From: Albimonas pacifica
Lineage (GTDB): Bacteria > Pseudomonadota > Alphaproteobacteria > Rhodobacterales > Rhodobacteraceae
Direction of reading: 5' to 3'
Length of the DNA stretch: 64,000 nt
Assembly (NCBI RefSeq): GCF_900113695.1
Contig: NZ_FOQH01000008.1
Span: 124,001 to 188,000 of the forward strand
In this document: one piece after another, positions 1 to 64,000 of the stretch
How the letters are laid out: every line of letters begins with the position of its first letter
How positions within the stretch are numbered: the stretch's first letter is position 1
The notes under the pieces: model-generated
The model's input: the letters and a program-made list of their open reading frames with translations, nothing else
Told to the model about the DNA's origin: nothing
Databases searched by the model: none
Made by a program: the position numbers and the translations under genes

Positions 1-1014
1 GCCCAGGGCGGCGTGAACGGGCGCAAGATCGAGTGGATCAGCTACGACGACGGCTACTCGCCGCCCAAGACCGTCGAGCAGATCCGCCGCCTGGTCGAGC
101 AGGACGAGGTCGACCTGCTGCACGCGACGCTGGGCACGCCGACCAACACCGCGATCCACAAATACGTCAACGCCAAGAAGGTCCCGCACCTGTTCGTGGC
201 GACCGGCGCCTCGAAGTGGAACGATCCCGAGAACTTCCCCTGGACCTCGGGCTGGCAGCCCAACTATCCGACCGAGGGGGCGATCTACGCCCAGTGGATC
301 CTCGCCAACATCGAGAACCCCAAGATCGCCGTGCTCTACCAGAACGACGATTACGGGAAGGACTACCTCACCGGCCTGAAGCGCGGGCTGGCGGGGCGCG
401 AGGACGTCATCGTCGCCGAGGCGCCCTACGAGGTGGCCCAGCCGACGGTGGACTCGGAAGTCATCAACCTCAAGGCCTCGGGCGCCAACGTGTTCTTCAT
501 CGTGGCCACCCCGAAGTTCGCCGCCCAGGCGATCAAGAAGTCGGCCGAGATCGGCTGGGAGGCCGAGCGCTTCCTCAACAACGTCTCGATCTCCGTCGGC
601 TCGGTGCTGCAGCCCGCGGGGCTGGAGGCCTCGAAGGGCCTGATCTCGGCGGGCTACCTGATGGAGGTGGACGACCCCCAGTGGGCCGACCACGAAGAGG
701 TCGCCGAGTGGCGCAGGTTCATGAACGAATGGTATCCCGCGGGGGACCAGACCTCGTCCTTCACCGTCTACGGCTACGCCTCGGCCTACACGCTGGTCGA
801 GACGCTCAAGCGCTGCGGGGACGACTTCAGCCGGGAGAACATCGTCAGGCAGGCGGCCTCGCTGAAGGGGCTGCGCGCGCCGCTGCTGCTGCCGGGGATC
901 ACCATCAACACCTCCGCGACCGACCACGCGCCCATCGAGGCGATGCAGCTGATGCGCTTCAACGGCGAGAGCTGGGAGCGGTTCGGCGAGGTGGTGCACG
1001 CCGAGTCCTCCTGA
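1..1014 (+). CDS. Branched-chain amino acid-type ABC transporter substrate-binding protein (5' partial)
   Basis: The frame is open from base 1, so the true start and signal peptide lie before the window. The visible 337 residues form a type I periplasmic binding protein fold (Peripla_BP_6, LivK-like), with a conserved region NGRKIEWISYDDGY near the visible N-terminus and FFIVATPKFAAQAI in the middle. Such proteins capture amino acids or other carboxylates in the periplasm and deliver them to LivHM permeases. No transporter partner is visible downstream: a strong hairpin follows the stop and the next genes are unrelated, so its partners must lie upstream. The ligand cannot be deduced. Confidence 0.9.
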   Translation, partial: AQGGVNGRKIEWISYDDGYSPPKTVEQIRRLVEQDEVDLLHATLGTPTNTAIHKYVNAKKVPHLFVATGASKWNDPENFPWTSGWQPNYPTEGAIYAQWILANIENPKIAVLYQNDDYGKDYLTGLKRGLAGREDVIVAEAPYEVAQPTVDSEVINLKASGANVFFIVATPKFAAQAIKKSAEIGWEAERFLNNVSISVGSVLQPAGLEASKGLISAGYLMEVDDPQWADHEEVAEWRRFMNEWYPAGDQTSSFTVYGYASAYTLVETLKRCGDDFSRENIVRQAASLKGLRAPLLLPGITINTSATDHAPIEAMQLMRFNGESWERFGEVVHAESS

Positions 1015-1032
1015 TCCCGGCCCCGAAACCTG

Positions 1033-1059
1033 CGGCCGCCCCGTCCCGAGGGGCGGCCG
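1033..1059 (+). terminator. GC-rich hairpin after the binding-protein gene
   Basis: A perfect 10-bp stem (1033-1042 with 1050-1059) and a 7-nt loop lie 19 bases after the stop codon. There is no T-tract, so it could be an intrinsic terminator typical of GC-rich genomes or an mRNA 3'-end stabiliser. Confidence 0.6.
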
Positions 1060-1155
1060 TGTCGCAGGGCGCGCCCGCAAATCGGCGGAATTCGGCCTAG
1101 GCCCCGCCGGATACGACTCCACATTCGTAGAGAGCCGATCCACGGGAGCCCCCAT

Positions 1156-2121
1156 ATGTCCGCCGTCCCCGCCACCGCGACCGACGCGACCGACGCCGAC
1201 GCCCCGCCGCGCGAGCGGGCCGACGAGACCTGCGTGATCCTCAACGCCGGCTCCGGCAAGCGCCGCGCCGAGGCGCTGGCGGCGAGCCTGGAGCGCGAGT
1301 TCGCCCGCCACGGCCTCGCCGCGCGCCTGCGCCTGATCCGCAAGGGCTCGCAGCTCGAGGCCGCCGCGCGCCAGGCCGCCGACGAGGGCTTCGGCACCGT
1401 CGTCGCCGGCGGCGGCGACGGCACCATCAACGCGGTCGCGGGGGCCATCGCCGGCTCCGGCGCGCGGCTGGGGGTGATCCCGCTGGGCACGTTCAACTAC
1501 GTGGCCCGCAGCCTCGGGCTGCCCGAGACGCCCGAGGAGGCGGTCGAGGTGCTGGCGACGGGCGCGCCCCGGCCGCTGCCGCTGGGCGAGGTCAACGGGC
1601 GGGTGTTCCTCAACAACGCCAGCCTCGGCGCCTACGCCAAGATCCTGGAGACGCGCGAGAGCGTCTATCACCGCTTCGGCCGCAGCCGCGTCGCCGCCCA
1701 CTGGTCGGTGGTCACCGCGCTGGCCGAGTTCCGCGCGCCGCTGAACGCCAAGGTGACGGTGGACGGCGAGGTGACGCGGGTGCGCACCCCGCTCGCCTTC
1801 GTCGCCAACAACGCCTTCCAGCTCGAGCAGTTCGACTTCTTCGAGGCGGCCGAGCGGGTGCGGGGCGGCGAATTCGCCCTGTTCCTCGCCCCCGACGGCG
1901 AGCCCTTCGACCTGATCCGCTTCGCCGCCGCCCTGGGGCTGAAGACGCTGAAGCCGGGCCGGGACTTCGAGATGCTCTACGGCAAGGACATCCTGGTCGA
2001 GACCCGCCGCACCCGCCGCCTGGTGGCGCGCGACGGCGAGCGGGAGAAGATGACCGGGCCGTTCCATTTCCTGCGCAAGGACGGGGCGCTGGAGGTTCTC
2101 GCGCCCGCCGAGGGGGGCTAA
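1156..2121 (+). CDS. Diacylglycerol/lipid kinase family protein
   Basis: A 321-residue protein of the DAGK catalytic superfamily (YegS/BmrU/LCB5 type). The nucleotide-binding GGGDGT motif is near residue 93, preceded by the N-terminal strand with ILNAGSGK and followed by GVIPLGTFNYVAR, the family's substrate-loop region. Members phosphorylate diacylglycerol, sphingoid bases or related lipids with ATP. The lipid substrate here is unknown. The ATG at 1156 follows a GGGAG element. The next gene, a metallophosphoesterase, begins 9 bases after the stop, so the two are probably co-transcribed; this kinase/phosphoesterase pairing is common in alphaproteobacteria. Confidence 0.88.
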   Translation: MSAVPATATDATDADAPPRERADETCVILNAGSGKRRAEALAASLEREFARHGLAARLRLIRKGSQLEAAARQAADEGFGTVVAGGGDGTINAVAGAIAGSGARLGVIPLGTFNYVARSLGLPETPEEAVEVLATGAPRPLPLGEVNGRVFLNNASLGAYAKILETRESVYHRFGRSRVAAHWSVVTALAEFRAPLNAKVTVDGEVTRVRTPLAFVANNAFQLEQFDFFEAAERVRGGEFALFLAPDGEPFDLIRFAAALGLKTLKPGRDFEMLYGKDILVETRRTRRLVARDGEREKMTGPFHFLRKDGALEVLAPAEGG

Positions 2122-2130
2122 CCTGCCTCC

Positions 2131-2973
2131 ATGCTCAGACTGGCCCATCTCTCCGACCTGCATTTCGGCCGCGTGCCGCCCCGCATCGCCGACCGCCTGC
2201 TGGAGGCGGTGGCGCGCCTCGCTCCCGACCTGACCGTGATCACCGGCGACATGACCCAGCGCTCGCGCTCGAGCCAGTGGCGCATGGCGCGCGAGTTCGT
2301 CGAGAAGCTCCCCGGCCCGGTGATCTGCGTGCCCGGCAACCATGACGCGCCGCTGGAGAACGTGGCGCGCCGGCTGGTGAGCCCCTGGCGGCGCTACCGG
2401 CGCTACATCGCGCTGGACGTCGCCCCGACGACCCGGATGAAGGGCGTGCGGGTGGTGGGGGCGAACAGCGCGAGCCGGGTGGAGTGGCAGCGCGGCCGGC
2501 TCGATCCGGGCGACATGGCGCGCGCCTGCAAGGCCCTCGCCGAACCCCCGCGCGAGGCGCTGACGGTGCTGGCGCTGCATCACCCGCTCGAGCAGCTCCC
2601 CGACGACCCCAAGGCCCCGCTGCGCGACGCCGAGGACCACGCCCGCCGCCTCGCCGACGCGGGGGCGGAGATGGTGCTGTGCGGGCACATGCACACCTGG
2701 CGGGCGATGCCGATCCTGGGCGGACGGATGCTGCAGGTGCAGGCGGGGACCTCGCTGTCGCTGCGCACGCGCGGGGAGGAGAACGACTTCAACCTGCTGA
2801 CCCTGGGCGAGGGCCGCGTCGACGTCGAGCGCCACGCGGTCGGCGAGGGCGGCGAGGACTTCCTGCGCCTGTCGGGGATGAGCTTCGCCAAGCGCGACGG
2901 GCTCTGGCGGCAGGTGGAGGGCAGGGCGCCCCGCGAGACCGCCGTCCCGGCCGAGGCCCGAGACTCCGCCTGA
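2131..2973 (+). CDS. Calcineurin-like metallophosphoesterase
   Basis: 280 residues with the complete metal-ligand series of the calcineurin-like phosphoesterase fold: DLHFG (near residue 9), GDMTQR, GNHD, the LHHP histidine and GHMHTW near the C-terminal third. This arrangement binds two metal ions and hydrolyses phosphomono- or diesters; the closest general type is the CpdA/3',5'-cAMP phosphodiesterase-like group, but substrate specificity cannot be read from sequence. No signal peptide, so probably cytoplasmic. It starts 9 bases after the lipid kinase and is likely translated from the same mRNA. The last 30 residues are low complexity. Confidence 0.88.
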   Translation: MLRLAHLSDLHFGRVPPRIADRLLEAVARLAPDLTVITGDMTQRSRSSQWRMAREFVEKLPGPVICVPGNHDAPLENVARRLVSPWRRYRRYIALDVAPTTRMKGVRVVGANSASRVEWQRGRLDPGDMARACKALAEPPREALTVLALHHPLEQLPDDPKAPLRDAEDHARRLADAGAEMVLCGHMHTWRAMPILGGRMLQVQAGTSLSLRTRGEENDFNLLTLGEGRVDVERHAVGEGGEDFLRLSGMSFAKRDGLWRQVEGRAPRETAVPAEARDSA

Positions 2974-3224
2974 GACGAGGGGCTTGAGACGGGCGCCTGA
3001 GACGGGGTCGGCGGGCGGGCGATGCCGGCCCGCAGGGCCGGCGAGAGCCGCTCCGTCGAGCCTTCATCCCTTCATCCCGCCATGAGAACCGTCGGCGGGT
3101 CGGGACTCGCGCGCCCTGCGGGCGCGCATCGCCCGCCCGCCGACCCCATCGCCGAGGACCTGAGGCAGGCCGGGCGCGCCCTCCGAGACCGGACCCACGC
3201 TTCCGGGACCGGGCCCGCAACGGA

Positions 3225-3255
3225 AAACCGCCCGCGCGGGAGGCGCGGGCGGTTT
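3225..3255. terminator. Bidirectional terminator between convergent transcripts
   Basis: A perfect 13-bp stem (3225-3237 with 3243-3255) and a 5-nt loop, flanked by A and T runs on both strands. It separates the metallophosphoesterase (plus) from the aspartokinase (minus, ending at 3308). The rest of the 334-base gap 2974-3307 holds only GC-rich sequence with no gene that I can support. Confidence 0.8.
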
Positions 3256-3307
3256 CGTCGCAAGCGTCGGCTTGGGGCCGGCGGCCCGGTTCGGCCGGCG
3301 GCCGGCC

Positions 3308-4804
3308 TCAGGCGGCGCGCAGCGAGGCGGCCTTGGCCTCCAGCGGCTCGGCGTCGAGCTCGGGCTTCGCGGTCTCCTCGGCGGAGGCGACCAGCTCCTC
3401 GTGCAGGGCGCGCACGGCGTCGTCGGCCTGCTCGGCCGGCACCAGCCACTGCACGTCCACGGCGCGGCCGTTGTCCTGCACCGCCAGCACCTTCACCTGC
3501 GCGGCCTCCAGCGCGGCGAGGCCGCGGCGGGCGACCGAGAGGCCCTCGAGGTTGCGCCCGATCGCGGAGACCAGCGCCATCTTGCGCGCCCGCACCCGGG
3601 CGCCGGGGCAGGTCTCGGCGAGGTCCGCCTCCACCCGCTTCACCAGCTTCAGCGAGGCGTCCACGTAATGCGTGATGGTGTTGGCGTTGGAGCTCTTGGA
3701 GACGATGCGCACCCGGTGGCGGGTCAGGCTCTCCAGGATCCGGGCGTCGTAGCCCTTCACGCCGACCATGTCCTGCTCGAACACCTCGAGCGCGAGGACG
3801 GGCAGGCCGGTGACCATCTCGACCCGGGTCTCGCCGCCGTATTCGGCGTCGATCAGGGTGCCGGGGTCCTCCGGCTCGAAGGCGTTGGTCACGCGCAGCG
3901 GGATGCCGGCCTGGCGGAGCGTCTTGGCGGCGCGGGGATGGATCGCCTCCATCCCGAGGTTGGAGAGCTGGTCGGCCACGTCGTAGTTGGTGCGGCCGAG
4001 CTTGCGCACCGCATCCGCGCCCACGACCTTGGGGTCGGCCGAGGAGAGGTGGAACTCCTTGTGCACGATCGCCTCGCGCGCGCGGGTGCGGGCGGCGATG
4101 CGCGAGAAGGTGACCTCGGAATAGCCGCGGTCGAACTCGCGCATCAGGCCCTCGCGGCACTGGGCGTAGCCGGTGACGATCGGCAGCTCCCGGGCGAGGT
4201 CGATGTCCTCGAAGCCCAGGTCGATGCGCTGGTCGAGCGAGGGATGGGTCTCGTCGCGCCAGCCGGTCAGGTCGACGAAGCGGGCGTTGACCCCGTGGCG
4301 GCGCAGCAGGGTCGCGGTGACGAAGGCGGAATGCGCCTCGCCCAGGCCCGAGAGCAGCTCGCGCACCGTCAGCAGGTGGGTGTCGAGCTGGAAATGGCCG
4401 TAGGAGCACAGGCGCTGCAGGTCGATGAGGACCGAGCGCGCGCCCTCCACCCGCTCGCGCACGAAGTCGTCGGCGGCGCGCAGGTCGGCCTTGTCGTCCA
4501 GGATCTCGTGGTGGGCGTCGGTCATCGCCTTGAGCACGCGGTTGAGCCCGTCCGACCAGCCATGATCGTGGTCGGCGTTGGCGAACAGCGCGTAGACGCC
4601 GGAGTCGCCCGTCTTCTTGTGCTCCAGCAGCAGGTTGGTGATGCCGGCGTAGGCGGAGACCACGAAGACGCGGTTGTAGAACGCGTCCTCGGTCCGGTCG
4701 CCGATGAAGAGGCCGTCGAGAAGCTCGCAGGTGCGGCTCATCGAGGTGCCGCCGATCTTCTCGACGGTGTGCTCGCGAAGCGGGGCGTTATCGTTGCAGG
4801 TCAC
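3308..4804 (-). CDS. ask: Ectoine-pathway aspartate kinase (Ask_Ect)
   Basis: Catalyses ATP-dependent phosphorylation of L-aspartate, the first step toward aspartate semialdehyde, which EctB uses. 498 residues: kinase domain beginning with KIGGTSM near residue 16, then C-terminal ACT regions (with VSKSSNAN and ALVSAIGRN). The specialised Ask_Ect class, found beside ectABC, is known to be less feedback-inhibited than housekeeping LysC enzymes. The start is a GTG at 4804; no ATG lies between it and the conserved kinase start. It is the last gene of the ect operon, separated from ectC by two hairpins (4853-4915) that may lower its expression, and ends at a bidirectional terminator. Confidence 0.93.
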   Translation of the reverse strand: MTCNDNAPLREHTVEKIGGTSMSRTCELLDGLFIGDRTEDAFYNRVFVVSAYAGITNLLLEHKKTGDSGVYALFANADHDHGWSDGLNRVLKAMTDAHHEILDDKADLRAADDFVRERVEGARSVLIDLQRLCSYGHFQLDTHLLTVRELLSGLGEAHSAFVTATLLRRHGVNARFVDLTGWRDETHPSLDQRIDLGFEDIDLARELPIVTGYAQCREGLMREFDRGYSEVTFSRIAARTRAREAIVHKEFHLSSADPKVVGADAVRKLGRTNYDVADQLSNLGMEAIHPRAAKTLRQAGIPLRVTNAFEPEDPGTLIDAEYGGETRVEMVTGLPVLALEVFEQDMVGVKGYDARILESLTRHRVRIVSKSSNANTITHYVDASLKLVKRVEADLAETCPGARVRARKMALVSAIGRNLEGLSVARRGLAALEAAQVKVLAVQDNGRAVDVQWLVPAEQADDAVRALHEELVASAEETAKPELDAEPLEAKAASLRAA

Positions 4805-4852
4805 GGGGGTCCCTGTTCGTTGGGGTCGCCTGGAGAGCGTCTGGTGTCGGGA

Positions 4853-4915
4853 GCCTCGCCCCCCGGCCGGAAGCCGGGGGCGAGGCCCTGTCGCTGCGCC
4901 CCGTCGACGGGGCGC
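4853..4915 (-). promoter_or_regulatory. Two tandem hairpins between ectC and ask
   Basis: The first hairpin pairs 4853-4867 with 4873-4886 (about 13 bp, one bulged base). The second is a perfect 20-base palindrome at 4896-4915. They fill the short gap downstream of ectC and could partly terminate or process the transcript so that ask is made in smaller amounts than EctABC. This role is inferred. Confidence 0.5.
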
Positions 4916-4921
4916 GGGCCC

Positions 4922-5320
4922 TCAGGCGGCCGACTCTTCCTCGGCCGGGGCGTAGGAACCATCGGCGCGATGGACCTCCTTCCCGGTGACGGGCGGATTG
5001 AAGGTGCAGGCGAAGACGCACTCGGTCTTGCAGCGCAGCGTGTGCTTGTCGTGCAGGTTCAGCGCGTACATCACGCCCGGCTTGATCTGGTGCACCTCGC
5101 CGGTGGCCAGGTCCTCGATCGAACCCTCGCCGGAGATGCAGTAGACGCTCTCGAAGTGGTTCTTGTAGTGGAACGTATGCTCCGAACCGGCCTCGATGAT
5201 GGTGATATGGAAGCTGAAGCCCATCTTGTCATCGGCCAGCAGCAGCCGGACCGAGCGCCAGCGCTCGGCGGCGGCCTCGCGCTCGGTCCCCATGGCGTCG
5301 TTCAGGTCACGGACGATCAT
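4922..5320 (-). CDS. ectC: L-ectoine synthase
   Basis: Cyclises N-gamma-acetyl-L-2,4-diaminobutyrate to ectoine, the last step of the pathway. 132 residues, the normal family length, with the cupin-fold core ([17 protein letters not shown], then HTLRC and CVFNPP-like CTFNPPVTG). The open frame extends 16 codons further upstream, but the ATG at 5320 gives the conserved N-terminus MIVRDL and has an AAGGAG ribosome site 9 bases before it. It starts 13 bases after the ectB stop, as expected for co-translation. The acidic C-terminus is typical. Confidence 0.95.
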
Positions 5321-5333
5321 TGGCGGTAACTCC

Positions 5334-6632
5334 TTATTCGGCGGCCATCTTCGGGGCCTGGCCCGCAACGCGGGCGGCCACGGCGGCCTCGAGGATGTCG
5401 AGCCCCTGGGTCAGGGTCTCGCGTTCGATGGTAAGCGGGCAGAGCACCTTGACCACCTCGTCGTGCGCGCCCGAGGTCTCGATGATCAGGCCGGCCTTGA
5501 AGCAGTCGGCGCAGATCGCCTCGGCGAGCTCGCCCGAGCCCACGTCCACGCCCTGCATCATGCCCCGGCCCTTGACGCGGGCCTCGGGGATCATGCCGGC
5601 GATGGCCGACAGGCGATGGTTGAGGATCTCGGCCTTCTCCTTGATTTCCTTCGAGAAGGCGTCGTCGGCCCAGAACTTCTCCAGCGCGACGCGCGCGGTG
5701 ATGAAGGCGTGGGTGTTGCCGCGGAAGGTGCCGTTGTGCTCGGCGGGCTTCCACACGTCCAGCTCCGGCTTCAGCAGCAGGCAGGCGAAGGGCAGGCCCA
5801 TGCCCGAGAGCGACTTGGCGAGCGGGATCATGTCCGGCTCGACGCCCATCTCCTCGAAGGAGAAGAAGGTGCCGGTGCGCCCGCAGCCCGCCTGGATGTC
5901 GTCCAGGATCAGAAGGATGCCGTGTTTCTTGGCGATGCGGTCGAGACCGCGCAGCCACTCGGCCGAGACGGCGTTCAGGCCGCCCTCGCCCTGCACGGGC
6001 TCCAGCAGGAACGCGGCCGGGTGGTCGAGGCCGGAGGAGGGGTTCTCCAGCATCGCCTCGATCTGGGCGAGCGTGTCCACGCCCTCGCCGAAGGCGCCCT
6101 CGTAGGGCAGGCGGGTGACGCCCGAAAGGGCCATGCCCGCGCCGTTGCGCTTGCCGGCGTTGCCGGTCGCGGCCAGCGCGCCCAGCGTCATGCCGTGGAA
6201 GCCGTTGGTGAAGGCGACGATGTTCTCGCGGCCCGTGGTCTTGCGCGCCAGCTTCATCGCGGCCTCGACCGCGTTGGTGCCGGTGGGGCCGACCATCATC
6301 ACCTTGTGGTCCATGCCGCGCGGCTCGAGGATCAGGCGCTCGAACGTCTCGAGGAACGCCTGCTTCGGGCCGGTGTGGAAGTCCAGCGCATGGCCGATGC
6401 CGTCGGCGGCCAGGTGCTCGATCACCGCCTGCTTCATGTCGGGGTCGTTATGCCCGTAGTTCAGCGAAGAGCAGCCGGCGAGGAAGTCGATGTATTCGCG
6501 CCCGTCCGCGTCGGTCATCCGCGCGTTGCGCGCCGAGACGAAGGACGTGGGGAACGAGCGGCAGTAGCTGCGCGCCTCGGACTCGCGCCGGGTGTAGATG
6601 CTCAGGTCGGCCGTATGCTCGGTCGAGGTCAT
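5334..6632 (-). CDS. ectB: Diaminobutyrate--2-oxoglutarate transaminase
   Basis: PLP-dependent class III aminotransferase converting L-aspartate semialdehyde and glutamate to L-2,4-diaminobutyrate. 432 residues, full length. Recognisable elements are [11 protein letters not shown] (PLP phosphate binding), NGFHGMT, the [11 protein letters not shown] segment with the PLP-ring aspartate, and the lysine in LAKSLSG that forms the Schiff base. The ATG at 6632 is preceded by GGGAGG. A 97-base gap separates it from ectA; a 7-bp hairpin (6709-6715 with 6723-6729) lies directly after the ectA stop. Confidence 0.96.
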
Positions 6633-6729
6633 GGGAGAACCTCCCTTCTTGTCGATGGTCTGGGGATGGGCCCTTCCGGGACCCGCGCGATCGGTGAGGA
6701 CGCCGCGGGCCCCGGTCGGTCTCCGGGGC

Positions 6730-7257
6730 TCAGGCGGCGGCGGCCGCGAGCGCCCCGAACGGGCCGATGGTGACCATGTATTCCGTGTCGTGACGGCCCT
6801 CGAAGTGGTCGTCGCGCTTGAAGTGCGGCTCGCGCTTCAGCACCGCGTCCTGGCGGTCGGCGAAGCGGCGGAACAGCGCCCAGCTCGCGTCGTTGGAGCG
6901 GGTGATGGTGGTCTTCAGGCGGCTCACGTCCGCGCAGACCTCCCGATCGAGCAGGTCCTGGAGCATCTTGCCGGCCAGGCCCATGCCGCGGGCGTTCTCG
7001 GAGACCGCCACCTGCCAGATGAACAGGGTGTCGGGCTCCTGCGGGGGGATGTAGCCCGAGATCCAGCCCAGCGTCTCGCCGTCCTTCTCCGCCACCACGC
7101 AGGTGTCGGCGAAGTGATCGCACTGCAGCAGGTTGCAGTAGAGCGAGTTGCGGTCCAGCGGCTCGCAGTTCCGGATCAGGTCCCACACGGCCGCGCCATC
7201 TTCGGCGGTGGGCGTGCGAAGGGTCGGAAGATCGGTCTGGAGAGTGTCGCGGGGCAT
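6730..7257 (-). CDS. ectA: L-2,4-diaminobutyrate N-gamma-acetyltransferase
   Basis: GNAT-fold enzyme that transfers acetyl from acetyl-CoA to diaminobutyrate. The family signature is clear: PLDRNSLYCNLL, then FIWQVAVSENARGMGLAGKML (acetyl-CoA site), and the conserved TTITRSNDASWALFRR. The open frame runs up to 7365, with in-frame ATGs at 7365, 7305 and 7257. I chose 7257 (175 residues, the usual length) because a good sigma70-like promoter (7289-7316) would initiate transcription downstream of the two earlier ATGs. First gene of the ectABC-ask operon, divergent from a MarR regulator. Confidence 0.93.
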   Translation of the reverse strand: MPRDTLQTDLPTLRTPTAEDGAAVWDLIRNCEPLDRNSLYCNLLQCDHFADTCVVAEKDGETLGWISGYIPPQEPDTLFIWQVAVSENARGMGLAGKMLQDLLDREVCADVSRLKTTITRSNDASWALFRRFADRQDAVLKREPHFKRDDHFEGRHDTEYMVTIGPFGALAAAAA

Positions 7258-7288
7258 GAGTCCATCGTTGGTCGTTTCGGTTGATTGA

Positions 7289-7316
7289 AAGATACGGGGG
7301 GTCATGGAAATTTCAA
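7289..7316 (-). promoter_or_regulatory. Predicted ectA promoter
   Basis: On the minus strand, TTGAAA (7311-7316) and TATCTT (7289-7294) are 16 bases apart, about 30 bases before the chosen ectA start. An 8-bp palindrome GAAATTTC (7307-7314) overlaps the -35 box and could take part in repressor binding. Prediction only. Confidence 0.45.
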
Positions 7317-7576
7317 CCCCGAAGGAGTTTTTGCGCACCCGCGTGGCTGAGGTGATTTCACACAAGCAAAATCAATTAGTTATGCGTTTTCAGGCTGCAT
7401 ATTTTCGCGCCAGTAAACTTCATTTCGTAAATTTATTTCGCGTTCAGGGGCTGGAAATCCTTCGGAGGCGGAACGAAATCCACGTCATGGCTTTAAACGC
7501 ACGATCCTTCGAATATGATGCGGCGAGGTCGCTGGCAGCGGCCGCGCTGCCGTCTGTCCCTGGAACCCGCTCCGCC
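7317..7576. promoter_or_regulatory. AT-rich divergent control region of ectA and the MarR regulator
   Basis: This stretch is far richer in A and T than its surroundings and contains several short palindromes, for example TAAATTTA at 7428-7435. It lies between two divergent genes that are normally osmotically controlled, so it is the likely site of regulator binding. No specific operator can be assigned by eye. Confidence 0.45.
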
Positions 7577-8107
7577 ATGCAGGACCGCGTGAAATCTTCG
7601 CTGGTGGCCTTGCGCCGGATCCTCCGCGCGACCGAGGGCTCGGCCCGGGCGCTGGCGCGGGAGACCGGGCTCACCACGCCCCAGCTCATGGTGCTCGACC
7701 ACCTGGCCGAGCGCGCGGAGGCGACGCCCAAGACCATCGCCCAGTCGGTCGGCGTGGCCCAGGCCACCGCCACCGCGCTGATCGAGAAGCTGGAGGCGCG
7801 CGGCTTCGTGCGCCGCCGGCGGGGCGAGACCGACCGTCGCCAGTTCTGGCTGTCGCTGACGCCCGAGGGGCAGGCCGCGCTAGAGGCCGCGCCCGATCCG
7901 TTGCAGTCGCGCTTCGCCGAGAAGTTCGACCGGCTGGCGGACTGGGAGCAGTCGATGCTGGTCGCCTCGCTGGAGCGGGTGGCGGCGCTGATGGAGGCGG
8001 CCGACGTGTCGCGCTCCGGCGAGGTCGCGCCCCTGCTGCACGCCGGCGAGGTGGACGAGGCCCATCCAGAGGCGCGCGACCGCCGCGGACCCAACGGGCG
8101 CAACTGA
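7577..8107 (+). CDS. ectR: MarR-family regulator of the ectoine operon (EctR-like)
   Basis: A MarR-type winged-helix DNA-binding protein of 176 residues. The core reads ARETGLTTPQLMVLDHLAE, then the recognition-helix region QSVGVAQATATALIEKLEARG and the wing RRRRGETDRRQFWLSLT. Divergent MarR genes next to ectABC (EctR1-type) are known repressors of ectoine synthesis in other bacteria. The frame is open from 7304. I prefer ATG 7577, where homology-like sequence begins and composition returns to genome average; ATG 7487 is an alternative. The C-terminal 25 residues look unstructured. Confidence 0.78.
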   Translation: MQDRVKSSLVALRRILRATEGSARALARETGLTTPQLMVLDHLAERAEATPKTIAQSVGVAQATATALIEKLEARGFVRRRRGETDRRQFWLSLTPEGQAALEAAPDPLQSRFAEKFDRLADWEQSMLVASLERVAALMEAADVSRSGEVAPLLHAGEVDEAHPEARDRRGPNGRN

Positions 8108-8132
8108 GCGCCGTCCGCCCGTCAGGCGCCGC

Positions 8133-8147
8133 GGCGCGCTCCGCGCC
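8133..8147. terminator. Short hairpin between convergent genes
   Basis: A 6-bp all-GC stem (8133-8138 with 8142-8147) and a 3-nt loop in the 43-base gap between the MarR gene (plus) and the Hpt-like gene (minus). A weak candidate for a bidirectional terminator. Confidence 0.3.
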
Positions 8148-8150
8148 GGC

Positions 8151-8519
8151 TCAGATCGGCGGCAGGCGCGGCCCGCCGGCCGCGAGCTCCTCGCGCAGGG
8201 CCGCGAGCGCGACGGCGGCGGCCTCCGGGTCCTGGCGCTTGGCCGCGCCCTCCAGCGCGTTCAGCCGCCCCCCGATCCCGGGAAACCCAAGAAGCAGGGC
8301 ATGGCCCGCCGCCGCATGGGCGCGGCGGGCGAGGCCGGTCCAGGCCGTGGGTTCTGTCGCGCGGGGCAGGGGAGGCGCGCCGGGGCCCGCGATCCCCTGC
8401 AGCGCGGCGCGCAGGCCCGCGACATGGGCGCCCAGCCGGTCAGGCGCCATCACGCACAGCAGGTCCGACAGGCGCGCGGCGTCCATCGCCTCGGGGGGCT
8501 GCTGGGATCCGGCGGTCAT
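8151..8519 (-). CDS. Hpt-like phosphotransfer protein
   Basis: 122 residues, starting at an ATG that overlaps the stop codon of the hybrid histidine kinase (ATGA), so translation is coupled. The segment LARRAHAAAGHALLLGF resembles the histidine-containing phosphotransfer helix (pattern xxxAHxxxGxA), placing the candidate phosphohistidine at H68. The protein is all-helical by composition and ends with a Pro-rich tail. In a phosphorelay it would take phosphate from the kinase's receiver domain and hand it to a separate response regulator, which is not in this window. The assignment rests on this one motif and on context. Confidence 0.6.
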   Translation of the reverse strand: MTAGSQQPPEAMDAARLSDLLCVMAPDRLGAHVAGLRAALQGIAGPGAPPLPRATEPTAWTGLARRAHAAAGHALLLGFPGIGGRLNALEGAAKRQDPEAAAVALAALREELAAGGPRLPPI

Positions 8520-10885
8520 GGCAGGGCCTCCTGCGGGGCGGCGCCCGCGCGGCCGCGAAGGATCGCGGCGATGCGGTCCGGGGCCAGCGGCTTGGTGAGG
8601 ATGTGATCGATGCCCTGGGCGCGGACCTCGGCCACCACCTCCTCGTCGGCATAGGCGGTCAGCGCCACCACCAGGCTGTCGCGCGAGCCGCCGGGCGCGG
8701 CGCGCAGGGCGCGGGCGACGTCGGCGCCGGTGCCGTCGGGAAGCTGCAGGTCGAGCAGCACCAGGTCGTAGGCCCTGGCCGTGCCCATCGCCGCCGCGCC
8801 GGCGGCGGTGTCGGCATGGTCGGCCGCGAAGCCCGCGCGCGCGAGCTGGGCGAGGGTGACCTCCGCCAGCAGCGGATCGTCCTCGACCAGCAGGACCGAG
8901 GCGCCGGCCCCCTCCAGCGCCGCCAGCGCCGGGCGGGGGCGGCGGGCGGGACGCCTGGCCTGCGCGACCAGCGCCGAGAACCAGAAGATCGAGCCGCCGC
9001 CCGGGCGCGGGCGATGCTCGATCTCGCCCCCCATCCCCGCCAGGATCCGCCGGCAGATCGCGAGGCCCAGGCCCAGGCCGCGGGTCGCGGTGCGCCGCTC
9101 GGCCGAGGGGCTGCGTCCGGGCGCGGCGGCGGGCGGCGCGAGCAGGGGCGCGGGCGACGTCCAGCCGCGGGGCGCGTCGGCCTCGGCCGCCGCTCCCGCG
9201 CGGCGGCGCGCGGCGCCCCAGTGCTGGCGGAACGGCTCGAAGATCAGGGCGCGCGCCTCGGGCGGGACGCCGGGGCCGGTGTCCTCGACCTCGACCAGCA
9301 GGCGGCGGCGGCCCTCGCCGTCGGGCTCGGAGAGATAGGCGCGCAGCGCCACATGGCCCCGGCGGGTGAACTTGAGCGCGTTGGTCAGCAGGTTCTCCGC
9401 CACCTGGCGCAGGCGCACCCGGTCGGCGCGCACCCAGGCGCCGCGCAGCGCCGAAAGGTCGGCCTGGAAGGCCAGGCCCCGCGCCTCCGCCCGCGGGGCG
9501 GTGGCCACGCAGACCGCGTCGAAGAGGTCGTGGAGGTCGAAGTCCTGGGGCTTGCTCTCCAGCGTGCCGCCGGTGACGGCGGCGAACTCGAAGACGTCCT
9601 CGGACATGGTCGCGATCACCTCCGCGGCCTGGCGGGCGTTGGACAGGTGGCGTCGGCGGACGGGATCGCCCGGCCCCTCGCCCTCGTCGGCGAGCTCCAG
9701 CGCGCCGATCAGCGCCGCGATCGGGGTGCGCAGCTCGTGGCCGATGACGGCGAGCATCTCCGAGCGTTCGGCCGACAGCGCCTCGGCCTTGTCGCGGGCG
9801 GCGACCAGGTCGGTGACGTCGGCGACGGCGATCATGTAGCCGCCCTCGGTCGGGCGGCCGCTGTCGACCAGCAGCTTGCGCCCGTCGGCGCGCACCTGCA
9901 GGCGGCGTTCGCGCGCGGGGCCGTAGAGGGCGGCCTCGGCCTCGGCCCACTGGCTCTCGCGCCCCGTCGCGTCGGGGACGTGGGGGGCGAGGGCCGCGAA
10001 ATGCTCGCGCGCCGTGCGCCCCTCCGCCCAGGTCATGCCCTCGACGGCGTGGAGGGCGCGGAACCCCTCGTTGCACTGCTGCAGGCGGCCGGCCTCGTCG
10101 AAGAAGGCGACGCCGTTGGCCGAGGCCCCGAGGGCCGCGTCGAAGCGCGCCCGCGCGGCGAGCAGCCGGCTCGCCAGCCGCAGCACGAAGCGCAGCGCCA
10201 GCGCGGCGGCGAGGCCCGAGGCCAGCGCCAGCACGGCGAAGCGGATCTGCTGGCGGCGCTGACGCTCGCGCAGCTCGCTCAGCGCCTGGAAGAGCTGGGG
10301 GCGCAGGCGCAGTTCGTCGTCGTAGACGGCCCGGCCCATGCGGCGCAGCGGTTCCTCCCAGGCGCGCACGAAGCCCAGCATCGCCTCCAGCGCGGCGTCG
10401 GCGTGGGGGAACGGATCCTCGGGCGGGGGCGCTCCGGGGACGAGGCCCAGGCGCGCGTCCAGCGCCTCCAGCGCCTCGATCATCGCGGCGAGGCGGCGCA
10501 GGTGCGCAGGCCCGTCGCGCGCGACCTGCACGCGGGCGGAGAAGCTCTCGGTCGTCAGCAGGTCGAGCCGGCTCCACAGGATGTCGTACTGCAGGGCGAC
10601 GGCGTCGGGGATCGGCGAGGGGGCGGAGGCGTCGGGCGCCGCCCCCGCGGCCCGGGCCTGGGCGATCCGGTCGGCCAGGCGCAGCATCTCGATCTCGGTC
10701 TGGTGGGCGAGCCAGGAGACTGCGCCCTCGACGATGGCGGCGCGGCTTTCCTCCAGCTCGCGGGTGGCGCGGAAGTCGACGCTGGCCGACCAGACCATCA
10801 CCCCGAAGATCGCGACGGCGGCCGCCGCGACCGGGAACGGCAGCCAGTCCAGCCAGCGCCTAGCGCGGGCCGAAGGCGATCGCAT
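8516..10885 (-). CDS. Membrane hybrid sensor histidine kinase / response regulator
   Basis: 789 residues. TM1 is about 15-33; a periplasmic, mostly helical sensor about 34-212; TM2 about 215-237; a PAS-like domain about 245-360; HisKA with H383 in IGHELRTP; a HATPase domain with N502 (N box) and DTGPGVP (G1); and a C-terminal receiver with acidic pocket VEDD, phospho-acceptor D712 in LLDLQLPDG and K765. A run of about 45 Ala/Pro/Arg-rich residues (556-600) separates the F box from the GLGLGLAI G2 box, longer than usual. Its start overlaps the SUOX-like gene by 26 bases, and its stop overlaps the Hpt-like gene, so the three are one unit. The signal sensed is unknown. Confidence 0.92.
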   Translation of the reverse strand: MRSPSARARRWLDWLPFPVAAAAVAIFGVMVWSASVDFRATRELEESRAAIVEGAVSWLAHQTEIEMLRLADRIAQARAAGAAPDASAPSPIPDAVALQYDILWSRLDLLTTESFSARVQVARDGPAHLRRLAAMIEALEALDARLGLVPGAPPPEDPFPHADAALEAMLGFVRAWEEPLRRMGRAVYDDELRLRPQLFQALSELRERQRRQQIRFAVLALASGLAAALALRFVLRLASRLLAARARFDAALGASANGVAFFDEAGRLQQCNEGFRALHAVEGMTWAEGRTAREHFAALAPHVPDATGRESQWAEAEAALYGPARERRLQVRADGRKLLVDSGRPTEGGYMIAVADVTDLVAARDKAEALSAERSEMLAVIGHELRTPIAALIGALELADEGEGPGDPVRRRHLSNARQAAEVIATMSEDVFEFAAVTGGTLESKPQDFDLHDLFDAVCVATAPRAEARGLAFQADLSALRGAWVRADRVRLRQVAENLLTNALKFTRRGHVALRAYLSEPDGEGRRRLLVEVEDTGPGVPPEARALIFEPFRQHWGAARRRAGAAAEADAPRGWTSPAPLLAPPAAAPGRSPSAERRTATRGLGLGLAICRRILAGMGGEIEHRPRPGGGSIFWFSALVAQARRPARRPRPALAALEGAGASVLLVEDDPLLAEVTLAQLARAGFAADHADTAAGAAAMGTARAYDLVLLDLQLPDGTGADVARALRAAPGGSRDSLVVALTAYADEEVVAEVRAQGIDHILTKPLAPDRIAAILRGRAGAAPQEALP

Positions 10886-11405
10886 TGACCTGCCAGATCC
10901 ACATATGGGTGTTGTCGGTGGCCGCGAGCTCGGGGCGGGCCTCGGACGGGAAGACCAGCCACAGCGGGCCCTTGTCGCGCACCGACATGGGCTTGCCGTC
11001 CATCTTCATCGCCAGCACGCCGCCGTCGGCGATGATCTGCCCGGCGTCGAGCGTGATCTGGTAGGCGTTGAGCGCGGTCAGGGCCACGGGCCCCCCGCTC
11101 GCGCCCACGCGGGCGGCGAGGTCGGCGAAGGCCACGCCCTCGAACTCCACCACGCCCTCGGTCCAGGGGGTCACGGCGCGGACCCGGGTCTGGGGCATGG
11201 CCGCGAGCTCGGCGAGCGTGATCGAGGTCTCTGCGTCGGCCTCCCCCTCCCGGTGGACGGCGACGGCGAGGTCGAGCGCCGAGGCGGCCGCGGGCGGCGC
11301 GCTCAGCGCCGCGACCCCTGCCGCGGCGATCACGCCCAGCGGGGCCACGAGGCAGGCCGCCCAGACGGCGACGGCGGACAGGCGGGCGGGCAGGGCGATC
11401 GTCAT
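10860..11405 (-). CDS. Periplasmic SUOX-fold (molybdopterin oxidoreductase-like) small protein
   Basis: 181 residues with an N-terminal hydrophobic segment (about 9-40) that looks like an uncleaved anchor or signal peptide. The rest resembles the small COG3915/oxidoreductase molybdopterin-binding domain family: TLAELAAMP, FEGVAFADLA, LTALNAYQITL and the C-terminal MWIWQVNAIAF. These short proteins lack an obvious molybdenum-ligating cysteine, so a catalytic role is doubtful. Its reading frame overlaps the start of the sensor kinase gene, suggesting it is a periplasmic accessory or ligand-presenting partner for that kinase; this is inference from gene order. It lies 100 bases after livM. Confidence 0.65.
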   Translation of the reverse strand: MTIALPARLSAVAVWAACLVAPLGVIAAAGVAALSAPPAAASALDLAVAVHREGEADAETSITLAELAAMPQTRVRAVTPWTEGVVEFEGVAFADLAARVGASGGPVALTALNAYQITLDAGQIIADGGVLAMKMDGKPMSVRDKGPLWLVFPSEARPELAATDNTHMWIWQVNAIAFGPR

Positions 11406-11505
11406 CGGCGAGGGCTCCGGAGCTGCGGACGCGGGAGGGGCGGCGCGCCCGGAGGGGTCGCGCCGCCGCTCGGCGTCTTCTGCGCCGGAATCCTCTAAGG
11501 CTTGG

Positions 11506-12582
11506 TTACGTCCGCCCCGCCGGCCGCCGGGCCTGCCGCAGCCGCCCCACCACGCCTGAGGGGAAGAAGTAGATCGAGGCGATGAACAGCAGCCCCAGCC
11601 ACAGCAGCCAGCGGTCGGGGTTCAGCAGGTCGGGCAGCAGCGGCAGGCCGGCGGTCGTCTCGGCCGCGCCGGCCATGACCTCCTGCAGGTAGGTCTGCGC
11701 CAGCACCAGCAGGGTCGCCCCGATGGCCGCGCCGTAGAGCGTGCCCATGCCGCCGATCACCACCATCAGCAGCACGTCGATCATGATCTCGAACCCCATC
11801 GCCGTGCCGGGCCCGACGTAGCGCAGCCAGATCGCGAACAAGGATCCGGCGAGCGCCGCGCAGGCGGCCGAGAGGCAGGTGGCGAGCGTGCGGAAGGCGA
11901 CCACGCGATAGCCGATCGCCTCGGCGCGGAAGTCGTTTTCGCGGATCGCCTGCAGGACCCGGCCGAAGGGCGAGTTCACCACCCGCAGCAGCCCGAGGAA
12001 GATCACGAGCGAGCCGCCGAAGACCAGGTAATAGTTCAGCAGTTTGCCGTTGAGGCTGGCGCCCAGCAGCTTGCCCTCGGCGAAGCGGAAGGCGGGCGTC
12101 AGCTCCCGCGGGATCGAGAAGGAGAGGCCGTCCTCCCCCCCGGTGATCGCGCTGAGCTGGGAGACCAGCACCGCCACGGCCGAGGCGACCGCCAGCGTGA
12201 TCATGGCGAAGAAGATCGCCCGCACGCGGAGGGAGAACAGGCCGATGACCAGCGCCACGGCGGCGGCGAGCAGGGCGCCGGCTAGGGTTCCCACCACCAC
12301 GGGCAGGAAGCCGCGCTCCATGTTCTCGCAGGCCAGCGCGACCCCGTAGGCGCCCATGCCGAAGAACATGGTGTGCGCGAAGCTGACGATGCCCGCGTAG
12401 CCCAGCATCAGGTCGTAGCTCGCCGCCAGCGCGATGAAGACCGAGATGCGGGCCGCGGTTTCGAGCGAGCGCGTGCCGGGGAACAGGAACGGCGCGAAGG
12501 CGAGGCAGAGGAAGATGACCAGCAGCACCAGGCTCAGGGCGCGGGAGCGGGGCATGTCCCCCGAGAGGATCCGGGTCAGCAT
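11506..12582 (-). CDS. livM: LIV-type ABC transporter permease LivM
   Basis: 358 residues, with about nine hydrophobic segments and the LivM signatures YDLMLGYAGIVSFAHTMFFGMGAYGVAL (near residue 55) and the cytoplasmic EAA-like loop LRVVNSPFGRVLQAIRENDFRAEAIGY; the region MVVIGGMGTLYG is also diagnostic. It forms the membrane channel with LivH. It begins 7 bases after the livH stop. Confidence 0.93.
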   Translation of the reverse strand: MLTRILSGDMPRSRALSLVLLVIFLCLAFAPFLFPGTRSLETAARISVFIALAASYDLMLGYAGIVSFAHTMFFGMGAYGVALACENMERGFLPVVVGTLAGALLAAAVALVIGLFSLRVRAIFFAMITLAVASAVAVLVSQLSAITGGEDGLSFSIPRELTPAFRFAEGKLLGASLNGKLLNYYLVFGGSLVIFLGLLRVVNSPFGRVLQAIRENDFRAEAIGYRVVAFRTLATCLSAACAALAGSLFAIWLRYVGPGTAMGFEIMIDVLLMVVIGGMGTLYGAAIGATLLVLAQTYLQEVMAGAAETTAGLPLLPDLLNPDRWLLWLGLLFIASIYFFPSGVVGRLRQARRPAGRT

Positions 12583-12589
12583 GGGGCCC

Positions 12590-13624
12590 TCACTTCGCTT
12601 TCACGACAGGGGTCATCCCCTGCGGCCGCCACATCAGGATCGCGGCCATCAGCCCGATGTTGGAGATCAGCGCCGCCTTGGGCGCGAGGAAGGCCACGTA
12701 GTTCTGCAGGAGCCCCACCATCAGCGCCGCGATGAAGCAGCCCTCGACCGAGCCGAGCCCCCCGATGATGATCACGATGAAGACGAGGATCATCGTCTCC
12801 TGCCCCATGTGGGCGGTGATCACCTGCTCGTAGAGGCCCCACATCACGCCGCCGAGCCCCGCGAGCGCCGAGCCCGCGACGAAGACGCCGATGAAGACGC
12901 GCTCGATGCGGTAGCCCAGCGCCTGCACCATCTCGCCGTTCTCGACGCCGGCGCGCACGATCAGGCCGATGCGGGTGCGCTTCAGGGTCAGGCGCAGGGC
13001 GAGGAAGACCACGAGGCCGAGGGCCACCGCCACCAGCCGGTATTTCTCCAGCGCGGCGCCGGCGAAGGTGATCGCGCCCTGGAAGGCGGCGGGACGTTCG
13101 ATGAAGATCTCGACCGGGCCCCAGAGGACGTAGATCAGCTGCTCGACCACGATCAGCCCGCCCATGGTGACCAGGATCTGCTTGAGGTGGGCGCCGTAGA
13201 CGGGGCGCACGATCACCCGCTCGAAGGCGTAGCCCATCACGCCGGTGGCGAGCATGGCGCAGGCGACCGCCAGCAGCACCGCGAAGCCGTTGAGCCAGAT
13301 CGAGGCCTCGGCCGTCATCCCCGGCATCAGCATCAGCGCGGTGACGCCGACGAAGGCCCCGACCGAGACGAAGGCGCCGTGGCCGAAGTTGATGACGTCC
13401 ATCAGGCCGAACACCAGCGTCATGCCCGCGGCCATGGTGAAGATCATCATCCCCATGGCGAGGCCCGAGACCGTCAGCGTCAGCCACGAGGATTGCTGGT
13501 CGATCGCCAGCCACCCCAGCGCCGCCAGCGCCAGCAGCAGCAGCACCGGCGCGTGGGGCGACAGCCGGTCCGCCAGCGAGGCGCGGGAGAATGTGGGGCG
13601 GTGCTCGGGCGCAAGCTCGGTCAT
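12590..13624 (-). CDS. livH: LIV-type ABC transporter permease LivH
   Basis: 344 residues from the ATG at 13624. The frame is open to 13900, but that extension is Arg/Gly-rich antisense-like sequence overlapping livF. Signatures are GMTLVFGLMDVINFGHGAFVSVGAF, the loop TRIGLIVRAGVENGEMVQALGY and FIVIIIGGLGSVEG. There are eight to nine membrane spans. The start overlaps the livF stop (ATGA). It forms the heteromeric channel with LivM. Confidence 0.93.
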   Translation of the reverse strand: MTELAPEHRPTFSRASLADRLSPHAPVLLLLALAALGWLAIDQQSSWLTLTVSGLAMGMMIFTMAAGMTLVFGLMDVINFGHGAFVSVGAFVGVTALMLMPGMTAEASIWLNGFAVLLAVACAMLATGVMGYAFERVIVRPVYGAHLKQILVTMGGLIVVEQLIYVLWGPVEIFIERPAAFQGAITFAGAALEKYRLVAVALGLVVFLALRLTLKRTRIGLIVRAGVENGEMVQALGYRIERVFIGVFVAGSALAGLGGVMWGLYEQVITAHMGQETMILVFIVIIIGGLGSVEGCFIAALMVGLLQNYVAFLAPKAALISNIGLMAAILMWRPQGMTPVVKAK

Positions 13625-14349
13625 CCGTGGCCCCCTTCCATGCTGAGACCCATCAGCTTCTCCTGAAGCGCGGGGTCGGCGGCGAGCGTGGCCATCGCTC
13701 CGGTCCATACGATCCTGCCGTCGTCCATCACCGCCACGTGGTCCCCCAGCGCGCGGGCCATCGAGAAATTCTGCTCGACCAGCAGGATGGTCGCGCCGGC
13801 GGCCTTCAGGTCCTTCAGCGCCTTCACCAGCGTTCCCACGATGGCGGGGGCGAGGCCCTTGGACGGCTCGTCGATCAGGTAGAGCTTTCGCTCTTCGCAC
13901 ACCGCCCGGGCGACGGAGAGCATCTGCTTCTGCCCACCCGAGAGGTTTCCGGCGGGCAGCTTCCAGAACGTCTTCAGCGGCGGAAAAACGGAAAAGATCC
14001 AGTCGAGCCGCGCCCGGTCCAGCGGGCCGGAGACGGCCGCCAGCACCATGTTCTCCTCGACCGAGAGGTCGGAGAAGACGCCCATGTTCTCAGGCACCAG
14101 CGCCACGCCCGCACGGGCGATGACCGGGGTGGGCAGGGCGGCGATGTCCCGGCCGTCGAGCAGGATCCGGCCTTGCCGGGCCCGCCACAGGCCCATGATG
14201 GTGCGCAGGGTCGTGGTCTTGCCGGCGCCGTTGCGGCCGAGCAGCATGGTGACCTCGCCGGCGGGGACCGCGACGTCGACGCCCTGCAGGATGTGATACT
14301 GCTCGATGTCGGTGAAGACGCCCTCGAGGCGCAGGAGCGGCTCAGACAT
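13621..14349 (-). CDS. livF: LIV-type ABC transporter ATPase LivF
   Basis: 242 residues, the standard LivF length. Walker A is GRNGAGKTTT, the signature is LSGGQKQML, Walker B ends LYLIDEPSKGLAP, and the switch histidine position is replaced by the LivF-type VEQN. It supplies ATP hydrolysis with LivG at the inner face of the membrane. The ATG at 14349 lies within the last codons of livG (8-base overlap). Confidence 0.94.
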   Translation of the reverse strand: MSEPLLRLEGVFTDIEQYHILQGVDVAVPAGEVTMLLGRNGAGKTTTLRTIMGLWRARQGRILLDGRDIAALPTPVIARAGVALVPENMGVFSDLSVEENMVLAAVSGPLDRARLDWIFSVFPPLKTFWKLPAGNLSGGQKQMLSVARAVCEERKLYLIDEPSKGLAPAIVGTLVKALKDLKAAGATILLVEQNFSMARALGDHVAVMDDGRIVWTGAMATLAADPALQEKLMGLSMEGGHG

Positions 14350-15106
14350 CGGCGATCTCCTTGCCGAGGTAGGCTTCCTGCACGACGGCGGAGGCCATGA
14401 CCTCGGCCGGCTCCCCGTCCGCCGCCAGCGCGCCGTTGTGCAGGACGATGATGCGGTCGGCGAGCGTGCGGATCACGTCCATCTTGTGCTCGACCAGCAG
14501 GATCGCGTGGCCGCCTTCCGCCTTCAGCTCGGCGATCAGGTCGAGGACCACGGGCGCCTCGTCCATCGACATGCCGGCGGTGGGCTCGTCGAACATGTAG
14601 ACGCGGGGCTGGAGCGCGATCAGCAGCGCCACCTCCAGCTTGCGCTGGTCGCCATGCGACAGCGCCGAGACGGTCTGGTCGGCGAGCCGCGTCAGCCGCA
14701 CCCGCTCCAGCGCATGGTCCGCGGCCTCGATCAGCTCCGGGTGGCGGGAGGCCATGGAGAACATATCAAAACCCTTGCGGGCCTTGGACTGGGCGACCAG
14801 GCGGACGTTTTCGCGCACCGTCAGGCTGGGAAACAGATTGGTCAGCTGGAACGCCCGCCCCAGCCCGAGGTGGGTGCGGGTCGAGGCGGAGGCGCGGGTG
14901 ACGTCCCGCCCCTCCAGCAGCACCTGGCCCTCGGTGGCGGGCAGCTGGCCGGAGATCAGGTTGAAATAGGTGGTCTTGCCGGCGCCGTTGGGCCCGACGA
15001 TGGCGGTCAGCTCCCCCGCCCCGAAGGCGCAGGAGACGTGATCCACCGCGACATGCCCGCCGAAGCGGATGGTGAGGCCCTTCGTCTCGAGGACGGGATC
15101 GGTCAA
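14342..15106 (-). CDS. livG: LIV-type ABC transporter ATPase LivG
   Basis: 254 residues. Walker A is GPNGAGKTT, the Q-loop segment is GRAFQLTNLFPSLTVREN, the signature is the atypical ALSHGDQRKLE (as in urea/amide-type LivG proteins), Walker B is VYMFDEPTAGMS and the switch is VEHKM. The start is a TTG at 15106 with a GGAG element upstream; no ATG or GTG fits. It is the first of the four transporter genes and is separated from its binding-protein gene by about 290 bases holding two hairpins. Confidence 0.92.
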   Translation of the reverse strand: MTDPVLETKGLTIRFGGHVAVDHVSCAFGAGELTAIVGPNGAGKTTYFNLISGQLPATEGQVLLEGRDVTRASASTRTHLGLGRAFQLTNLFPSLTVRENVRLVAQSKARKGFDMFSMASRHPELIEAADHALERVRLTRLADQTVSALSHGDQRKLEVALLIALQPRVYMFDEPTAGMSMDEAPVVLDLIAELKAEGGHAILLVEHKMDVIRTLADRIIVLHNGALAADGEPAEVMASAVVQEAYLGKEIADV

Positions 15107-15172
15107 GGGAAGCTCCGCCGTGAGGTCTGCGATTTCTGGCGACGCCCGCCCCGGAGCCGGGCGCCGGAAGGA

Positions 15173-15233
15173 GGGCGGAGGCGGTCTCGCCGCCGGGGTG
15201 GGCGGGCGGGCGGCGGCGAGACCGCCTCCGCCC
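15173..15233. repeat. 22-bp perfect inverted repeat between livK and livG
   Basis: Arms 15173-15194 and 15212-15233 are exact reverse complements with a 17-nt spacer, which would give a very stable stem-loop in the liv mRNA. It lies between the binding-protein gene and the permease/ATPase genes, where such structures are known in other transporter operons to hold down expression of downstream genes. The remaining gap sequence is GC-rich without a gene. Confidence 0.75.
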
Positions 15234-15351
15234 GGGCCGCGAGCGCCTCCCGAGGAGGTCGTCGCGCCGTCGTCCTGGCCGTGGAGGCCGCGTCCCCCGG
15301 CGGCCGTCGCGCCCCGCCCCCGAGGGCGTCGCCCGGGGCGGGCCGCGAGAG

Positions 15352-15372
15352 GCCCCGGGTCGAGCCCGGGGC
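15352..15372 (-). terminator. Hairpin just downstream of livK
   Basis: An 8-bp perfect stem (15352-15359 with 15365-15372) and a 5-nt loop, 24 bases after the livK stop. There is no T-run; probably partial termination or 3'-end protection. Confidence 0.5.
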
Positions 15373-15395
15373 GCCCTCGCGCCGAGGTCTGCGCC

Positions 15396-16574
15396 TCAGT
15401 TGCGGATGGGGATGTCCATGTCCTCGATGGTCAGCTCGCGGACCAGTTCGGGGATCGCCCACTCGACCTCGGGGTCGACCTTGATCTTGAAGTGATACAT
15501 CGACTGCAGGGCCTGGTGGTCCTCGGCGCGGAACTTCATCAGGCCCTTGGGGGTCTGCCACTCCATGCCTTCCATGGCCGCGATCAGGTCCTCGGTGTCG
15601 GTGCCGCCGGCCTTCTTGATCGCCTCGACCACCGCCAGCCCCGCGGCCATGCCGCCGGCGGTGAAGAAGTCGGGGGGCGAGCCGAAACGGGCCTCGTGCT
15701 GCTCGACCAGCCAGTCGTTGATCGGGTTCTTGGGGATCTCGTAGTAGTAATACGTCGCCCCCTCCATGCCCGGGAACTCCTTGTAGGCGGGCATCGCGGC
15801 GAGGATGTTGCCCCCCGTGGCGATCTCGATCCCGAAGCGCGAGGGGTCCATGGCGTTGACCTTGGACATCGGGTTGCCGCCGCCCGCCCAGATCACGAAC
15901 AGCTTCTTGCTCCCGTCGAGGTCCTTCATGGCGTTGAAGATCCGCTCGGCCGCGGCGGTGAAGTCGGTGGTGTCGGTGGGCACGTATTCCTCGTGCACCA
16001 GCTCGGCCGGGGTGCCCGCCAGCGCCTCCTTGAACGCCGCCACGCCGTCGCGGCCGAAGGCGTAGTCCTGGGCGAGGGTGGCGATCTTCACCCCCTCCTT
16101 GCCCAAGGCCACCGCGTTCGAGATCGCGTCCTGCGAGCTGTTGCGCCCGGTGCGGAAGATGAAGCGGTTCCAGTTCTCGCCGGTGATCGAGTCCGCCACC
16201 GCCGGCTCGACGATCAGGATCTTCTCGTATTCCTCCGCGACCGGCAGCATCGCCAGCGCCACGCCCGAGGAGACCGGGCCGACCGCCAGCGCCACGTCGT
16301 CGTCGCCATAGGCCTCGGCCAGCAGCGCCTTGCCCTGGTCGGGCTTGAGCTGGGTGTCCTTCTCGATCACGACGATCTTCTCGCCGTCGATCTCCATGGT
16401 CCCGCCGGTGGCGTACTCCAGCCCCATCATCAGCCCGGTGTGGGACTGCTTGGCATAGGCCTCCAGCGGGCCGGTCTTGCCGTAGACATGGGCGATCCTG
16501 ATCTCGGCCGAGGCGGCGCCTGCGGCCAGCGCCGCAAGGGACGCGGCCGCGGCGAGGCGGACGACGAGCTTCAT
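15396..16574 (-). CDS. livK: LIV-type ABC transporter substrate-binding protein
   Basis: 392 residues from the ATG at 16574, which follows GGAGGA and gives a clean Sec signal peptide (MKLVVRLAAAASLAALAAG, cleavage after ASA). The mature protein is a type I periplasmic binding fold beginning EIRIAHVYGKTGPLEAYAKQ, with IKIATLAQDYAFG-like and VIWAGGGNPMSKVNAM segments. It resembles the group that binds organic acids or amides as well as branched-chain amino acids; the ligand is not certain. Followed by livGFHM on the same strand. Confidence 0.92.
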   Translation of the reverse strand: MKLVVRLAAAASLAALAAGAASAEIRIAHVYGKTGPLEAYAKQSHTGLMMGLEYATGGTMEIDGEKIVVIEKDTQLKPDQGKALLAEAYGDDDVALAVGPVSSGVALAMLPVAEEYEKILIVEPAVADSITGENWNRFIFRTGRNSSQDAISNAVALGKEGVKIATLAQDYAFGRDGVAAFKEALAGTPAELVHEEYVPTDTTDFTAAAERIFNAMKDLDGSKKLFVIWAGGGNPMSKVNAMDPSRFGIEIATGGNILAAMPAYKEFPGMEGATYYYYEIPKNPINDWLVEQHEARFGSPPDFFTAGGMAAGLAVVEAIKKAGGTDTEDLIAAMEGMEWQTPKGLMKFRAEDHQALQSMYHFKIKVDPEVEWAIPELVRELTIEDMDIPIRN

Positions 16575-16656
16575 GGCGAATTCCTCCCTGCGCGGCGCGG
16601 GACCGGCGATCCCTCCCGGACCGGTTCCCATTCCGCGGAATTGCGTTGTGGAACGG

Positions 16657-16686
16657 ACGCTAGGAGGGGCGCGACGCCTTCGTCAA
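16657..16686 (-). promoter_or_regulatory. Predicted livK promoter
   Basis: On the minus strand TTGACG (16681-16686) and TAGCGT (16657-16662) are 18 bases apart, typical of alphaproteobacterial housekeeping promoters, about 80 bases before livK. A perfect 10-bp palindrome TTCCGCGGAA (16631-16640) lies in the leader and could be an operator. Confidence 0.5.
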
Positions 16687-16936
16687 GTTGTCGCAGGCAA
16701 GGCGACGCAACGGAATTGACCGCCGATCAGCAATTTTCTTTCGCCCCGCTCGACAATCGCCGGTCCCGCCCGCGGTCGTGCACGCCGTCCGCACGGCGCA
16801 GCGCGGGGCCGCTCGGGACCTGCGGAAACCGACTTTTTTGATCGGGGACTCGCCGCGCCCCTTTTCCCGAGCGTTTCGCTCGGCTAACCAGCGGGGAGAT
16901 CCGAGCCCGTCCGACGCCCATCGCAGGAGATCTCCG
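16687..16936 (+). promoter_or_regulatory. Leader and control region upstream of the imelysin gene
   Basis: About 250 bases between divergent livK and imelysin. It contains AT-richer tracts (16730-16745, 16833-16842) and a small perfect hairpin CCGAGCG-TTT-CGCTCGG (16867-16883) 53 bases before the start codon. I looked for a Fur box or an Irr-type iron box and could not recognise one. Confidence 0.3.
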
Positions 16937-18208
<1,272 letters not shown>

Positions 18209-18278
18209 GCGGACGGGCCTGCGCCCCGGGCCTCGCCCGGATCTGCGCCCCGGGCCTCGTCCGGATCTGCAACGCAAC

Positions 18279-18304
18279 AGGGCCGCCCCGGTGGGGGCGG
18301 CCCT
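18279..18304 (+). terminator. Terminator between imelysin and the convergent porin
   Basis: A perfect 11-bp stem (18279-18289 with 18294-18304), a tetraloop and then a T-rich tail TCTGTCTT. Two imperfect copies of a 23-base GC-rich sequence (about 18219-18265) precede it. Confidence 0.75.
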
Positions 18305-18328
18305 TCTGTCTTGCGGTCGGGCCGCCGC

Positions 18329-19494
18329 TCAGAAGCGGAAGCGCACGCCGGTGAAGACGGCGTCGCCGTCCGAGTAGTCGGCCGAGTTGTCGGAATAGTC
18401 GTAGTTGCGGTAGGTCGCGTAGACCTCGAGATTGGCCGCGTCGATCTTCTGGACCACGGCCAGGCCGTAGCTGTCCGAAGAGGACGAGGTGATGCCCGCG
18501 CCCGCGTCCAGGTTCACGTCGTCGCCGGTGTAGTAATCCACCGAGAACGAGGTCGAGCCCCAGGACACCAGGTCCCGCGTGATGCCGACCTTGGTGTAGA
18601 CGAAGGAGGCCTCGCCCTCGGTCAGGCCTCCGGCGAGGGTGAGGTTCAGGCCCGTGGGCTTGTGCAGGGTGGTGGCCGAGGCGAGGTAGCGCGCGTCGTT
18701 GTCGTCGCGCAGCGCCATGCCCGTCGCGCCCTGCAGCGCGAAGTCCCCGAAGCCGCCCACATAGGACAGCGAGGCGTCGAACAGGTTCTGCTCGCGCACC
18801 GCGCGGCTGTCGTTGAGCAGGTCGCGCCCGTAGGAGGCCGAGACCCCGAAGCCTGCGAAGCGCGGCGTGTCGTAGCGCACGCGCACCCGGCGCGAGCCGT
18901 CGAAGTTGGCGAAGGCGTCGCCCACCGACACGCCCGAGATCGAGCCCGGCCCCCCGGCGCCCGTGAAGCGGAAGAGCTGCCCCGAGGCCGAGTCCGCCAG
19001 CGCCGAGGACGCCACCAGCCCGGTGCCCGAGAGGTCGCGCTCGGCCACCCCGTCCGTCGCCATGCCGCCCTGGCCGACCGAGAGGTCGCCGAACTGGGCG
19101 AAGTGGAAGATGAAGTCGATCCGGCGGATGTTCGACTTCTGCAGCTGCCACTCCTGGTCGGAAATGGAATCGTCGACCACGTTGACCCGGCCGGTGGAGT
19201 AGGGGTCGTAGCCGATCTCGTAGACGTTCTCGAAGGACCAGGTCCGGAAGTCCTTCTCGAACCGCAGGCCGATGCGCGAGTTCGAGTTGGCGGCGTCGAC
19301 GAACGGATAGACCTCGGTCTGGCGGCCGTCGTCATAGACCAGCACGCCGCGGTTGATCTGGCCGTAGAGCTCCAGCGTGCCGCCGAGCAGCGGCCACTCG
19401 AGTTCGGGGATGGTCTGCGCGGCGGCCGGGCCGGCCAGCGCCAGCGCGAGCCCCGGGGCCAGCGCGGCCCGGGCGAGGGAGGGGGGACAGGCAT
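18329..19494 (-). CDS. Outer-membrane porin, start region out of frame
   Basis: A beta-barrel porin of the alphaproteobacterial porin_4/OmpC-like type: alternating short strands, aromatic girdles and a terminal phenylalanine (VFTGVRFRF). The mature part begins near QTIPELEWPLLGG and has about 350 residues. Its signal peptide (SLARAALAPGLALALAGPAAAQ) has no usable start in frame. The natural starts, ATG 19494 (with AAAGG upstream) and ATG 19509, are in the other frame; one extra C in the C-runs just after either would join them. It may be a real frameshift, slippage-controlled expression or a sequencing error. The frame is open to 19768, but that extension does not look coding. Confidence 0.75.
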
Positions 19495-19913
19495 AGGGGG
19501 GCCTTTCATCAGGTCGGGGTCCGCGCGGGAGGACGCGGCCCCGCTCGAGAGCCAGTCTGCCTTGGACCGCAACGGGGTCGGTCCTGGGTAAGGTCCCCTT
19601 ATCTCCACGCCGAGCGTGACTCCTTTGTGACAATGCGGCGCAGGTCCGGAGGGGGCCTCCGTTTCGACCATGCAGGCGCTGCGTAAAACGACGGGCCGGG
19701 GAATGCGTAAACTCAATGTTTCCGATACGCGGGCTTATATTGCGGCGACGCGCGACATTGTTCGTCATTTTACGAGAACGTCATCGTCGGGCGCCTGGCT
19801 TCGCGGCGCCGGCCGGGCAGGGGGCGGCGCCGCGCACTGTGACCGGCCGACGCCTTGCGGGCGGCGCGAATTTCCGACCATACCGCTCGGGTTGATGCCG
19901 GAGCCGAGTCGTC
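19495..19913. promoter_or_regulatory. Divergent control region of the porin and the di-haem oxidoreductase operon
   Basis: 419 bases without a supported gene. The middle (about 19680-19790) is clearly AT-richer than the surroundings and is the likely promoter zone for both directions. A possible plus-strand promoter with TTGCGG (19855-19860) 17 bases from CCATAC is too weak to assign. Confidence 0.35.
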
Positions 19914-21509
19914 ATGGTCCTCGCCGCCCGATCCCGCCGCGTGTCGCGCGCGCTGCCGCTGCTGGCCCTGGCGCTGGCCGCGCCGGTCGCGGCCGGGGCG
20001 GGGGAGCTCGGGGCCGGCGGGATCCCGGCCGCCGCCCTCCAGGACCCCGCGCTGCCCGTCGTGCCGCGCACGCCGGCCGAGCGGGCGCGCATCGCCGTGG
20101 CGCTGGCGCCGGTCGAGGACTTTTCCGCCGCCGAGCCCTTCGAGGCGATGCCGGGCGGCGCCGCCACCTCGCGCAAGCTCGCCAACCGCGACGCGTTCTC
20201 CCAGTCCTCGGCCAACATGCCCTTCGAGCGGGAGATGGACTTCAAGCTCGGCAACGGGCTGTTCCGCAAGCTGTGGGTCTCCTCGCCGTCCTCGACGAAG
20301 GCCTCGGACGGGCTGGGGCCCTACTACAACGCCCGCTCCTGCCAGCGCTGCCACCTCAAGGACGGGCGCGGGCACGTGCCGCCCGAGGGCGGGGAGGGGG
20401 AGGGCGCGGCCCGCACGATCTTCCTGCGCGTCTCGGTCCCGGGCGAGCCCTCGGACCTGCCCGCGGGGCTGCAGGCGGTGGAGGGATACCTCGCCACCCT
20501 GCCGGACCCGGTCTACGGCGAGCAGCTGCAGGACTTCGCGCTGCCCGGGATGACCCCGGAATACCGGCTGGGCGTGGAGTGGACCTACGAGACCGTCGCG
20601 CTGGCGGGCGACGAGACCGCCGAGCTGCGCCGCCCGAGCTGGCGCGCCGGGGACCTCGGCCACGGGCCGCTGGCGGCGGGGGCGATGCTCTCGCCCCGCA
20701 TCGCGCCGCAGATGATCGGGCTGGGGCTGCTGGAGGCGATCTCGGTCGAGGACATCCTCGCGAACGCCGACCCGGAGGACGCGGACGGGGACGGGATCTC
20801 GGGGCGGGCCAACGTGGTCTGGTCGGCGCGCCACCAGCGCCCGCTGCTGGGCCGCTTCGGGCTGAAGGCCGGCAAGGCCACGGTCGAGGAGCAGTCGGCC
20901 GCGGCCTTCGCGGGCGACATCGGCATCTCGACCCCCCTGCACCCCGCCCCCTGGGGCGAGTGCATGCCCGCGCAGACCGAGTGCCGCGACGCCCCCCACG
21001 GCGACGACCCCGAGCGCGACGGCTTCGAGGCGGACGCAGAGGCGCTGCGGCTGGTGACCTTCTACGCCCGCAACCTCGCCGTGCCGGCGCGGCGGGACTG
21101 GGAGGCGCCGCAGGCGCTCGCCGGCAAGCGGGCCTTCCACGCGGCCGGCTGCGCCGCCTGCCACACGCCCCGCTTCGTGACCCAGCGGCTGGAGGACCGG
21201 CCCGAGCAGTCCTTCCAGCTGATCTGGCCCTACACCGACCTGCTGCTGCACGACATGGGCGAGGGCCTGGCCGACCGCCGCCCCGAGGCGCGCGCCACGG
21301 GCCGCGAGTGGCGCACCCCGCCGCTGTGGGGCGTGGGCCTGACCGCGACCGTCAGCGGCCACACCGAATTCCTGCACGACGGGCGCGCCCGCACGTTGCT
21401 GGAGGCGATCCTGTGGCACGGGGGCGAGGCGCAGGCCGCCCGCGACCGCGTCGTCGCCATGCCCCCGCCCGAGCGCGCCGCCCTGCTGAGCTTCCTGGAG
21501 TCCCTGTGA
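19914..21509 (+). CDS. Di-haem oxidoreductase (DHOR / DUF1111, putative peroxidase-like)
   Basis: 531 residues with an N-terminal signal peptide (cleavage near VAAGAG). Two covalent haem sites are seen: CQRCH (143-147) and CAACH (413-417). The family, often labelled thiol oxidoreductase, resembles MauG/cytochrome c peroxidases and is periplasmic. It occurs constantly with imelysin proteins, where it may handle the redox state of imported iron; the reaction is not established. An acidic DPEDADGDGISG stretch may bind calcium. Its stop overlaps the next imelysin start by one base (TGATG). Confidence 0.9.
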   Translation: MVLAARSRRVSRALPLLALALAAPVAAGAGELGAGGIPAAALQDPALPVVPRTPAERARIAVALAPVEDFSAAEPFEAMPGGAATSRKLANRDAFSQSSANMPFEREMDFKLGNGLFRKLWVSSPSSTKASDGLGPYYNARSCQRCHLKDGRGHVPPEGGEGEGAARTIFLRVSVPGEPSDLPAGLQAVEGYLATLPDPVYGEQLQDFALPGMTPEYRLGVEWTYETVALAGDETAELRRPSWRAGDLGHGPLAAGAMLSPRIAPQMIGLGLLEAISVEDILANADPEDADGDGISGRANVVWSARHQRPLLGRFGLKAGKATVEEQSAAAFAGDIGISTPLHPAPWGECMPAQTECRDAPHGDDPERDGFEADAEALRLVTFYARNLAVPARRDWEAPQALAGKRAFHAAGCAACHTPRFVTQRLEDRPEQSFQLIWPYTDLLLHDMGEGLADRRPEARATGREWRTPPLWGVGLTATVSGHTEFLHDGRARTLLEAILWHGGEAQAARDRVVAMPPPERAALLSFLESL

Positions 21510-22702
21510 TGCCCCCCGATCACGACGCCGACCGCGAAGACGACCGCGACGCCCCCGGGGCCAAGCCCCGCAATGAGGCGCTGGCGAAGCCCCGCGATGG
21601 AGCCGGGGCGAAGCCCGGCGATGGAGCCGGCGCGGCGGCCCGCCCGCGCGGCCCCGCCCGCCGGGGGTTCATGGCGCTGGGGGCGGCGATGATCGCCTCG
21701 CCCTTCGTCGCCTCGCGCCGCACCTCCGCCGCGACCTCGACCGAGGTTCTGGCGAAGATCGCCGAGGCCGCGCTCGAGACCCAGGTGCTGCCCGGCCACA
21801 AGCGCTTCGCCTCCGCCGCCGCGGCGCTGGCCGAGGCCGCGAAGGGCTGCGCGCGCCCCTCGGTGCTGCGCGCCGCCTACCACCGCGCCTTCGACGACTG
21901 GATGGCGATCAGCCACCTGCGCTTCGGCCCCGCCGAGGCGGAGGGGCGGGCGCTCGCCGTCGAGTTCTGGCCCGACCCGCGCGGCTTCGTGCGCCGCTCC
22001 GTCGACGGGCTGCTGGCCGACGAGGACCCGGTGGTCGACGACCCCGAGGCGTTCCACGAGGTCTCGGTCGCCGCCCGCGGGCTGATGGCGGTCGAGCGGC
22101 TGGTGTTCGACGCCGGGCGCCCGGATCTCTCGGGCGGCTACCCCTGCCGGCTGCTGGCCGCGATCGCCGCCGACCTCGCGCGCACCGCCGAGGCGCTGCA
22201 CGTCGACTGGCGCGACAGCCACGCCCCCGACATGCGCCGGGCCGCCCGCGGCGAGGGCGTCATCTACCGCAGCGTCGAGGAGCCGCCGCGCGTCCTCTAC
22301 ACCGCCCTGATGGGCGGCGCGCGGATGACGATCGAGAAGCGCCTGGGCGAGCCGCTGGGAACCTTCGACCGCGCCTGGCCCGCGAAGGCCGAGGCCTGGC
22401 GCTCCGCGCGCAGCCTGCGCAACGTGGAGCTGTCGCTGCAGGCGCTCTCGACGCTGGCCGAGTGCTTCGCGCCCGCGCTCGAGCCCGAGGCGCTGAAATC
22501 CCAGCGCGCGGGATGGGAGCGGGCGATCCAGCTCGCCCGCCGCGCGCCCGCGCCCCTGCACGAGGCGGTCGAGGACCCCGGCCGCCGCTTCGCCATCGAG
22601 TCCGTGCAGTCCGCCGCCGAGACCGCCCGCGAGCGGTTCGAGCATCTGGCGGGGCCGGCGGTCGGCATCTCGCCCGGGTTCAACGCGCTCGACGGCGACT
22701 GA
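21509..22702 (+). CDS. Second imelysin-family periplasmic protein with a Tat-like signal
   Basis: 397 residues, overlapping the di-haem oxidoreductase stop. The imelysin region starts near residue 75 and includes HLRFGPAEAEGRA and GYPCRLLAAIAADL; the GxHxxE motif of the first imelysin is not obvious here, as is common for the second paralogue in these operons. The N-terminus is unusual: about 50 residues with three 8-residue repeats (AKPRNEAL, AKPRDGAG, AKPGDGAG) before a twin-arginine-like RRGFMALGAAM segment. The frame would also allow a shorter start at the ATG of the FMALG segment (21670), which would remove the repeats but also the arginine pair. Confidence 0.85.
   Translation: MPPDHDADREDDRDAPGAKPRNEALAKPRDGAGAKPGDGAGAAARPRGPARRGFMALGAAMIASPFVASRRTSAATSTEVLAKIAEAALETQVLPGHKRFASAAAALAEAAKGCARPSVLRAAYHRAFDDWMAISHLRFGPAEAEGRALAVEFWPDPRGFVRRSVDGLLADEDPVVDDPEAFHEVSVAARGLMAVERLVFDAGRPDLSGGYPCRLLAAIAADLARTAEALHVDWRDSHAPDMRRAARGEGVIYRSVEEPPRVLYTALMGGARMTIEKRLGEPLGTFDRAWPAKAEAWRSARSLRNVELSLQALSTLAECFAPALEPEALKSQRAGWERAIQLARRAPAPLHEAVEDPGRRFAIESVQSAAETARERFEHLAGPAVGISPGFNALDGD
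21559..21630 (+). repeat. Three 24-bp tandem repeats in the imelysin N-terminal region
   Basis: Units 21559-21582, 21583-21606 and 21607-21630; the last two differ by one base and the first is more diverged. They keep the reading frame (8 codons each) and encode a Lys/Pro/Gly/Asp linker before the Tat-like signal. Confidence 0.8.
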
Positions 22703-22713
22703 GGGAGGCGGCG

Positions 22714-23763
22714 ATGGACGGAAGCCTCATGCAGGCGGCAGGCGGGGCGGAGCTTTCGCCGGCGCTCGCCCACCTGGTCGCAGCCCGGCTCCCCTCGGGC
22801 GCCTTCGCGCTGGTGGGGCTCGCGGCGGACGGGGCGGAGCTGTTCCGCCTGCCCCTGCCGGATCGCGGCCACGCGGCCGCCGTGCATCCCGCGAGGCCCG
22901 AGGCGGTGGCCTTCGCGCGCCGGCCGGGGACCTTCGGGCTGGTCGTCGACCTCGTCACGGGCGCCGGGATCGCGCGGCTGGAGACGCCCGAGGGCGTGCA
23001 TTTCATGGGCCACGGCTGCATCTCCGCCGACGGGACCCGGCTCTATACGCCCGAGAACGACTATGCGCGCGAGCGGGGGATCCTGGGCGTCTGGGACGCC
23101 GCCGACTGGCGGCGGCTGGGCGAGATCCCCTCGGGCGGGCTCGGCCCCCATGACGTGATCGAGATGGCCGACGGCGTGCTGGCGGTGGCGAACGGCGGGA
23201 TCTTCACCGACCCGGCGATGGATCGCCAGAAGCTCAACCTGCCCTCGATGCGCCCTTCGCTCGCCTATCTCGACCCGCGGTCCGGCGCGGTGCTGGAGGC
23301 GGTGGAGCCGCCGGCGCGCCAGGCCTCGCTTCGCCATATCGCGATGCGGGCCGACGGCACGATCGCGGCCGCGATGCAGTGGGAGGGGGAGGCCGCGCGC
23401 GCCCCCGCCATCCTCGCCCTGCACCGGCGCGGCGAGGCGCTGCGGCTGCTGGAGGCGCCGGCCGAGGCGCAGCGCCGGCTGAAGGGCTACGGCGGCTCGG
23501 TCGCCTTCTCCGGCGACGGACGCATGGCGGCGGTGACCTCGCCCCGCGGCGGGGTCGCGCATCTGTTCGACGTGGAGACGGGGGCGTTCCTGGCCGAGAT
23601 CGACCAGCCCGACGTCTGCGGCGCGGCGCCGGCGGGGGCGGGGCTGCTGCTCTCGGACGGCATGGGCTGGCTGCGCTGGATCGGCCCGGACGGGCGCGAG
23701 ACGGCGCGGCGCGAGACGCCGGGCCTCGCCTGGGACAACCACCTGGTGCGCGCGGGCGCCTGA
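22714..23763 (+). CDS. DUF1513 beta-propeller-like protein
   Basis: 349 residues. DUF1513 proteins have WD40/YVTN-like repeats; here the family hallmarks GHGCISADGTRLYTPENDY, GLGPHDVIEMADGVLAVANGGI, RPSLAYLD and the ending AWDNHLV are clear. The family is the usual fourth member of imelysin/di-haem oxidoreductase operons and is thought to be periplasmic; this copy has no evident signal peptide from ATG 22714, so either export is lost or the start is mis-assigned. The ribosome site GGGAGG precedes the ATG. Biochemical role unknown. Confidence 0.88.
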   Translation: MDGSLMQAAGGAELSPALAHLVAARLPSGAFALVGLAADGAELFRLPLPDRGHAAAVHPARPEAVAFARRPGTFGLVVDLVTGAGIARLETPEGVHFMGHGCISADGTRLYTPENDYARERGILGVWDAADWRRLGEIPSGGLGPHDVIEMADGVLAVANGGIFTDPAMDRQKLNLPSMRPSLAYLDPRSGAVLEAVEPPARQASLRHIAMRADGTIAAAMQWEGEAARAPAILALHRRGEALRLLEAPAEAQRRLKGYGGSVAFSGDGRMAAVTSPRGGVAHLFDVETGAFLAEIDQPDVCGAAPAGAGLLLSDGMGWLRWIGPDGRETARRETPGLAWDNHLVRAGA

Positions 23764-23875
23764 GCCGCGGGGGCGCGCCGGGCGCTGGTCTGGACAATCG
23801 CGCGGGCCGGGCGCATGACGGCCCCGGTCGCGGGCTGCGCAGGGGCAGGGCGCGGGAACGGGTCGAGGGGACCGG

Positions 23876-24628
23876 ATGACGCTTTCCTATACCGGCGGCG
23901 AGCTGGCGGTGATCGTCTTCGCGATGCTGTTCGCGGGCTTCGTGAAGGGCGCGACGGGGCTGGGCTATTCCACCTCCTGCCTGCCGATCCTGGCGCTGTC
24001 GCTGGGGCTGAAGGCCAGCCTGCCGCTGGTGCTGGCGCCCTCGCTCGCCTCCAACGTCACGGTGATGCTGGGGGCGGGGCCGGTGGCGCCGGCCGTGCGG
24101 CGCTTCTGGCCGATGCTGGCGGCGGCGCCGCTGGGCGTGCTGGCGGGCGCGGCGCTGCTGGGGCGGGTGGACGGCGACATGGCCGGCGCCGCGCTCGGCT
24201 GCGCGCTGGTCGCCTGGTGCGCCTTCGCCTTCGCCACCCCCCACTGGCGCCTGCGCCCGGCGCTCGAGCGGCCGCTCGCCCCTGGGGTGGGGCTGGTCAC
24301 CGGCGTGATCAACGGGCTGACCGGCAGCCAGGTGCTGCCGATCACCCCCTTCCTGATGTCGCTGGAGATGCCGCGGGGCGTGTTCCTGCACACGCTGAAC
24401 CTCTCCTTCACCCTGTCGACCCTCGCCATGGGCGCGGCGCTGACCCGGCTGGGGATCATGACGGTCGAGACGGCCACGATCTCGCTGAGCGGCATCGTGC
24501 TCTCGGTGGCGGGCGTGCGCGCGGGCGCGGCGCTGCGCCGGCGGCTGCCGGAGCGGACCTTCCGCGCCGGCGTGCTGGCGGTGCTCAGCCTCGCCGGCGC
24601 CGCGCTGATCGTGCGGGGGCTGGGATGA
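23876..24628 (+). CDS. TauE/SafE-family membrane transporter
   Basis: 250 residues with about eight hydrophobic segments and the duplicated TauE motif, seen as FAGFVKGATGLGYSTSCLPIL (first half) and GVINGLTGSQVLPITPFL (second half). The family exports sulfite, sulfoacetate or other organosulfur anions. The substrate cannot be told here. Its stop overlaps the start of the CAP-domain gene (ATGA), so the two are translationally coupled. 112 bases of GC-rich sequence separate it from the DUF1513 gene; it may belong to the same transcript. Confidence 0.88.
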   Translation: MTLSYTGGELAVIVFAMLFAGFVKGATGLGYSTSCLPILALSLGLKASLPLVLAPSLASNVTVMLGAGPVAPAVRRFWPMLAAAPLGVLAGAALLGRVDGDMAGAALGCALVAWCAFAFATPHWRLRPALERPLAPGVGLVTGVINGLTGSQVLPITPFLMSLEMPRGVFLHTLNLSFTLSTLAMGAALTRLGIMTVETATISLSGIVLSVAGVRAGAALRRRLPERTFRAGVLAVLSLAGAALIVRGLG

Positions 24629-25089
24629 GGGCGGCGGCGCTGGCGATGGCCGCGGCGCTGGCGGCCTCGGGCGCGGCCGCCTGTCCGCGCGACGCCGAGG
24701 CGCGGGCGGCGTTCCGCGAGACGTTCTCGACGCTGCTTTCCGACTGGCGCGCCGCCCGCGGCCTCGCGCCGCTGCGCGTCGATCCCGGCGCGCAGGCCGC
24801 GGCCCAGGCCTGGGCGGAGCGGCTGGCCGCGCAGGGCCGGCTCGCCCATCGCGGCCCCGACGGCGCGGGGGTGGGCGAGCGGCTGAGCGCCGCGGGCGTG
24901 GGCTGGCGCACGGCGGCCGAGAACCTCGCGGCCGGGCCCATCGCCGACGCCGCGGCCCTGCTGGCGCTGTGGGAGGAGAGCCCGGGCCACCGCGCGAACC
25001 TCGCCTCGGCCGAGGTCTCGCGCGCGGGTCTGGGCCTCGCCTGCGGAGGGGACGGGCTGACGGCGGCGCTGGCGCTCGCCGGGCCCTGA
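24625..25089 (+). CDS. Secreted CAP/SCP-domain protein
   Basis: 154 residues: signal peptide to about residue 20, then a small CAP (SCP/PR-1-like) domain. The family pattern is visible as LSDWRAARGLAPLRVDP, AQAWAERLAAQGRLAHRG, AENLAAG and WEESPGHRANL, including both histidines. Bacterial members are extracytoplasmic and of mostly unknown function. It is preceded by the TauE-like gene with a 4-base overlap. Confidence 0.87.
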   Translation: MRAAALAMAAALAASGAAACPRDAEARAAFRETFSTLLSDWRAARGLAPLRVDPGAQAAAQAWAERLAAQGRLAHRGPDGAGVGERLSAAGVGWRTAAENLAAGPIADAAALLALWEESPGHRANLASAEVSRAGLGLACGGDGLTAALALAGP

Positions 25090-25257
25090 GCGCGCGGGGG
25101 CGGGCCCGGCAGGGGCGCGGCCGGCGGGGGCGGGCCGGGGCCGGAATGCGCCGAACGCGACGCCGGCCGCGTCGCGAACGGGCGAGACGGAGGCTCCGCT
25201 TGCCCTAAACCGGCCCGGGCGCGCCGCTTCCCGGCCCGCGTCCGGTTCCTTGCCCCC

Positions 25258-25809
25258 ATGCTCACGCCCCACGCGCTGCCCGCGCTGTTCTCGTCCGAGG
25301 ACTGCGCGCAGGTGATCGCCCTCGCCGAAGCGGCCTCGCTGGCCGAGGCCCGTCTCGTCGGCGGGCGCCGACAGTCCGAGATCCGCCGCGCGCGGATCGC
25401 CTGGCTCGACGACCAGCCGGAGACCGAGTGGATCTCGGCCCGCCTCGCGCGCGCCTTCGCCGAGGCCAACCGCGCCGCCTTCGACTTCGCCGTCGAGGGC
25501 TTCGACGAACGTGCGCAGGTGGCGCTCTACGACGGGTCGGAGCAGGGCGGGTTCGACTGGCATTCGGACGTGGGCGACGGGCCGCTGGCGCGGCGGCGCA
25601 AGCTGACGGTGGTGGTGCAGCTCTCGGATCCCGGCGACTACGAGGGGGGCGAGCTGGAGATCAACGGCGACGGCCGCCCGCGCACCGCCGACCGCGCCCA
25701 GGGGGCGGCGATCGCCTTCCCCGCCTTCGCGCTGCACCGCGTCGCGCCGGTCACGCGCGGCCGGCGCTGGTCGCTGACGCTGTGGGCCCACGGGCCGAGC
25801 TTCCGCTGA
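25258..25809 (+). CDS. 2-oxoglutarate/Fe(II)-dependent oxygenase (prolyl 4-hydroxylase-like)
   Basis: 183 residues with the double-stranded beta-helix fold of PKHD-type hydroxylases. The iron ligands are H and D in FDWHSDVG and the distal H in ALHRVAPVTRGRRWSL; the arginine two turns later should bind 2-oxoglutarate. The motif GDYEGGELEI is typical of the family. The substrate is unknown; bacterial relatives hydroxylate proline or arginine in proteins or peptides. It stands alone, convergent with the AI-2E-family permease gene. Confidence 0.9.
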   Translation: MLTPHALPALFSSEDCAQVIALAEAASLAEARLVGGRRQSEIRRARIAWLDDQPETEWISARLARAFAEANRAAFDFAVEGFDERAQVALYDGSEQGGFDWHSDVGDGPLARRRKLTVVVQLSDPGDYEGGELEINGDGRPRTADRAQGAAIAFPAFALHRVAPVTRGRRWSLTLWAHGPSFR

Positions 25810-25843
25810 CGCAGGGCCCGCTCGCCGACGCCCGTCCCGCGCC

Positions 25844-27127
25844 TCAGCCGCGGCGGCGGGCGTGGGCGTCGTCGTCGTAGCCGCCGCGACGCTCCTCGCG
25901 CTCGCCGGCGGGGCGGTGGGACGCCTCGCCGTGGCCGGAGGCGGAGGTGGAGGCGCGGTGCGTCTCGGCCGCCGCGCGGTGCATGGTCTCGCCCCCGGCC
26001 GGCACCACCAGCTCGCGCCGCGTGACCTCGCCCGAGACGGGATCCACATGCAGCTCGCGGTCGGGGGAGGCCCATTCGGGACGCGGCACCTCGCCGGTCT
26101 TGGACAGCAGGATGGCGATGGGGCGGGTGGTCTCGAACTTCGAGAAGATCATCACGAGGACGACCATGATCGGCACGGCGAGGAACATGCCGGTCGCGCC
26201 CCAGATCGCCCCCCAGGCCACCAGCGACAGCAGGATCACGAAGGTCGAGAGGTTGAGCTGGTCGCCCATCAGGCGCGGGACGATGACGTTGCCGGCGATG
26301 AACTGGATCACGCCCAGCATCGCCGCCAGCAGCAGCACCGTCCCCGGGTCGCCGGTGATCAGGGTGGCGAAGGCGGTGGGCACGGCCACGCCCAGCAGCG
26401 AGCCGATGGTGGGGATGTAGTTCAGCGCGAAGGCCACGAAGCCCCACAGCGCCGCGCCCTCGATCCCCAGCGCCCAGCAGGTCGCCGAGGTGGTCACGCC
26501 GACGCCGGCGCTGACCAGCGTCATCAGCCACAGGTAGCGCCCGGTCTCGTGCCCGATCTCGTCCATGATCGCGCGCAGGCGGGCGAGGTTGGTGGCGTCG
26601 TGCACCAGGTTGCGCAGCTTGGCCTGGAAGAAGCGGTCGTCGGTCAGCAGGAAGATCGTGTAAAGGAAGATCAGCGAGGCGTCGGAGACCGCCGAGCGCG
26701 CCATGTCCAGCATCGCGGTCAGCCCGCCCTCGCCGGCGAAGCGCTCGAACAGCGCCTCCTTGGTGAGGTGGTCGCTCAGCCCCTGGCCGTTGAGCCAGTA
26801 CCACACCCGCAGGAACAGCGGGTTGCCGTAGAGGGTCAGGTCGTCGGTCAGCGAGGACAGCGACAGCACCACCATCTGCGCCGCGATCACCAGGGCGCCG
26901 AACAGGATCGCCACCGCCACGACCCGGACGCCGCCGCGGCGGAAGCGGCCGACGAAGCGGATGCGCATCAGCGCGGTGGTCAGGCCGTTGACCAGGAACC
27001 AGGCCAGGATCGCCAGCGCCACGGGCACCGCGTACTCGGAGGTCGCCGCGAGGCTCCAGATGGCGAGCACGGTGAAGCCCAGCACGAAGAACGGGCCGGC
27101 GGCGAGGGTCTGTCCTATGCGGAACAT
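25844..27127 (-). CDS. AI-2E family (PerM/TqsA-like) membrane permease
   Basis: 427 residues. The family core spans about residues 10-345 with seven to eight membrane helices, an extracytoplasmic loop after the third, and the signature GFVAFALNYIPTIGSLLG followed by QFIAGNVIVPRLMGDQLNLSTFVILLSL. Related proteins include the AI-2 exporter TqsA and sodium/proton antiporters, so substrate assignment is open. The last 75 residues are a charged, His/Arg-rich, probably disordered tail, longer than usual. No good ribosome site precedes the ATG at 27127. Confidence 0.88.
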   Translation of the reverse strand: MFRIGQTLAAGPFFVLGFTVLAIWSLAATSEYAVPVALAILAWFLVNGLTTALMRIRFVGRFRRGGVRVVAVAILFGALVIAAQMVVLSLSSLTDDLTLYGNPLFLRVWYWLNGQGLSDHLTKEALFERFAGEGGLTAMLDMARSAVSDASLIFLYTIFLLTDDRFFQAKLRNLVHDATNLARLRAIMDEIGHETGRYLWLMTLVSAGVGVTTSATCWALGIEGAALWGFVAFALNYIPTIGSLLGVAVPTAFATLITGDPGTVLLLAAMLGVIQFIAGNVIVPRLMGDQLNLSTFVILLSLVAWGAIWGATGMFLAVPIMVVLVMIFSKFETTRPIAILLSKTGEVPRPEWASPDRELHVDPVSGEVTRRELVVPAGGETMHRAAAETHRASTSASGHGEASHRPAGEREERRGGYDDDAHARRRG

Positions 27128-27349
27128 GGCGGTGCGGACGTCTCGAGCGGCGCCGCGCTGAGGGGCGGCGAGGGGCGGGCGATGCGGTTCGTCGGGGTCG
27201 GTCGGGAAGGCGCGGTGCGGGCGGAACGGGGGCGGGCGAAGCGAGGTCGGTCCGGCTCGCGCCTTCGGCTCCGCGGCGAGGAGGCTCGCGCGGCGGGGCG
27301 GGCGGCGGCGGGGTGGGCCCGGGCGCGCGCGGCGCGCCCGAAGCCCGGA
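27128..27349. other. Intergenic, nothing recognised
   Basis: 222 bases of very GC-rich sequence between the AI-2E permease gene and the downstream end of the ArsR-type gene. No gene, clear promoter or strong hairpin was seen. Confidence 0.4.
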
Positions 27350-27724
27350 TCAGTCCGAGGCGTCGCCGGCGGTCTCGGCCTCGTCGTCGCAGAAGATGTC
27401 GTGCAGCACCTGCAGCAGCCGGGCGGCGCGGTCGTCGGCGATGCGGTAGAAGATGATCTTCCCCTCCCGCCGGTTGTCGACCAGTCCTTCCAGCCTCAGC
27501 CGGGCGAGCTGCTGGGAGACGGCCGACTGGCGCGCCGACAACAGGCGCTCGAGCTCGGTGACCGACTTCTCCCCCTCGACCAGGGCGCACAGGATGCGCA
27601 GCCGTCCCTCATGCGCGAGCGCCTTGAGGAAGGCGGTGGCTTCGTCGGCGCGGGCCTCCATGCCCTGCAGGTCTGCGGCGTGCCCCGCATCGGGGCGGGT
27701 ATCCAGCGCGGTCGTCATAATCAC
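27350..27724 (-). CDS. sqrR: SqrR/BigR-type persulfide-sensing ArsR-family repressor
   Basis: 124 residues with an ArsR winged helix: ALAHEGRLRILCALVEGEKSVTELERLL, then the recognition helix ARQSAVSQQLARLRLEGLV and the wing RREGKIIFYRI. It has exactly two cysteines, C46 and C112, 66 residues apart. In Rhodobacter capsulatus SqrR the sensing pair C41/C107 has the same spacing and forms a polysulfide bridge that releases DNA. The metal-binding motif of ArsR/SmtB proteins is missing. It is divergent from hemA across 419 bases containing an ATTC-N8-GAAT palindrome. Confidence 0.88.
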   Translation of the reverse strand: MIMTTALDTRPDAGHAADLQGMEARADEATAFLKALAHEGRLRILCALVEGEKSVTELERLLSARQSAVSQQLARLRLEGLVDNRREGKIIFYRIADDRAARLLQVLHDIFCDDEAETAGDASD

Positions 27725-27747
27725 TCGCTATATCTGCCCGGGCCGGC

Positions 27748-27759
27748 AATGCCGGCATT
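27748..27759. promoter_or_regulatory. 12-bp palindrome upstream of the SqrR-like gene
   Basis: AATGCCGGCATT is a perfect palindrome centred 29 bases before the start codon of the SqrR-like gene, followed by two GCATTC copies. It may be an autoregulatory site; the match to the known SqrR motif is poor. Confidence 0.3.
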
Positions 27760-27949
27760 CAAGCATTCCTCTAGATAGTCGACCCGTCGCTATAACAACA
27801 GAGGACGTGGCGACGCATCGTCGAATTCGCAACATGGCGGGCGATCACGGCGGGATGTGGGCGTCCCCGGGGCGTGGAGGCGGTGATCGCGTCGCGAAAC
27901 GGGGGCGGAGACGGCCGACGTCGCGCAGGCCGCCGCCCTTGCGGAAAAA

Positions 27950-27969
27950 ATATTCATAAACGGGAATAT
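27950..27969. promoter_or_regulatory. Candidate SqrR/BigR operator between sqrR and hemA
   Basis: ATATTC (27950-27955), eight bases, then GAATAT (27964-27969): a perfect dyad in an otherwise GC-rich region. It contains ATTC-N8-GAAT, the pattern I recall as the R. capsulatus SqrR binding site. A TATAAA element (27967-27972) overlaps its right arm and could be a -10 box for hemA, so binding would block transcription. Inference. Confidence 0.55.
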
Positions 27970-28143
27970 AAACGGCTTGCAGCATCCAAATGCCGCGGTT
28001 TATTGGGGAGACGCGGCGCCTGCGGTTATGGCACAGGTGTCGCCCCGATGACGAACGCTGACGTACGCGCGCGGATCGGGTCGGGCGACCGGCGCCGGGA
28101 TGGCTGCCCCTCTCCGACCCTTCGCGCAACGGAGGACCGGCGG

Positions 28144-29373
28144 ATGGACTACGAGGCCTTTTTCCGCGGCGAGCTCGACGACCTTCGCGCGGAGGGCAAT
28201 TACCGCGTCTTCGCGAACCTCGAGCGGCACGTGGGCGCGTTTCCGCGCGCGACGCGCCGGCGCGACGGCACGATGGCGAACGACGACCGCCACGAGGTGA
28301 CGGTCTGGTGCTCGAACGACTACCTCGGCATGGGCCAGCACCCGGCGGTGCGCGCGGCGATGGTCGAGGCGATCGAGACCTGCGGCGCCGGCGCGGGCGG
28401 CACGCGCAACATCTCGGGCACCAACGTGCACCATGTCGAGCTGGAGCGCGAGCTCGCCGACCTGCACGGCAAGGAGAGCGCCCTGATCTTCACCTCGGGC
28501 TACGTCTCGAACTGGGCGAGCCTGGGCACGCTGGGGGCGCGGCTGCCGGGCTGCGTGATCGTCTCGGACGCGCTCAACCACGCCTCGATGATCGAGGGGA
28601 TGCGGCACTCGAAGGCCGAGCGGAAGATCTGGAAGCACAACGACGTCGAGGACCTGGCGCGCAAGCTCTCGCAGATCGAGCCGGGGCGCCCGAAGGTGGT
28701 GGCCTTCGAGAGCGTCTACTCGATGGACGGCGACATCGCCCCGATCCGGGAGATCTGCGACGTCGCCGACCAGTACGGCGCGATGACCTATCTCGACGAG
28801 GTCCACGCGGTGGGGCTCTACGGCCCGCGGGGCGGCGGCGTCGCCGAGCGCGAGGGGCTGATGGACCGGATCACGATCATCGAGGGGACCCTGGGCAAGG
28901 CCTTCGGCGTGATGGGCGGCTATATCGCGGGCTCCGCCGCGGTCTGCGACTGGGTGCGCAGCTTCGCCTCGGGCTTCATCTTCACCACCGCGCTGCCGCC
29001 GGCGGTGGCGGCGGGGGCCTGCGCCTCGATCCGGCACCTGAAGGCCTCGGACGCGGAGCGGCTGGCGCAGCGGCGGAACGTGGCGCTGTTGCGGGCGAGA
29101 TTGGACCAATTGGGCATACCGCATCTTCCCAACCCGTCGCACATTGTGCCGGTGATGGTGAAGGACCCGGTGAAGTGCAAGATGCTGTCGGACATCCTGC
29201 TGGACGACTACGGCATCTACGTGCAGCCGATCAACTATCCGACCGTGCCCAAGGGGACCGAGCGGCTGCGCTTCACGCCCTCGCCCCTGCACACGGAGAC
29301 GGAGATCGAGAAGCTGGCCCAGGCGCTGCACGCGCTGTGGAGCCAGTGCGCGCTGGCGCGCGCCGCCGCCTGA
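28144..29373 (+). CDS. hemA: 5-aminolevulinate synthase
   Basis: PLP-dependent condensation of glycine and succinyl-CoA to 5-aminolevulinate, CO2 and CoA, the entry to haem (and, where present, bacteriochlorophyll and corrin) synthesis in alphaproteobacteria. 409 residues, full length. Seen are [43 protein letters not shown] and the Schiff-base lysine in [28 protein letters not shown] near the end is conserved. The ATG at 28144 follows GGAGGA. The open frame further upstream does not look coding. Confidence 0.97.
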
Positions 29374-29382
29374 GGGCGCGCG

Positions 29383-29402
29383 GCGCCCGGTTTCGCGGGC
29401 GC
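29383..29402 (+). terminator. Hairpin downstream of hemA
   Basis: A 7-bp stem (29383-29389 with 29396-29402) and a 6-nt loop, 10 bases after the hemA stop. No T-run follows; weak terminator candidate. Confidence 0.4.
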
Positions 29403-29557
29403 GGGTTGATCCGGATCGCAGCCGGCGCCGTAGGGCGTCTGGAAGGAACCACGGGATGCGGCGCGCCGGCCCGGGCCGGAAGAGCCGGTCCGCGGGCGGC
29501 GGGCCGAGGCGCGGCGGCGCGAGGCGCGCCGGCGCGGGACAGCCAGGGAGCATGCAC

Positions 29558-29986
29558 ATGAAACAGGTCGCGAAGCTCGCAGCCATCGGGACGGCGTTCG
29601 GGATCATGGGTCTGGGCGCGGCGGCGCCGGCGGCGGCCGCGGACGCGGCGGCGGGCGAGAAGCTCTTCGCGCGCTGCAAGGCCTGCCACGAGATCTCGAA
29701 CGGCGACGAGGTGATCCAGCGCGGCGGCAAGACCGGCCCGAACCTCTACGGCGTGATCGGGCGCAAGGCCGGCAGCGTCGAGGGCTTCCGCTACGGTCCC
29801 GACCTGGTGGCGGCGGGCGAGAAGGGCCTGGCGTGGACCGAGGCGGAGATCGCTGAATACGTGGCCGATCCGCGGGCCTTCCTGCAGGCCTACCTCGACG
29901 ACAAGTCCGCGAAGTCCTCGATGACCTTCAAGCTCAACAAGGGCGGCGAGGACGTGGCGGCCTACCTGGCCTCGGTCGCGCAGTAA
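29558..29986 (+). CDS. cycA: Cytochrome c2 (class I, soluble periplasmic)
   Basis: 142 residues with a Sec signal peptide ending AAAA (about residue 28). Haem attachment is CKACH (C40, C43, H44) and the sixth ligand is M122 in SSMTFKL. The insert GKTGPNLYGVIGRKAGSVEGFRYGPDL and YVADPRAFLQAYL matches cytochrome c2 of purple bacteria and the mitochondrial-type electron carriers that link the bc1 complex to oxidase or reaction centre. An ATG at 29552 is also in frame, but the AGGGAG ribosome site (29545-29550) fits the ATG at 29558. Confidence 0.93.
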   Translation: MKQVAKLAAIGTAFGIMGLGAAAPAAAADAAAGEKLFARCKACHEISNGDEVIQRGGKTGPNLYGVIGRKAGSVEGFRYGPDLVAAGEKGLAWTEAEIAEYVADPRAFLQAYLDDKSAKSSMTFKLNKGGEDVAAYLASVAQ

Positions 29987-30013
29987 GCGCCGGCGCGGGG
30001 GCGTATCGGACCT

Positions 30014-30032
30014 CGGCGCCCTTCGGGCGCCG
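30014..30032 (+). terminator. UUCG-loop hairpin after cytochrome c2
   Basis: An 8-bp GC stem with a 3-base apex (closing C-TTCG-G tetraloop), 28 bases after the stop. Very stable; probably the transcript end. Confidence 0.6.
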
Positions 30033-30164
30033 TCGGCCCGCCCGCCCCCCGGCTTGCGCCGGGATCCCCCTGTCCGCCCGGCGGCGCGGTCCCGCGCCGA
30101 CCGGGCGGTCGCGTTTCGGGCGCGGGCGGGAAAGGGCGCGGCCTCCGCCGTTCCGCGCAAGCCC

Positions 30165-30185
30165 GCCCGCAGGGCGCCTGCGGGC
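30165..30185. terminator. Hairpin between convergent genes
   Basis: A perfect 9-bp stem (30165-30173 with 30177-30185) and a 3-nt loop, 32 bases beyond the end of the minus-strand hypothetical gene. Likely terminator for the lepB-rnc-era transcript. Confidence 0.5.
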
Positions 30186-30216
30186 CCGGGAGGCCGTCGG
30201 GCCGTCCGGGCGCCTC

Positions 30217-30726
30217 TCAGGGCGCGTCGCGTCGCCAGGCGCGGGCGTCGAGGTCCCAGCGCCAGCCGGCCTCGATCATCGCGTCGGAGAGGGTGAAGAT
30301 CGGGGCGACGACGGTTCCGGGGCCGGGGCGGCAGGTCAGGGACGCGACCAGCCTCTCGCCCTTCAGGACGCTCACGCCGGCTTCGAGGGGGGCGTCCTCG
30401 GTCAGGCGGTCGAGGGAGTGCCAGACCTCGTAGCGATAGGCGCCCGCCCGGAAGGCGACCGCCTCCCACAGGCTGCGGCCGACGCCGGTCCAGGGCATGA
30501 CCGTGCCGGCGGAGAGCGGCTCGCGCAGGGTCAGCTCCGGCGCGCCGGGCGGGCCGTAGGCGTAGGTGAAGGCCGGGGGATCGGAGGCCTCGAGGCAGAC
30601 CTCGAGGCGCCGCTCGCCGATCGGGCAGGAGACGACGGTCTCGCCCGCGCAGGCCGCCGCGGCCGAGGAGGGGGCGAGGAGGGCCAGGGCCAGGACGGGT
30701 GCCAGCACGGCGGCGGCGCGGATCAT
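30217..30726 (-). CDS. Secreted hypothetical protein
   Basis: 169 residues from the ATG at 30726, which overlaps the stop of the DUF1491 gene (ATGA). A signal peptide spans about residues 1-25 (ALLAPSSAAA). The mature part has cysteines in ACAGETVVSC, LEVCLEAS and SLTCRP, enough for two disulfides, and ends with WRWDLDARAWRRDAP. I do not recognise the family. Its coupling to DUF1491 and era-rnc-lepB is probably positional. The upstream extension of the frame is antisense-like. Confidence 0.75.
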   Translation of the reverse strand: MIRAAAVLAPVLALALLAPSSAAAACAGETVVSCPIGERRLEVCLEASDPPAFTYAYGPPGAPELTLREPLSAGTVMPWTGVGRSLWEAVAFRAGAYRYEVWHSLDRLTEDAPLEAGVSVLKGERLVASLTCRPGPGTVVAPIFTLSDAMIEAGWRWDLDARAWRRDAP

Positions 30727-31049
30727 GCCAGGCCCGGCTCGTCGAGCAGGGTGCGGCCCTGGGCGTCCTCCAGCTCGATCACCCACAGGTCGGGATCGAA
30801 ACTGCGCTGGCGGGCGATGGCGGCGTCCACCTCCCGCTCGGGGCCCTGCGCGAGGACCATCCAGCTGCGGCCCTCCATCGTGGCGCGCCGCTCGTAGGCG
30901 GTGGCGTTCCCGTCGAGGGTCGCGACCTTGACCAGCACCGCGCCGGCGGTCTCGTCGCCCCGCGCGGTGATGTAGCAGGGGATCATCGCCATCTCGAGGC
31001 GACGGCGGTAGGCCTGCACCCAGAAGCCGGAGGCGAGGCGCGGCTCCAT
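30723..31049 (-). CDS. DUF1491 family protein
   Basis: 108 residues. DUF1491 is a small alphaproteobacterial family found next to era; hallmarks here are ASGFWVQAYRRRLE, PCYITARGDETAGAVLVKV and FDPDLWVIELED. Function unknown; cytoplasmic. The ATG at 31049 is 5 bases after the era stop. An upstream in-frame ATG would add residues overlapping era and is not needed. Confidence 0.88.
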   Translation of the reverse strand: MEPRLASGFWVQAYRRRLEMAMIPCYITARGDETAGAVLVKVATLDGNATAYERRATMEGRSWMVLAQGPEREVDAAIARQRSFDPDLWVIELEDAQGRTLLDEPGLA

Positions 31050-31054
31050 CGCGC

Positions 31055-32074
31055 TCAGCGTCCCTTCCGGCCGTCGAAGTCGAGGCCCATCTGGTCGTAG
31101 CGCTCGCGCTCGTTCTCCCACTCGGGGCGGACCTTGACCTCGAGGAACAGGTGCACGTCGCGGTCGAGGAAGGCGCGCAGGTCGGCGCGCGCGGCGGAGC
31201 CCACGGCCTTGATCGTCTCGCCCTTCTTGCCCAGCACGATGCCGCGGTGGCCCTCGCGGCCGACGTAGACGATCTGGCGGATCACGGTGGAGCCGTCCTT
31301 GCGGTCCTCCCAGGCCTCGGTCTCGACGGTGAGCTGGTAGGGCAGCTCCTGGTGGAGGCGCTGGGTCAGCTTCTCGCGGGTGAACTCGGCGGCGATGACG
31401 CGCAGCGGCAGGTCGGCGATCTGGTCCTCGGGGTAGTGCCAGGGGCCGACGGGGACCTGGGCGGCGAGCCAGCGCTTGAGGTCGTCGCAGCCCTGGCCCT
31501 TCTCGGCCGAGATCATGAAGGTGCGCGCGAAGTCGCGACGCTCGTTCAGCGCCTGGGCCAGCGTCAGCAGCGCCTCGGGCCTCACCCGGTCGATCTTGTT
31601 GATCAGCAGCGCCACGGGGGCCTTGCGCACCCGCTCGTCGAGGGCCTTGAGGATCTCCTCGACGCCCTCGGTGATGCCGCGATGGGCCTCGACCAGCAGG
31701 CAGATCACGTCGGCGTCGTCGGCGCCGGTCCAGGCGGCGGCGACCATGGCGCGGTCGAGCCGGCGGCGGGGGCGGAAGAGGCCGGGCGTGTCGACGAAGA
31801 CGATCTGCGAGGCGCCTTCCAGCGCCACGCCGCGGATGCGGGTGCGGGTGGTCTGCACCTTGTGGGTGACGATCGAGACCTTGGCCCCCACCATCCGGTT
31901 CAGCAGCGTCGACTTGCCGGCGTTCGGCTCGCCGATCAGGGCGACGAAGCCGCAGCGGGTCGGGCCCTGGGGCAGGGCCTCGGCCGCGTCCTCGGCGCCT
32001 TCGTCGGCGCCGCTCTCCTCGGGGGGGAGGGCGTCGGGCTCGTCGCCTTCGGGGGTCTCGTTCTCGGGGGTCAT
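31055..32074 (-). CDS. era: GTPase Era
   Basis: Ras-like GTPase with a KH domain that binds 16S rRNA and helps 30S maturation. 339 residues. G1 is GEPNAGKST, G2 is TTRTRIRG, G3 is DTPGLF, G4 is NKID; the KH core is REGHRGIVLGKKGETIK. The first 38 residues are an acidic Glu/Asp/Pro-rich extension absent from most Era proteins but seen in some relatives. The ATG at 32074 overlaps the rnc stop by 4 bases. Confidence 0.96.
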   Translation of the reverse strand: MTPENETPEGDEPDALPPEESGADEGAEDAAEALPQGPTRCGFVALIGEPNAGKSTLLNRMVGAKVSIVTHKVQTTRTRIRGVALEGASQIVFVDTPGLFRPRRRLDRAMVAAAWTGADDADVICLLVEAHRGITEGVEEILKALDERVRKAPVALLINKIDRVRPEALLTLAQALNERRDFARTFMISAEKGQGCDDLKRWLAAQVPVGPWHYPEDQIADLPLRVIAAEFTREKLTQRLHQELPYQLTVETEAWEDRKDGSTVIRQIVYVGREGHRGIVLGKKGETIKAVGSAARADLRAFLDRDVHLFLEVKVRPEWENERERYDQMGLDFDGRKGR

Positions 32075-32766
32075 TCTCGGGATTCCAGAAGGGCGAGCAG
32101 GGCCTTGGCGGCTTCCTGCTGGGCGGCGCGCTTGGAGGAGGCGGCGCCCTCTGCCTCGGCGCCGTCGGCCATCCGGGCCGCGATGGTGAAGACGGGCGCG
32201 TGGTCCGGGCCGGAGCGGCCGCGTTCCAGGTAGGCGGGGGGCGCGAGGCCGCGGGCCTGGGCCCACTCCTGCACCGCGGTCTTGGCGTCGGCGGTGGTGC
32301 GCTCGGCCCGCGCGATCCGCTCGCCCCAGGCGGACAGGATCGCGACGCGGGCGTCGGCCATGCCGTTGTCGAGGTAGATGGCGGCGATCAGCGCCTCCAT
32401 CGCGTCGCCCAGCACGGCGGGGCGGCGTCGCCCGCCGGCGAGCGTCTCGGAGCGGCCGAGGCGCAGCATGGCGCCGATGCCCAGGGTCTCGGCGACCTCG
32501 GCGCAGGTCTCCTTGCGCACCAGGGCGTTGAAGCGGGGGGCGAGGCGGCCCTCCGGGGCGTCGGGGAAGGCCTCGAACACGGCCTCGGCGATGACCAGGC
32601 CCAGGACGCGGTCGCCCAGGAACTCCAGCCGCTGGTTGTCGGGCCGGGCGGAGGAGGAGGCGGACGGGTGGGTCAGCGCCTCTTCCAGGGTCACGGAGGC
32701 GTGCACCGTCACCCCGAGGCGCGCGGAAAGCTCCGCGGCGTGGCGGGAGAGGTCGCGGCGGCTCAC
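32071..32766 (-). CDS. rnc: Ribonuclease III
   Basis: Double-strand-specific endoribonuclease for rRNA and mRNA processing. 231 residues: the RNase III signature NQRLEFLGDRVLGL with the catalytic acidic residues near 43-52, a second acidic cluster GDAMEALIAAIYLD, then a dsRNA-binding domain (TAVQEWAQARGLAPP ... SSKRAAQQEAAKALL). Placed between lepB and era as in many alphaproteobacteria. Confidence 0.96.
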   Translation of the reverse strand: MSRRDLSRHAAELSARLGVTVHASVTLEEALTHPSASSSARPDNQRLEFLGDRVLGLVIAEAVFEAFPDAPEGRLAPRFNALVRKETCAEVAETLGIGAMLRLGRSETLAGGRRRPAVLGDAMEALIAAIYLDNGMADARVAILSAWGERIARAERTTADAKTAVQEWAQARGLAPPAYLERGRSGPDHAPVFTIAARMADGAEAEGAASSKRAAQQEAAKALLALLESRE

Positions 32767-32806
32767 CGGGCCGCCTCCGCGGTCCGGGTCACGTGCCGCC
32801 CCTCGA

Positions 32807-33571
32807 TCAGTCGATCGAGACGAAGAAACGGTCGGCGCGCCAGTTCCAGACCTCCCAGAATTCGCCGCCGAAGCTGAGCGCGATCAGGTCGGCGCGGCCC
32901 ACCAGGTTCTCGAAGGGCACCATGCCCACCGACTGGCGGCTGTCGTTGGAGTTGTCGCGGTTGTCGCCCATGAAGAAGTAGTGCCCCTCGGGGACGTCGA
33001 ACTCGCGGGTGTTGTCCGTCAGCGGAGAGGAGTTGTCGTCGGCGTTGAGCACGATGTGCTCGCGCCCGTTGGGCAGCGTCTCGATATAGCGCTCCTTGAG
33101 GCACATCACCTCGCCGTCGATGCGGGGGTATTCCTTGCACTGCAGGGAATGGCCGCGGATCACCGGCTCGAGGAACTCGCCGTCGGGGCGCTGGGGGGCG
33201 GCTTCGCCGTTGATGTAGAGGATGCCCTCGCGGATCTGGATGGTGTCGCCCGGCAGGCCGATCAGGCGCTTGACGTAATCCTCGTTCGAGCGGGGGTGCT
33301 TGAAGACGATGACGTCGCCGCGCTCGGGCTCGGAGGCGAGGATGCGGCCGGAGAACGGGGCCAGGCCGAAGGGGAAGGAATGGGCCGAGTAGCCGTAGGC
33401 GTACTTGGAGACGAACAGGAAATCGCCGATCAGCAGCGTCGACTTCATCGAGCCCGACGGGATCCAGAACGGCTGGAACAGGAGCGACCGGAACACGCCC
33501 GCGATCAGCAGCGCGTAGACGACGGTCTTCACGAGCTCCCAGAGTCCGTCTTTCTTCTGCGCCTTCGCCAT
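32807..33571 (-). CDS. lepB: Signal peptidase I
   Basis: Membrane serine protease that removes Sec and Tat signal peptides. 254 residues from ATG 33571 (AGGA 8 bases upstream); an ATG at 33592 is 7 codons earlier. One membrane anchor (about 15-33), the catalytic serine in IPSGSMKSTL, the catalytic lysine in DYVKRLIGLPGD, and the MGDNRDNSNDSR box are all present. Followed by rnc-era. Confidence 0.94.
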   Translation of the reverse strand: MAKAQKKDGLWELVKTVVYALLIAGVFRSLLFQPFWIPSGSMKSTLLIGDFLFVSKYAYGYSAHSFPFGLAPFSGRILASEPERGDVIVFKHPRSNEDYVKRLIGLPGDTIQIREGILYINGEAAPQRPDGEFLEPVIRGHSLQCKEYPRIDGEVMCLKERYIETLPNGREHIVLNADDNSSPLTDNTREFDVPEGHYFFMGDNRDNSNDSRQSVGMVPFENLVGRADLIALSFGGEFWEVWNWRADRFFVSID

Positions 33572-33915
33572 GCGCTTGGTCCTGCCCGCCATGCCTTCGA
33601 TGTCCGTCCGGTGTCCGGGACCCGTCCTGTCGGCCGGCGAGGGCCGGTCCGGGCGGGGCGCGCCGTTGTCGCCGTGGGATGGGGCCAAGTCAAGGCGACG
33701 AAACGGATGCTCGGAGGCGGGTGGGGCGCCTCGCCCGGGCGGGCCCGCAGCGCGGGGCGGGCCGCCGGGCGCCAGCCGGAGACACGGCGCCCGGCGGCCC
33801 GGTGAGCCGCCGCGCCGGGGGCGTGGGCAGTGCCGGGGCGTGCGGGAGGGAGAGGCCGCGCGGGCAGGGCGGCGGGAGGGGTCGCGCCGGGGCCGGCCGG
33901 CGCGACCCGGGGGCG
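33572..33915. other. Gene-free gap between the P450 and lepB
   Basis: 344 bases of GC-rich, Arg/Gly-biased sequence. No ORF with a ribosome site and no strong terminator was seen. In many Rhodobacterales acpS or another housekeeping gene precedes lepB; nothing like it is here. Confidence 0.5.
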
Positions 33916-35172
33916 TCAGCGGTGGAGGACCACCGGAAGCTCTTCGTAGCCGAGCACGAAGTTGGACATGACCCGGACCGGCGCGCCCACCACCTCGACG
34001 CGCGAGAAGCGCTTGAGGATCTCCTCCCACACCAGGCGCAGCTGCATCTCGGCCACCCGGTTGCCCATGCAGCGGTGCACGCCGTAGCCGAAGGAGATGT
34101 GGTTGCGCGCGTTCTTGCGGGCGATGTCGAAGTCGTCGGCCTCCTCGAACTTCGCCTCGTCGCGGTTGCCCGAGACGTACCACATGATCACCTTGTCGCC
34201 CTCGCGGATCGTGCGGCCGCCGATCTCCACGTCCTCGAGCGCGGTGCGGCGCATGTAGGCGAGCGGGGTCTGCCAGCGGATGATCTCGGAGACCATGTTG
34301 GGGATCAGCGACGGGTCCGCGGTCAGCCGGTCGTACTGCTCGGGGTGGCGGTTCAGCGCCCAGACGCCCCCGGAGATCGAGTTGCGGGTGGTGTCGTTGC
34401 CCCCCACGATCAGCAGCATCAGGTTGCCCAGCAGGGTGAACGGGTCGTCGCCGAAATCCTTCGTGTCCGGGTGCTGGGCCATCAGCGAGATGAAGTCCAT
34501 CGCCGGCGGCCCGTCCTTGCGCGCCGCCCACAGGCCCTGGAAGGCCGACAGGCACTCGAGCAGGATCCTGCGCCGCTCCATCTCGTCGAGGCTGTTGTTG
34601 CCCATGCCGGGGTTCGAGGTCACCACGTCCGACCAGTAGGGCAGCTTGTGACGCTCCTCCCACGGGAAGTCGAAGAGGGTGGCGAGCATCTGGGTGGTGA
34701 TCTCGATCGAGACGCGCTCGACCCAGTTGAATTCCTCGCCGATCGGCAGCTCGTCCATCACCGCGGCGATGCGGCGGCGCATCAGCGCCTCGAGGTCGCC
34801 CAGCCGGTCGGGGCCCACGGCGGGCATCGCGGGCTTGCGCCACTTGGGATGCACCGGCGCGTCCTCGGAGATGAAGCTGCGCGGGTTGAACTGGGGGTTG
34901 CGCTCGCCCAGCGAGATGCCGCCCAGCGAGGAGAAGCGGCGGTGGTCGGTGTCGACCTTCATGATCTGCTCGTAGGAGGAGATCGACCAGTAGGGGCCGA
35001 ACTCGCTCTCGCGGCACAGGTGCACCGGGGCCTCGCGGCGCAGGCGGGCGAAGAACGGGCGGTGGACGTCGGCGGCGAAGCGCTCGGCCCGCGAGACGTC
35101 GAAGTCTTCGAGCGGCGTGGTGCGGGCCTCTTCCTCCGCGGCGGCGAGCGCCTCGTCGGTCATCTTCAGCAT
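33916..35172 (-). CDS. cyp153A: CYP153-type cytochrome P450 (alkane/fatty acid omega-hydroxylase family)
   Basis: 418 residues. P450 motifs: I-helix LLIVGGNDTTRNS, the ExxR helix in MVSEIIRWQTPLAYMRR and the haem loop FGYGVHRCMGN. The long blocks around GNDTTRNSISGG, IIRWQTPLAYMRRTA, KVIMWYVSGNRDE and AEMQLRLVWEEILKRF match the CYP153A group, which hydroxylates terminal carbons of medium-chain alkanes and fatty acids. CYP153 enzymes need a ferredoxin and a reductase, usually encoded beside them; neither is here. ATG 35172 has AGGGAG 7 bases upstream. Confidence 0.92.
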   Translation of the reverse strand: MLKMTDEALAAAEEEARTTPLEDFDVSRAERFAADVHRPFFARLRREAPVHLCRESEFGPYWSISSYEQIMKVDTDHRRFSSLGGISLGERNPQFNPRSFISEDAPVHPKWRKPAMPAVGPDRLGDLEALMRRRIAAVMDELPIGEEFNWVERVSIEITTQMLATLFDFPWEERHKLPYWSDVVTSNPGMGNNSLDEMERRRILLECLSAFQGLWAARKDGPPAMDFISLMAQHPDTKDFGDDPFTLLGNLMLLIVGGNDTTRNSISGGVWALNRHPEQYDRLTADPSLIPNMVSEIIRWQTPLAYMRRTALEDVEIGGRTIREGDKVIMWYVSGNRDEAKFEEADDFDIARKNARNHISFGYGVHRCMGNRVAEMQLRLVWEEILKRFSRVEVVGAPVRVMSNFVLGYEELPVVLHR

Positions 35173-35245
35173 GGCGGTCTCCCTTGGTCGCCCCTGGCGG
35201 CGGGGCGGGGGCCCGGTCTCGAGGCCGGGCGTTGCTCCCGACGTC

Positions 35246-35275
35246 AGCATACAGGCTGCGCGACGCGCGCGTAAA
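35246..35275 (-). promoter_or_regulatory. Predicted promoter of the P450 gene
   Basis: On the minus strand TTTACG (35270-35275) and TATGCT (35246-35251) are 18 bases apart, in a local AT-rich island about 75 bases before the start codon. An inverted GCGCGAC/GTCGCGC-type dyad lies in and near the spacer. Prediction only. Confidence 0.4.
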
Positions 35276-35324
35276 CTTTTCGTGCGCGACGCGAGGCCGG
35301 ACGTAGCGTCAGGCGACGGGAGGG

Positions 35325-35750
35325 TCAGGGCAGGGAGACGGTGTTCTCAAGCCCCTCGGCGCCCGCGAAGACCACCAGGATGCGCAGCAGGCCCGCGCCG
35401 GTGTTGACCCCCTCGTGGGGGACCTCGTGCGCCTCGACCAGCGCCTCGCCCGCGCGGTAGGCGCGCACGGTCCCGGCGGGGTCCTGGTAGGTCACGGTGA
35501 TCTCCCCCTCCAGCACCCAGGCGAACAGCGGCGCGAGGTGGCGATGCAGGCCCGTGCTCTGCCCGGGCAGCATGGTCACGATGGCCGAGGTCATCTTCGC
35601 CTGCCCCTCGGGCCAGGCGATCGGGGCGCCGAGCACGTCCGTCGTCGTCCCCAGCAGGGGCTGCAGGGGCGGGTAGTCCTCGGCCGCCGCGGGGCTGCAG
35701 ACGGGGGCGGCGAGGGCGAGCAGGACGGCGGGCGCGAGGCGCAGGAACAT
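35325..35750 (-). CDS. Secreted cupin-domain protein
   Basis: 141 residues with a signal peptide (about 1-23, cleavage near AAAE). A single cupin barrel follows, with motif 1 histidines in GQSTGLHRHLAP and the motif 2 segment HEVPHEGVNT. It is of the type found in periplasmic cupins of unknown function. It lies on the same strand as the P450, upstream of it, but an AT-rich promoter island between them suggests separate transcription. Confidence 0.83.
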   Translation of the reverse strand: MFLRLAPAVLLALAAPVCSPAAAEDYPPLQPLLGTTTDVLGAPIAWPEGQAKMTSAIVTMLPGQSTGLHRHLAPLFAWVLEGEITVTYQDPAGTVRAYRAGEALVEAHEVPHEGVNTGAGLLRILVVFAGAEGLENTVSLP

Positions 35751-36043
35751 CGGCGGTCTCCGGGGGGCGGGGTCAGGGGCGGGCGGGGCGATCCTAGCCG
35801 GCTTCCCGACGCCGCGTCACCCGTCGCGACGTCCCCTCGGCCCTCCGCCGCAACGTTTTCCTGCCCGCGACGACCCCGCGTCCGCTCTTGCAAGCGTTTC
35901 GATTCCGCGCGACCGTGTGCGTCGCAGCGAGGTCCCGACCCTTTCCCGGCGACGAGGGCGCCCGGGGGGAGCCGGAACCGAGGGTCTCGCGCACCCCGAC
36001 AGGAGGGCCGCTCGCGGCCCGCGAGGCAAAGGAAAAACCACGA
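35751..36043 (+). promoter_or_regulatory. Control region and leader of the nucleoside locus
   Basis: 293 bases before the first BMP gene. It contains TTGCAAGCGTTTCGA at 35888-35902 with the AANCGNTT core used by LacI-family operators, and a 6-bp hairpin (36005-36020) near the start codon. The GC-rich leader shows no known riboswitch that I can recognise. Confidence 0.3.
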
Positions 36044-37033
36044 ATGATCCGCACCCTTTTCGCAGCGGCCTCCGCGCTCGCGCTCGGCGCCGTGGCCGCG
36101 CAGGCGGAGTTGAAGCCGGCGGTGATCTACGATCACGGCGGCAAGTTCGACAAATCCTTCAACGAGGCCGCCTACACCGGCGCCGAGCAGTTCAAGTCCG
36201 AGACCGGGGTCGAATACCAGGAGTTCGAGATCCAGAACGACGCCCAGCGCGAGCAGGCCCTGCGCCGCTTCGCCCAGCGCGGCGCGGATCCGATCGTGGC
36301 CATCGGCTTCTCCTTCGCCGCCGCGCTCGAGAAGGTCGCCCCCGAGTTCCCCGACAGCCACTTCGCCATCGTCGACATGGTCGTCGACCAGCCCAACGTC
36401 CGCTCCATCGTGTTCAAGGAGGAGGAGGGCTCCTACCTCGTGGGCATCATGGCGGCCATGGCCTCCGAGACCGGCAAGGTCGGCTTCATCGGCGGCATGG
36501 ACATCCCCCTGATCCGCAAGTTCGAATGCGGCTACAAGGGCGGCGTCGCCTCGGTCGGCGGCGTCGACGTGCTGGCCAACATGACCGGCACCACGCCGGC
36601 CGCCTGGAACGACCCCGCCCGCGGCACCGAGCTCGCCAAGTCGCAGTTCGCCGAGGGCGCGGACGTGGTCTATCACGCCGCCGGCGGCACCGGCATCGGC
36701 GTGATCCAGGCCGCGGCCGACGAGGGCAAGCTCGCCATCGGCGTGGACAGCAACCAGAACGGCCTCGCGCCCGGCTCGGTCCTGACCTCGATGCTCAAGC
36801 GCGTCGACGTCGCCGTCTACGACACCTTCATGGACGTCAAGAACGACGAGTGGTCGGCCGGCTTCTCGGTCTTCGGCCTGGCCGAGGACGGCGTGGGCGT
36901 GGCCATGGACGAGCACAACAAGGACCTCGTCTCCACCGAGATGCTCAACGCCGTCGAGGCCGCCAAGGCCGCGATCATCGCCGGCGAGGTGAGCGTGCAC
37001 GACTACATGTCCGACAGCGCCTGCCCCTACTGA
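36044..37033 (+). CDS. BMP-family nucleoside ABC transporter substrate-binding protein (first copy)
   Basis: 329 residues with a signal peptide (MIRTLFAAASALALGAVAAQA). BMP/PnrA-type fold: YDHGGKFDKSFNE (nucleoside-binding Asp), DPIVAIGFSFAAAL, FAIVDMVV, GFIGGMDIPLIRKFECGY, AAGGTGIGVIQAA and GVDSNQNGL. The family binds purine or pyrimidine nucleosides; the downstream nucleoside-degrading enzymes support this. An AAAGGA ribosome site precedes ATG 36044. A perfect 12-bp hairpin follows the stop. Confidence 0.93.
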   Translation: MIRTLFAAASALALGAVAAQAELKPAVIYDHGGKFDKSFNEAAYTGAEQFKSETGVEYQEFEIQNDAQREQALRRFAQRGADPIVAIGFSFAAALEKVAPEFPDSHFAIVDMVVDQPNVRSIVFKEEEGSYLVGIMAAMASETGKVGFIGGMDIPLIRKFECGYKGGVASVGGVDVLANMTGTTPAAWNDPARGTELAKSQFAEGADVVYHAAGGTGIGVIQAAADEGKLAIGVDSNQNGLAPGSVLTSMLKRVDVAVYDTFMDVKNDEWSAGFSVFGLAEDGVGVAMDEHNKDLVSTEMLNAVEAAKAAIIAGEVSVHDYMSDSACPY

Positions 37034-37050
37034 GCCGCCCGATCGCCACG

Positions 37051-37080
37051 CGGCCGGCGGAGCGCGGTCTCCGCCGGCCG
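37051..37080 (+). terminator. Hairpin between the two BMP genes
   Basis: A perfect 12-bp stem (37051-37062 with 37069-37080) and a 6-nt loop, 17 bases after the first BMP stop. Probably partial termination or mRNA protection, as the downstream genes are needed for the same transporter. Confidence 0.6.
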
Positions 37081-37116
37081 GCCTGCCCACGACCTGCGCT
37101 ATTCCGGAACATCCCC

Positions 37117-38223
37117 ATGCACGCTGGCTCGAGGCGACCGCGCATTTCCCGCGTCTTCGCTCCCGCGGTCCCGTCGGCCGTCCGCGCCTTCGGTCCCGCC
37201 CCGTCCTCGCCGCCGCCCCGCGCCATGCGCGACGCGGTCGTCGCCGGGGTGCTGGCGCTGACGCTGGTGGCGCTGGCCGTGGGGACCGAGGCCCATGCCG
37301 AACCGGCGGTGATCTATTCCACCGGCGGAAAGTTCGACAAGAGCTTCAACGAGGGCGCCTGGAACGGCGCGAAAGCCTGGTCGGAGGAGACCGACGAGAG
37401 CTTCGCCGAGTTCCAGATCGACAGCGCCGCCCAGTCCGAGCAGGCGCTGCGCAACTTCGCGCGCGACGGCAAGGACCCGATCGTGGCCATCGGCTTCAAC
37501 CACGCCGCGGCGCTGGCCAAGGTCGCGCCCGAGTTCCCCGACGCCCATTTCGCCATCGTCGACATGGTCGTCTCGGGCGGCAACATCCGCTCGATCGTCT
37601 ACCGCGAGCACGAGGGGGGCTTCCTCGTCGGCATGCTCGGGGCCATGGCCTCGGAGACCGGCAAGCTGGGCTTCGTGGGCGGCATGGACATCCCCCTGAT
37701 CCGCAAGTTCGCCTGCGGCTACATCCAGGGCGCCCGCGCCGCCGACCCGACCGTCGAGGTGCTGGTGAACTACACCGGCGACACCCCCGCCGCCTGGTCC
37801 GACCCGGTGCGCGGCGCCGAGATCGCCCGCACCCAGATCGAGCAGGGCGCCGACGTGATCATGCAGGCCGCCGGCGGCACCGGCATCGGGGTGCTGCAGG
37901 CCGCCGCCGACGCGGGCGTGCTGGGGATCGGCACCGACTCCAACCAGAACGGCCTGCACCCGGGCCGGATCCTCACGACCATGCTCAAGAACGTCGACGT
38001 CGCGGTCTACGAGACCTTCAAGGACGGCGTGGCGGGCTTCAAGGCCGGGGTGGTCTCGCTCGGCATCGCCGAGGGCGGCATCGGCTGGGCGCTCGACGAG
38101 CACAACCGCGACCTGATCACGCCCGAGATGGAGCAGGCCGCCCGCCAGGCCGCCGACCTGATCGCGGACGGAGAGATCAAGGTCCACGACAGCACCGTGG
38201 ACGGGCCTTGCCCCGTCCAGTAG
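37117..38223 (+). CDS. BMP-family nucleoside ABC transporter substrate-binding protein (second copy)
   Basis: A close paralogue of the preceding protein, sharing FDKSFNE, DPIVAIGF, FPDAHFAIVDMVV, GGMDIPLIRKF and AAGGTGIGVLQAAAD. From ATG 37117 it has 368 residues; from ATG 37225 it would have 332 and a standard signal peptide (MRDAVVAGVLALTLVALAVG). The longer N-terminus is Arg/Pro-rich, so 37225 may be the true start, though neither has a strong ribosome site. Two tandem binding proteins serving one ATPase and permease pair suggests broader nucleoside specificity. Confidence 0.9.
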   Translation: MHAGSRRPRISRVFAPAVPSAVRAFGPAPSSPPPRAMRDAVVAGVLALTLVALAVGTEAHAEPAVIYSTGGKFDKSFNEGAWNGAKAWSEETDESFAEFQIDSAAQSEQALRNFARDGKDPIVAIGFNHAAALAKVAPEFPDAHFAIVDMVVSGGNIRSIVYREHEGGFLVGMLGAMASETGKLGFVGGMDIPLIRKFACGYIQGARAADPTVEVLVNYTGDTPAAWSDPVRGAEIARTQIEQGADVIMQAAGGTGIGVLQAAADAGVLGIGTDSNQNGLHPGRILTTMLKNVDVAVYETFKDGVAGFKAGVVSLGIAEGGIGWALDEHNRDLITPEMEQAARQAADLIADGEIKVHDSTVDGPCPVQ

Positions 38224-38290
38224 GCGCCGCCGCCGTCACGACGCAACGCGACCCCGCCCACCGGCCGGGGCAGGGGAGAGAGGTCCGCGG

Positions 38291-39823
38291 ATGACCACCA
38301 GCCCACCGGCCCCGGCCATCGAGCTCGTGGGCGTGAACAAGAGCTTCGGCCCCGTCCACGCCAACAGGGACATCGCCCTGAAGGTCGAGGCCGGCGCCAT
38401 CCACGGCATCATCGGCGAGAACGGCGCGGGCAAGTCCACGCTGATGTCGATCCTCTACGGCTTCTACCAGGCCGACAGCGGCGACATCTTCGTGGGGGGC
38501 TCGAAGGTCTCGATCCCCGACAGCCAGGCCGCGATCTCGCTGGGCATCGGCATGGTCCACCAGCACTTCATGCTGGTCGAGAACTTCACCGTCCTCGAGA
38601 ACGTGATGCTGGGCGCCGAGGGCGGCGCGCTCCTCAACCGCGGCCGCGCCGCCGCGCGGCGCGAGCTGGTGGCGCTGGAGAAGGAATACGCCCTCCGCGT
38701 CGATCCCGACGCCGTGGTCGGCGACCTGCCCGTGGGGCAGCAGCAGCGGGTCGAGATCCTCAAGGCCCTCTACCGCGGCGCCGAGATCCTGATCCTCGAC
38801 GAGCCCACCGGCGTGCTGACCCCCGACGAGGCGGATCAATTGTTCCGCATCCTCGGCCAGCTGAAGGCGCAGGGGAAGACGGTGATCCTGATCACCCACA
38901 AGCTGCGCGAGATCATGGCCGCGACCGACGCCGTCTCGGTGATGCGCCAGGGCGAGATGGTCGCCACCCGCCGCACCGCCGAGACCTCGGTCGAGGAGCT
39001 GGCCGAGCTGATGGTCGGCCGCCGCGTCCTGCTGCGCGTCGAGAAGGGCCCCGCCACGCCCGGCGAGACCCGCCTGAAGGTCCAGGACGCGCAGGTGATC
39101 GACGGCATGGGCGTCGAGCGCCTGCGCCGCGTCTCCTTCCAGGTGCGCGCTGGAGAGATCGTGGGCATCGCCGGCGTCGCCGGCAACGGCCAGTCGGAGC
39201 TGCTGGAGGCCATCGCCGGCATCCGCCCGCTGGCCTCCGGCGCCATCGAGGTCTGCGGCCACGAGCGCACCGTCGCCGACCCCGCCGAGCTGCGCCGCAT
39301 GGGCCTCGCCCACGTCCCCGAGGACCGCCACCGCATGGGCCTGGTCACCGCCTTCTCGGCCAAGGAGAACGTGATCCTCGGCTACCACGGGAACCCCGAC
39401 TACTCGCCCGGCCTGTTCCTGGATCGCGGCGCCATCCGAAAGGCCTGCGAGCAGCACATGGCGGATTTCGACGTCCGCCCGCCGAACCCGGACCTGAAGA
39501 CGGCGAATTTCTCCGGCGGCAACCAGCAGAAGATCGTCCTTGCGCGCGAGATCGAGCAGGACCCCCAGGTCCTGATCGTCGGCCAGCCCACCCGCGGCGT
39601 CGACGTCGGCGCCATCGAGGCCATCCACCGCCGCCTGATCGAGCTGCGCGACGCCGGCAAGGCGATCCTGCTGGTCTCGGTCGAGCTCGACGAGATCCGG
39701 GCGCTGTCGGACCGCATCCTGGTGATGTTCGACGGCCGCGTGATGGGCGAGCTGTCCGGCGACGCCGGCGAGCGCGAGATCGGCCTGCTGATGAGCGGCG
39801 TGGAGCAGGAGGACGCGGCGTGA
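38291..39823 (+). CDS. Nucleoside ABC transporter ATPase (two NBDs)
   Basis: 510 residues with two fused nucleotide-binding domains, the YufO/NupA/RbsA type. NBD1: Walker A GENGAGKST, signature LPVGQQQRVE, Walker B LILDEPTGVLTPDE, switch ITHK. NBD2: a degenerate Walker A GVAGNGQSE, signature FSGGNQQKIVLARE and QPTRGVD in place of DEPT, as usual for the family. GGGGAGAG precedes ATG 38291. An AGGAGG near its 3' end serves the overlapping next gene. Confidence 0.94.
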   Translation: MTTSPPAPAIELVGVNKSFGPVHANRDIALKVEAGAIHGIIGENGAGKSTLMSILYGFYQADSGDIFVGGSKVSIPDSQAAISLGIGMVHQHFMLVENFTVLENVMLGAEGGALLNRGRAAARRELVALEKEYALRVDPDAVVGDLPVGQQQRVEILKALYRGAEILILDEPTGVLTPDEADQLFRILGQLKAQGKTVILITHKLREIMAATDAVSVMRQGEMVATRRTAETSVEELAELMVGRRVLLRVEKGPATPGETRLKVQDAQVIDGMGVERLRRVSFQVRAGEIVGIAGVAGNGQSELLEAIAGIRPLASGAIEVCGHERTVADPAELRRMGLAHVPEDRHRMGLVTAFSAKENVILGYHGNPDYSPGLFLDRGAIRKACEQHMADFDVRPPNPDLKTANFSGGNQQKIVLAREIEQDPQVLIVGQPTRGVDVGAIEAIHRRLIELRDAGKAILLVSVELDEIRALSDRILVMFDGRVMGELSGDAGEREIGLLMSGVEQEDAA

Positions 39824-40458
39824 CCACGCTTCCTCAAGCGCCCAAATCGTTGGCCGATCCCGCCGCTTGCGAGGCTCGACGCGAGCTCTTGAGCGCGCCG
39901 CATATGGCGGCGCTGACCCGATACGTCGAGAAGCTGCGCGCCGCGGGAGAAGGCTTCGTTCCGGATTTCGATCCGCTGGACGGCGGCGTAGACGCACGCG
40001 CCCTGTTCTTGCTGGAGAAGCCCGGCCCGATGACGGACGCAGAGGGAACGAAGCGCGTCGGCTCTGGCTTCATCTCGCGTGACAACGACGACCCGACCGC
40101 GGAGGCGATCTTCACCTTCATGGACGAGGCAGGATGGGATCGACGCGAGACCCTGCTTTGGAACGTGATGCCCTGGTGGAACGGGCGCGTGAAGTTCGAT
40201 GCGGCCGAGCGGCGACGTGGACTTGCGACGCTCGGGGAGCTTCGCGCCCTCCTGCCACGCCTGGAAACCGTCGTGTTCGTCGGAGGGCAGGCGGCTCGTG
40301 CGAAGCCGTTGGTCGAGAACTGGGGCGTGCGCATCCTGGAATGCGCGCATCCCTCAGCCCGTGTCAGGAACCTCTTCCCCGAGAAGTTCGCGCGCATTCC
40401 CGTCGTTTGGAAAGACGCGCGCCTTGGATCTAAATCGAATAGCGGAGCCGAGATTTGA
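39820..40458 (+). CDS. Uracil-DNA glycosylase superfamily-like protein, inserted in the transporter operon
   Basis: 212 residues. Elements of the UDG fold are visible: LLEKPGP (65-70, at the place of GEAPG), NVMPWW (115-120), VVFVGGQAA and the HPS box in AHPSARVR (177-179). Whether it removes uracil from DNA or has another role is unknown. The GTG start overlaps the ATPase stop (GTGA) behind a good AGGAGG, and its stop overlaps the TTG start of the next permease (TTGA). Codon use is visibly less GC-rich than in both neighbours, which suggests later acquisition. Confidence 0.72.
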   Translation: MTTLPQAPKSLADPAACEARRELLSAPHMAALTRYVEKLRAAGEGFVPDFDPLDGGVDARALFLLEKPGPMTDAEGTKRVGSGFISRDNDDPTAEAIFTFMDEAGWDRRETLLWNVMPWWNGRVKFDAAERRRGLATLGELRALLPRLETVVFVGGQAARAKPLVENWGVRILECAHPSARVRNLFPEKFARIPVVWKDARLGSKSNSGAEI

Positions 40459-41561
40459 ACGCCCAACTCCCCCGCTGGGTCGATCTCGGCCTGATCCCGC
40501 TCCTGAACCTGATCGTGGCCTTCCTCGTCGCCGGCGGCGTGGTCATGCTGATCGGGGAGAACCCGGTCGAGGCGGTCGAGCATATCCTCTACGGCGCCTT
40601 CGGCTTCGGCGAGGGCATCGCCTTCACGCTGTTCTATGCGACGAATTTCATCTTCACCGGGCTCTGCGTCGCCGTCGCCTTCCACGCCTCGCTGTTCAAC
40701 ATCGGGGGCGAGGGGCAGGCCTATATCGGGGGCCTGGGCGTGGCGCTGGTGTGCCTCGCCTTCGACACGTTCCTTCCGTGGTGGATCATCGCGCCGCTGG
40801 CGATCTGCGCCGGCGCGGCCTTCGGGGCGGGCTGGGCCTTCGTGCCCGCCTATCTCCAGGCGAAACGCGGCAGCCACATCGTGATCACCACGATCATGTT
40901 CAACTTCCTCGCCGCCTCGCTGATGGTCTACCTGCTGGTCAACGTCCTGAAGGTCGACGGCACCATGGCGCCCGAGAGCCGCACCTTCGAGGAGGCCGGA
41001 CGCCTGCCCAAGATCGGCTGGTTCATGGAGCTGTTCGGCCAGAACATCGGCGGCGCGCCGCTGAACCTGTCTTTCTTCCTCGCGATCCTCGCCTGCGTGG
41101 GCGTGTGGCTGCTGATCTGGCGCACGAAGCTCGGCTACGAGATCCGCACCTTCGGCGCCAACCCCGCCGCGGCCGTCTACGCCGGCATCAACCCGGTGCG
41201 GATCACCGTGATCACCATGATGATCTCGGGCGGGCTCGCCGGCATGATGGCGCTGAACCCGGTGATGGGGGACCAGAACCGCCTGTTCCTGGAGCTTGCG
41301 GGCGGCGCGGGCTTCGTGGGCATCGCGGTGGCGCTGATGGGGCGCGCGCATCCGGTGGGGGTGGCGCTGGCGGCGCTGCTGTTCGGGGTGCTCTACCAGG
41401 GCGGCGCGGAGCTGAGCTTCGAGATGCCCGCCATCACCCGCGACATGATCGTGGTGATCCAGGGGCTCGTCGTGCTCTTCGCCGGCGCGCTGGAGTTCAT
41501 GTTCCGGCCCGTGGTGGCCCGGGTCTTCGCCCGAACCGCCACGGCGAAGGGAGCCGCCTGA
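40455..41561 (+). CDS. Nucleoside ABC transporter permease (first)
   Basis: 368 residues, BPD_transp_2 type (YufP/NupB-like), with about nine helices. Typical segments are FHASLFNIGGEGQAYIGGLG, KRGSHIVITTIMFNFLAASL and GANPAAAVYAGI. The start is TTG 40455, overlapping the stop of the UDG-like gene; no better start lies nearby. It overlaps the second permease by one base. Confidence 0.92.
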   Translation: MNAQLPRWVDLGLIPLLNLIVAFLVAGGVVMLIGENPVEAVEHILYGAFGFGEGIAFTLFYATNFIFTGLCVAVAFHASLFNIGGEGQAYIGGLGVALVCLAFDTFLPWWIIAPLAICAGAAFGAGWAFVPAYLQAKRGSHIVITTIMFNFLAASLMVYLLVNVLKVDGTMAPESRTFEEAGRLPKIGWFMELFGQNIGGAPLNLSFFLAILACVGVWLLIWRTKLGYEIRTFGANPAAAVYAGINPVRITVITMMISGGLAGMMALNPVMGDQNRLFLELAGGAGFVGIAVALMGRAHPVGVALAALLFGVLYQGGAELSFEMPAITRDMIVVIQGLVVLFAGALEFMFRPVVARVFARTATAKGAA

Positions 41562-42526
41562 TGTTCATGGACGTGATCCTGCTGCTCGACTCCACCGTCC
41601 GGCTGGCGACGCCGCTGCTGCTGACGGCGCTGGCGGGGCTCTATGCCGAGCGCTCGGGCGTCTTCGACATCGGGCTCGAGGGCAAGCTGCTGGCGGCGGC
41701 CTTCGCGGCGGCGGCGACGGCGGCGCTGACCGGCTCGCCCTGGCTGGGGGCGCTGTCGGGGATGGTCGTGGCCATCGCCTTCGCGCTGGTGCACGGGGCG
41801 GCCTGCATCACCTTCCGCGGCAACCAGATCGTCTCGGGCGTGGCGATCAACTTCCTCGCCGCCGGGCTGACCGTGCTGCTGGGGCAGAGCTGGTTCCAGC
41901 AGGGCGGCCGCACCCCGCCGCTGATGGGCGAGGGCCGGTTCGAGACGATCACCTTGCCTCTCGCCGAGACGGTGCGCGACGTGCCCATCCTCGGCCCGAT
42001 CTATTCCGAGCTGCTCTCGGGCCACTACCTGCTGGTCTACGTGGCGTTCCTGGCCGCGCCCTTCTCCTGGTGGGTCCTCTACCGCACCCGCTTCGGCCTG
42101 CGCCTGCGGGCGGTGGGCGAGAACCCGGCCGCGGTGGACACCGCCGGCATCTCGGTCGCCGGCCTGCGCTATCTGGCGATGGTCTGCGCCGGGATCCTGT
42201 GCGGGCTGGCGGGCAGCTACCTCGCCATCGCCCAGTCGGCGGGCTTCGTGAAGGACATGTCGGCGGGCAAGGGCTTCATCGCGCTCGCCGCGCTGATCTT
42301 CTCCAAGTGGCGCCCGGTGCAGGTGATGGGGACGTGCCTGCTGTTCGGCTTCCTGGATGCGGCGGCCATCCGCCTGCAGGGCAAGGACCTGCCGCTGATC
42401 GGCGAGGCGCCGGTTCAGTTGATCCAGGCGCTGCCCTATATCCTGACCGTGGTCCTGCTGGCGGGCTTCATCGGCAAGGCGATCCCGCCCAGGGCCGGCG
42501 GCACGCCCTACGTGAAGGAGCGGTGA
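41561..42526 (+). CDS. Nucleoside ABC transporter permease (second)
   Basis: 321 residues (YufQ/NupC-like), about nine helices. The family segments AGLYAERSGVFDIGLEGKLL, RGNQIVSGVAINFLAAG and RAVGENPAAVDTAGI are present. Its ATG overlaps the previous stop and its own stop overlaps the histidine phosphatase start (TGATG in both cases). Completes the importer. Confidence 0.93.
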   Translation: MFMDVILLLDSTVRLATPLLLTALAGLYAERSGVFDIGLEGKLLAAAFAAAATAALTGSPWLGALSGMVVAIAFALVHGAACITFRGNQIVSGVAINFLAAGLTVLLGQSWFQQGGRTPPLMGEGRFETITLPLAETVRDVPILGPIYSELLSGHYLLVYVAFLAAPFSWWVLYRTRFGLRLRAVGENPAAVDTAGISVAGLRYLAMVCAGILCGLAGSYLAIAQSAGFVKDMSAGKGFIALAALIFSKWRPVQVMGTCLLFGFLDAAAIRLQGKDLPLIGEAPVQLIQALPYILTVVLLAGFIGKAIPPRAGGTPYVKER

Positions 42527-43113
42527 TGGCCTTCCCCCCCGATCCCAGCCTGCGCGAGATGGATCTGATCATCCTGCGCCACTGCGAGAAGTCGGGCGAA
42601 GGCCTGTGCGATCCGCTGACCGAGAAGGGCGCCGCCGACGCCGTGACGCTGGCCGAGCGGCTGAAGGGCGAGGGGATCGACGCGATCTTCGCCTCCCCCT
42701 ACCGCCGCAGCCAGGAGACCATCGCCCCCTTCGCCGAAGCTGCAGGGCTGGAGATCCAGGTCGACGGGCGGCTGCAGGAGTGGCAGATCTCGCCCACCGC
42801 GCTGAAGGCCATGAAGGATCACGCGCCCAGGATGGTCGCCGACCGCCACTATCGCGCGCCCTGGTCGGAGACGATGGACGAGGTCTGGGCCCGCCTCGTC
42901 CCCGCGCTGGAGGCGATCCGCGCCTCTGGCGCGAAGAAGCCGGCGCTGGCCTGTCATTTCGGAGTGCTCTCGATCGCCATGACGCATCTGTCGGACACGT
43001 TCGGGCCCGAGCACTGGAAGCTGATCAACCAGCCCACGGCCATGCACACGCACCGGGGCGAGTGGAAGATCCTGGAGCTGGACGGCGTCGCGCCTGCGCG
43101 CCTGCACGTGTGA
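42526..43113 (+). CDS. Histidine phosphatase family protein
   Basis: 195 residues. The active-site motif is LRHCEKSGEG (RHxE variant of RHG), with the second histidine in ACHFGVLS and the SPYRRSQET region binding phosphate. Phosphoglycerate-mutase-like phosphatases act on many phospho-compounds. Its place between nucleoside permeases and cytidine deaminase suggests a nucleotide or sugar phosphate substrate, but this is inference. Confidence 0.85.
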   Translation: MAFPPDPSLREMDLIILRHCEKSGEGLCDPLTEKGAADAVTLAERLKGEGIDAIFASPYRRSQETIAPFAEAAGLEIQVDGRLQEWQISPTALKAMKDHAPRMVADRHYRAPWSETMDEVWARLVPALEAIRASGAKKPALACHFGVLSIAMTHLSDTFGPEHWKLINQPTAMHTHRGEWKILELDGVAPARLHV

Positions 43114-43120
43114 GGGCGAC

Positions 43121-43525
43121 ATGACCGGACCCGAGGACCTGTTCCGCGCGGCGCTCGCCGCCCGCGCCAAGGCCTATGCGCCGTTCTCGAATTTCGCGGT
43201 GGGGGTGGCGCTGCGCACCGCCTCGGGCGCGATCTTCTCGGGCGCCAACATCGAGAACCAGTCCTTCCCCGAGGGCTGGTGCGCCGAGACCACCGCCATC
43301 GGCCACATGATCATGGCCGCGACCGCCCTCGAGGACCGGGTGATCACGGAAGTGGTGGTGGCGGGCGAGCTTTCGACCCCGCTCACCCCCTGCGGCGGCT
43401 GCCGCCAGCGCCTGGCCGAGTTCGGCCGCCCCGACACCGTGGTCCATTCCGCCAATGCCGAGGGCATCCGCGCGAGCTGGACGCTGGCCGAGCTGCTGCC
43501 GGCGAGCTTCGCGATGGACGCGTAG
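43121..43525 (+). CDS. cdd: Cytidine deaminase
   Basis: 134 residues, the short homotetrameric form. Zinc ligands: C in the CAETTAIG motif (usually CAERTA) and both C in PCGGCRQ; the catalytic glutamate follows the first cysteine. Converts cytidine and deoxycytidine to uridine and deoxyuridine, feeding the phosphorylases downstream. It starts 7 bases after the phosphatase. Its stop codon lies in the left arm of a 23-bp inverted repeat. Confidence 0.95.
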   Translation: MTGPEDLFRAALAARAKAYAPFSNFAVGVALRTASGAIFSGANIENQSFPEGWCAETTAIGHMIMAATALEDRVITEVVVAGELSTPLTPCGGCRQRLAEFGRPDTVVHSANAEGIRASWTLAELLPASFAMDA

Positions 43526-43590
43526 GGCGCATTTCAATGCGCCGTTCCCCGGAGCCGGTTCGCGTGCGGCGCATTGAAATGCGCCCTACG
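43521..43590. repeat. 23-bp perfect inverted repeat (70-bp element) at the cdd stop
   Basis: Arms 43521-43543 and 43568-43590 are exact reverse complements with a 24-nt spacer. Each arm is itself partly palindromic (GGCGCATT...AATGCGCC). The cdd stop codon (43523-43525) lies inside the left arm. A related sequence, with the same GTAGGGCGC start and TGCGCC end, covers the ada stop (48902-48923). It looks like a small palindromic repeat element (REP/MITE-like). The rest of the gap to 43824 is GC-rich without a gene. Confidence 0.7.
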
Positions 43591-43824
43591 CCGCGCCGCG
43601 CCGCGCCGCGAGCCGGGACGGGCAGGGCGCCCGCGGCGGCTGTGGCGCGCCCCAGGCTCGACCCGGGGCCTCCCGGTGTCCGCCCGCGCCCGGCCGGCGA
43701 TCGCGCGGCGACGCCCCCCTCTCCATCCACGATTGCACTGGCGCGCCGGGTGCGCGAAGCCTAGATGCCACGGGGCCCGCCCGCCGGGCCCCGCCGACCT
43801 CGACCCCCGAGCCAAGGAGCGTCC

Positions 43825-44610
43825 ATGACCCGAGCCGCCGAGATCATCGCAGACCGTGCCGGGCGCGCGCCCGTCCGGCTGGGCCTGGTGCTGGGCTCGG
43901 GACTGGGGGCGCTGGCCGACGAGCTCGAGGACGCGACCGCCTTCCCCTTCGCCGACCTGCCCGAGTTTCCCGTCTCCGGCGTCTCCGGCCATGCCGGCGC
44001 GCTGGTGGTCGGCACGCTCGAGGGGGTGCGCGTGGCGCTGCTCTCGGGCCGCGCCCATTACTACGAGAAGGGCGAGGCCGCGGTGATGCGCCCGGCGCTG
44101 GAGACGGTGAAGGCGCTCGGCGCCGACACGGTGCTGCTGACCAACTCGGCAGGCTCCCTGCGCGACGAGATGCCCCCGGGCTCGCTGATGAGCCTGATGG
44201 ACCACATGTCGATCTCCGGCCTCAACCCGCTGATCGGGGAGGCGACCGACGACCGCTTCGTCAACATGGTCGACGCCTACGCCCCCCACCTGCGCGCCCG
44301 CCTCAAGGCCGCCGACGAGATGCTCAACGAGGGCGTCTACGCCTGGTTCTCCGGCCCCAGCTTCGAGACCCCGGCCGAGATCCGCGCCGCCCGCATCCTG
44401 GGCGCGGACGCGGTGGGCATGTCCACGGTCCCCGAGACGATCCTCGCCCGCTTCCTGGGGCTGGAGGTCGCCGCCGTCTCGGTGATCACCAACTACGGCG
44501 CCGGGATGACCGGCCGCCCCCTCTCCCACGCCGAGACGAAATCGGAGGCCGCCAAGGCCCAGACGCGCTTCCGCGCCCTGGTCCGCGCCTTCGTGCGGAG
44601 CTTCGCATGA
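43825..44610 (+). CDS. punA: Purine nucleoside phosphorylase (family I-type trimeric, PunA/XapA-like)
   Basis: 261 residues. Phosphorolysis of inosine, guanosine and deoxy forms to base and (deoxy)ribose-1-phosphate. Signatures: LGSGLGALAD (phosphate loop), GRAHYYE, TNSAGSL, FSGPSFETPAEIRAAR and VGMSTVPE; N in VITNYGAG contacts the purine. The ATG at 43825 follows AAGGAG. It is the first gene after the inverted repeat and overlaps deoC by 4 bases. Confidence 0.94.
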   Translation: MTRAAEIIADRAGRAPVRLGLVLGSGLGALADELEDATAFPFADLPEFPVSGVSGHAGALVVGTLEGVRVALLSGRAHYYEKGEAAVMRPALETVKALGADTVLLTNSAGSLRDEMPPGSLMSLMDHMSISGLNPLIGEATDDRFVNMVDAYAPHLRARLKAADEMLNEGVYAWFSGPSFETPAEIRAARILGADAVGMSTVPETILARFLGLEVAAVSVITNYGAGMTGRPLSHAETKSEAAKAQTRFRALVRAFVRSFA

Positions 44611-45374
44611 CCGACCTGCTCGCCGAACAGGATGCCGCGCGCCTGGCGCTGCGCTGCCTGGACCTGACCAACCTCAACGACGACTGCGACGAGGACGCGA
44701 TCCGCGCGCTGGCCGAGCGGGCGGTGACCCGCTACGGCTCGGTCGCCGCGCTCTGCGTCTGGCCCCGCTTCGCGCGTCTGGCGCGCGAGATCGCGGCGCC
44801 GGACGTGAAGATCGCCACCGTCGTGGTCTTCCCCACCGGCGAGGCCACCGACGAGGAGGCGATGGAGGAGACGCGCGACGCGCTCTTCGAAGGCGCCGAC
44901 GAGATCGACATGGTGATCCCCTGGCGCGAGCTGATGGAGGGGCGCGACGCCTCGGTCCGCAGCCGGGTCGAGCGGGTGAAGCGCGCCGCCGGCGACGCCC
45001 CTGTGAAGGCGATCCTCGAGACCGGCGTGCTGGAAAGCGCCGCGATGATGCGTCGCGCCGCCGACGCGGCGATCGAGGGGGGCGCGGACTTCCTCAAGAC
45101 CTCCACCGGCAAGGTGCCGGTGAACGCCACGCTCTCGGCGGCCGAGATCCTGCTGACCGCGATCTCGCAGGCCGACCGCCCGCTGGGCTTCAAGGCCGCC
45201 GGCGGCATCCGCACCACGGCCGAGGCCTGGGCCTACCTGGAGATGGCCGACCGGATCATGGGCGAGGGCTGGGCTAGCCCCCAGACCTTCCGCTTCGGCG
45301 CCTCGGGCCTTCTGGACAGCCTGATCGCGACCCTGAACGGCGCCGCCCCCGTCACCGCCGCAGAGGGCTACTGA
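44607..45374 (+). CDS. deoC: Deoxyribose-phosphate aldolase
   Basis: 255 residues. Cleaves 2-deoxyribose-5-phosphate to acetaldehyde and glyceraldehyde-3-phosphate. The Schiff-base lysine is K164 in DFLKTSTG, K196 is in GFKAAGGI and the catalytic acid is D101 in DEIDMVI. Start overlaps the punA stop (ATGA), stop overlaps deoA. Confidence 0.96.
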
Positions 45375-46705
45375 TGCTGCCGCAGGAAGTGATCCTCAAG
45401 AAGCGCGCGGGCCAGGCGCTGGCGCCCGAGGAGATCCGCTATTTCGTCGAGGGCCTGACCTCGGGCGCCGTCTCCGAAGGGCAGGTGGCCGCGCTCGCCA
45501 TGGCCGTCTACTTCCAGGGCATGACCCTGCCCGAGCGGGTGGTGCTGACCGAGGCGATGCGCGACTCCGGCGAGGTCCTGAAGTGGGATCTTCCGGGCCC
45601 GGTCGCCGACAAGCACTCCACCGGGGGCGTGGGCGACAACGTCTCGCTGATGCTGGCGCCGGCGCTCGCGGCCTGCGGGGTCTACGTGCCGATGATCTCC
45701 GGCCGCGGCCTCGGCCACACCGGCGGCACGCTCGACAAGCTCGGCTCGATCCCCGGCTACGACGTCGCCCCCGGCCCGGAGGCGCTGGAGCGGGTGGTGC
45801 GCGAGGTCGGCTGCGCCGTCATCGGCCAGACCGCCGAGATCGCCCCCGCCGACAAGCGTTTCTACGGCATCCGCGACGTGACGGGGACGGTGGAGAGCCT
45901 CGACCTGATCACCGCCTCCATCCTGTCGAAGAAGCTGGCGGCCGGCCTCGACGCGCTGGTGCTCGACGTCAAATGCGGCTCCGGCGCCTTCATGGGCACG
46001 CGGGCGGAGGCCGAGGCGCTGGCCCGCTCCCTCGTCGGGGTCGCCAACGGCGCGGGCTGCACCACCTCCGCCCTGATCACCGACATGGACGAGCCGCTCG
46101 CCACCGCCTGCGGCAACGCGCTCGAGGTCGCCAACGCGGTGCGCTTCCTGACCGGGGCCGAGGTCGACCCGCGCCTGTGGGACGTCACCGTGGCGCTCGG
46201 CGGCGAGCTCCTCGCCCTCTCCGGCATCGCCGCCAACGCCGAGGACGGCGAGGCCCGCATCTCCCGCGTGTTCGAGAACGGCCGCGCGGCGGAGACCTTC
46301 GCGCGCATGGTCTCCGCCCTCGGCGGCCCCACCGACTTCGTGGAGAGCTTCTCCCTCTATCTGGAAGACGCCCCCATCGTCCTCGACATCCCGCCCCCGT
46401 CCGAGGGCATCGTGCAGGCCGTGAACGGCCGCGCGCTCGGCAACGCGGTGGTCGAGCTGGGCGGCGGCCGCCGCAAGCCGGAGGACGCGATCGACCCGGC
46501 CGTCGGCCTCTCCGACTGCGCGTCCATCGGGGCGGTGGTCGACGGCGACTTCCCGCTGGCCCGCGTCCACGCCCGCAGCCACGACGACGCCCGCCGCGCC
46601 GCCGAGCGGGTCATCGCCGCCTACACGATCGGCGAGACGGCGCCCGAGGTCCCCGACGCGATCCTCGGCCGCATCGGCCCCAAGGACGTGACGGAGACCG
46701 CCTGA
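45374..46705 (+). CDS. deoA: Thymidine phosphorylase
   Basis: 443 residues. Phosphorolysis of thymidine and deoxyuridine. Contains [12 protein letters not shown], the signature [15 protein letters not shown] and [10 protein letters not shown], in the usual N-terminal helical, central alpha/beta and C-terminal PYNP-type domain order. One-base overlaps with both deoC and deoB. Confidence 0.96.
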
Positions 46706-47943
46706 TGGCCCGCGCCTTCCTCTTCGTGATGGACTCGGTCGGCATCGGCGGCGCCCCCGACGCCGCCGCCTTCGGGGACGAGGGCGCGGACACGCTCGGC
46801 CACATCGCCCGCGAATGCGCCGAGGGCCGGGCGGACGACGGCCGCTCCGGCCCCCTCTCGCTCCCCAACCTCTGCGCGCTGGGCATCGGCGACGCCGCCG
46901 AGGTCGCCTCCGGCGCCGTCCCCCCGGGCCTGAGCAAGGGCGCCGAGGCCTGTTTCGCGGCCGGCGAGGAGGTCTCCGCCGGCAAGGACACGATCACCGG
47001 CCACTGGGAGCTGGCCGGCGCGCCCCTCTCGCAGGACTGGCATTACTTCCCCAACACCCGCCCCGCCTTCCCCGGCGCGTTGGTCGAGCGCCTGATCGAG
47101 GCCGGCGGCCTGCCGGGCATCCTCGGCGACGAGCATGCCTCGGGCACCGAGATCATCGCCCGCCTCGGCGAGGAGAGCGTCGCGACCGGCCGCCCCATCG
47201 TCTACACCTCCGCCGACAGCGTCCTGCAGATCGCGGCCCACGAGGAGGCCTTTGGATTGGAGCGCCTCTATGCGCTCTGCGAGGCCTCGCGAGAGATCCT
47301 CGACGACATGGGCCTGCGCGTCGGCCGGGTCATCGCCCGCCCCTTCACCGGCGAGGACGCCACCACCTTCCAGCGCACCCCCAACCGCCACGACTACGCC
47401 GTGCCCCCGCCGGAACCGACGCTGTGCGACCGCGTCGTCGCCGCGGGCGGGCGCACGGTGGGCATTGGAAAAATCCAGGACATCTTCGCGGGGCAGGGGG
47501 TTCCGGAAAGCCTCAAGGGTCCCGACGACATGGCCCTCTTCACGCTCGCCTGCGGGGCGATCCGCGACGCGGGCCCCGGCGACTTCGTCTTCGCGAACTT
47601 CGTGCAGTTCGACAGCGACTTCGGCCACCGCCGCGACCCCGCCGGCTACGCCCGCCACCTCGAGGCCTTCGACGCCCGCCTGCCGGAGGCGCTGAGCCTC
47701 CTGCAGCCCGGCGACCTCCTCCTGATCGTCGCCGACCACGGCAACGACCCCACCTGGACCGGCACCGACCACACGCGCGAGCGGGTTCCCGTGCTCTGCG
47801 CCGGCCCAGACGTCGCGCCCGGAAACCACGGCGTCGTGCGCTTCGCCGACGTGGCCGAGACGCTGGCCGCCCACCTCGGCCTCGCGCCTGGGCGGCACGG
47901 CGAGCCGTTTCTCCCCCTCCCGGCACGGAAGAGTCCGAGATGA
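46705..47943 (+). CDS. deoB: Phosphopentomutase
   Basis: 412 residues, alkaline-phosphatase superfamily with two Mn ions. Interconverts (deoxy)ribose-1- and 5-phosphate, linking the phosphorylases to DeoC. Metal ligands lie in [25 protein letters not shown] and ADHGNDPT ... DHTRERVP; the phosphothreonine is in [10 protein letters not shown]. Stop overlaps the ada start by 4 bases. Confidence 0.96.
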
Positions 47944-48905
47944 CCGCCAAGATCGAGCTTCACCTGCACATCGAAGGCGCCACGCCCCCGGCGCTGGCCC
48001 GCGAGGTCGCGGCCCGCAAGGGCGTCAGCACCCACGGCATGTTCGCCGAGGACGGCGGCTACGCCTGGGAGGACTTCACCGACTTCCTGCGCGCCTACGA
48101 CCGGGTCGCCGCCCTCTTCGTCACGCCCGAGGATCACCGCCAGCTCGCCGAGTCGGTGCTGCGCGAGTGCGCCAAGCACGGGGTGATCTACGCCGAGCTC
48201 GCGATCTCCTCGGACCACGTGGCCGAGGGCGATCCCGTGCGCTTCGCCGAATACCTCGCCGCCATCACCGAGGGCGCGGAGGCCGCGGAGACCGCGACCG
48301 GCATCAAGGCCAATTTCGTCGCCACCACCATCCGCCACCTCGGCCCCGACCGCGCCGCCCGCGCCGCGCGGCTGGCGGTGGACTGCGGGCACCCGCGGGT
48401 CACCGGCCTCGGCCTCGCAGGGGACGAGCGGCTGTTCCATCCCGCCGACTTCGCCCCCGCCTTCGACATCGCCCGCGAGGGGGGCCTGAAGCTGACCGCC
48501 CACGCCGGCGAGGCCTGCGGGGCGCAGAGCGTGCGCGACGCGCTCGACGCGCTGAAGCTCGACCGGGTCGACCACGGAGTGCGCGCCGTCGAGGATCCCG
48601 CGCTGCTCGCGCGGATCATCGACGAGGGCGTGCACCTCGCGACCTGCCCGGGCTCCAACGTGGCGCTGATGTCCTATCGCGACTGGCGCGCGCATCCGAT
48701 CGGGCAGCTTCGGGCGATGGGGGCCAGGGCCTCGGTCTCCACCGACGACCCGCCGTTCTTCCAGACCGACATGACCCGCGAATACCTCGAGCTGACCTCC
48801 GCCTTCGGCTGGGGCCCGGCCGAGTTCGCCGCCATGGCCCGCGACGCGCTCGACGCCGCCTTCTGCGACGCGGCCACGAAGGCGGAGCTCGCCGCGCGCC
48901 TGTAG
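47940..48905 (+). CDS. add: Adenosine deaminase
   Basis: 321 residues. Zinc amidohydrolase converting adenosine to inosine for PunA. Motifs: ELHLHIEGA (two zinc histidines), KLTAHAGE (zinc His, catalytic Glu), RVDHGVR and the zinc aspartate in STDDPPFF. The family more often has NTDDP; the serine is a mild deviation. The stop is followed by a GTAGGGCGC-type half repeat and a strong palindrome. Confidence 0.93.
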
Positions 48906-48949
48906 GGCGCGATTCCCTGCGCCATCCCGCCCGCGCGCGCGCGGGCGGG
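48902..48949. repeat. Half repeat and 24-bp perfect palindrome after add
   Basis: 48902-48923 resembles one arm of the inverted repeat at cdd. It is followed by a perfect self-complementary GC sequence (48926-48949) able to form a long hairpin 20 bases after the add stop. Probably terminates or stabilises the deo transcript before upp. Confidence 0.6.
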
Positions 48950-49012
48950 CGCGATGGACGATCGCGTCCGGGGCTGGCATGTAGTCCTCAGTCCGTCAGC
49001 AGGAGCGCGCCC

Positions 49013-49645
49013 ATGTCCGAGCATCTCACCATCGTCGAGCACCCGCTGGTGCAGCACAAGCTGACCCTGATGCGGGAGAAGTCGACCTCGACCGCCTCCT
49101 TCCGCCAGCTGCTGCGCGAAATCTCGCTGCTGCTGGGCTACGAGGCGCTCAAGGACCTGCCGCTGACCGAGATCGCCATCGACACGCCCCTGACCGAGAT
49201 GCGCGCCCCGGTGCTGGCCGGCAAGAAGCTGGCGCTGATCTCGATCCTGCGGGCGGGCAACGGGCTGCTCGACGGGATTCTCGAACTGGCGCCGGCGGCG
49301 CGGGTCGGCTTCGTGGGCCTCTATCGCGACGAGGCGACGCTGAAGCCGGTGCAGTATTACTGCAAGGTGCCCGCCGACCTCGCCGACCGCCCGGTGCTGG
49401 TGGTGGACCCGATGCTGGCGACCGGCAACTCCTCGGCCGCGGCGGTGGACCTGCTGAAGGAGCGGGGGGCGCATGACATCCGCTTCCTGTGCCTGCTCGC
49501 CGCCCCCGAGGGGGTGGAGCGGATGCGCCAGGCCCATCCCGACGTGCGCATCGTCACCGCCGCGCTGGACGAGAAGCTCAACGACAAGGGCTACATCGTC
49601 CCCGGCCTGGGCGACGCCGGCGACCGGATGTTCGGCACCAAGTGA
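49013..49645 (+). CDS. upp: Uracil phosphoribosyltransferase
   Basis: 210 residues. Makes UMP from uracil and PRPP, salvaging base freed by thymidine phosphorylase. PRPP loop [12 protein letters not shown], uracil loop [16 protein letters not shown], and [12 protein letters not shown] (usually RAGLGM). ATG 49013 follows AGGAG. Separated from add by a hairpin, so it may have partly independent expression. Confidence 0.95.
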
Positions 49646-49959
49646 CGCGGGCGCGGGCGGCCTCGGCGCGCCCCGCAACCGTTTCCCCGTGCGAGGAATT
49701 TTCCCGCGCGGCGGAGGGCGGAAAATCGCCGCGGATCGCCCCCTCGGGCCGATTCGCGGCCCCGGCGGGTCTTGCGCCCGGCGCGTCGGCGCCGTAAGAG
49801 AATCGAAAGCGTTCGAACGACCCCGGCCGGAGAGCCGGCCGCCGACCGCGACCGGATTGGGAGACCCGGCCGCAGCCCCGTCGACGGCATGACAGGAACG
49901 CGCATCTGGGAGGTTTGACCCGTCGCGCCCCGCGGCGGATCGAAGGGAGGACATCGCCG
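49646..49959 (+). promoter_or_regulatory. Gap before the acyl-CoA synthetase, with a predicted promoter
   Basis: 314 bases without a gene. A plus-strand promoter-like pair TTGCGC (49772-49777) and TAAGAG (49795-49800) with a 17-base spacer lies about 160 bases before the start. A weak 7-bp ATTTTCC/GGAAAAT dyad (49698-49726) may end the upp transcript. Confidence 0.35.
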
Positions 49960-51936
49960 GTGAGCACTTCGCCCGCGCCGAACGGCGCGCTCGACACGTT
50001 TCCGAAGCTCCTCGACCACAACGCCCGCGTCCGCGGCGGCCGCCCGGCTGCGCGCGAGAAGATGTACGGCATCTGGCAGACCTGGACCTGGTCGGAGCTG
50101 CGCGAGGAGGCCCGGGCGCTGGCCATGGGGCTGATGGGCCTCGGTCTGCAGCCGGGCGAGCGGGTGGCGATCGTGGGCAAGAACCGCCCGCAGCTCTACT
50201 GGTCGATGGTCTCGTGCCAGATGTGCGGCGCGGTGCCGGTGCCGGTCTATTCCGACGCCGCCGCCGACGAGATGGCCTATGTGCTCGACCATTCCGGCGC
50301 CGCCTTCGCCATCGTCGAGGACCAGGAGCAGGTCGACAAGCTGCTGCAGGTGGTGGAGCTGGAGCAGGCGCCGGCCCTGCGCCACATGATCTACCTCGAC
50401 CCCCGGGGCCTGCGGAAATACGACCACACCACCCTGCACGCCTTCGCCGAGGTGGTGGCGAACGGGCAGGGCGCCGCGGCCGAGGCGGGCCCGAGGATCG
50501 ACGCGATCTGCGCCGCCCAGCAGGGCGCAGACACCTGCGTGATGCTCTACACCTCCGGCACCACCGGGCGCTCGAAGGGCGTGGTGCTGTCGAACGACAA
50601 CATCATCGTCACCGCGCGCGCGACGGCCGAGTTCGACAAGCTGGTCGAGACCGACAGCGTCCTCGCCTACCTGCCGATGGCCTGGGTGGGGGACTTCATC
50701 TTCTCGATGGGCCAGGCCTATGTCGCGGGCTTCTGCGTCAGCTGCCCCGAGAGCCCGGACACCATGATGTCCGACCTCAAGGAGATCGGGCCGACCTATT
50801 TCTTCGCGCCCCCCCGGATCTTCGAGACGCTGCTGACCAACGTCTCGATCCGGATGGAGGACGCCGGGACCTTCAAGAAGAAGCTCTACGACGGCTACAT
50901 GGCCCATGCCCGCCGGGTGGGCGCGGACATTCTCGACGGCAAGCCGGTCTCGGCCGCGGACCGGGCGAAATACGCGCTGGGCGAGCTCCTGGTCTACGCG
51001 CCGCTCAAGAACGCGCTGGGCCTGTCGAACGTGCGCGTGGGCTACACCGCGGGCGAGGCGATCGGGCCGGAGATCTTCCAGTTCTACCGCTCGCTCGGGA
51101 TCAACCTGAAGCAGCTCTACGGGCAGACCGAGGCTTCGGTGTTCATCACCGTGCAGCCCGACGGCGAGGTGCGCGCCGACACCGTGGGCGTGCCCGCCCC
51201 CGGCGTCGAGATCCAGATCCGCGAGAGCGGGGAGATCTACTACCGCTCCCCCGGCGTCTTCCAGGAATACTACAAGAACCCCGAGGCGACCGCCGACACC
51301 AAGGACGCCGAGGGCTGGGTCGCCACCGGCGACGCGGGCTTCTTCGAGGAAGGCACCGGCCACCTGCGCATCATCGACCGCGCCAAGGACGTGGGCAAGC
51401 TCTCCTCCGGCGCGCTGTTCGCGCCCAAGTACGTCGAGAACAAGCTGAAGTTCTTCCCCTCGGTGCTCGAGGCGGTGGTCTTCGGCGCCGACCGCGACCG
51501 CTGCGTGGCCTTCGTCAACATCGACCTCTCGGCGGTGGGCAACTGGGCCGAGCGCAACAACATCTCCTACGCCTCCTACCAGGAGCTCGCGGGCCATCCC
51601 AAGGTCTACGACATGATCCAGGAGCACATGGAGGAGGTGAACGCCTCGCTGGCGCAGGACGACATGCTCTCGGGCTGCCAGGTGCATCGCTTCCTGGTGC
51701 TGCACAAGGAGCTCGACGCCGACGACGGCGAGATGACCCGCACCCGCAAGGTCCGCCGCCGCATCGTCGAGGAGCGCTACGCGCCCCTGATCGAGGCGCT
51801 CTACGCCGGCGCGTCGGAGGTCTACGCCTCGGTCGAGGTGACCTACGAGGACGGGCGCAAGGGCGCGATCTCGGCCACGCTGCAGATCCGCGACGCCAAG
51901 GTGTTTCCTGCGGGCGCGAAGGTCGCCGCCGAATGA
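49960..51936 (+). CDS. AMP-binding long-chain acyl-CoA synthetase-like protein
   Basis: 658 residues from GTG 49960, which has GGGAGG 9 bases upstream. ANL superfamily: LYTSGTTGRSKG (near residue 200), GQTEA, GWVATGDAGFF and the hinge IDRAKDVGKLSSG. Length and the C-terminal EVTYEDGRKG tail match the AMP-dependent synthetases that sit beside LIV transporters in alphaproteobacteria. It activates a carboxylic acid to its CoA thioester; the neighbours suggest the substrate is the acid imported by the transporter. Confidence 0.9.
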   Translation: MSTSPAPNGALDTFPKLLDHNARVRGGRPAAREKMYGIWQTWTWSELREEARALAMGLMGLGLQPGERVAIVGKNRPQLYWSMVSCQMCGAVPVPVYSDAAADEMAYVLDHSGAAFAIVEDQEQVDKLLQVVELEQAPALRHMIYLDPRGLRKYDHTTLHAFAEVVANGQGAAAEAGPRIDAICAAQQGADTCVMLYTSGTTGRSKGVVLSNDNIIVTARATAEFDKLVETDSVLAYLPMAWVGDFIFSMGQAYVAGFCVSCPESPDTMMSDLKEIGPTYFFAPPRIFETLLTNVSIRMEDAGTFKKKLYDGYMAHARRVGADILDGKPVSAADRAKYALGELLVYAPLKNALGLSNVRVGYTAGEAIGPEIFQFYRSLGINLKQLYGQTEASVFITVQPDGEVRADTVGVPAPGVEIQIRESGEIYYRSPGVFQEYYKNPEATADTKDAEGWVATGDAGFFEEGTGHLRIIDRAKDVGKLSSGALFAPKYVENKLKFFPSVLEAVVFGADRDRCVAFVNIDLSAVGNWAERNNISYASYQELAGHPKVYDMIQEHMEEVNASLAQDDMLSGCQVHRFLVLHKELDADDGEMTRTRKVRRRIVEERYAPLIEALYAGASEVYASVEVTYEDGRKGAISATLQIRDAKVFPAGAKVAAE

Positions 51937-52211
51937 GCTTGGCGCTCCTGCATGCCGCCGGCGCCCCGTCGGGGCTCGGCCCGGCCGGCCTGTCCGTCCC
52001 CCGGGACGGCGCGGGCCGGTCGGCCGCGGCGTCATGCCGGAAGATGCATACGTGCTTAACGCCACGGATCGGTGTAAACTTCTCGTTCACGATGCCCGGG
52101 GCGCGTCCCGGCCGACGCACGGAGCGGGAGGGCTCCGCGGCGGGCCGGACCCCTCGGGGGTCGCGCGTGCGTATGCGGCGGAGCTCCCGCCGCCTGTATC
52201 GGAGTAACGAG
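51937..52211 (+). promoter_or_regulatory. Upstream region of the secreted hypothetical gene
   Basis: 275 bases. An AT-rich island at 52046-52092 with TGTAAACTT could hold a promoter, but no full -35/-10 pair convinces. No gene seen. Confidence 0.3.
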
Positions 52212-52820
52212 ATGCGCCCCGATTTCCTCGGAACCGCGCGGCGGGCCCTGTGCGGGCTGGCGGTCGCGCTGCCCCTCGCCGGCCTCGGCGCGCCCGCGCT
52301 GGCGGGCCAGACCGAGAACGACTGGTACGAGTTCGCCTTCCACCGCTGCGCCGAGCCGATCATGCGCAACGCGGCCATCGTCACCGGCGACCTCAACCCG
52401 ATGAACCCGCTGGACGCGAACCGGATCGACGTGCGCTCGAACGGCGTCGCCTGGCACTCGGTCGGCATCGTGCCGATCCTCGTGCACATGGAGCACGTGG
52501 CGGGTTCCGAGACCTACAAGGGCTGCCGCGTGGCGTTCCCGATCACCACCGCCACCACGGTGCCGATCGACATCGCCGAGGCGATCGCCAAGTTCGAGAC
52601 CTGGATCGAGAACAACACCGACAACCGCACGTTCCGCGACGTGGCCTGTCCCTTCGGCGACAACCGCACCTACGCGCGCAAGATCAAGACCCGCGGCGAG
52701 ACCCGCCCGGGCGTGAACGTGTCCATCGTCATCGAGGCGGGCGCCGGGAACGCCTTCCTCTTCTTCGCCGCCGTCGAGGAACCGATCGGCGTCGGCGAAT
52801 GCATCAACAGCAGCGGCTGA
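52212..52820 (+). CDS. Secreted hypothetical protein
   Basis: 202 residues with a signal peptide (about 1-31, ending GAPALAG). The mature part has four cysteines (HRCAEP, YKGCRV, VACPFG, GECINS) that could form two disulfides, and an EFAFHRC start. I do not recognise the family. It sits between the acyl-CoA synthetase and livG of the second LIV transporter, 43 bases before livG, so it may be a periplasmic partner of that system, or merely a passenger. A GGAG element precedes the ATG. Confidence 0.72.
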   Translation: MRPDFLGTARRALCGLAVALPLAGLGAPALAGQTENDWYEFAFHRCAEPIMRNAAIVTGDLNPMNPLDANRIDVRSNGVAWHSVGIVPILVHMEHVAGSETYKGCRVAFPITTATTVPIDIAEAIAKFETWIENNTDNRTFRDVACPFGDNRTYARKIKTRGETRPGVNVSIVIEAGAGNAFLFFAAVEEPIGVGECINSSG

Positions 52821-52863
52821 TCGGACGGCGGGGTCCATCGGCCGCTCGCGAAGGGAGGCGCGA

Positions 52864-53721
52864 GTGAGCATTCATGCAGCCGAGGCGGCGTCCGACGACG
52901 TCGCCTACGCCAGCCAGGAAGAGGCCCACGGCATCGAGCCGCGGCGCATCGGCGGCACGGTGATGGAGATGAAGAACATCACGCTCCGCTTCGGCGGCGT
53001 GACGGCCATCAAGGACATCTCCTTCGACATCAAAGAGCACGAGATCCGCGCCATCATCGGCCCCAACGGGGCCGGCAAGTCCTCGATGCTCAACGTGATC
53101 AACGGCTTCTATCACCCCCAGGAGGGGGAGATCTGGTTCCGCGGCGCGAAGCGCGGGCCGATGAAGCCCTATGAGATCGCCCAGCAGGGGATCGCCCGCA
53201 CCTTCCAGAACATCGCGCTCTTCAAGGGCATGACGACGCTCGACAACATCATGACGGGCCGCATGACCATGATGAAGACGAACTTCTGGCAGCAGGCGAT
53301 GTGGTGGGGATCCGCCCAGCGCGAGGAGGTCGAGCACCGCCGCCGGGTCGAGGAGATCATCGACTTCCTCGAGATCCAGGCGATCCGCAAGACCCCCGTC
53401 GGCCGCCTCCCCTACGGTCTGCAGAAGCGCGTCGAGCTGGGCCGGGCGCTGGCGGCCGAGCCCAAGCTGCTGCTCCTCGACGAGCCGATGGCCGGCATGA
53501 ACGTCGAGGAGAAGGAGGACATGTGCCGCTTCATCCTCGACGTGAACGACGAGTTCGGGACCACCATCGCGCTGATCGAGCATGACATGGGCGTGGTCAT
53601 GGACATCGCCGACCGGGTGGTGGTGCTCGACTACGGACGCAAGATCGGGGACGGGACCCCCGAGGAGGTCCGCGCCAACCAGGACGTGATCGACGCCTAT
53701 CTCGGCGTCAGCCACGACTGA
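52864..53721 (+). CDS. livG: LIV-type ABC transporter ATPase (LivG-like)
   Basis: 285 residues from GTG 52864 (GGGAGG upstream). Walker A GPNGAGKSS, Q-loop IARTFQNIALF, signature LPYGLQKRVE, Walker B LLLDEPMAGMN, switch IEHDM. An extra 33 residues precede the domain, typical of LivG proteins in these acyl-CoA-synthetase-linked clusters. Confidence 0.93.
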   Translation: MSIHAAEAASDDVAYASQEEAHGIEPRRIGGTVMEMKNITLRFGGVTAIKDISFDIKEHEIRAIIGPNGAGKSSMLNVINGFYHPQEGEIWFRGAKRGPMKPYEIAQQGIARTFQNIALFKGMTTLDNIMTGRMTMMKTNFWQQAMWWGSAQREEVEHRRRVEEIIDFLEIQAIRKTPVGRLPYGLQKRVELGRALAAEPKLLLLDEPMAGMNVEEKEDMCRFILDVNDEFGTTIALIEHDMGVVMDIADRVVVLDYGRKIGDGTPEEVRANQDVIDAYLGVSHD

Positions 53722-53762
53722 ACCCTTTCCATCGACGCGATCCACAGGGAGGGGACCGCGGC

Positions 53763-54764
53763 ATGAGCGCCGAATTTCTCTACACCATCGAGGTGATCCT
53801 GAACGGGCTGCTGACGGGCGTGATGTATTCGCTCGTCGCGCTGGGCTTCGTTCTGATCTTCAAGGCCTCGGGCATCTTCAACTATTCGCAGGGCGTCATG
53901 GCGCTCTTCGCGGCCCTGACGCTGGTCGGCTTCCAGGACGGGCAGGTGCCCTTCGCGGAACTCATCAACGCCGTGCTGGGCACCGAGATCCACGGCTTCG
54001 GCTGGGAGATGCCGACGATCCTCGCGATCCTCTGCGCGCTGGCGGTGATGCTGCTCTTCGCCATCCTGGTCGAGCGGATCATCCTCAAGCATCTGGTGAA
54101 CCAGGAGCCGATCATCCTGTTCATGGCCACCATCGGGCTCGCCTACTTCCTCGAGGGGTTCGGCGACCTGATGTGGGGCTCCGACATCAAGGCGCTGGAC
54201 CTGGGCCTGCCCCAGGGCGGCAGCTTCTGGATCGAGGACATGACCGTCAGCTGGGCGGCCGAGGACTCGGGCTTCTACGGGATGTACATCGACAAGCTCG
54301 ACCTGATCGCGGCGGGCGTGGCGGTGGCGCTGGTGGTCGCGCTGACGGCCTTCAGCCAGTACACGCGCATCGGCCGCGCGCTGCGGGCGGTCGCCGACGA
54401 CCACCAGGCGGCGCTGTCGGTGGGCATCTCGCTGCGGTTCATCTGGGTGGTGACCTGGGCGATCGCGGGCTTCGTGGCGCTGGTCGCGGGCTCGATGTGG
54501 GGGGCGAAGTCGGGGGTGCAGTTCTCGCTGTCGCTGATCGCGCTGAAGGCCCTGCCGGTGCTGATGCTGGGCGGGTTCACCTCGATCCCCGGCGCCATCG
54601 TGGGCGGGCTGATCATCGGGGTCGGCGAGAAGCTTTTCGAGTTCGCCATCGGCCCGATGGTCGGCGGCGCCACCGAGAACTGGTTCGCCTACGTGCTGGC
54701 GCTGATCTTCCTGGTGTTCCGACCCCAGGGCCTGTTCGGCGACAAGATCATCGAGAGGGTCTAG
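53763..54764 (+). CDS. livH: LIV-type ABC transporter permease (LivH-like)
   Basis: 333 residues, eight to nine helices. LGFVLIFKASGIFNYSQGVMALF is the family start, then FSQYTRIGRALRAVADDHQAALSVGI (cytoplasmic loop). Larger than E. coli LivH, as usual in this cluster type. GGGAGG precedes the ATG. Confidence 0.93.
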   Translation: MSAEFLYTIEVILNGLLTGVMYSLVALGFVLIFKASGIFNYSQGVMALFAALTLVGFQDGQVPFAELINAVLGTEIHGFGWEMPTILAILCALAVMLLFAILVERIILKHLVNQEPIILFMATIGLAYFLEGFGDLMWGSDIKALDLGLPQGGSFWIEDMTVSWAAEDSGFYGMYIDKLDLIAAGVAVALVVALTAFSQYTRIGRALRAVADDHQAALSVGISLRFIWVVTWAIAGFVALVAGSMWGAKSGVQFSLSLIALKALPVLMLGGFTSIPGAIVGGLIIGVGEKLFEFAIGPMVGGATENWFAYVLALIFLVFRPQGLFGDKIIERV

Positions 54765-54768
54765 ATCG

Positions 54769-55845
54769 ATGCTTTACCGTGAGGCCGGCGACTACAAGAC
54801 GTCCTACGTCGACGACGCCCAGACCTTCCCGATCGCCTTCGACCGCTGGCGCTACTACGTGGTGCTGGTCGTCGCCTTCGCGATCATCCCGGTGTTCATC
54901 TCCGACTACATGGCCAAGTCGGTGATGATCCCCTTCCTGGTGTTCTGCATCGCGGCGATGGGGCTCAATATCCTGACCGGCTACTGCGGGCAGGTCAGCC
55001 TCGGCACCGGCGGGTTCATGGCGGTGGGGGCCTACGCCTCCTACAAGCTGATGACCGCCTTCCCCGAGCTGAACATCTTCTTCGTGGTGCTGCTCTCGGG
55101 CGGGATCACCGCCGCCGTAGGGGCGCTGTTCGGGCTGCCGTCCCTCAGGATCAAGGGCTTCTACCTGGCGGTCGCGACGCTGGCGGCGCAGTTCTTCCTG
55201 GTGTGGCTCTTCAACAAGGTGCCGTGGTTCTTCAACTACTCGGCCACCGGCCAGATCACGGCGCCGCCGCGCTCGGTCTTCGGGGTCGACGTGACGGGGC
55301 CGGAGGTGCCGGCCTGGGGCGCCTACCTGTTCTGCGCGGTCTTCGTGTTCCTGCTCGCCTGGCTGATGCGCAACCTCACCCGCGGGCGGGTCGGGCGGCA
55401 GTGGATGGCGATCCGGGACATGGACATCGCCGCCGAGATCATCGGCGTGAACCCGCTGCGCACCAAGCTCTCGGCCTTCGCCGTCAGCTCGTTCTACGTG
55501 GGGATCGCGGGGGCGCTGTTCTTCTCGGTCTATCTCGGCGCGGCCGAGCCGACCGAGGCCTTCGGCATCAACCAGTCCTTCCTGGTGCTGTTCATGATCA
55601 TCATCGGCGGCCTCGGCTCGATCTTCGGCTGTTTCGCGGGCGCGGCCTTCATGATCATGATGCCGGTGCTGCTGAAGAACCTGATGGTCGACGGCATGGG
55701 CTGGCCCACCACCATCGCCACGCATTTCGAGTTCGTCATCGTCGGCGCGCTGATCGTGGCCTTCCTGATCCTGGAGCCGCACGGCCTCGCGCAGCTGTGG
55801 CGCCTGATGAAGGAAAAGCTCCGCCTGTGGCCCTTCCCGCACTGA
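54769..55845 (+). CDS. livM: LIV-type ABC transporter permease (LivM-like)
   Basis: 358 residues. Family segments MGLNILTGYCGQVSLGTGGFMAVGAY, RVGRQWMAIRDMDIAAEIIGVNPLRTKL and MIIIGGLGSIFG. Begins 4 bases after the livH stop; about nine helices. Confidence 0.93.
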   Translation: MLYREAGDYKTSYVDDAQTFPIAFDRWRYYVVLVVAFAIIPVFISDYMAKSVMIPFLVFCIAAMGLNILTGYCGQVSLGTGGFMAVGAYASYKLMTAFPELNIFFVVLLSGGITAAVGALFGLPSLRIKGFYLAVATLAAQFFLVWLFNKVPWFFNYSATGQITAPPRSVFGVDVTGPEVPAWGAYLFCAVFVFLLAWLMRNLTRGRVGRQWMAIRDMDIAAEIIGVNPLRTKLSAFAVSSFYVGIAGALFFSVYLGAAEPTEAFGINQSFLVLFMIIIGGLGSIFGCFAGAAFMIMMPVLLKNLMVDGMGWPTTIATHFEFVIVGALIVAFLILEPHGLAQLWRLMKEKLRLWPFPH

Positions 55846-55971
55846 CGGGGACGCTTCTGGGGAACGCCCCGGTCCGCCGTCCTGGGAGGCGACGGCGGAC
55901 CGGCAACATCACCAAGACCCCGGCATACGGGGCGGGGAGATCGAATTCAGACAGTTAGGGAGGCAAACCGC

Positions 55972-57261
55972 ATGAAACTGTCCCGTCTGGCCGCCGTGGC
56001 GGCCGCCGCCATGATCGCCGCGAGCCCCGCGCTCGCCGACCTCAACGTTCCGGCGCTGAACTACCGCACCGGCCCCTACGCGCCGTCGGGCATTCCCTAC
56101 GCCGACGGCTTCTCCGACTACATGACGCTTCTCAACGAGCGCGACGGCGGCGTCGGCGGCGAGCGCATCAACGTCATGGAGTGCGAGACCGCCTACAACA
56201 CCCAGAAGGGCGTCGAGTGCTACGAGGCGCTCAAGGGCGAGAACCCGCTGGTCTTCATCCCGCAGTCCACCGGCATCACCTACCAGCTGATCCCCAAGGC
56301 CTCGGCCGACGGGATCCCGGTGCACTCGATGGCCTACGGGCGCACCTCGGCCGTCAACGGCAAGGTGTTCGAGTGGGTGTTCATCATGCCCGGCACCTAC
56401 TGGGACGCCGCCTCGATGATGGTCAAATACGCCATGGAGCAGGAGGGCGGGTCGCTCGAGGGCAAGAAGATCGCGCTCGTCTACCACAACTCCGCCTACG
56501 GCAAGGAGCCGATCCGCACGCTGGAGGAGCTGTCGAAGAAGCACGGCTACACCCTCACCCAGCTCGCCGTCGACCACCCGGGCCAGGAGCAGAAGTCCCA
56601 GTGGCTGCAGATCCGGCGCGAGCGTCCGGACTACGTCTTCATGTGGGGCTGGGGCGTGATGAACTCGGTCGCCATCCAGGAGGCCGCCAACATCCGCTTC
56701 CCGATGGACAAGTTCATCGGCGTGTGGTGGTCGGGCTCCGAGGCGGACGTGCTGCCCGCCGGCGCGGGCGCGGACGGCTACAAGTCGATCACCTGGCACA
56801 AGCCCGGCGCCGACTTCCCCGCCTACGAGCAGATCAAGACCCTGGTGCATGACAAGGGCAAGGCCGCCGGCGACGGCACCACGATCGGCGAGGTCGGCTA
56901 CAACCGCGGCGTCTACGCGGCCGTGATCGTGACCGAGGCGATCAAGGCCGCCCAGGAGGCGACCGGCAAGTCGAACATCACCGCCGCCGACATGCGCGAC
57001 GCCTACGAGACGCTGACCATCACCGCCGAGCGGTGGGCCGAGATCGGGCTGCCCGAGTTCGCCCAGCCCCTGCAGGCCTCCTGCGCGGACCACGGCGCGC
57101 CGCACATGGGCGCGATCCAGCAGTGGAACGCCTCGGAGAAGACCTGGACGCTGGTCTCGGACTTCATGACCCCCGACGAGGAGGTCGTGGGCCCGCTGAT
57201 CGAAGAGGACTCGATGGCCTACGCCGCCGAGAACAACATCACCCCGCGCACCTGCGAGTGA
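55972..57261 (+). CDS. LIV-type ABC transporter substrate-binding protein
   Basis: 429 residues with a signal peptide (MKLSRLAAVAAAAMIAASPALA). Type I binding fold of the group linked to acyl-CoA synthetases: LNYRTGPYAPSGIPYADGF, NVMECETAYNTQKGVECYE, IALVYHNSAYGKEPI and WGWGVMNSVAIQEAA. A carboxylic or aromatic acid ligand is suggested by the neighbours, not proven. A 126-base gap precedes it and a hairpin follows. Confidence 0.92.
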   Translation: MKLSRLAAVAAAAMIAASPALADLNVPALNYRTGPYAPSGIPYADGFSDYMTLLNERDGGVGGERINVMECETAYNTQKGVECYEALKGENPLVFIPQSTGITYQLIPKASADGIPVHSMAYGRTSAVNGKVFEWVFIMPGTYWDAASMMVKYAMEQEGGSLEGKKIALVYHNSAYGKEPIRTLEELSKKHGYTLTQLAVDHPGQEQKSQWLQIRRERPDYVFMWGWGVMNSVAIQEAANIRFPMDKFIGVWWSGSEADVLPAGAGADGYKSITWHKPGADFPAYEQIKTLVHDKGKAAGDGTTIGEVGYNRGVYAAVIVTEAIKAAQEATGKSNITAADMRDAYETLTITAERWAEIGLPEFAQPLQASCADHGAPHMGAIQQWNASEKTWTLVSDFMTPDEEVVGPLIEEDSMAYAAENNITPRTCE

Positions 57262-57279
57262 TCGCGGCCTGAGCGAACC

Positions 57280-57305
57280 CGGCGGGGGCCCACGGGCCCC
57301 CGCCG
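57280..57305 (+). terminator. Hairpin after the substrate-binding protein gene
   Basis: Reverse-complementary arms 57280-57291 and 57294-57305 (about 10 bp usable, short loop), 18 bases after the stop and before livF. Probably partial termination or 3'-end protection. Confidence 0.6.
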
Positions 57306-57363
57306 CCCCCCCGAAGAATTCCCCGGCCGCCCCCGCGCGGCCGCCAGCCGGAGCGCTCCGACG

Positions 57364-58251
57364 ATGACCGACGCCGCCCTCGCGGAAGCCAAAGCCGCCG
57401 CCGCCGTGGCCACCACCGACGCCGAGCTCTCGGCCGATCCCGCGCCGGGCGAGCCGCTGCTGCGGGTCTCGAACATCGAGGTCATCTACAACCACGTGAT
57501 CCTGGTGCTGAAGGGCGTCAGCCTGACCGTGCCCAAGGGCGGCATCACCGCGCTGCTGGGCGGCAACGGCGCCGGCAAGACCACCACGCTCAAGGCGATC
57601 TCGGGCCTGCTGAAGTCCGAGCGCGGCGAGGTCACCAAGGGCCGCATCCTCTACCGCGGCCGCGACGTGGCCGCCGGCGATCCGGCCGAGCTGGTGAAGT
57701 CCGGCGTCATCCAGGTGATGGAAGGCCGCCACTGCTTCGAGCATCTGACGGTCGAGGAGAACCTGATGACCGGCGCCTACACCCGCACCGGCGGGCGCGC
57801 CGAGATCGCCCGCGACCTGGAGATGGTCTACACCTACTTCCCCCGCCTGAAGGAGCGTCGCAGCTCGCTCGCCGGCTACACCTCGGGCGGCGAGCAGCAG
57901 ATGTGCGCCATCGGCCGCGCGCTGATGTCCCGCCCCGAGACGGTGCTGCTGGACGAGCCCTCGATGGGCCTCGCCCCCCAGCTCGTCGAGCAGATTTTTG
58001 AAATCGTCAAATCTATCAACGAGAAAGAAGGGGTGTCCTTCCTGCTCGCCGAGCAGAACACCAACGTCGCGCTCCGCTACGCCCACTACGGCTACATCCT
58101 GGAAAGCGGCCGGGTGGTGATGGACGGCGAGGCCAAGGCGCTGCGCGAGAACCAGGACGTGAAGGAGTTCTACCTCGGCATGTCCGACCAGGGCCGCAAG
58201 TCCTTCCGCGAGGTCCGCTCCTACCGCCGCCGCAAGCGCTGGCTGAGCTGA
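57364..58251 (+). CDS. livF: LIV-type ABC transporter ATPase (LivF-like)
   Basis: 295 residues. Walker A GGNGAGKTTT, signature TSGGEQQMC, Walker B VLLDEPSMGLAP, AEQN switch. About 35 extra N-terminal and 20 C-terminal residues (Arg/Lys-rich end) relative to E. coli LivF, as is normal in this cluster type. ATG 57364 has no strong ribosome site. Confidence 0.92.
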   Translation: MTDAALAEAKAAAAVATTDAELSADPAPGEPLLRVSNIEVIYNHVILVLKGVSLTVPKGGITALLGGNGAGKTTTLKAISGLLKSERGEVTKGRILYRGRDVAAGDPAELVKSGVIQVMEGRHCFEHLTVEENLMTGAYTRTGGRAEIARDLEMVYTYFPRLKERRSSLAGYTSGGEQQMCAIGRALMSRPETVLLDEPSMGLAPQLVEQIFEIVKSINEKEGVSFLLAEQNTNVALRYAHYGYILESGRVVMDGEAKALRENQDVKEFYLGMSDQGRKSFREVRSYRRRKRWLS

Positions 58252-58255
58252 GCCG

Positions 58256-58786
58256 ATGGCGGCCGACCGGCTGCTGCGCCGCCGTCGCCTGGGCGCGGGC
58301 GGGCAGGGCGGGGGGCGCCCCTCCGTGCCCGCCGCGCGCGTCGCCGGGCTCTCGCCGCTCGCCTGGGCCCTGGGCGCCGCGCTGCTCGCAGGGGTCCTGG
58401 CGGCGAACGTCCAGCTCTACCTGATCAGCGGGGAGGAGGCCGCGCCGGCGCCCGAGCGCACGTTCGACGTCCTCGCCCAGGCCGCCTCGCCGGCCGTGGC
58501 CGAGGCGATGCGCGCCCTCTCGGACACGATCGCGGGCCGGGGCTCGCAGACGCCGGAGGAGGATCTCGAGCCCCTGCGCGCGCATCTGGCCGCGGCCGCC
58601 TACTGCTACGACCAGGGCCTCTGCGCGCGTGAGCCGATCCTCGCGCACGCCTGCGGCCCCCTCGACGGCTACGAGGCGGTGATGGCCGAGCTGATGGCCG
58701 TGCGCGGCGCCCGCTACGACGCGGCCGGGCGCGCCCTGACCAGGACGATGCTATGGAAGGACTGCGAGGCCGGGGCGCCGGAGTGA
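58256..58786 (+). CDS. Hypothetical protein with one membrane span
   Basis: 176 residues starting 4 bases after the livF stop. An Arg-rich start, one helix (about 33-57, LAWALGAALLAGVLAANVQLYLI), then a soluble helical region with cysteines in YCYDQGLCAREP, HACGPLDG and WKDCEAG. Predicted N-in with the cysteine-bearing part outside. Not recognised; coupling to the transporter suggests a linked role or simple co-transcription. Confidence 0.65.
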   Translation: MAADRLLRRRRLGAGGQGGGRPSVPAARVAGLSPLAWALGAALLAGVLAANVQLYLISGEEAAPAPERTFDVLAQAASPAVAEAMRALSDTIAGRGSQTPEEDLEPLRAHLAAAAYCYDQGLCAREPILAHACGPLDGYEAVMAELMAVRGARYDAAGRALTRTMLWKDCEAGAPE

Positions 58787-58827
58787 TCCCGACCCCCCGC
58801 GCGCCCCGCCGTTTCCGGAGACCGCAG

Positions 58828-58899
58828 ATGACCCGCCCCCTCGATCGCCGCGCCCGCCGCCCGCAGTCCCGCGGACCGGCCCGCCCGGCGCAGGGCTGA
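58828..58899 (+). CDS. Possible 23-residue Arg/Pro-rich small ORF
   Basis: ATG to TGA with a GGAG element 7 bases upstream, in the gap before the GNAT gene. The product is strongly basic. It may be chance in GC-rich DNA. Confidence 0.2.
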   Translation: MTRPLDRRARRPQSRGPARPAQG

Positions 58900-58908
58900 G
58901 GCGGCGTC

Positions 58909-59439
58909 ATGGCGCCCCCCGTCTCCTCCGATCCCGAGGCGCCCTCGCGCGGCGAGGCCGAGGGCCTGACATGGCGGCGCAACCGGCCCGTGGCGCTGGA
59001 GCCGCTCGCGGGCTGGTTCCGCGACGCGCAGGACATGGCCTTCGCCCACCCCTTCGCCCGCTTCCCCTTCGACGCGGACGAGTGGGAGGAGCTGCTGACC
59101 CGCCCCTCGCCGGCCTTCTTCTACGCCGAGCGCGACGGCGTCCCCTTCGCCCATTTCGGCCTGCGCCCGGGCGACGACGCCGTGCACCTGTGCTTCCTGG
59201 TGATGGACCCCGCGCGGCGGGGGCAGGGCCTCGCCCGGCCGCTGATCCGCCTGACCGCCGCCGCCGGGCGCGCCCGGATGCCGGGGGCGCGGCGGATGAC
59301 GCTCAACGTCTCGCAGGGCAACCTGCGGGCCGAGCGGCTCTACCTTTCCCTCGGCTTCCGCCGCACCGGCGGGGCCGAGGAGGGCATGTTCCAGATGGAG
59401 CGCCCGCTGGGCCCCCAGCCGCCCTGGGACCGCCCCTGA
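58909..59439 (+). CDS. GNAT-family N-acetyltransferase
   Basis: 176 residues. The acetyl-CoA site is LVMDPARRGQGLARPLIRL (Q/RxxGxG/A type), followed by MTLNVSQGNLRAERLYLSLGFRRTG, the classic C-terminal GNAT strand. Substrate unknown. Set within the acyl-CoA ligase cluster with 25 bases to the next gene. Confidence 0.88.
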   Translation: MAPPVSSDPEAPSRGEAEGLTWRRNRPVALEPLAGWFRDAQDMAFAHPFARFPFDADEWEELLTRPSPAFFYAERDGVPFAHFGLRPGDDAVHLCFLVMDPARRGQGLARPLIRLTAAAGRARMPGARRMTLNVSQGNLRAERLYLSLGFRRTGGAEEGMFQMERPLGPQPPWDRP

Positions 59440-59464
59440 CCCTTCCCCCCACGGGAGATCTTCG

Positions 59465-60709
59465 ATGACCGGCTATTACGACGACCTCGAAACCCGCTCG
59501 GCCGACCAGCGCGCCGCCGACCTCGCCCGCGACCTGCCCGCGTTGATCGGGCACGCGCTGGAGAAGGCCCCCGCCATGGCCGAGCACCTGGCCGGCGTGA
59601 ACCCCTCCGACATCCGCGACCGGGCGGCGCTCGCGAAGCTCCCGGTCCTGCGCAAGTCCGAGCTGGCGGCGAAACAGGCCGAGCGTCCGCCCTTCGGCGG
59701 CTTCGCCGCCGTGACCCCCACCGGCATCCGCCACGTGTTCCAGAGCCCCGGGCCGATCTACGAGCCCGGCGGCGACGCCCGCGACTGGTGGCGCGGAGGG
59801 CGGCAGCTGCATGCCGCAGGCATCGGGCAGGGCGACCTGGTGCAGAACTGCTTCTCCTACCACCTCACCCCCGCGGGCATGATGTTCGAGAGCGCGGCGC
59901 GCGCCGTCGGCGCCTCGGTCCTGCCGGCCGGCACCGGACAGACCGAGCTTCAGGCCCGCGCCATGGCCGACTGCGGGGTGACCGCCTACACCGGCACGCC
60001 CGACTACCTGAAGGTGATCCTCGACAAGGCGGCCGAGATGGGGCTGGACGTGAGTTCCGTGAAGAAGGCCTGCGTGGGCGGCGGGGCGCTGTTCCCGTCG
60101 CTGCGCCAGGAATACGCCGACCGCGGCATCGCCTGCCTGCAGGGCTACGGCACCGCCGACCTCGGCTCGATCGCCTATGAGAGCCCGGGCCCCGACGGCG
60201 AGATCGAGGGCATGATCGTGGACGAGGGCGTGCTCGTGGAGATCGTGCGCCCCGGCACCGGCGATCCGGTCCCCGAGGGCGAGGTCGGCGAGGTCCTGGT
60301 CACCACCTTCAACCGCGACTACCCCCTGATCCGCTTCGCCACCGGCGACATGTCGGCGGTGCTGGCGGGCGTCTCGCCCTGCGGGCGCACCAACCTGCGC
60401 ATCAAGGGCTGGATGGGCCGCGCCGACCAGACCACCAAGATCAAGGGCATGTTCGTGCGTCCCGAGCAGGTGGCCGAACTCGCGAAACGCCACCCCCAGA
60501 TCGCCAAGCTCCGCGTGATCGCCACGCGCGAGGGCGAGGCCGACGCGATGACCGTCAAGGTCGAGACCGCCGAGGGCGAGGGCTTCGCCGCGAAGGTCGC
60601 CGAGAGCGTCGCCGCCGTCCTGAAGCTGAAGGGCCGCGTCGAGCTCGTGCCCCCCGGCAGCCTGCCCAACGACGGCAAGGTCATCGAGGACGCCCGCAGC
60701 TACGACTGA
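59465..60709 (+). CDS. Phenylacetate-CoA ligase-like AMP-forming enzyme
   Basis: 414 residues of the PaaK-like branch of the ANL superfamily: a short N-terminal region, LPVLRKSEL, GVTAYTGTPDYLK, LQGYGTADLGSIAYE, TTFNRDYPLIRFATGD and GRADQTTKIKGMFVRPEQV, with the late catalytic lysine near LPNDGKVIEDAR. Members activate phenylacetate or other aromatic acids to CoA thioesters. Together with the transporter and the first synthetase it points to uptake and activation of an aromatic or long-chain acid. GGGAGA precedes the ATG. Confidence 0.88.
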   Translation: MTGYYDDLETRSADQRAADLARDLPALIGHALEKAPAMAEHLAGVNPSDIRDRAALAKLPVLRKSELAAKQAERPPFGGFAAVTPTGIRHVFQSPGPIYEPGGDARDWWRGGRQLHAAGIGQGDLVQNCFSYHLTPAGMMFESAARAVGASVLPAGTGQTELQARAMADCGVTAYTGTPDYLKVILDKAAEMGLDVSSVKKACVGGGALFPSLRQEYADRGIACLQGYGTADLGSIAYESPGPDGEIEGMIVDEGVLVEIVRPGTGDPVPEGEVGEVLVTTFNRDYPLIRFATGDMSAVLAGVSPCGRTNLRIKGWMGRADQTTKIKGMFVRPEQVAELAKRHPQIAKLRVIATREGEADAMTVKVETAEGEGFAAKVAESVAAVLKLKGRVELVPPGSLPNDGKVIEDARSYD

Positions 60710-60828
60710 GCCCGCGGACCGGCCCCTGGCCCCTTCGGGAGCGCCCTGGGCCCGCCCCGGGGCCTCTCGCGAGCGTCGTCCCGGGCGCCGCCCGGGGGAT
60801 CGAGGCGCGGCCGTCCCCGGAAAGGTTG

Positions 60829-60856
60829 CGGCCGCCGCGTTTCCACGCGGCGGCCG
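60829..60856 (-). terminator. Hairpin downstream of the small ORF
   Basis: A perfect 12-bp stem (60829-60840 with 60845-60856) and a tetraloop, 17 bases beyond the small ORF on the minus strand, followed by a partly T-rich CAACCTTTCC. Confidence 0.55.
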
Positions 60857-60873
60857 GCTTGCTTCGGCGGGGT

Positions 60874-60972
60874 TCAGCCCCTTGTTCGGCAGGGGGTCCG
60901 CTCGCCCGCAAGGGCGGCGACCAGCCGGTCGAACCAGGCCTCGAGATCCAAGGCCACAACCGGGAAATCCAT
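60874..60972 (-). CDS. Small ORF, 32 residues
   Basis: Starts at an ATG with a full AAGGAG 7 bases upstream and ends just before a strong hairpin. The product begins MDFPVVALDLEAWFDRLVAAL, an amphipathic helix without the Arg/Pro bias of the neighbouring shadow frames. No family recognised. Confidence 0.45.
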   Translation of the reverse strand: MDFPVVALDLEAWFDRLVAALAGERTPCRTRG

Positions 60973-61235
60973 GTTCCCGCTCCTTCTCCTACGCGCCCAC
61001 CCCGGGCCATCCGCTACGCGTCGGGCGAAACCGCCCGCCCCTTCGCTCCGGCGTCCTGTCGGACCTGAACCCCAGGTCGTCCACACCACGCTTGCCGGAG
61101 GATCGCCCGTCTCGCTGACGCCGGGCCGCACTCTACGCTTCACGCCTCGATGCCGGGGCCTGCGGGATACGCACGCTGCAGACCCTCGATCGAACTCACG
61201 CTCCGTCCACCCGCCCGGGTCCCGATACGCCGCGA

Positions 61236-61620
61236 CCCGCCTCGCTCCGTCTCGGCCGCCGCTACGCCGGGGCCCTGGTCCTACGCACGTTCCACCCTCG
61301 TCGGGCCACGCGGCCCGCCTCGCTCCATCTCGGCCGCCGATACGCGGAGGCCCTCCGTTACGCTCGTCTCGCCCACCCCGGCCGCGAAACGTCGCGACCC
61401 TCGCTCCTGCGCTCCCGGTCCCTGGCCTTCGCTCGCTCGTCGCAGGCCGGTCCGGGTCTTCCCGGGTCGGGAGCCGCGCCCACCCCTGGCCGCCTCTCCC
61501 GTTCCGTCGTCCGGCTCCGCATCCACCCCTGGCTGCTTCGCCTCTTCCCGCGGCCTCGCACCCACCCCTGGCTGCTCGGCCCGTCGTCCCGGCGTCGCGC
61601 CCACCCCTGGCCGCTCCGCC
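61236..61620. repeat. Degenerate tandem array, about 39-bp period
   Basis: Four units beginning with GCRYCCACCCCTGGCYGC start at 61477, 61519, 61558 and 61597 (steps 42, 39, 39). Upstream, a 41-base block at 61236-61276 recurs at 61314-61354 with about 37 matches and a 78-base (two-period) step. On the minus strand one frame reads as 13-residue repeats beginning QGW. Confidence 0.65.
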
Positions 61621-61952
61621 TGCCGAAGGGTTTCGCCTTCGACATGGCCAATATCGCCCGGATCGGTTTTCGAGCCGTCAACGAAACGATTTTCCCAAGC
61701 GCAATTCGAGACGAATTCCGAAAGCGCCGCGCCGCCTCGATTTCTTCGCGCAGCAGAATTCGCGAGGGCCCGCTCGGGCCGCTGCGCGGCGCGAAATGGT
61801 CAGAAGCTGTTAGGCAACCCCACGGAATCGCTCGCCGAATCCGGCCGGATCTTCAGAGAGCGTTGAGCATGAGGTCGCGCTCGAGGCCCCGAGTCGGAGG
61901 GGGCGGGGAATCGCTTCGACCCGCCGCGGCACTCCGGCGCCCGGACATGACG

Positions 61953-61982
61953 AAGGGGGCCGCGCCCGGGCGCGGCCCCCTT
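61953..61982 (-). terminator. rpmJ terminator
   Basis: A perfect 12-bp stem (61953-61964 with 61971-61982) and a 6-nt loop, 43 bases beyond the rpmJ stop. Confidence 0.7.
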
Positions 61983-62025
61983 CAGATCCTCTCAACAGCC
62001 CTGCGCAGGCGCGCGGGCGCCGTCC

Positions 62026-62151
62026 TCAGCCCTGGCGGGCCTTGAACTTGCGCTGGGTCTTGTTGATCACGTAGACGCGGCCCTTGCGGCGCACGACACG
62101 GCAATCGGCGTGGCGCTGCTTCAGGGACCGCAGCGAGTTCTTGATCTTCAT
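62026..62151 (-). CDS. rpmJ: 50S ribosomal protein L36
   Basis: 41 residues, [20 protein letters not shown] then [21 protein letters not shown]. This is the alphaproteobacterial/plastid-like 41-residue form, with only one zinc-type cysteine (C17) and H14, i.e. the C-minus paralogue type. GGGAGAAG precedes the ATG. A single-gene transcript with its own promoter and terminator. Confidence 0.95.
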
Positions 62152-62221
62152 CGTCTCTTCTCCCGCGGCGCCCCACGCAATAATGCGCGGCGGCCGTCTT
62201 GATCAGTCAATTCCGGCGCTG

Positions 62222-62250
62222 CGTATAGCCTTGGCGGGCCGGAGTCGCAA
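62222..62250 (-). promoter_or_regulatory. Predicted rpmJ promoter
   Basis: Minus-strand TTGCGA (62245-62250) and TATACG (62222-62227) with an ideal 17-base spacer, about 65 bases before rpmJ. Confidence 0.55.
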
Positions 62251-62306
62251 GGGGGGCGGGACCGGAAGACGCCGCGGCCGCAGGGCGGGACGCGACGTCA
62301 GGCGGA

Positions 62307-63053
62307 TCAGACCCGCGCCGAGCCGAAGGCCGCGCCGCCCAGCGCGCCCTTCTGCAGCTTCTTGAGCTCCTCGGGCGGCAGCAGGTGGCGCAGGTAGCGC
62401 CGCTCCAGCAGGCGGAAGGCGCCCACCAGCAGGAAGGTCAGGGCCATGTAGAGGATCGCCGCCGTCACGAAGCCCTCGTAGGCCACGTAGTAGCGCGCGT
62501 TCAGCGTGCGCCCGGCGCCGAGGATGTCCTGGATGGTGATCACCGAGGCCACCACCGAGGAATGCAGCTGGAACACCACCTCGTTGCCGTACTGCGGCAT
62601 CGCCCGGCGCAGGGAGGAGGGCAGCAGCACCAGCCAGGTGGTCTGCCGCTCGGACATGCCGAGCGCCTTGGCGCCCTCCAGCTCGCCCTTGGGGGTCATC
62701 GCGAAGGCGCCGCGCAGGATCTCGGTCTGGTAGGCGCCCGAGTTCAGCGAGAAGGCGATCAGCGCGCACCACCACGCCTCCTTCAGGAACACCCAGGCCC
62801 AGGATTCGCGCACGAATTCGAACTGGCCGAGGCCGTAGTAGATCAGGAACGTCTGCGCCAGCAGCGGCGTGCCGCGGAAGAAATAGGCGTAGCCGCGCGG
62901 CAGGAACGCGAGACGCGAGCGGCGCTGCTGGGCCAGCGCGCCGGGCAGGGCCAGCGCGAATCCCACGACGACCGAGAGCAAGGTCAGCGTCACCGAGACC
63001 CAGACCCCGTGCAGGAACATCTCCCAGTGGCGGAGGGGGAGCGTGAGGTCCAT
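62307..63053 (-). CDS. Polar amino acid ABC transporter permease (HisM-like)
   Basis: 248 residues, about five helices. YFFRGTPLLAQTFLIYYGLGQFEF and the EAA loop ELEGAKALGMSERQTTWLVLLPSSLRRAMPQYGNEV identify the HisM/ArtM type for basic amino acids (lysine, arginine, ornithine, histidine). The frame runs further upstream but ATG 63053 overlaps the stop of the partner permease (ATGA). The ATPase gene is not in the window. Confidence 0.92.
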   Translation of the reverse strand: MDLTLPLRHWEMFLHGVWVSVTLTLLSVVVGFALALPGALAQQRRSRLAFLPRGYAYFFRGTPLLAQTFLIYYGLGQFEFVRESWAWVFLKEAWWCALIAFSLNSGAYQTEILRGAFAMTPKGELEGAKALGMSERQTTWLVLLPSSLRRAMPQYGNEVVFQLHSSVVASVITIQDILGAGRTLNARYYVAYEGFVTAAILYMALTFLLVGAFRLLERRYLRHLLPPEELKKLQKGALGGAAFGSARV

Positions 63054-63799
63054 CAGGCCGTCGCCTCCGCGGCGCGCGGCTTGCCGCCGTCGTCCCGGCC
63101 CCCGCCCCCGCCTCTGCCGGCGTCCTGGCCGGTGTTGGCCCAGCGCTCGGCCCAGGCCAGCAGCTTGTCGGAGACGGCGGTGATCGCGAGGTAGACCAGC
63201 AGCACCACCACGAAGAACAGGAACGGCTCGCGCGTGGATTTTCCGGCCTTGTCCGCCAGGCCGACCAGGTCGTCGAGCCCGATGACCGAGACCACGGCGG
63301 TGGACTTCACCAGCACCAGCCACACGTTGCCGTAGCCGGGCAGGGCGTGGCGCAGGGCCTGGGGGCCGGTCACGCGCAGGAATTCGCCGCGCAGCGGCAT
63401 GCCCAGCGCGCGGGCGGCCTCGGACTGGCCGCGCGGCACCGCGATCCAGGCGCCGCGGAACGTCTCGGTCAGGTAGGCGCCGTAGAGGACGCCGATCGCC
63501 GCGACCCCGGCCCAGAACTTGGAGATCTCGATGAACGGCAGGCCCAGCCCCTCGCCCACGTCGTTGATCAGCCGCTGGCCGCCGAAATAGACCAGCAGGA
63601 TCAGCACCAGGTCGGGGATGCCGCGGCCGAGGGTGGTGTAGACCCGCACCGCCCCGCGCCCCAGCGCGTTGCCCGCCACCTTCCCCCAGGCCCCCAGCAG
63701 CCCCAGCGTGGTCGCGAGCAGGGCCGAGCAGACCGCCAGCGCCACGGTGGTCAGCGCGCCGCCCATCAGGAGCGGCAGATACTCGAGAAGCTTGCTCAT
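63053..63799 (-). CDS. Polar amino acid ABC transporter permease (HisQ-like)
   Basis: 248 residues. RGIPDLVLILLVYFGGQRLIND and the EAA loop QSEAARALGMPLRGEFLRVTGPQALRHALPGYGNVWL mark the HisQ/ArtQ type. A Gly/Arg/Asp-rich tail of about 25 residues extends past the last helix. Forms the channel with the HisM-like protein. Confidence 0.92.
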   Translation of the reverse strand: MSKLLEYLPLLMGGALTTVALAVCSALLATTLGLLGAWGKVAGNALGRGAVRVYTTLGRGIPDLVLILLVYFGGQRLINDVGEGLGLPFIEISKFWAGVAAIGVLYGAYLTETFRGAWIAVPRGQSEAARALGMPLRGEFLRVTGPQALRHALPGYGNVWLVLVKSTAVVSVIGLDDLVGLADKAGKSTREPFLFFVVVLLVYLAITAVSDKLLAWAERWANTGQDAGRGGGGGRDDGGKPRAAEATA

Positions 63800-63800
63800 G

Positions 63801-63824
63801 CGGCCGCCCCCTGGGGGGCGGCCG
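63801..63824 (-). terminator. Hairpin between the binding-protein gene and hisQ-like gene
   Basis: A perfect 10-bp stem (63801-63810 with 63815-63824) and a 4-nt loop, 14 bases after the binding-protein stop and touching the HisQ ribosome-site region. Could reduce expression of the permeases relative to the binding protein. Confidence 0.6.
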
Positions 63825-63838
63825 GACGGCGGAGGGGA

Positions 63839-64000
63839 TCAGCCGCCATAGATGTCGAAGTCGAAGTACTTCTTCTGGATCTCGTCGTACTCGCCCGACG
63901 CGCGGATCTCGGCGATCGCGTCGGTGAAGCGCCCGGCGAGATCCGAGCCCTTGCGCACGCCCACGCCCGCGCCCTCGCCGTGGTACTTGGGGATCGAGAA
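63839..64000 (-). CDS. Polar amino acid ABC transporter substrate-binding protein (partial)
   Basis: The last 53 codons of a gene that continues beyond the window. The end, with GEGAGVGVRKGSDLAGRF and the final KKYFDFDIYGG, is typical of lysine/arginine/ornithine/histidine-binding proteins (SBP_bac_3). Periplasmic partner of the following two permeases. Confidence 0.9.
   Translation of the reverse strand, partial: FSIPKYHGEGAGVGVRKGSDLAGRFTDAIAEIRASGEYDEIQKKYFDFDIYGG

Follow-up and report, generated by a model that had tools for sequence, protein, structure and literature searches.

A putative SqrR-type operator between the divergent sqrR and hemA genes of Albimonas pacifica and its possible bearing on haem synthesis

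The divergent sqrR and hemA genes

The window, meaning the whole stretch of DNA that was analysed, covers 64 kb (C28:124001-188000) of the 6.02-Mb genome of Albimonas pacifica and contains a divergent gene pair made up of sqrR, which encodes an ArsR-family repressor, and hemA, which encodes 5-aminolevulinate synthase, as the sequence-only reading of this region had it (Table 1). A palindrome lies between the two genes. Downstream of sqrR is the gene of an AI-2E family transporter, to which no role is assigned and which adjoins sqrR in locus L116 as well; downstream of hemA is a c-type cytochrome gene whose product shows weak similarity to the cytochrome portion of SoxD/SoxE (36.7% by tblastn, about 98 aa). 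The cytochrome gene adjoins hemA in the other species of the genus too, with the order kept in L079 and L080. Queries with SoxB to SoxF, SoxV and YedE returned only this SoxD/E-like cytochrome from the window, and likewise from L079, L080 and L116; the regulator gene of the window sits outside the sox cluster, which carries a paralogue of it. The names puhE, AcsF, soxB to soxF, soxV and PmpAB are those that we assume from the sequence, without a family call.

Table 1. Coordinates of the features discussed (window positions unless a contig is named).
Feature	Position	Strand	Basis
sqrR, SqrR/SoxR-type ArsR repressor, 124 aa, dithiol pair C46/C112	27350..27724	-	HTH_5, phmmer, identity
hemA, 5-aminolevulinate synthase, divergent from sqrR	28144..29373	+	TIGR01821, 663 bits, cut-off 339
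Putative SqrR operator ATATTC-N8-GAATAT (core ATTC-N8-GAAT, 27952-27967)	27950..27969	.	motif search, matrix score
Conserved hemA-promoter strip CTTGCAGCATCCAAATGCCGCG	27976..27997	+	alignment with G121, full strip common to both
Strip core GCATCCAAATGC	27982-27993		inside CTTGCAGCATCCAAATGCCGCG, also in G120
AI-2E family transporter, downstream of sqrR	25844..27127	-	PF01594
c-type cytochrome, downstream of hemA	29558..29986	+	Cytochrom_C domain
Second hemA, in photosynthesis cluster	C31:120924-122129		
Sox-cluster SoxR paralogue of the same genome	C36:550024		gene in the sox cluster

The product of sqrR has an ArsR-type winged helix (HTH_5/PF01022, 46.2 bits against a cut-off of 22) and exactly two cysteines, which lie 66 residues apart, as had been noted from the translation. 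In phmmer comparisons with solved structures the protein ranks nearer to SqrR (6o8l/13ct, E 2.7e-34) and BigR (4.9e-22) than to the metal-sensing ArsR proteins (SmtB, 3.8e-10), and YgaV (3cuo) is a weaker match (1.3e-15). Identity is 66% over 91 aa to SqrR from Rhodobacter capsulatus (PDB 6o8k-6o8o, 13ct), which has the same two sensing cysteines, 48% to BigR and 43% to HlyU; the NCBIfam equivalog model of BigR (NF040642) gives 106.3 bits, under its cut-off of 155. The 66-residue spacing had been put forward as that of the SqrR sensing pair, and C46 and C112 do align with the cysteines of SqrR, but the pair aligns with those of BigR and HlyU as well and is therefore no longer taken as evidence specific to SqrR. 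Both cysteines are kept in the aligned orthologues of all three genomes of the genus, counter to one way in which the earlier assignment could have failed. A tree of 98 rows and 95 columns, mostly unresolved, places the hemA-linked regulators of the genus in one clade (88) and the SoxR proteins of the genus apart from it (99). Membership of the SqrR/SoxR group of persulfide sensors, of the dithiol type, is supported by the domain, the identities and the cysteines, and the original placing of the protein with SqrR and BigR is borne out at the level of the group. The true start of sqrR may be an ATG two codons inside the annotated GTG start.

As for hemA, the only other copy among the matches listed for this genome lies in the photosynthesis cluster, with genes for the reaction-centre H chain, a DUF3623 protein and a rubrerythrin-family protein, which we take to be AcsF. 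Given this location of the second copy, the hemA of the window is probably the main one.

The palindrome and the operator of the SqrR/SoxR group

In full, the dyad reads ATATTC-ATAAACGG-GAATAT; it is perfect, as first read, with 174 bp between it and the hemA ATG and 225 bp to the sqrR start on the other side, and is the sole match in the 64 kb at up to two mismatches (0.04 expected). The further proposal that it overlaps a -10 box of hemA was dropped, as a consensus search of both strands of 27650-28200 found no sigma-70-like promoter (0.3 expected by chance).

An alignment query with the regulator gave the best 80 matching loci among the genomes compared (one per species), 79 of which (1.19 Mb) come from outside Albimonas. 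In these 79 best matches ATTC-N8-GAAT occurs 85 times, compared with 8-22 times at spacings of 4-7 and 9-12, and among seven further half-site pairs the nested TTCA/TGAA alone peaks, at N6, which amounts to the identical sites. The genes soxB and ccdA are present in 49 of the 79 best-matching loci, and 43 of these 49 have the box and hold 79 of the 85 sites, indicating that it is primarily the operator of SoxR-type regulators in sox clusters; five of the 27 best-matching loci without any marker, some of them on short contigs, have a box, with six sites in total. ATTC-N8-GAAT is on these counts the predicted operator of the SqrR/SoxR protein group, and a match between the dyad of the window and this operator is supported.

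For scoring, 63 of the 85 sites found in the relatives went, in both orientations, into a matrix that contains no sequence from the genus of the window. The dyad scores 25.3, with the second-best place in the window at 8.4, and is the top scorer among the 13 core sites of the genome. A simulated 6-Mb order-1 sequence, which ignores A/T-rich intergenic stretches, contained 25 core sites with a best score of 12.4, one place of any kind at 14 or above and none at 20 or above. Seven of the 13 core sites in the real genome reach 14, five of them at the hemA, Blh, YeeE, cydA and CMD genes and two elsewhere (23.6 and 16.8). The bare pattern, on the other hand, is not enriched, with 12, 13 and 7 copies at N7, N8 and N9 in this genome, 20, 19 and 8 in the congener G120 and 6, 13 and 7 in the congener G121, which rules out a genus-wide enrichment. 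The genome scan that had been suggested thus recovers sites at hemA, Blh, YeeE and cydA, but the N8 spacing is not commoner than N7, and the weight given to the dyad comes from the score with its A/T-rich context, from its location and from the conservation of other sites, not from the bare-pattern count.

Each of the three genomes of the genus (window, L079 and L080) retains the divergent sqrR-hemA pair, though only one has the box: L079 and L080 have nothing above 12, and the homologous strip of G121 scores -3.6 at best. The pairing of the genes is therefore conserved in the genus and the operator is not, and the hemA box would be either young in this species or lost in its congeners. At the place homologous to the dyad, G121 (L080) has a different short palindrome, GTGAA-N4-TTCAC, and in G120 a tspO gene (PF03073, L045:2298-2813), another tetrapyrrole-linked gene, lies between sqrR and hemA. 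Just downstream of the dyad is the conserved strip, whose core occurs upstream of hemA in all three genomes, once in each and nowhere else; as a single-copy sequence it was rejected as a general regulator site. The strip is the likelier core promoter of hemA and is perhaps its -35 region. A different motif conserved upstream of the orthologous hemA genes had been named as a point that would count against the reading, and this is partly what was found, as the core is common to all three hemA promoters and the congeners have no box.

The dyad may act on sqrR, or its binding protein may be the paralogue from the sox cluster. If it were a true SqrR operator through which sqrR regulates itself, hemA would be a mere bystander across the shared intergenic region. 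Such autoregulation has precedents, as YgaV binds its own promoter according to the part of the article available (PMC9774250) and BigR is placed at the bigR promoter in the figure legend of a review (PMC8148161). The box is absent where the synteny of sqrR and hemA persists, which suggests that hemA there does not need it, and it lies much further from hemA than the approximately 20 bp seen between box and start codon at the YeeE and CMD-like genes of the same genome. Against this, the box is nearer to hemA than to sqrR and borders directly on the conserved strip before hemA, and the sqrR genes of the congeners also lack it, which would make autoregulation equally species-specific. An operator for sqrR only is considered unlikely.

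Boxes at other genes and the protein that binds them

All core sites were examined with their surroundings in the three genomes, 13 in the genome of the window, 13 in G121 and 19 in G120. Five of the 13 recur in G121, namely those at the Blh-like, YeeE, cydA and CMD-like genes and a tRNA site, and two recur in G120 (Blh, YeeE). The box at the Blh-like dioxygenase gene scores 14.1 here, 17.8 in G121 and 12.2 in G120, and the Blh model gives 406 bits over the dioxygenase half of the G121 orthologue, which does not reach the two-domain cut-off of 625. At the gene pair for a YeeE-like protein (Sulf_transp, just below the cut-off) and its DUF6691 partner, the scores are 22.5 here, 16.4 and 14.7 in G121 and 22.6 in G120. 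The cydA box (21.1 here, 17.4 in G121, none among the G120 core sites) lies 3' of the CydC gene and 84 bp before the ATG of cydA, which is followed by cydB (TIGR00203), and that of the CMD/AhpD-domain gene scores 18.1 here and 14.8 in G121, again with none among the G120 core sites. In a comparison by eye, the half-sites at the Blh-like and YeeE genes are constant between species and the spacers vary, as expected of a palindrome under selection; the spacer is identical between species at cydA and differs by one base at the CMD-like gene, and these two boxes are accordingly weaker evidence.

The CMD/AhpD-domain gene, whose start closely follows the box in two species (L007:2501-2516 and L101:2501-2516), is a candidate addition to the persulfide regulon. 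In G120, a box scoring 14.1 (L107:2501-2516) lies upstream of a gene for cytochrome c oxidase subunit I (TIGR02891); oxidases of that kind are poisoned by sulfide. A TauE/SafE-type sulfite exporter is encoded in the window at 23876-24628 (+), about 2.7 kb from sqrR, with no box nearby. At least six of the 13 core sites of this genome appear to be chance occurrences, one at a tRNA-Gln gene and others with scores not above 12, and two well-scoring ones are without a sulfur gene: that of 16.8, at an RTX-repeat gene, and that of 23.6 (L003:2501-2516), near a resolvase gene on a 13.7-kb contig (C21) and far from the sulfur genes seen. The sites L003, L004, L006, L008, L009, L010, L013 and L014 were left outside the regulon list, as no sulfur gene was found at them.

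In comparing these targets to known systems, one parallel in kind is the BigR operon, as Blh and YeeE/YedE membrane proteins are classical BigR targets in the portions of the sources at hand (PMC5823870; PMC7315123), and the same kinds of target, a Blh-type dioxygenase and YeeE/DUF6691, occur here together with the same dithiol. Unlike those of BigR, which lie in one operon with the regulator, the targets here are scattered over the genome, and the protein of the window stays under the NCBIfam cut-off for BigR. For SqrR of R. capsulatus, the targets are stated to include sqr and rhodanese, with the PDO and PDO-rhodanese genes reported as not regulated by SqrR, in the accessible text of that study (PMC9995734). 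Here, in contrast, the Blh-like gene has a box and none stands at an sqr gene; no SQR was recognised by an FCSD query of the genome, a weak test that returned only soxF and one weakly similar flavoprotein, read as not SQR, neither with a box nearby. The sulfide-responsive YgaV of Escherichia coli offers a parallel for cytochrome bd, as cydAB read counts go up in a ygaV mutant (PMC9774250, as far as its available text goes), which fits the cydA box of Albimonas, whereas the haem link described there is binding of haem and not control of hemA. Persulfide-responsive control of the Blh-like gene, the YeeE pair and cydA is well supported by these boxes, and a persulfide-sensing repressor quite likely acts on the Blh, YeeE and cyd genes, an estimate lowered slightly by the tie of the box count to sox-cluster regulators.

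The same tie bears on the identity of the protein that binds. The ATTC-N8-GAAT regulon could be run by the SoxR paralogue of the sox cluster, or by both proteins, with the protein of the window in another role; almost all of the recognition helix is common to the two, and the boxes of the relatives fall overwhelmingly in sox-cluster loci, with few in the marker-free loci among the best matches listed. As a group, the ArsR-type SoxR proteins of sox clusters, for example that of Hyphomicrobium denitrificans, belong with the protein of the window, and the sox-cluster loci of the relatives share the box seen in Albimonas, although the SoxR of Albimonas is a separate paralogue and no sox gene was found in the window except the SoxD/E-like cytochrome. 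In the 11.8 kb read of the sox cluster of this genome (L081), no box exceeds 12 although its SoxR remains, which argues that the boxes of the genome are not the usual ones of its SoxR, and that of G121 has a single degenerate site (20.3). The genus SoxR seems to have left the motif, and the operator of this sox cluster may have changed. Moreover, the strongest box of the genome adjoins the gene of the window's protein, which rather than the paralogue would bind the boxes at Blh, YeeE and cydA; control by the paralogue, raised slightly by the count in relatives, is still judged improbable. It is very unlikely that the dyad arose by chance as an A/T-rich palindrome or is the site of an unrelated factor, as its lack in two congeners, the unenriched bare pattern and the high-scoring site on the contig with the resolvase gene are outweighed by the expectation of 0.04 in the window, by the absence of scores above 20 from the 6-Mb simulation (A/T-rich intergenic composition ignored) and by the adjoining gene of a repressor of the matching kind.

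Haem synthesis and sulfur genes in the family

A hemA gene lies within 8 kb of the regulator gene in one of the 80 best-matching loci, the Albimonas one, and within 1.5 kb in none of 29 other loci of the family (among the matches listed). The regions upstream of hemA were surveyed in 108 pieces (104 distinct), 48 from named loci and 60 fetched; four of the fetched pieces in which hemA does not start exactly at base 701 were kept, and L081 and L082, which have no hemA, were left out. Only the piece from the window exceeds 20 (one of the 104 distinct regions), and the next scores, 17.0 and 16.3, each have a broken half-site. This rules out that hemA boxes are common in the family, and control of hemA by a sulfane-sulfur repressor that is specific to this species is plausible.

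Related bacteria seem to make a link between sulfur and haem in another way, by placing hemA behind sulfur-oxidation genes. Of 394 sampled genomes, at least 20 have, by coordinates alone, a gene of the sqrR type at a distance of about 9-12 kb from hemA. The sequence was read for 12 of them, in two cases over no more than the 1.5 kb preceding hemA. In the ten loci L087-L096, which were picked for this distance and thus show layout and not frequency, hemA follows the sox genes on the same strand and a SqrR/SoxR-type regulator stands divergent at the opposite end; the boxes of these clusters score 29-36 in nine loci and 23.1 and 20.8 in the tenth. Between soxF and hemA is a small conserved gene in three loci checked, and L094 has no room for one. 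Each of these genomes has two or three hemA copies among the matches listed. In a HemA tree of 44 rows, the proteins of L087-L096 all fall in one clade of 14 (99); for its remaining four members (L057, L067, L069, L071) soxD or soxF lies in the 1.5 kb preceding hemA, making all 14 rows sox-linked; the HemA of the window is on the opposite side of the tree (97). The HemA of G278 (L083, G278:C1) groups with those of the window's genus (98), and its gene lies behind soxB-soxC-soxD in a fetched stretch with a box of 31.8 at position 816, in which no regulator gene was found. Altogether, hemA was found behind sox genes in 15 of the relatives inspected. R. capsulatus itself was not found among the sampled genomes, where the best match to it among those listed is 77%.

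This layout has a counterpart in Sulfitobacter, whose sox clusters contain 5-aminolevulinate synthase genes, listed among genes of unknown function in the part of the study available; there, the interval between soxF and soxH holds DUF302, 5-aminolevulinate synthase and YeeE in four type strains and only DUF302 and 5-aminolevulinate synthase in a fifth (PMC11034169). In both cases hemA is associated with sulfur-oxidation genes or their regulator, but in Sulfitobacter, as far as that text goes, it is inside the sox cluster and in Albimonas it belongs to a separate divergon with its own box. No published reading of the sox-cluster 5-aminolevulinate synthase genes as regulation was found in the open-access literature.

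From the sequences and positions observed, the motif statistics and the recurrence of the Blh, YeeE and cydA boxes, we infer the binding, the paralogue that binds, the sulfur chemistry, the direction of the effect on hemA and the physiology. The explanation that we prefer, held with moderate confidence and lowered a little by the box count of sox-cluster regulators, is a repressor that senses persulfide through a dithiol, controls the Blh, YeeE and cyd genes and in this species acts on hemA too. The reduced SqrR dimer would bind ATTC-N8-GAAT palindromes, and sulfane sulfur would link C46 to C112, by homology, lowering the affinity and derepressing the targets: the Blh-type sulfur dioxygenase, the PmpAB-like YeeE/DUF6691 transporter pair, cytochrome bd (cydAB) and, as a further target in this species, the hemA that adjoins the regulator's own gene. 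On exposure to sulfide, the cell would detoxify it, turn to an oxidase that contains haem and tolerates sulfide, and produce the haem that this oxidase needs. The box probably tunes hemA instead of shutting it off, given its distance from the ATG and its place just upstream of the conserved promoter strip, and tuning would be expected where full repression of what is probably the main hemA copy is costly. The direct control of haem synthesis by sulfide or persulfide that was first suggested thus fares well insofar as the dyad matches the operator of the group and the same box stands at sulfide-defence genes and cydA, but it would apply at the level of the species, as the box is missing in the congeners.

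Sensors of the SqrR, BigR and SoxR kind are known for sulfide oxidation and detoxification, and both cytochrome bd, a sulfide-tolerant oxidase, and the c-type Sox proteins require haem; hemA would be an unusual member of an otherwise familiar set of persulfide-responsive genes. A link between SqrR and hemA was not found in the open-access literature, including text naming both, nor was a published sulfane-sulfur repressor acting on hemA, within the partial coverage of that literature. In the sections available, SoxR and sHdrR of H. denitrificans affect iron and haem genes (PMC12423496), and haem binding, with a modest effect on DNA binding, is reported for SqrR and YgaV (PMC9774250, PMC9143464). 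If the protein of the window binds haem to the same effect, haem would bring about a slight derepression of its own synthesis, and a haem-sensor loop becomes testable.

If the box works, sulfide would directly set the supply of tetrapyrroles in a bacterium whose genome includes a photosynthesis cluster, and the sox-linked hemA genes of the relatives offer a second test of the connection between sulfur and haem in other species. Tentatively, sulfane-sulfur repressors may repeatedly have come to control the initial step in haem synthesis in the family (as defined in GTDB), by three routes: a clade of sox-cluster hemA paralogues, a separate lineage behind soxBCD in G278, and the gain of a SqrR operator at the main hemA. 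Should this be true, sulfide or thiosulfate would raise haem for the Sox cytochromes and cytochrome bd, and haem synthesis would be a regular arm of the sulfur response.
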